Source: Lentibacillus juripiscarius JCM 12147
GTDB lineage: Bacteria; Bacillota; Bacilli; Bacillales_D; Amphibacillaceae
Direction: 5' to 3'
Length of the DNA stretch: 18,679 bases
Assembly: GCA_001311805.1 (NCBI GenBank)
Contig: BBCA01000054.1
Location: 1-18,679, forward strand
The notes below the pieces were generated by a model that ran no database searches, was not told the DNA's origin, and saw nothing but the letters and a program-made list of their open reading frames with translations. Numbering within the stretch: the stretch's first letter is position 1; the number at the start of each line of letters is the position of its first letter. The position numbers and the translations under genes were made by a program. Below, one piece after another: positions 1-18,679 of this stretch.

Positions 1-153
1 GACTTTTCTTGTTTTCGCGCGAGTTTTCGGCCTGGGTCGCACGACTTTCTTGTTTTCGCGCGAGTTTTCGGCCTGGGTCGCGCGACTTTCTCGTTTTCGC
101 GCGAGTTTCGATCTGGGTCGCGCGACTTCTCGTTTTCGCGCGAGTTTTCGGCC
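1..153. repeat. Degenerate GC-rich tandem repeat, about 40-42 bp unit
   Basis: Three full units and a partial fourth begin at 1, 43, 84 and 124, each opening with GACTTT-like sequence and carrying TTTTCGCGCGAGTTTTCGG followed by CTGGGTCGC. Units shrink from 42 to 41 to 40 bp by single-base losses. Each unit holds the palindrome TCGCGCGA, and the unit junctions at 78-87 and 118-127 form the perfect palindrome GTCGCGCGAC. No credible reading frame is seen. The array runs off the left edge, so its copy number is unknown. It lies just beyond the terminator of the carnitine operon. Function unknown. Confidence 0.85.
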
Positions 154-181
154 AAAACTGCTGATAAGCCGCCACACTAAA

Positions 182-222
182 AAAGTTTCCCGAAAGCCGG
201 CGACCCGGTCGGGAAACTTTTA
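182..222 (-). terminator. Rho-independent terminator of the carnitine operon
   Basis: A 13-bp perfect inverted repeat has arms AAAAGTTTCCCGA (182-194) and its complement (210-222). The spacer holds a further CCGG/CCGG pair. Read on the minus strand the stem ends in a T run (181-185). The stop codon of the thioesterase gene (221-223) sits in the first arm, so translation and termination are directly abutted. Confidence 0.85.
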
Positions 223-703
223 GCTGGTTATTTTTTCGTCTAATTCCGATCACACGGCCGGCTTCTTTTGGTTTTTCTGCCGGGGAATGGCTTTCCGCAA
301 GTTCTTCAACCTTTCCAAACACATCGTCCGGAAATGGTGCAGCCCGACCGCTTTCCTGATCAACACCCATGAGCATCTGTTCACTCGTTGCAGCTCGTTT
401 GCCATTTTCGCCGAATAGCTCATAGAAAACATGGGCGCGTTTGGCGTCATAATCAATAATCTGCATATGGACCTCAAATGGTTCACCGAGTTTCATTTCG
501 TCAAGATAGCATACATGGCTTTCCATTGTATAAATGGTATACTTATGCTCATTCCGGAATTCGTCTGTAATGCCGATCATTTTCATGAACTGATCAACAC
601 CCCAGCTGAAAGCACGAACATATTCCGCATCATTCATATGTCCATTATAATCAATCCATTCTTCTGGCACCTCATGCTGGATAATTACTTTAGCGTTACT
701 CAT
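221..703 (-). CDS. cdhB: Hotdog-fold thioesterase, probable betainyl-CoA thioesterase
   Basis: This is an intact 160-residue frame starting MSNAKVIIQHEVPEEW and ending in GINEKITS. The segment WIDYNGHMND (16-25) is the N-terminal motif of 4-hydroxybenzoyl-CoA-thioesterase-like hotdog proteins, with Asp18 as the likely catalytic acid. An AAAGGAGG ribosome binding site precedes the ATG. In Pseudomonas and Sinorhizobium carnitine catabolism a thioesterase of this kind lies beside carnitine dehydrogenase and hydrolyses betainyl-CoA to glycine betaine and CoA. Here it is the last gene of the operon, about 35 bp after the dehydrogenase, which supports the same role. The hotdog fold is clear; the substrate is inferred from context. 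Confidence 0.85.
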
Positions 704-738
704 TCCAGTTCCTCCTTTCGCTCACCACCCGGGGAATC

Positions 739-1705
739 CTACAGCTTTCCTGACAGATTGGCGCCTGGCCAGTATTTCTCCAATAGCTGTTGGAGTTCAA
801 TTAAAACGCGTCCCGGCGCTCTTCCAGTTTTTCCATCTCTACATCACCAGTCTGCGCTTCACAGCCGGTCACGACTTTCTCCGATAGTTCATCGGTTAGT
901 TCCGGTGCTTCTAGTTTCGTCCATGGCAGTTTTAGGGCTGGGCCAAATTGTTCCAGGAGATGGCGCATACCCTGTTTCCCACCGCCCATATGCAAGGTCA
1001 TGAACGGTCCCATCAGTGCCCAGCGCAGCCCCGGTCCATAAACGATAGACGCATCGATTTCTTCGGTTGTTGCCGCTCCATCGTTCACGATGTGCAGCGA
1101 TTCGCGCCAGATTGCTTCCATCAGCCGGTCGGCAATATGGCCTTCAATTTCCTGACGAACCACGAGTGGTTTCATTTCCATTTGTTCGTAAAATTGTCTT
1201 GCCTTTTCCACAAATGGTCATCCGTTTTTTCTCCGCCAACGAGCTCAACAAGTGGCATAAGGTAAACAGGGTTAAACGGATGCGCAACAATCACACGTTC
1301 CGGATGATACGCACAATCTGCCTGCAGTGTGCTAGGTAAAATACCAGATGTACTGGAAGCAATGACTGCTTCTTGCGGTGCGTGCTTATCAATTGACGCA
1401 ATCACACCACGCTTTAATTGCTCGCGCTCAGGAACATTTTCTTGAATGAAGTCGGCTTCAGCCAATGCCTTTTCCAAGTCAGGTTCAAACGAAAGATTAT
1501 CCTGGGAAGCCCCTTCTGCTAATCCCATTTTTTCCATAGATGGCCACGCACGTTCTACCGCGTCACGTGTGCGTGCCTCCGCTTCTGGATCAGGGTCCGA
1601 CGCTACTACTCGGAAGCCGTTTGCTAAAAATCGTGTAATCCAACCGTTGCCGATAACGCCTGTCCCTACAACGGTCACTTGGGTAATCGATGATGCTGCT
1701 GTCAT
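739..1705 (-). CDS. cdhA: L-carnitine 3-dehydrogenase (two apparent frameshifts)
   Basis: NAD-dependent 3-hydroxyacyl-CoA-dehydrogenase-like enzyme expected to oxidise L-carnitine to 3-dehydrocarnitine. The N-terminus has the Rossmann motif VVGTGVIGNGW (12-22), followed by SSTSG (117-121) and the AHPFNP motif with likely catalytic His142. The C-terminal helical domain contains GPGLRWALMGPF and GGGKQGM, typical of carnitine dehydrogenases. The ATG at 1705 has an AGGAAG site inside the end of the BKACE gene. Near 1215 the frame breaks and resumes at VEKARQFYEQ, consistent with one lost base. Near 801-806 an early stop follows LEERRDA; restoring one base gives LIELQQLLEKYWPGA and a stop at 739-741, for about 322 residues, the usual family length. 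The family call is strong. That the breaks are sequencing errors is inferred. Confidence 0.85.
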
Positions 1706-1706
1706 G

Positions 1707-2600
1707 TTAGTCTTCCTTTCTGTATGGGTTTAGTAAATTTAGTTCTTCCCGTGCTTCTGCCGGTGTCATGATGTCCGATCCAAGTGTTTCAACAATGCCA
1801 GCAGCCTTGTCTACGAGCTGTTCGTTTGTTGCCAGTTGACCTTTCTTCAAGTACAGGTTGTCCTCAAGGCCGACACGGATATTACCGCCTTGCAATATGG
1901 ATTCGGCAACAATTGGCATTTGCATCCGGCCGATTCCGAACGCTGCCCAACGACCGTTTTCTGGGATACGGCTCTTCAAGTAAGCCAAAGTCTCTGCATC
2001 AGCTGCTGCGCCCCAAGGAATACCCAGGCAGAATTGAAACAGCGGATCGCCATCAATTAATCCTTCTTTCACGAGCTGATTCGCAAAACGCACATGGCCC
2101 GTGTCAAAACATTCCAGTTCCGGCTTAACGCCGCTTTCCTGAACAAGTTTTGCTTGTCTCCGGAGCCAGTCTGTCGGGCTGACATACAGCATATTGCCAA
2201 AGTTGGTACTACCGCAGTCCAGCGTGCACATTTCCGGGAGAAGCTCGCCAACCGGCTCATGACGCTCTTCCGGTGTCTGCATATCCGTTCCTTCGCCGCC
2301 TCTAGTTGGATCTTCATCACTCGGAACCCAGTCACCGCCGCCGCCTGAAGTGATATTAATAATCACATCTGTGTCAGCTTCACGGATTCGCTCCACTGTC
2401 TCACGAAACAGGTTTACATCATGGCTCAGCTGACCTGTCTTCGGATCACGCGCATGAATGTGGGCAATCGTAGCCCCTGCTTTAGCTGCTTTAATGGCCG
2501 AATCTGCTATCTCTTTCGGTGTTACCGGAACATCCGGGTTTTTAGACGTCGTATCTCCTGCTCCCGTCAATGCTGCTGAAAGAATTACCTTTTTACTCAT
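1707..2600 (-). CDS. cdhC: BKACE (DUF849) 3-keto-acid cleavage enzyme, probable dehydrocarnitine cleavage
   Basis: Intact 297-residue TIM-barrel enzyme of the beta-keto acid cleavage family. Family members condense a 3-keto acid with acetyl-CoA and split off acetoacetate. Visible hallmarks are the zinc-binding HxH in ATIAHIHARD (His47, His49), NITSGGGGD, ELECFDTGHV and the late motif NIRVGLEDNLY, whose Glu (about 246) is the third metal ligand. I chose the start at MSKKVILSAALTG because GGAGGAG lies 7 bases upstream; a longer frame runs upstream but overlaps the regulator gene. It begins inside the last 8 bases of the gbsR-like gene and ends 1 base before the dehydrogenase ATG, so the genes are translationally coupled. 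With 3-dehydrocarnitine as substrate the products would be acetoacetate and betainyl-CoA, which the thioesterase then hydrolyses. The substrate is inferred from the neighbours. Confidence 0.88.
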   Translation of the reverse strand: MSKKVILSAALTGAGDTTSKNPDVPVTPKEIADSAIKAAKAGATIAHIHARDPKTGQLSHDVNLFRETVERIREADTDVIINITSGGGGDWVPSDEDPTRGGEGTDMQTPEERHEPVGELLPEMCTLDCGSTNFGNMLYVSPTDWLRRQAKLVQESGVKPELECFDTGHVRFANQLVKEGLIDGDPLFQFCLGIPWGAAADAETLAYLKSRIPENGRWAAFGIGRMQMPIVAESILQGGNIRVGLEDNLYLKKGQLATNEQLVDKAAGIVETLGSDIMTPAEAREELNLLNPYRKED

Positions 2601-3150
2601 TTGAATCTCCTCCTGTCCGTTGTTTTGGTACATGCTCAAATATTTCACCGCTCTCAAAAAAGTGCGTTACACGGCGTATCCAATCATAGTATTCTGTCCA
2701 TTCATGAAGCTCGGCCAACAGTTCATTGATGGCCTGTTCATTTTCCTCCGTTATGTCCGGCTGCTGCTGAAGCTCATCAAGTTTCTTCTTCAGGCGCTGT
2801 TCAAAGTGACGACTCCGGTTGATGGCCTTTTGCCAAGTGGATGTAAAAAGTGAGATGAAAGTCTGGTAATAATCTTCTTCCACCTGGTACAGATCTTTCC
2901 GGACACCTTTCTTGAAAACACGTTCCGCGATATTCATATCAATCATTTCCCGGACAACCTGGCTCATCCGTGTTTTGCTCATTCCGGTTTCGGCTGACAA
3001 TTCATCCAGCGTCATCGCCTCCCGGTTCATGTAAATAATTCCGAGAACACGGCCGACACTTGTCGCAGCCCCAAAGGCACTCATATTATCTGTTATTTTC
3101 TCAATGAATTGCGTTCTGACATCATCAATTCGTTCAGTATTGTTAACCAT
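2593..3150 (-). CDS. GbsR/OpcR-type (MarR-fold) osmolyte regulator
   Basis: Intact 185-residue DNA-binding protein. TSVGRVLGIIYMNREAMTL leads into a winged helix-turn-helix with recognition region SAETGMSKTRMSQVVREM (about 52-69). A coiled helical stretch follows (about 105-150), then YYDWIRRVTHFFESGEIF, the C-terminal signature of Bacillus GbsR/OpcR proteins. Those repress choline uptake and glycine betaine synthesis genes and respond to choline. I chose the ATG at 3150 because AAGGTGG lies 5-6 bases upstream; a GTG seven codons earlier is possible. The gene overlaps the BKACE gene by 8 bases. By position it probably controls this carnitine module, with carnitine or a derivative as candidate effector; that is inference. 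Confidence 0.85.
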   Translation of the reverse strand: MVNNTERIDDVRTQFIEKITDNMSAFGAATSVGRVLGIIYMNREAMTLDELSAETGMSKTRMSQVVREMIDMNIAERVFKKGVRKDLYQVEEDYYQTFISLFTSTWQKAINRSRHFEQRLKKKLDELQQQPDITEENEQAINELLAELHEWTEYYDWIRRVTHFFESGEIFEHVPKQRTGGDSNE

Positions 3151-3285
3151 TTCAGCCACCTTTTTCAACACCCTTTTCCAACCATTTTGACTGCACCCGT
3201 ATCACACCATTTTTCCAGAATGAAACTGCCTGTCACTTTATATATCAAATAATTTAGCGAAAACAGGCGTATATTAAATGCGAAT
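3151..3285. other. Leader region of the gbsR-like operon, no gene
   Basis: This A/T-rich stretch between the operator-like word and the regulator ATG has no coding frame and no terminator hairpin that I can see. Transcription may start here, but reading through from the esterase gene cannot be excluded. Confidence 0.4.
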
Positions 3286-3298
3286 GTTGATAAAGTTT
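3286..3298 (-). promoter_or_regulatory. Candidate operator in front of the gbsR-like gene
   Basis: The minus strand reads AAACTTTATCAAC here. It matches AAAGTTTATGAAC, found twice in front of opuCA, at 11 of 13 positions. It sits about 135 bp upstream of the regulator ATG, between the esterase stop (3310) and the regulator, just upstream of A/T-rich TTTAATATA-like sequence. I cannot place a convincing sigma-A promoter. A GbsR-type autoregulatory site is an inference. Confidence 0.4.
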
Positions 3299-3309
3299 AC
3301 GTTGTATAA

Positions 3310-4979
3310 TCAGAGCTCTGCAAGTGGAAGTATAATTTTTGAGTTCATTTCACCGCCCTGATGAACATACTCAGCATCGGTTTTTCCTTCACTATGTGTT
3401 TTGGTGGTCGTCCCATTGTTCAGATTGATATCGTAATGCGGGGCATTGCTTGCAGCTATATCCAACCGTATACAATGACCTTTTCGGACGAGATATGCTG
3501 TTGTTCCAATATCCAATTCCAGACAGACTTGTGTACCGGCATCCACTTTTTCCCGATGGAATGTATCCACGATATTATACGCCCGGCCAAATTCATCTAC
3601 ATCCGATATACGAATAGATACATCGAGCAATTCAGATGACGAACTCCCCCATATAACAGCTTTAACAGTACCAAACAGCTTACAGTCTTCACTGATAGGT
3701 TCACTAGTATAAACGAGCACATCTGACCTGTCCTGTATATGACTCACATCAAACATTCCTGATTCATTCCCGGCTATCAATACATTCCCGCCATATGCAG
3801 GAACAGGATTTTTGGATCCAATTTCATCGCACTTTTGTTTCATTTGGAGTTAACTCTGTACTCAGTTTTCCATCACCGTGAATAGTTTGTGAATTTCCAC
3901 TGCTGTGTAGAAATAAATCCATCATTGCGGCCGGTTCTGGCCATTCATTAAAGGCATTCCACATTTCCTGTCCCATCATATATAGATGAACGTTTTTTCA
4001 ATAGAAAGTGGCTTTCCTTTCAGCCAATGATTGAACCAACGGATGTGTAAATCTGTCGGATCCGCAATTTCATCAACACCTATTTTCTTTTTAGCATGAT
4101 CAAAAACACTTCCCCGGCACGACCGGTCATCTCTTCATGTGTCCATGGGCCAATCCAGAGCATATTTGGACCGTTATATGCATGAAAGGCTTCCAGTGTT
4201 GGCTTCAGTAGAGCATCAAACCATCCGCCCATAAACAGCGCCGGCACCGAAATAGAGTGTAATGCCCGATGTAATTTTGTCTTTTCCATCCACCAGTCAG
4301 GCAATGTCCCTTTCATTACATCGAAGAAAAACGAATCTGGATCAAGATCTTTCATTGGATACCATTCATCAGCGGGGGCGTGATATAGCCATTTACTCAG
4401 CTCTTCTAAATAACGATGAAATTTATCGGTTTCATCCAAATTCCCCTTCCGCTTCAGCTGGTCCTCAACAATGGAACCCAACACCCATGTTTCAAATTCA
4501 CCTGTTGCATGTGGGCTGTTTTCCCCACCAAGAATATCTCCCCATGGATCGGCCATTGTCATGACAGGCGCAATGGCCTTCAGAGATGGTGGTTTTTCCG
4601 CCGCGGCAGCCAATTGCGTATATCCGTGATAGGACATGCCGAACAACCCAACATTCCCATCGGAAAATGGTAGTTCAGCTGCCCATTCAACTGCTTCATA
4701 GCCATCCTTACCCTCATGTATAAAAGGGTAAAAGTCGCCGTCAGAAGCAAATCGGCCCCGTACATCCTGCAGTATCACCACGTATCCCGCTTCTACCATC
4801 CGCGGGACGTCCAAATACTCGTCGTAATAGCGCGGGGTTTCCTTGTCATACGGAAGACGCAGCATCAACACTGGATACCTTTGTCCATCATCAGGACGAT
4901 ATACGTCTGAACGAAGAACGACTCCGTCCGAAAGTGTGCAGGGAATATTCTTCTCTTTTATTATCCCGTTTCCGTGCAT
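3310..4979 (-). CDS. CocE/NonD-family alpha/beta hydrolase (several apparent frameshifts)
   Basis: Serine esterase or acylase of the CocE/X-Pro dipeptidyl-peptidase S15 family. Residues 1-290 form the hydrolase domain: LSDGVVLRSDVYRP, ILQDVRGRFASDG, nucleophile Ser116 in FGMSYHG, Asp255 in GGWFDALLKP and His281 in GPWTHEE. After that the frame breaks at an A5 run (4102-4106), a T6 run (3993-3998) and A/T runs near 3833-3836 and 3809-3813. Restoring one base at each gives LHIRWFNHWLKGKPL, then VPAYGGN and the C-terminal jelly-roll domain (DVLVYTSEPI, GTTAYLVRKGHCIRLDIAASN), about 557 residues in all. It follows opuCD by 82 bp. Pseudomonas carnitine clusters carry an acylcarnitine hydrolase, so hydrolysis of carnitine or other quaternary-amine esters is a fair hypothesis. 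Family certain, substrate unknown. Confidence 0.82.
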
Positions 4980-4996
4980 CTACATCACTCCCATTG

Positions 4997-5049
4997 CCGG
5001 CCAGCATCCCTATAGACCTGGGGGCATAACCAGGTCAAGGTGCTGCCGG
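4997..5049 (-). other. Strong intercistronic hairpin between opuCD and the esterase
   Basis: Nested inverted repeats fill the 82-bp gap. The inner stem is GACCTGG (5015-5021) with CCAGGTC (5030-5036) around an 8-base loop. The outer stem pairs AGCA with TGCT and CCGG (4997-5000) with CCGG (5046-5049). There is no T run on either side, so a simple terminator is unlikely. A GGGAG ribosome binding site for the esterase follows directly. It may stabilise or process the mRNA, or tune expression of the esterase. Confidence 0.55.
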
Positions 5050-5061
5050 GTTATACCACTT

Positions 5062-5706
5062 CTAGGATTTAGCCGGCTGTAACCTGCGCTCAATCCAGCC
5101 CATAATCAAATCAGCAATGATAGCCATCAGTGCTGTTGGAATTGCACCTGCCAGAATGATTGGTGTTCCATCCGTTGCATTCGTACCCGTTAAAATGATG
5201 GCACCAAGACCACCTGCACCAACGAATGCACCAATCGCGGCAATACCGATTCCAATGACTAATGCCGTTCTTAAGCCAGCCATAATAACACTGACTGCCA
5301 GCGGAAGTTCGACCATTCGCAATAACTGGAATTTAGTCATTCCCGAGGCATAGCCCGCTTCAATGACAGTGTTATCCACATCCTTCATACCGACATAGGT
5401 ATTTTGCATAATAGGCAGTATTGAGTAAAGCATAAGCGTTACAATAGCAGTATTCGTACCGAGCCCCATAACAATCATGATAGCCGCCATCGCTCCTAGT
5501 GCCGGAATCGTTTGAATAATGCTTCCAAACGCCAACATCCAACTGCTCAACTTACTGTATTTGGCAATTAAAATACCAAGGGGGATGGAAATGATAGCCG
5601 CAAACAGCACTCCGTATGCCGCCATCAGAAAATGCCTATAAAACTGTGTCCAAATATAGAAGCCGTTTTGACTGACATAGTGAATGAATTCCTGCATTGC
5701 TTCCAT
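5062..5706 (-). CDS. opuCD: Glycine betaine/carnitine/choline ABC transporter permease OpuCD
   Basis: Intact 214-residue inner-membrane permease with five to six hydrophobic segments. It carries the binding-protein-dependent transport EAA region: DNTVIEAGYASGMTKFQLL followed by VELPLAVSVIMAGLR, which contacts the ATPase. The GIGIAAIGAFVGAGGLG stretch is typical of the OpuC/ProW branch. I chose the ATG at 5706 because AAGGGGGG lies 7-8 bases upstream, overlapping the end of opuCC by a few bases; upstream ATGs lie inside opuCC. It is the second permease of the four-gene importer. Confidence 0.93.
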   Translation of the reverse strand: MEAMQEFIHYVSQNGFYIWTQFYRHFLMAAYGVLFAAIISIPLGILIAKYSKLSSWMLAFGSIIQTIPALGAMAAIMIVMGLGTNTAIVTLMLYSILPIMQNTYVGMKDVDNTVIEAGYASGMTKFQLLRMVELPLAVSVIMAGLRTALVIGIGIAAIGAFVGAGGLGAIILTGTNATDGTPIILAGAIPTALMAIIADLIMGWIERRLQPAKS

Positions 5707-5707
5707 G

Positions 5708-6634
5708 TTATTGTCCCCCCTTTCCTGCATCCTCAAAGTAGTCATTCTTTTCCAAGAACTGTTTGGCAACTTTTCGTGGGTTCGTTAGCTTAACATCTGC
5801 CTTATAATTTAGCTCCTGCATTTTTTCTGTGGATATCTGACCCGCAAGCCGTTCTGTAATAGATTTTATTTCGGGGTATTTTTTCAGAATATCATTCGCT
5901 ATAACAGGAGAAGCATCGTAAGGTGGGAAGAATTGTTTTGTATCTTCCAGCACTTTTAAATCGAACTCCTTAATTCTTCCATCAGAAGAGTAAGCAAGTA
6001 CAACATCCATATGACCGCTAGCAGCTGCTTGATATACCAAGCCAACGTTCATCGGAAAAACTTCCCCAAAACTGAAATAGGCTTCTTTGAATCCTTCATA
6101 GCCGTCTCCTTCGCGATTTATCCAGGCATTATCAACGCCAAAACGCAGTTCATCAGCATAAGGTTTCAAGTCGGATATAGTTTCAATATTATTTTTTCGC
6201 AAATTCTTGCCTAACGGCCACCGAATAACTGTTTTCAAAGCCATATGTCGGCGCCCATGTTTGATCAAAACGTTCTTGGAATTCTCGTTTTACGATTTTC
6301 AATGCTTTCTCTGGATCTGTAATTGGATCCATGCCGAGTGCGCCGGATATATCTGTCCCGGTATAGCGTGTACTTGATATATCAATGTCACCACGCTGCA
6401 TACCCTGATGCTGGACAATGGATGATCCGAGATGTGTTACGAGATCAGTATCCGCATCTGTCTCTCGCTCAATCATAATAGATAGCATTTCCGCCAAGAT
6501 TTCAGATTCTGATGTGGCAAGTGCACTAATTTTAATTGTTTCCTTTCCTGTACTTGCCAGCCCGGGCAAGGAACAACCGGAAAGCATTATCATCACGACG
6601 AATATGAGGATTGCTTTTTTCATTATTTTTTCAC
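5708..6634 (-). CDS. opuCC: OpuCC-type substrate-binding lipoprotein (frameshifted)
   Basis: Extracellular osmolyte-binding lipoprotein of the importer. The signal peptide ends in a lipobox, MIMLSGCSLPG. Conserved OpuC segments include HLGSSIVQHQGM, GDIDISSTRYTGTD, LRFGVDNAWINREGDGYEGF, VVLAYSSDGRIKEFDLKVL and FFPPYDASPVI. The frame stops after VRQEFAKK at an A6 run (6192-6197) and resumes as NNIETISDLKPYA; two missing A residues restore an alignment equal in length to Bacillus OpuCC. The start is uncertain. The best-spaced start is GTG at 6634, 9 bases after GGAGGTG, but it needs one more base in the A6 run at 6626-6631; ATG at 6623 or 6650 needs no change. Corrected length is about 309 residues. 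Confidence 0.87.
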
Positions 6635-6652
6635 GAGTTGTCACCTCCATTA

Positions 6653-7296
6653 TTATGCTGCCTCCTGCGAGTCCTTCATTCCATCAGACGTAAGACTTCT
6701 TTCCAGTATCGCAAACGAACGGTCCGCAATCACAGCCAAAATAGTCGCTGGGATGGTTCCTGCCAAGATTAATGATGGCTTGTACAGATTCAGCCCATCA
6801 AAAATAAAATCACCAAGACCGCCGCCACCGATAAATGCTGCCAGTGCCGCCCAGCCAATCAAATAGACGGTTGACAGCCGAATGCCGGCCATGATAACGG
6901 GAATAGACAGTGGCAATTCCATTTTATAATCGTTTGCCAGTTGCTCATTCCCATGCCTTTTCCTGCTTCAATCACCCCTTTATCAACATCACGTATGCCA
7001 ATATAGGTGTTACGCAAAATCGGCAGCAGTGAATAAACAAACAAGGCAATAATTGCTGGCGCTTTCCCAACTCCCATAATGGGGATGAAGAATGCAAGAA
7101 TTGCCAAGCTTGGGATTGTTTGTAAAATACCAATGAACGAAATAAAGCGGTCGGCAAATTTTGGAACCCTTGAAAGCATGATGCCAAGAGGTACAGCAAC
7201 AATTACCCCAAGTACCATAGCCGCAACCGAAATATAAAGATGTTCCCATGTTTTAACCATCAGTTCATTTCCATGTGTAGATAAAAATTCCATCAT
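6653..7296 (-). CDS. opuCB: Glycine betaine/carnitine/choline ABC transporter permease OpuCB (frameshifted)
   Basis: Inner-membrane permease, about 214 residues after correction, close to Bacillus OpuCB. Visible are HLYISVAAMVLGVIVAVPLG, IGILQTIPSLAILAFFIP and the EAA loop DKGVIEAGKGMGMSNWQTI. The frame then breaks at an A4 run (6922-6925) and continues as MELPLSIPVIMAGIR and AAFIGGGGLGDFIFDGL. One extra A restores the junction KMELPL. The ATG at 7296 has GGAGGTGACGGACG directly upstream. It is 13 bp downstream of opuCA. Confidence 0.9.
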
Positions 7297-7309
7297 CGTC
7301 CGTCACCTC

Positions 7310-8463
7310 CTATTCTGCTGTGGCTGCCACTTCGTCAAGCTCCATGCCATCGCCCCAGATTGTGTCATAAACAAGGTTTGCCAGTGTTGCACGGGTGACA
7401 ATTCCTGTCAGCTGGTGAGCTTCATTGACGACAGGGACATATTTAATGCCACGGCGAAGAATTTTATGAACTGTATCACGCAGCAAACTTCCCTCATCCA
7501 CAGAGAAAATATCTGCTTCCATTACTTCCTCAACATGATTCGCTTTTTTGTAATTCAGATTAATAGACTCGATATCTATAAAACCTTTCAGTGTATGGTC
7601 AGAATTAACAACCAGAAGGGAATCAACGTGCTTGTCCTTCATCGTAGATATCGCTTCTTTCAACGTTGTGCCAGTTTTCACAGTAACTGGGCAGCCTCCC
7701 ATGATCTGTCCAACCGTTGTTACATCGGGACGGCCTTGAATGAGCCGGTCTTTACCAAGAAACTCCTCAACGAATTCGTTTGCCGGATTCCGCAGTATTT
7801 CGTCCGGCGTATCTGCCTGAACAACTTCACCATCGCGCATGATAACAACCCGGTCAGCCAGTTTCAGCGCTTCATCCATGTCATGAGTGACGAACACAAT
7901 TGTTTTATCCAATTCCTTCTGCAGCTTTTTGAACTCTTCCTGCAGGGAGTCTCTTGTAATTGGGTCAAGCGCCCCAAACGGTTCATCCATCAGAATCAAA
8001 GGCGGATTTGATGCAAGTGCACGAAGCACGCCAATCCGCTGCTGCTGGCCACCACTTAACTCGTGCGGATATTTATCAAGATATTCTTCTGGCATATCAA
8101 CCAATTTCAGCAATTCGCGAGCTCGCTGTTCTTTCTTTTCTTTTGGCCATTTCAGTAATGTGCCAACCAATACGATATTTTCCTTAATTGTCATATGCGG
8201 CATCAGCCCAATTTGCTGAATGACATAACCGATGGAACGGCGAAGTTCAACCGGATTCTGATCTTTAATGCTTTTATCATCAAATCGTATATCGCCGTCC
8301 GTTATATCAATCAGCCGGTTCACCATTTCATTGTTGTTGTTTTCCCGCAGCCACTTGGACCGATAAAACAAACAAATTCACCCTTTTCTATTTTCAAATC
8401 AAGGTTCTTGACGGCGGGTGTTCCGTCAGCATACCGTTTTGTCACATTATTAAACTCTAACAA
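7310..8463 (-). CDS. opuCA: OpuCA-type ABC transporter ATPase with two CBS domains (frameshifted)
   Basis: Cytoplasmic ATPase driving osmolyte import, about 384 residues after correction. It shows Walker A GPSGCGKTTT, the Q-loop region YVIQQIGLMPHMTI, signature LSGGQQQRIG, Walker B LILMDEPFGALD and H-loop FVTHD. The C-terminal third holds two CBS repeats (TVGQIMGGCPVTV and VEEVMEADIFSVDEGS), which in OpuA/OpuC ATPases act in ionic-strength or nucleotide sensing. Just after Walker A the frame breaks at an A3 run (8325-8327); one more A gives TTTMKMVNRLID. I chose the TTG at 8463 because GGAGG lies 9 bases upstream and the protein then begins MLEFNNVTKRY. First gene of the operon. Confidence 0.92.
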
Positions 8464-8546
8464 TGCCCGACACCTCCATAAGTTCTTTCGTCTCAATCGC
8501 TTTCTCAAGTATAAAGAAATAGGCGTACAAACAAAACTAGCATTTC

Positions 8547-8612
8547 AGTTCATAAACTTTTAAAAATCCATACATTTTTTATTGTATAAAGTTCATAAAC
8601 TTTATATCGCAA
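8547..8612 (-). promoter_or_regulatory. opuCA promoter region with two operator-like palindromes
   Basis: The 14-base word AGTTCATAAACTTT occurs twice on the plus strand, at 8547-8560 and 8590-8603, 43 bp apart. The second copy extends to the palindrome AAAGTTcataAACTTT (8588-8603). On the minus strand a possible sigma-A promoter is TTGCGA (8612-8607), an 18-base spacer and TATACA (8588-8583), so the palindrome fills the spacer and the second copy lies about 25-35 bases downstream. This is a classic repressor layout. The likely ligand is the GbsR-type protein encoded at 2593-3150, by inference. Confidence 0.55.
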
Positions 8613-8682
8613 GATTCCTTCAAAATACTACAAATTCATACCCTATCCGACATATGAAAGCGGATTCATCAAGTTTTAATAA

Positions 8683-8727
8683 AAAAAGTTCCCGATTTGC
8701 TTTACGCAGCTTAATCGGGAACTTTTT
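8683..8727 (-). terminator. Rho-independent terminator after the MMPL exporter gene
   Basis: A 15-bp perfect inverted repeat has arms AAAAAGTTCCCGATT (8683-8697) and its complement (8713-8727), with a 15-base loop. On the minus strand it begins 6 bases after the exporter stop codon and ends in a run of seven T residues (8681-8687). It separates the exporter from the opuC operon. Confidence 0.92.
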
Positions 8728-8733
8728 AGAAGA

Positions 8734-10880
8734 CTATTTAAACCGGGCTGGCCAGAAGCTCCATTTTCCGAGTTTCATAATAATGGCCGGCGTCAAAACG
8801 GTCCGGACGAGGAATGTATCAATCAGGACACCGACTGCCACAACAAATCCGAACATAAACAGTTCCATAATAGGCTGTGTCGTCAGTACTGCAAACGTTG
8901 CGGCAAGAATCAAGCCCGCGGATGAGATAACACCACCCGTTTTGCAATCCCCTGCTGGACAGCCGTCTTCAAAGGATGGGTCCGATGTGCTTCCTGTATC
9001 CGTGACACCAGCATAATATTGTAATCAACACCAAGTGCAACTAGAAAGACAAATGCATAGAGTGGAATGCGATAGCTCATTTGAGCATAGCCGAACACAT
9101 TCTGGAATATAAAATCAGAAAATCCTAGCGCCGCCCCATAGGACAACAGGATGGTCACCATCATATAGATTGGTGCAATTACCGACCGTGCCTGAAAACC
9201 GAGCATAATGGTAATAAGCACGACTACCAGCGTTACGACAACCGCTGTGTCCCGGTTGCTCCACTCGCGCGTATCAAGGTTTACAGCCGTTTCTCCTGCA
9301 AAATATAGCTGACTGTTGTCTGTGTCAAACCCACTTTCCTCCAGTAGGGTTTCTTTATCTTTCCGCAAATTCTGCATCGCGTCAAATGCTTCATGCGTAT
9401 ACGGATTTTTGGAAAAGGTCAGCTCCAATTGAGCTGCCTGCTCGTCACTGGACAAGAAATTATGCTCATTAACACGAACGGCATGGACCAGTTTCTCGTC
9501 CTTCAGCTTAGATCCCAGTTTTATCCACATTATCTTTCTCAATTGTGTTTTCTGACGTAACCAGAACGGTTGTTGGTGCCACTTCACCTGGATTATATTT
9601 CGACTCAATCAGCTCAAAGCCTTCCCGTGACGTCATGTCTTCCGGAAATGACTGAAGCAGATTATAGGAGTAACCAATCTGGGCCGCATTAGCTGATAGA
9701 ACCAGCAGCACCACGAGCACACTTCCACCCGTAACAAGTGGTTTTTTCGTGACTTCCTGACTGATCCGGTTCCAGATTGTATTTGTTTTTACTTTCGTTT
9801 CTTCTCCTGCGCGCGGGATGGACGGCCAGAACGCTCTTCTGCCGAATAATGTAAACAGGGCAGGGACAAGTGTCAGACCCGCCAGCAAAATAATGACCAT
9901 AGCTACCGAGAAAACTGGTGCAAAATGCCGATATGGCTCAAAAACCGCGGCTGCAAGCGTCAGTACCGCCACCAGCACCGTTCCCCCACTGAAGAAGATG
10001 GGTCTGCCCACCTGGCTCATGGCCCGCTGCATTGCTTCATATTTACTCTCCACTTCCCAAAGTTCTTCCCGGAATCGAGAAAATATAAAAAGTGAATAGT
10101 CCGTAATTGCCGCAAACAAAAGAATCATCATAATCGACAATGATTGGCTATCAATGGAAAACCAATTATTCTCCCCAGCGATCCCGATTGTCCGGTTGAC
10201 CACTTCATAAACAATACCGGAAGCCAGAAGCGGAATCAGTGCCAGCAGCGGTGAACGGTAAATGACAACCAGCAATACGAGAATCAGACCAATTGTTGAA
10301 AATAGTAAAACCATATCCCCGTTGGAAAACAATTCAAGGGCATCAGAAGCAATCCCTGCTGGTCCTGTCACGGCGACATCGATCGTTTCCGGAAGACTCT
10401 CCTGCATCGCCTCTTCCATATCAACTACCATATCATTAACCGTATCCATTTCCAGTCCTTCTTTCAGATGAACCGGAAATACAAGTGTGGTTTCATCATC
10501 GGAAAGAAACGACTTTTGCGCCTTCGTATCCATTTGATTAAACGGCAGCACGGCCTTCATTCCATCTGTCACTTCCGCCGGCAAGTCATGCAAAGACTCG
10601 ACACTCGAACCTACCGCCGACAAGGACTCTTCATCAAAGCCCGACTCCTGATGAAACACAAGGATGGCAGGCATAACATCACTATTTTCAAATTGTTCTT
10701 CAAGTTCCTTATCGGCAATCACTGACGGTGCATCGTCCGGAAGACCTGCACCACTGGAATTAGCAGCAAAGTCTTTGGCACTTGATGCAGTGAAACTTAG
10801 CACCAGTACGATAGCCAACCAGACCGTTAATGTAATCGTCATTCCTTTTTACTGGCAATCCACCGAAAAATATGACTCAT
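8734..10880 (-). CDS. MMPL/RND-family exporter, YdfJ-like (frameshifted)
   Basis: Large inner-membrane exporter, about 716 residues after correction, with the twofold RND-like layout. Each half has one N-terminal helix, an extracellular domain and a helix cluster. Visible helix blocks include DMVLLFSTIGLILVLLVVIY, MMILLFAAITDYSLFIFSRF and the second-half equivalent VFLVALGVDYNIMLVSRI. The TDYSLF/VDYNIM pairs are the MMPL proton-relay region. I chose ATG at 10880 because GGAGGG lies 6 bases upstream; the frame MSHIFRWIASKK then breaks at an A5 run (10846-10850) and resumes at GMTITLTVW. Further breaks lie at 9519-9522 (A4, after EKDNVDK) and 8940-8943 (A4, before TGGVISSAG). MMPL proteins export lipids, siderophores or toxic compounds; the cargo here is unknown, but the upstream HssRS-like pair suggests haem or membrane stress. 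Confidence 0.85.
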
Positions 10881-10898
10881 GTTGAACCCTCCTGCTTA

Positions 10899-10950
10899 AA
10901 TATACTCACCAAATCCCAAGTTAAACCTGAAAAGTGAACAGAGGATGAAC
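10899..10950 (-). promoter_or_regulatory. HssR-box-like direct repeat and activator-type promoter before the exporter
   Basis: The minus strand reads GTTCATCCT, CT, then GTTCACTTT (10950-10931). This is two 9-base direct half-sites spaced by two bases, the same architecture as the HssR site of the Staphylococcus hrtAB promoter (GTTCATATT, two bases, GTTCATATT). Downstream is TATATT (10904-10899) as a possible -10, but no recognisable -35, as expected for an activator-dependent promoter. It lies 8 bp after the kinase stop codon and about 50-70 bp before the exporter ATG. Confidence 0.6.
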
Positions 10951-10957
10951 AATAAGT

Positions 10958-12329
10958 TTACAATGCCGGCAGTGTCACGGTGAATATGGTTCCTTCGCCT
11001 GGCCGGCTTTCAACGGCAATATTACCATCATGCATCGTAATCACCTGCTGCACAATTGACAAACCAAGTCCCGTCCCTTCTGTTGTGCGTGTCCGTGCCT
11101 GATCCGCCCGGTAAAATCGGTCAAATATGTGTTCACGCTCTTCTGCTGTCAGGCCAATTCCGGTATCATGAACAGCAACAGCTACTTTCTCTCCCGTATG
11201 CTGCACCGTTAAGTCAATTGTGCCAGCCGTCCGGTTATATTTTATCGCGTTCGTAAATAAGTTCTCCCAAACTGTATAAAGCATCGATGCATTTCCATAA
11301 ACTTTGCATCATCTAACGAATAGCTGACCGTCAGCCCTTTATCATCCAATAGCCAGCGGTATTTTTGAACAATTTCTTTCAGTTGTTCTGCCACATGAAC
11401 CGGCTCTTTCCTGTATATATGATTTTCCCGGTCAAGGAACTCAACACGAGCAGCTGATTGGTCAATGAGGACAGACGACGCGTCTCATCCTGGATGATCC
11501 CGGTATAATGGGCTTTTTCCTCATTTGTCAGCTCATTGCTCTCCAGCAGCCGCGCATACCCTTGAATATTCAAGAGCGGGGATTGAATGTCGTGGGAAAC
11601 ATTCGAAATAAATGATTTTCGCATCATATCAAGTTCACCGAGCCGATGCGTCATTTCATTAAAACGGTCGGCAAGCTTCCCTATCTCATCCTCCCGGTTA
11701 ATGGACAGGGTGACATCAAAATGTTCATCCCCTACCTTTCCCGTTGCTTCGGACAATTCTTTAATAGGGTTGACGAGCATTCGTGCGCCGATGAGAACAC
11801 TAATAATGCTAAGGACAACCATGACTGCTATCATCCAGCCAAGCAACGTGTGCACCTCACTGAACAACAGCTTAATATTCGGGCGCATAAATAATGCATA
11901 TTGTTCGCCGTCATTTTCAAAAGGAACACCAACCGTGTTCGATAGTTCATTTGCAAAAAAGCCAGTCACAAATGTCTCCCGCGGAAATTCCCTCATGCCA
12001 TGATACACATCGCCATCAAGAACCTGTTTAATCACATTGGATGCGATCGTTTTATCGCGAAATTCCCCGCCGTAAAACTGTTCAGAACCAGACTCACTAA
12101 TGACATAAAGCTGATACCCGGTGTCGGCTGTTTGCTCCATGTACGCAACCGGGTCCTCCTGCGTTTCCGCAAAAGCAGCCACCTCTTTGGCAATTTCCAT
12201 ATTTTTGTAATCGTTCTCTTCCTTCACTTTCTGGTGGTAATACGTATTCGCAAACAAGAATCCGACTACCGTACTAAACACCATAATGACAACCGTAATA
12301 AGGACAAACTTGGAATATAATGTTTTCAT
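10958..12329 (-). CDS. hssS: HssS-like haem-stress sensor histidine kinase (frameshifted)
   Basis: Membrane sensor kinase, about 457 residues after correction, close to staphylococcal HssS. It has helix 1 (7-28), an extracellular domain (29-161), helix 2 (162-183), HAMP, a HisKA domain with His246 in NVSHDIQSPLLNIQGY, and an ATPase domain (NLFTNAIKYNR, DTGIGL, GTGLGLSIVQQVI). The extracellular part resembles HssS in detail: QFYGGEFRD, VFVTGFF-like TFVTGFFANELSNTVGV and ALFMRPNIKLLFSEV. The frame breaks near 11432 (before DRENHIYRKEPV) and near 11295 (before NASMLYTVWENL); one missing G at each repairs both. Its ATG overlaps the regulator stop by 4 bases. Haem as signal is inferred from the HssS resemblance. 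Confidence 0.83.
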
Positions 12330-13003
12330 TCCTGCAAGACCTCTAATCTGTAGCCAACTCCTCGGACCGTCTTAATCGCAATTGCGTCCGTAAGATGGGC
12401 CACGCGTTCCCGGATCCGTTTAATATGAACATTAACAGTCCGGTCATCCCCTTCGAAATCCAATCCCCAAATCGACTCAATCAGCTGATCACGTGTGAAT
12501 ACCTGGTTCGGATTTGACGCCAGCATCGCCAGCAGCTCAAATTCCTTTAGCGGAAGCAGCATGGTGCGGCTGCCAATCTGGACTTCATAGCTCCGCCGGT
12601 CAATAATCACATCCCCGATCCTGATCACCGTATCGCTTGGCTTATCATATCGTCTTAAAATTGCCCGCACACGGAATAAAAGCTCTTTCGGCTCAAAAGG
12701 CTTCACAACATAATCATCAGTACCAGACCGAAATCCTTCTTCCTTATCGGATAATTCTCCTTTCGCCGTCAGCAAAATAACCGGCAATTCGTAGTTCTCC
12801 TTCATCTCTTTCATGACATCAATGCCATCCATTCCCGGCATCATCACATCTACAATCGCTAAGTCTACTGGTTTCGTCTCCAGTATACTCAGTGCTTCCG
12901 TGCCATCTGCTGCCTTGTAGACAGTAAAGCCTTCGCGCTGCATATAAATTTCAATTAAATTCAATACACGCTCATCATCGTCAACGGCCAATAATGCTGT
13001 CAT
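12326..13003 (-). CDS. hssR: HssR-like OmpR/PhoB-family response regulator
   Basis: Intact 225-residue regulator. The receiver domain has the acidic pocket VDDDE (8-12), phospho-acceptor Asp52 in IVDVMMPGMDG and Lys101 in VVKPFEP. The C-terminal winged helix contains LPLKEFELLAMLASNP and TRDQLIESIWGLDFEGDDR followed by TVNVHIKRIRERV. The DKEEGFRSGTDDYVVKPFEP and FEGDDRTVNVHIKR segments are very close to staphylococcal HssR. AAGGTG precedes the ATG, and the stop overlaps the kinase start as ATGA, the usual coupling of such pairs. In Staphylococcus HssR activates the HrtAB haem exporter; no hrtAB genes are in this window, and the exporter behind the pair is MMPL-type. Confidence 0.88.
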   Translation of the reverse strand: MTALLAVDDDERVLNLIEIYMQREGFTVYKAADGTEALSILETKPVDLAIVDVMMPGMDGIDVMKEMKENYELPVILLTAKGELSDKEEGFRSGTDDYVVKPFEPKELLFRVRAILRRYDKPSDTVIRIGDVIIDRRSYEVQIGSRTMLLPLKEFELLAMLASNPNQVFTRDQLIESIWGLDFEGDDRTVNVHIKRIRERVAHLTDAIAIKTVRGVGYRLEVLQE

Positions 13004-13049
13004 CGTTGTTTCACCTTCTTCCGGAATTCAATCGTAATTTCTCATAACA

Positions 13050-13096
13050 ATCTTATGCTACATCTTGAAGATAAACAAAGATTAACAATATGTAAC
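13050..13096 (-). promoter_or_regulatory. hssR promoter with three phased 10-bp direct repeats
   Basis: The minus strand has TTGTTT (13078-13073), a 17-base spacer and TAAGAT (13055-13050), about 45 bp before the hssR ATG. Overlapping and upstream are three adjacent 10-bp repeats: GTTACATATT (13096-13087), GTTAATCTTT (13086-13077) and GTTTATCTTC (13076-13067). Helically phased repeats at a -35 are typical of OmpR-class binding sites, so autoregulation is possible. Confidence 0.45.
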
Positions 13097-13133
13097 AATC
13101 ACAGTAGTTGCCATACAGGTGTGACATTAGAAA

Positions 13134-13223
13134 AACTCGGCGTTCGCCTCGTCCTATAGCGAGTGCCGAAGTTCTTGTTATAAGGTCATCCATAATTTAT
13201 ACTTTCTAACGTCACAAAATCAA
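13134..13223 (-). promoter_or_regulatory. Possible minus-strand promoter and terminator-like hairpin upstream of hssR
   Basis: A promoter-like pair TTGATT (13223-13218), 16 bases and TATAAA (13201-13196) faces left. About 20 bases further a hairpin spans 13173-13134, with AAC/GTT and TCGGC/GCCGA pairs plus TCGC/GCGA, followed by TTTTT on the minus strand. This could be a short terminated leader or small RNA, an attenuator ahead of hssR, or a chance arrangement. No coding frame is associated. The rest of the 278-bp gap (13004-13281) holds only the hssR and plus-strand promoter elements. Confidence 0.3.
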
Positions 13224-13254
13224 TTGTTTTCACCAAACTTTCACATTACTGTTT

Positions 13255-13274
13255 TATAATAGAATGGATGGAGG
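13255..13274 (+). promoter_or_regulatory. -10 element and ribosome binding site of the plus-strand redox operon
   Basis: TATAAT (13255-13260) lies just ahead of GGAGG (13270-13274), which is 7 bases before the ATG at 13282. No good -35 is present at 16-18 bases, so expression may need an activator. The closeness of the -10 makes the in-frame ATG at 13264 an unlikely start. Confidence 0.5.
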
Positions 13275-13281
13275 CAGTACA

Positions 13282-13920
13282 ATGAATGCATGGGTATTGG
13301 AAAACGTATTTTTTATCGTGATCAGTTTATCTGGAGGCTTTATATTCTACTACATAACCGGCCCTTCTGTAGAAGCTAAAAAGAAGGGACTGGAAGCAGT
13401 CACATCCATGCTCATCAATTTTATTCTGTTTGTATGGGCGGGAAAAGTCATGATGAATCTGCCCTTATTTATCAGTGATCCGCTGGCTGTTCTAGCTTAC
13501 CCGAGTGCATCGCCAGCCTTTTATACAGCAGTTTTACTAACGGTGGTGACTATCGCACACCGGATTAAGCGCCAAACTTTACAGATAAGAGAATTTTTGG
13601 CAGCCTTTCTGCCTATTTTTCTGGGGGCGGCATTCACCTATGAATTCTTGGACTTTGTCTGGCGTAATAATGCAATAGCGCTGGGACAAGCGGGACTGCT
13701 GCTTCTTTTAATGGTTGTATTCATATTGTTTCAGGAAAAACTGCCGCCTGTCACCATGACCTGCATCCTGTTTGCGGGATGGAGCCTGGGGCAATTGATT
13801 CTATCATTCATCCTGCCCTATACATCCTTATTCGGCTATATGATGGCGGCGTGGTTTTTGTCTTTACTATTGATCACCAGCATCAGTGTGTTTATCTATA
13901 ACAGAAGGAAGGTGACATAA
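13282..13920 (+). CDS. Seven-helix integral membrane protein, function unknown
   Basis: A 212-residue, very hydrophobic protein with about seven predicted helices: roughly 5-25, 40-60, 78-95, 105-125, 131-150, 156-178 and 182-205. It ends in a basic tail, YNRRKVT. Positive loops EAKKK and HRIKRQ suggest a defined topology. It has one cysteine (Cys161, within helix 6), so it is not itself a disulfide relay protein. I do not recognise the family. It is the first gene of the operon, and its stop overlaps the ccdA ATG by one base (TAATG), so a role together with CcdA and the thioredoxin, for example in cytochrome c or extracytoplasmic thiol chemistry, is the contextual guess. Confidence 0.75.
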   Translation: MNAWVLENVFFIVISLSGGFIFYYITGPSVEAKKKGLEAVTSMLINFILFVWAGKVMMNLPLFISDPLAVLAYPSASPAFYTAVLLTVVTIAHRIKRQTLQIREFLAAFLPIFLGAAFTYEFLDFVWRNNAIALGQAGLLLLLMVVFILFQEKLPPVTMTCILFAGWSLGQLILSFILPYTSLFGYMMAAWFLSLLLITSISVFIYNRRKVT

Positions 13921-14663
13921 TGTCTGCAGCTTCAGATGTAACCATTTGGCTTGCGCTGGGGGCCGGAATCCTCTCATTTCTGTCCCCGTGTACACTGCCG
14001 ATTTTTCCGGCGTATCTGTCGTATATCACAGGCATGAGTGTAAAGGAATTGGAAAATAACAAAGATGTTAGGATCCGGAGCAAATTACTTCTACATTCGG
14101 TATTCTTCCTATTCGGGGTCTCACTTGTCTTCATCAGCCTCGGTGTCGGTGTATCGTTTCTTGGGCAATGGATTCAGGGATTGCTTACAGGAAGTTCCGG
14201 CCTGTTTCTACAGCGTCTGGCAGGCATCTTCATTATTATCATGGGTCTGTTCATTGCCGGCTGGCTCCAAATTGGCTCGTTTATGAAAGAAAAACGCTAT
14301 CAATTTACGAAAAAACCTGTTGGCTACCTGGGTACGATCTTTATCGGTATTGGATTTGCTGCCGGCTGGACACCGTGCATTGGTCCAATCTTTGCCTCAA
14401 TTCTGGTGATTGCAGCAAGTAATCCTGGACAAGGAGCTATTTATACAGTGATGTATGTGATTGGTTTTGCCTTGCCTTTTCTCATCCTGACATTTTTCCT
14501 TGGTTCCACACGGTGGATTGTCCGGCAGAGCCAGAAAATCATGAAAGCAGGCGGTGCCATTATGATTTTAATGGGGGTTCTGCTGTTCACAGGACAGATG
14601 ACACGCATTTCCAATCTGCTGCTAAAGCTTGTCCAGGATACCTGGCTGGCAAATTTAGGCTGA
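13920..14663 (+). CDS. ccdA: CcdA/DsbD-type membrane thiol-disulfide transporter
   Basis: Intact 247-residue protein with six helices. It carries the two redox cysteines of the family: Cys24 in LSPCTLPIFPAYLSY at the start of helix 1, and Cys153 in AAGWTPCIGPIFAS at the start of helix 4. CcdA moves reducing equivalents from cytoplasmic thioredoxin across the membrane to extracytoplasmic thioredoxin-like proteins such as ResA or StoA, for cytochrome c maturation or spore cortex synthesis. The thioredoxin-like gene follows 16 bp downstream and is the obvious partner. Length and motifs are normal. Confidence 0.93.
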   Translation: MSAASDVTIWLALGAGILSFLSPCTLPIFPAYLSYITGMSVKELENNKDVRIRSKLLLHSVFFLFGVSLVFISLGVGVSFLGQWIQGLLTGSSGLFLQRLAGIFIIIMGLFIAGWLQIGSFMKEKRYQFTKKPVGYLGTIFIGIGFAAGWTPCIGPIFASILVIAASNPGQGAIYTVMYVIGFALPFLILTFFLGSTRWIVRQSQKIMKAGGAIMILMGVLLFTGQMTRISNLLLKLVQDTWLANLG

Positions 14664-14679
14664 ACTGGAGGGTACTAAA

Positions 14680-15270
14680 ATGAAAAAAACTATCATTATT
14701 GTCGTATTGACTGGTATGTTCGTGTGGGCCGTCTACGATTTAGTAAGCAGTACCGATGATACAGACATGGCTAACGATACTGATTTCACTGTTGAAGAAA
14801 ACACAAGCGGCAGCAATTCCGCTGAAGAAAACGGCAACGCGAATAGCTTTGGACTTCAAGTCGGAAAAAAGGCACCAGACTTTGAATTGGAAACGCTGGA
14901 TGGAAAGCAAGTTGCGTTGTCCGACTATCGTGGCCAGCGGGTCATGTTGAACTTTTGGGCAACATGGTGTCCCCCTTGCCGTGCAGAAATGCCGGACATG
15001 CAAAAGTTTTACGAAAATAAGGATGTGGAGATTCTGGCTGTGAATCTGACCTCTTCAGAAAGCAGCCGAAGTGACGTTCCGAATTTTGTCGATGAGTTTG
15101 ATTTAACATTTCCGATACTGATGGACGAAAATAATAATGCTGGAACGACCTATCAGATTCAGCCTATTCCTAGTTCATACATGATTGACTCTGAGGGCCG
15201 CATTCAGTACAAGGCACTGGGAGCCATGAACTATGAACGAATGGTGCAGGAATTTGAAAAGATGAAATAA
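14680..15270 (+). CDS. Membrane-anchored ResA/TlpA-family thiol-disulfide oxidoreductase
   Basis: Intact 196-residue protein. An N-terminal uncleaved anchor (3-20) is followed by a Thr/Ser/Asn/Glu-rich linker (24-57) and a thioredoxin domain (58-196). The active site is NFWATWCPPCRAEMP with Cys97 and Cys100, and the cis-proline lies in QPIPSSYMID. It is an extracytoplasmic protein expected to receive electrons from CcdA. Bacillus ResA has CEPC; the CPPC here is shared with TlpA and other members, so I do not assign resA or stoA. GGAGGG lies 7 bases before the ATG. Confidence 0.9.
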   Translation: MKKTIIIVVLTGMFVWAVYDLVSSTDDTDMANDTDFTVEENTSGSNSAEENGNANSFGLQVGKKAPDFELETLDGKQVALSDYRGQRVMLNFWATWCPPCRAEMPDMQKFYENKDVEILAVNLTSSESSRSDVPNFVDEFDLTFPILMDENNNAGTTYQIQPIPSSYMIDSEGRIQYKALGAMNYERMVQEFEKMK

Positions 15271-15308
15271 TGAACACGTTGCTTTAAAATGGGACAGAGG
15301 TGTTCAAA

Positions 15309-15993
15309 ATGATGAAACAGACCATTCTAGTAGTGGAAGACGATGAGATGATCCGCTCTTTAATACAGATGCATCTGGAAAAGCATGATTATGAAGTCGT
15401 GGAAGCTTCGACGGGGAAGAAGCTCAAAATATGTACATGCAGCATAACCCGTGTTTAATCATTCTTGACTTGATGCTGCCGAAAATGAGTGGCGAGGAAT
15501 TCTGTGAATGGGTAAAAACACAAGAACCAAATGAAACATCCATTATTATGCTGTCAGCAAAAGCACAGGTTCATGATAAGATTGCCGGCCTCAAAATGGG
15601 GGCCGACGATTACCTTACAAAACCGTTTGAGCCTGATGAACTGATCGCCCATGTTGAAGCGGTCCTCCGGCGGACAGGCCAATACTGCCAAAAAATTGTT
15701 CACAATGGATTATGCATCAAACCAAGAAAAGGGGAAGTCCTGCTTTATAACGAGCAGGTCCGGCTGACCAGACATGAATTCAGCCTTCTCTACTTCTTCA
15801 TGCAGCACCCAGATGTTGTGCACAGCCGCGAGCAACTAATCGAACAACTATATCCGTACGCTGAAGATACGGTGCTCGACCGGACGATTGATGCACATAT
15901 CAAAAAACTCCGGGAAAAATCGAGACCAAACCTTCCAGCCCGGAACGCATTCTGACCATCCGAGGAATGGGGTATAAATTTGCAAGTGTTTAA
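15309..15993 (+). CDS. OmpR/PhoB-family response regulator (two apparent frameshifts)
   Basis: About 228 residues after correction. The receiver domain begins MMKQTILVVEDDEMIRSLI. The frame breaks at a G4 run (15413-15416) after EASTG; one more G gives EEAQNMYMQ and CLIILDLMLPKMSG with the phospho-acceptor Asp (about 54), then TKPFEP. The winged helix contains VRLTRHEFSLLYFFMQHP and DRTIDAHIKKLREK. A second break at an A5 run (15915-15919) is repaired by one A to give the usual ending ILTIRGMGYKFASV, with the stop at 15991. AGAGGTG lies 6 bases before the ATG. The gene starts 38 bp after the thioredoxin gene, so it is probably in the same operon. Target genes unknown; control of its own ccdA/thioredoxin operon is plausible. 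Confidence 0.85.
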
Positions 15994-17071
15994 ACGTCTT
16001 CTGTCTCTGCTCCCAAAAGGATTCCTGTGGCGCCTGTCTGCCCTTAACATTATCATGATCGCTATAGCTATCCTGCTTAGCGGCCTGGCAATCTATCAAA
16101 CAGCGTGCTTTTTGGTTGATTCGATGGGGAGTTTAGAGGGCCTGCAGCAGAAGCGTTTTAATACAACGCTGTTCCAGTATCTGCTTATTTTTGCCATAAC
16201 TATCTTCTTATCGGGCAGCCTCCTTCATTATTATTTGACGAAAAACTTATAACACCGATTAAGGACCTGATTGATGCGACGAACAGCTAAAAAGGGAAAA
16301 TATCCATCTCCTGCAGAAGAAACAGCCCAGGGAGAAGTTGGTGAACTTGTCACCCACTTCAATGGACTTGTTCGGCAGCTGAAGGCCGGTGATGAAAACC
16401 GCCAAAAAATGATCGCCGATTTATCACACGAGCTGCGGACGCCACTGACCAACCTGAACGGTTATCTTAAAGCGTTACGTGACGGGGATATGGAAGGAAA
16501 CCAAGCATTGTATGATGCCTTACACAAAGAAGCCAGACACCTGACGGATATGACCGAACAAATTGAACTGCTGAAGGAATGGGGCGATATGTCCTCTCGG
16601 GTGTACACGGAATACAATGAAGCTGATATGGCAGAAGTAATCGAACAGTGTGCAGTGATGTTTCAGTGGAAACTCGAACAAGAACAACTGAACATCCGTG
16701 TGGAGGTGGAATCTTGCAACATGTCTATCCATCGTGATGGCATTCGGCAAGTCATTAGCAACCTAATCGAAAATGCCATTTATTATTACCAGGGTGAAGG
16801 CACCATCAGCTTAAAAGGTACGTGGGTAAATGGCTATTATCATGTATCCGTCAGTGGACCAGGCGAACGAATTCCGGAACAGGACCAGGACCAGGACCGG
16901 ATATTCGAACGCTTTTATCGGGGCGATGCCGCAAGAAGCCATAAAACAGGCGGCGGCCTTGGACTGGCGATCGCCAAAGAAATTATCGAACAGCACAACG
17001 GCAGAATTGGACTGACTACTGATGCGTTTGATAATGTTTTCTGGTTCAGCTTGCCTGTTGGGCGAACCTAG
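15980..17071 (+). CDS. Sensor histidine kinase with one small extracytoplasmic loop (frameshifted)
   Basis: About 364 residues after correction. The TTG at 15980 overlaps the regulator end. Helix 1 (about 20-40) and helix 2 (about 66-86) flank a loop of only about 25 residues containing one cysteine (Cys43 in YQTACFLVD). HAMP (PIKDLIDATNQLKKGKY), HisKA (DLSHELRTPLTNLNGYL) and the ATPase domain (QVISNLIENAIYYY, DRIFERFYRGD, GGGLGLAIAKEII) follow. The frame breaks at 16241-16245 (A5) and 16283-16293; restoring A, C and A gives the clean HAMP sequence above. The ATP-lid region has a (Asp-Gln)3 run. The short loop suggests membrane or thiol sensing rather than binding of a large ligand. Confidence 0.83.
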
Positions 17072-17114
17072 GCTGTCCAACTAATAATCACCTTCGTAAG
17101 CTGAACATTGAGTT

Positions 17115-17157
17115 AAAAAGTGGTACATAAGTAAGATGTGATGTACCACTTTTTTTC
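17115..17157. terminator. Strong, probably bidirectional terminator between convergent genes
   Basis: A 14-bp perfect inverted repeat, AAAAAGTGGTACAT (17115-17128) and its complement (17141-17154), has a 12-base loop and a T run to 17157 on the plus strand. It also gives TTTTT on the minus strand. It ends the redox/two-component operon and can serve the converging Rpn gene. Nothing else is recognisable between 17158 and 17263. Confidence 0.92.
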
Positions 17158-17263
17158 GAACCTGCCATTTCATGTTTTGGGTGCTGCTGTGTAATGCAAT
17201 GAATATTTCCGACACCAACTAAAAACTCATGAGTGCTCAGAAGATGCCTGAATGGAACACAAA

Positions 17264-18412
17264 CTACTCCTGCGTTTCACAAAGCATTTTAATGATTCTT
17301 TCTTCTGGAAATCCCGTTGTTTCTGCAATCAGTCTCACTTCCATGCCTGCTGCTATAAGCTTACTGGCAATGGCTTCTTTGGCATTTTCCTCTCCCTTTT
17401 CTATCCCCTGCTCCATACCTTGCTCTATACCCTGCTTTATACCTTCTTTTTTGCCTTCCTTTTGCCTTCTTTTTTACCTTCCTTTCTCCCTTTTTCCAGG
17501 CCTTCTTTTTCCGCTGCTTGTATTCGAAGTTCTGCCTCTCGCTGGGCAGCTTCCTCATCTATTATTCGTTTTAAACGAGATTCATAAGCCAAATATTGTT
17601 CTTGCGTCATACTTAATTCTTCCCAGCTTTGGAAAGCACTGCGCAATGACTCATCCTTCATGGCTATCTCCTCCAGCTCTTGGTAAATTTTACCATAAAC
17701 CTCATCTTTTCTATGATCGACCATACCAAGCAGCATCAGCCACCTGGCCAACACATCATTCCATGGATCCAATTTATCGTCTTTCCAATCCTTTATTAAC
17801 TTGGGCATTTCGACGAAGTGTAATTCCATCACATCTGACAACATGAATTCTTCCTCATCTTCATACAAATGATAGGTTGTATGAAAGTGATCTGTTTGGT
17901 GAAACAAATTAAAATTGAGGATATTAATCGCAATAACCGGTCTCAGCTCACTATACGTCATCTTCTTTTTAAATGGCCCCCGGTATGCCCCTGACCAATA
18001 GTATATCGAGCGTTTTTACCATATCATATTGATTGGTGAATTGTATTTCCACATTAATCCGTTCGCCGGCATTCGTAATGACCAGTAAATCTGGCCTCGA
18101 CTGTTTATCCTCCGCATGTTCACCGCCCGATTCTATATTCAAGAATGAAATATCTTTAATTTGATTCCGGCCGGTTTTCTGAAGTAAAGCGTTTAAAAAT
18201 ACAATGGTGATATTTTTGTTCTTCTCATTTCCAAAAAGCTGCTTAAAAGCATAATCAACCTTTAAATCCATTAATCGCTCAAGTGATACCCGTTTTAAAA
18301 TTTTTCCTGATTCTCTCTTAGGTACCTTCTGATAGTCAGTGGGGTCTTCCATTACGGTCTTCCGTGCAAAGTAATTTGAGGATTGTTCACAAACGACTGT
18401 ATTTAGTGGCAT
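17264..18412 (-). CDS. Rpn-family recombination-promoting nuclease/putative transposase (two indels)
   Basis: PD-(D/E)XK-type nuclease, about 382 residues after correction. The N-terminus MPLNTVVCEQSSNYFARKTV leads to LERLMDLKVDYAFKQLFG, SRPDLLVITNAGERINVEIQ (Asp and Glu-x-Gln of the nuclease core) and TNQYDMV. The frame then shifts at an A5 run (18013-18017); one A fewer gives KRSIYYWSGAYRG. MTYSELRPVIAINILNFNLF and PWNDVLARWLMLLG follow. The tail is a Lys/Glu/Gln-Gly repeat (17395-17505) broken by a second indel at 17460-17463, then IASKLIAAGMEVRLIAETTG. The ATG at 18412 has AAAGGA 9 bases upstream. Members cleave DNA and promote RecA-independent recombination, and are often multicopy and mobile-looking. 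Confidence 0.83.
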
Positions 18413-18436
18413 TTCAACACATCCTTTATCTTGTTT

Positions 18437-18545
18437 AGGCGAGAAGACCCCCACCTCAAGAAATGTGAAGGGGGGAACCCCAGTGAGTAGGTGGGGGATG
18501 AATCGCCTTCGGACAAGGGATGGCTTTAGCCATCTCAATTGTCCG
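18437..18545. other. Two consecutive strong hairpins upstream of the Rpn gene
   Basis: Hairpin 1 pairs AGGCGA (18437-18442) plus CCCCCACCT (18448-18456) with AGGTGGGGG (18489-18497) plus TCGCCT (18503-18508). Hairpin 2 pairs CGGACAA (18510-18516) with TTGTCCG (18539-18545), and GATGGCT with AGCCATC across a TT tip. No frame here looks like protein. Dense imperfect stems of this kind are typical of IS200/IS605-type ends and their overlapping guide RNAs, or of the 5' leader of a structured mRNA. Identity unproven. Two smaller palindromes follow, at 18561-18578 and 18586-18603. Confidence 0.5.
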
Positions 18546-18612
18546 ACCGATTGGATCACAGGTGTCTTTCAAAACACCCCATTCACCTTATTACAAAATA
18601 AGGAACAAATGT

Positions 18613-18661
18613 TTGCCTACCTTAGAATAAAATGATATAATAGTAGACACTATAGGGGGTG
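18613..18661 (+). promoter_or_regulatory. Sigma-A promoter and ribosome binding site of a gene leaving the window
   Basis: TTGCCT (18613-18618), a 17-base spacer and a perfect TATAAT (18636-18641, preceded by TGA) are followed by GGGGGTG (18655-18661). This is the best promoter in the window. Confidence 0.65.
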
Positions 18662-18670
18662 AATAAACTA

Positions 18671-18679
18671 TTGGTCCAC
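18671..18679 (+). CDS. Possible start of a plus-strand gene, truncated by the window end
   Basis: TTG GTC CAC (Met-Val-His) lies 9 bases after GGGGGTG and about 30 bases after a perfect -10 box. Only three codons are visible, so the product cannot be called. IS200/IS605 TnpB (OrfB) proteins often begin in a similar way and the preceding hairpins would fit, but this is only a guess. Confidence 0.35.

Follow-up and report, generated by a model that had tools for sequence, protein, structure and literature searches.

The window examined here is the whole 18,679-nucleotide stretch of contig BBCA01000054.1 from Lentibacillus juripiscarius JCM 12147. Comparison of sequences suggests that a run of genes at its start is probably an osmolyte operon in a halophile akin to Lentibacillus, combining import through OpuC, release of carnitine from its esters, conversion to glycine betaine and control by an OpcR-type repressor, a type more familiar as regulator of the importer by itself.

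In this model, OpuCABCD would import carnitine together with its acyl esters, and a cytoplasmic CocE-type esterase would release carnitine from the esters. A carnitine dehydrogenase (CDH) would convert carnitine to 3-dehydrocarnitine, which BKACE would turn, with acetyl-CoA, into betainyl-CoA and acetoacetate; a thioesterase (TE) would then free glycine betaine. The repressor, itself encoded within the unit, would bind a near-palindrome, rich in A/T, that precedes opuCA, and in several relatives also an additional site facing its own operon; it would be let go by carnitine or a pathway intermediate. Comparison establishes which genes are present, that their linkage is conserved, and that the operator motif occurs together with this regulator. 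All the enzyme activities are inferred, as are the substrate of the esterase, the nature of the inducer and the repression. The features are as follows; locus labels such as L002 denote loci in other genomes.

233..703, minus strand: hotdog thioesterase TE (4HBT_2); PF13279, 117.1 bits; tblastn 78% over 157 residues
739..1705, minus strand: L-carnitine dehydrogenase CDH; PRK07066, 190.6 and 181.3 bits in two pieces (whole-protein cut-off 414)
1707..2600, minus strand: BKACE, intact; PF05853, 340.7 bits; alignment to solved family members
2593..3171, minus strand: GbsR/OpcR-type MarR-like regulator, intact; MarR_2, 27.5 bits; tree
3310..4979, minus strand: cocE, CocE/NonD-family alpha/beta hydrolase; TIGR00976, 220.1 and 99.6 bits in two pieces (cut-off 66.3)
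5062..5706, minus strand: opuCD, permease, intact; PF00528; tblastn 83%
5708..6650, minus strand: opuCC, substrate-binding protein; PF04069; frame broken near 6193
6653..7296, minus strand: opuCB, permease; tblastn against L002 opuCB, 80% and 78% in two frames
7310..8463, minus strand: opuCA, ATPase with CBS domains; TIGR01186 proV, 444.7 bits (cut-off 326.6), and CBS
8570..8595, no strand assigned: predicted OpcR-type operator-like site upstream of opuCA; opuC-only matrix score 18.5

The nine genes share the minus strand and span about 233 to 8463, with the content and order that a first-pass annotation had given. That annotation also described overlaps from the regulator onward. The regulator does overlap BKACE (BKACE ATG at 2600, regulator stop at 2593-2595), but this is the sole overlap among the last four genes, since 1 base separates BKACE from CDH and about 35 separate CDH from TE.

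The importer has the OpuC layout of ATPase (CBS), permease, binding protein and permease, and its binding protein is OpuCC-like, as judged by the intact orthologue in L007 (377.5 bits against OpuCC 3ppn). At the position of an Asp in OpuBC, both this orthologue and the window's own piece carry Thr, a difference that bears on broad specificity. BKACE has the family fold, and its HxH and late Glu, noticed in the first-pass annotation and presumably metal ligands, align with those of 2y7d and 3c6c. TE aligns to positions 346-489 of the 495 in PRK07531, the C-terminal part of a fused carnitine 3-dehydrogenase; the two parts of that fusion are matched by CDH and TE respectively. Gene identities and conserved order support the proposal that a carnitine-to-betaine module is joined to an OpuC importer.

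Of 569 confirmed loci in relatives, the best 80 were compared here, so the sample leans to close kin. The gene order recurs in Salinibacillus, Oceanobacillus and Salimicrobium, and in Lentibacillus without cocE; the search in relatives that the first-pass annotation had proposed thus finds it conserved, and synteny rules out a chance arrangement. Among these 80 loci, nine have the co-directional order opuC-(cocE)-regulator-BKACE-CDH-TE, and ten have (cocE)-opuC divergent from regulator-BKACE-CDH-TE, one of them (L047) ending after BKACE. The esterase gene is present in 15 of the 19 and absent from L002-L004, the three relative loci from Lentibacillus that show the order. Wherever the regulator occurs among the 80 (23 of 23 loci), it lies on the BKACE strand, at distances from overlapping to 421 bases upstream.

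A tree of BKACE was built from 79 of the loci and the window; L067, with no BKACE frame, was omitted from it and from the TetR distances. Within the same 80 loci, a sister lineage has the same enzymes, in most cases together with a TetR regulator and a palindrome of another kind, and many loci have the enzymes with BCCT carriers or no recognised carrier nearby.

The regulator has its first GTG at 3171, and similarity to L002 begins near 3147; it matches a homologue from Lentibacillus lipolyticus at 94%. The first-pass annotation held that a GbsR relative had been recruited to a non-choline route. A GbsR-family regulator is indeed attached to the module, but away from carnitine clusters its nearest kin are OpcR-type and opuC-linked rather than choline-sensing GbsR. 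A choline-type GbsR finds no support, as the regulator scores 144.6 bits against the CudC model NF047500, under the cut-off of 218, and its near kin are opuC-linked. Its predicted cage, by alignment with opuA-linked rows, is Y101 Y102 T104 F105 L108 F109 and not the all-Phe cage of GbsR, and there is no choline-oxidation gene among the scanned frames of the window.

The regulator tree consists of opuC-linked, opuA-linked and carnitine-linked rows. No gbsAB-linked regulator was obtained from 14 regions around weaker matches, in which seven regulators are opuA-linked, the rest have contexts without an assignment, and one fragment (L137) was not recovered as a frame. In the tree, opuA-linked regulators form a separate clade (100/100), and the window regulator is closer to opuC-linked members. 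Nineteen of 20 fetched homologues away from carnitine genes flank opuC; the regulator figures from the order-wide sample hold among the best matches listed. Given these OpcR-type kin beside opuC and the missed CudC cut-off, the regulator was most likely recruited along with opuC and not from choline-to-betaine control. Carnitine-linked and opuC-only regulators are intermixed and have the same cage letters, so the sequence does not single out carnitine as the ligand.

The operator motif was defined from opuC-only promoters, using a matrix trained on 15 sites from 20 fetched loci. Left out were L106, L117, L118 and L123, which were not entered, and L109, whose best candidate has 12 mismatches. 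The predicted site at 8570-8595 precedes the opuCA start by 107-132 bases, and the near-palindrome TATACAAT-N4-ATTGTATA (2 mismatches) at 8569-8588 overlaps it. The site's score of 18.5 compares with 3.6 for the next non-overlapping site of the window, and none of 200 dinucleotide shuffles of 8464-8760 reaches it (maximum 9.5). No second strong site is present upstream of the window's regulator, where the best score is 1.7; an internal operator is therefore not claimed there, and control of the downstream genes would need read-through or a weaker site. Rfam gave no match at gathering scores in the whole window and none at E up to 0.5 over positions 1-9000.

Among the best 80 of 569 loci, each of the 30 top matrix positions precedes opuCA, the regulator or BKACE, and their loci all belong to the window's BKACE clade. 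A position of at least 12.5 is found in 23 of the 23 regulator-bearing loci. For L050 this holds in the full scan, which gives its site at 35.1, as an over-long frame shortens its intergenic region, where the score is -4.1; the L050 and L006 sites overlap the starts of such frames. The motif is common to opuC-only and carnitine loci, which supports joint control of importer and enzyme genes.

The cocE product combines a TIGR00976 match with a Ser-Asp-His triad, has Peptidase_S15 and PepX_C domains, and shows by eye no evident signal peptide. Its homologues form one clade that spans both regulator lineages and retains the Ser, Asp, His and Tyr columns in all 38 members; the tree has 45 rows including two duplicate pairs (L149 = L032, L150 = L028), and the 38 rows are 36 different sequences. 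Of 249 genomes sampled from the order, 16 have homologues with E up to 1e-60. Eleven of these fall among the 32 genomes with BKACE, and in 9 of the 11 the two genes are less than 5 kb apart (distances by hand). From this linkage we infer that CocE is an acylcarnitine esterase, a counterpart by role of Pseudomonas HocS. Eight columns separate the clade from the seven rows outside it (for example Phe124, Trp207 and His322 in L007 numbering), too few and too phylogenetic for naming a substrate. The first-pass annotation had named cocE without a role; in both lineages the gene is linked to the module.

Several other explanations bear on this reading. Six of the nine frames are broken, as they would be in a decaying pseudogene cluster: opuCA near 8323-8386, with tblastn pieces in two frames, opuCB near 6886-6961, opuCC, cocE with three shifts by eye, CDH with two (near 1184-1214 and near 804, giving three tblastn pieces to L002), and TE, which lacks a stop where expected. 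Only opuCD, the regulator and BKACE have unbroken frames. Decay is nevertheless very improbable. The window's MMPL and histidine-kinase genes, unrelated neighbours, are likewise split, and so sequencing error is the likelier cause. Away from the breaks, tblastn gives about 70-90% identity to intact relatives (48% for the second piece of cocE, across which a shift falls), and the operator-like site is still there. L007 has open frames for all the broken genes, as does L002 apart from cocE, which it lacks. It is also improbable, if slightly less so, that the module's substrate is a carnitine analogue, some other beta-hydroxy onium acid. BKACE passes no equivalog cut-off, and PRK07066, although the best model for CDH, gives the intact L007 enzyme 376.8 bits against the curated carnitine-dehydrogenase cut-off of 414, which an L036 enzyme of the TetR lineage exceeds (419.3). 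Against an analogue stand the correspondence of CDH and TE to both parts of the fused carnitine 3-dehydrogenase and the OpuCC-like binding protein.

The substrate of CocE could instead be another betaine ester, such as an acylcholine, or an unrelated ester, its linkage reflecting the importer and not carnitine; this is a serious possibility, though not the favoured one. Among the best 80 of 569 loci, cocE occurs in 33, of which 32 are beside ABC importers: 32 of the 46 loci with an adjacent ABC importer have it, against 1 of the 34 others, in which L001, L022 and L080 (distant OpuAC-like frame) were placed. Two TetR-lineage genes (L147, L148) remain beside OpuA-type importers with BKACE on a different contig. 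Yet all clade members in the 249-genome sample come from BKACE-bearing genomes, and the seven rows outside the clade come from five genomes without a BKACE match. Ordinary catabolism for carbon is rather unlikely; here acetoacetate and betaine would go to central metabolism, osmoprotection would be secondary, and OpuC would be merely an available carnitine importer. It would account for the many loci with BCCT carriers or none recognised, and the predominance of TetR with its own palindrome is what substrate-induced catabolism would predict. The regulator and motif of the window's lineage, however, are of the type found at opuC alone in other genomes, and in Staphylococcus xylosus opuC and lcdH increase jointly in salted meat (PMC4742526). 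Under the osmolyte operon, carnitine may serve both osmoprotection and carbon metabolism.

The proposal that OpuC and CDH together feed betaine is not itself new. In S. xylosus, OpuC lies close to L-carnitine dehydrogenase and betaine production under salt has been proposed; the table on salted meat gives, in its first column, rises of 24.8- and 22.8-fold for opuCABCD and lcdH (PMC4742526, PMC5620643). The loci of S. equorum and S. pseudoxylosus (L078, L079) differ from the window in having a TetR-type regulator beside BKACE and no cocE near. New here are the extension of the OpcR-type regulon, the split between two regulators and the esterase. In the accessible text of the reports on S. xylosus, Lentibacillus CBA3610 (PMC8220782) and Acinetobacter (PMC6562126), no link of OpcR or CocE to carnitine appears.

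More tentatively, with somewhat less than an even chance, OpcR-type repressors sense carnitine or acylcarnitine and the CocE clade found next to ABC osmolyte importers is an as yet unassigned acylcarnitine esterase of Bacillaceae, giving one OpcR-controlled unit for uptake, de-esterification and betaine formation. This would point to a concrete class of candidate inducers for an osmostress repressor of the OpcR type, whose inducer is described as unknown, and to a gene that may de-esterify acylcarnitine beyond Pseudomonas. One pathway carried by two lineages, with unrelated regulators and different palindromes, also makes a clean natural case of regulator exchange.

In Pseudomonas aeruginosa, cdhCAB presumably encode BKACE, dehydrogenase and thioesterase. 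Its operon caiX-cdhCAB-hocS, like the window's, is a single carnitine-to-betaine unit with a binding protein and a hydrolase, there an acylcarnitine hydrolase (PMC5806209). The regulators are the AraC-type CdhR and GbdR, unlike the MarR-like OpcR-type protein here; the window's hydrolase is of the CocE family, likened to HocS by role, and its importer is a full OpuC ABC system. The SAR11 quaternary-amine island also brings together BKACE, CDH and ABC importer genes, but includes gamma-butyrobetaine dioxygenase and choline dehydrogenase, and the accessible text mentions no GbsR-type regulator (PMC12421898).

Bacillus subtilis OpuC imports acetylcarnitine and octanoylcarnitine, and the bacterium frees carnitine from acetylcarnitine, according to a review (PMC5979481). 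Unlike its OpcR/opuC and GbsR/gbsAB systems, the window's unit takes in carnitine enzymes; "carnitine" occurs twice in the accessible text of PMC6207618 (in the BCCT name and a reference) and never in that of PMC7396694. As in OpcR/opuC, a GbsR-family repressor adjoins opuC with an A/T-rich inverted-repeat operator, and as in OpcR and GbsR most cage positions are aromatic (PMC6207618, PMC7396694). The cage reads Y Y T F L F in the window regulator and F F F F F F in B. subtilis GbsR.

The first-pass annotation had described an OpuC importer (opuCABCD), a CocE esterase, a GbsR-type regulator and a carnitine-to-glycine-betaine module on one strand. Nine genes were located there, in the order it gave. 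The list below also gives a predicted regulatory site upstream of opuCA.

233-8463, minus strand: opuCA, opuCB, opuCC, opuCD, CocE/NonD hydrolase (cocE), GbsR-family regulator, BKACE, L-carnitine dehydrogenase (CDH) and 4HBT_2 thioesterase (TE), in this order
8570-8595: predicted OpcR-type operator site, matrix score 18.5

Within this operon only opuCD, the regulator and BKACE have intact frames. When intact relatives are used as tblastn queries, opuCA, opuCB and opuCC each occupy two frames and CDH is spread over three. The cocE gene lies in two frames by tblastn and in four pieces by eye, and the TE frame lacks a stop at the expected place. Sequencing error across the window is the likelier cause, because single-base runs lie in or next to several of the breaks (by eye) and because the adjacent MMPL-family transporter and histidine kinase genes (8737-12329) are likewise each split into several frames. 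Two comparisons point to a Lentibacillus-like source: the regulator is 94% identical to a homologue in Lentibacillus lipolyticus, and BKACE is 96% identical to one BKACE of Lentibacillus sp. CBA3610.

A search for the same gene order in relatives, as the first-pass annotation had proposed, bears the arrangement out. The loci compared were the best 80 of at least 569 confirmed relatives found by scanning with BKACE. The window-type regulator is the next upstream gene on the BKACE strand in 23 of these 80 loci, with a spacing that runs from overlap up to 421 bases. In 19 of the 23, opuC adjoins this regulator, co-directionally as in the window in nine and divergently in ten. The remaining four carry BCCT carriers (two) or an OpuA-type importer (two).

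Most other loci have a different kind of regulator. A TetR-like protein, defined by at least 60 bits to the L036 protein and with a TetR_C_28 domain in all three members scanned, occurs near BKACE in 49/80 loci, at most 3.8 kb away in the 48 measured. Both kinds stand together in L022 alone, where the GbsR-like gene lies about 4 kb off and scores 100 bits, and eight loci have neither. Among 249 genomes of the order, 32 contain BKACE (E up to 1e-60). By coordinates, a TetR gene lies within 5 kb of it in 19 of these, and a window-type regulator within 200 bp in 11; among the regulator matches listed, none has both and two have neither.

A BKACE tree of 79 loci and the window, made by a quick method with SH-aLRT support only, splits into two sides, each with support 96. 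One side contains 24 rows with the window-type regulator, six with neither kind and the solitary, TetR-flanked L001; the other contains 47 TetR-type rows and two with neither. This tree can be explained by as few as two changes of regulator type. L001 (9900-10933) is a second, solitary BKACE of CBA3610, with a TetR gene upstream. It is 96% identical to that of the window, compared with 92% for the operon copy (L002), and its DNA match extends about 100 bases into the end of the window regulator and about 50 into the start of CDH, as though part of such a module had been relocated.

The kinship of the regulator can be seen in homologues that do not adjoin BKACE. In regions around the best-scoring of these, from 20 genomes of the 249, opuC-like genes flank the homologue in 19 and a BCCT gene in one (L106); two of the genomes (G239 and G231) have BKACE elsewhere. 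Lower-scoring homologues neighbour opuA or genes of no assigned role. A regulator tree with 53 rows places the opuA-linked proteins apart (support 100/100), and the 24 carnitine-linked and 21 opuC-only rows are interleaved, requiring three changes. Since the rows intermix and nearly all the best-scoring homologues share an opuC context, the window regulator is classed, by kinship and genomic context, as OpcR-type. It falls below the cut-off of the CudC model. Six cage positions are given for GbsR and OpuAR in PMC6207618. Placed by alignment with opuA-linked rows in lieu of OpuAR itself, they correspond to Tyr101, Tyr102, Thr104, Phe105, Leu108 and Phe109, four of six aromatic, and the letters are those of most opuC-only members. 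According to PMC7396694, no inducer of physiological relevance is known for OpcR.

Loci of the window arrangement have a near-palindrome, TATACAAT-N4-ATTGTATA, upstream of opuCA. With at most two mismatches it occurs at 12 positions in 1.634 Mb, eight of them upstream of opuCA in such loci, including the window, although the pattern was derived from the very regions then counted. Reversed sequences, a crude control, give three positions; L010 and L016 have three and five mismatches.

A 26-position matrix was trained on 15 sites of opuC-only loci, meaning loci without carnitine genes in the fetched 10-16 kb. When the 80 loci are scanned with it, each of the top 30 positions sits upstream of opuCA, the regulator or BKACE in a locus belonging to the window's BKACE clade. 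Of these positions, 27 come from loci with a regulator among the ORFs called, and three from L011 and L014, which showed none. The 31st (L037, 19.4) is the first outside these places. Each of the 23 loci with the regulator contains a position of at least 12.5, and three positions at or above that score fall elsewhere (L037 twice, L014 once). Several divergent loci, such as L035, L047 and L071, have two oppositely facing sites. In the window the next non-overlapping site scores 3.6, and none of 200 shuffles of 8464-8760 reaches 18.5 (maximum 9.5). Positional linkage and the common motif support a predicted joint control of the unit.

A second palindrome, resembling TATACCGTCCGGACGGTATA, is probably the operator of the TetR regulator. 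With at most four mismatches it occurs at 55 positions spread over 36/80 loci, namely L027 and 35 of the 49 with TetR, a descriptive count since the pattern was taken from the same loci; none occurs in the 23 window-type loci. Judged by position, these sites precede TetR or BKACE or coincide with the start of either gene; in L037, for example, they lie at 9037 and 9899, ahead of the TetR gene and of BKACE.

The CocE hydrolase is found mostly beside importers. Homologues occur in 33/80 loci. Where a window-type regulator and opuC are both present, 15 of 19 loci have one; where TetR and OpuA are, 17 of 22 do; the last is in L011. Counted by importer, 32/46 loci with an adjacent ABC importer have a homologue versus 1/34 others (Fisher p 3e-10, phylogeny ignored). 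Of the 249 genomes, 16 have CocE (E up to 1e-60) and 11 of these have BKACE (Fisher p 8e-8, phylogeny ignored), within 5 kb in nine when measured by hand. In a quick tree of 45 rows, a single clade with support 98 unites the 38 rows (36 distinct sequences) that are linked to the module or to OpuA; outside it fall seven unlinked rows from five genomes without a BKACE match. The clade includes L147 and L148, where OpuA is adjacent and BKACE is on another contig. More distant CocE homologues are also present in genomes of the family. All 38 clade members conserve the Ser, Asp, His and Tyr that correspond to the active-site residues of cocaine esterase.

Inspection by eye shows no obvious signal peptide on the window CocE, so esters would need import before hydrolysis. 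A review (PMC5979481) describes uptake of acetyl- and octanoylcarnitine through OpuC in B. subtilis, where esterases release carnitine from acetylcarnitine. The Pseudomonas carnitine operon ends, as described in PMC5806209, with hocS, encoding an acylcarnitine hydrolase. On these grounds we read CocE, by analogy, as a putative functional counterpart of HocS.

Already known are OpuC import, the route through CDH, BKACE and TE, and regulation of opuC by GbsR-family proteins; for S. xylosus, PMC4742526 and PMC5620643 propose that OpuC paired with carnitine dehydrogenase supplies betaine under salt. In the literature covered, mostly papers available without subscription, neither an OpcR-type regulator nor a CocE enzyme was found in a carnitine operon, and a search there joining CocE, carnitine and esterase returned zero papers. 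CDH of the window's lineage scores under a curated cut-off, and the biochemical steps from carnitine to betaine are predicted from sequence.

Some further features were observed. A GbsR-like gene recurs downstream of open frames of about 990 and 410 aa (L126, L127, L129, L135). In the window, a CGCGCGA-rich tandem repeat at 5-153 (period 41, 3.7 copies, 91% matches) adjoins a hairpin at about 180-220 that resembles, by eye, a terminator for the carnitine operon. Towards the other end, short repeats occur at 17400-17510, and the frame 17969-18559, alongside that at 17437-17961, matches a PD-(D/E)XK nuclease-family transposase.
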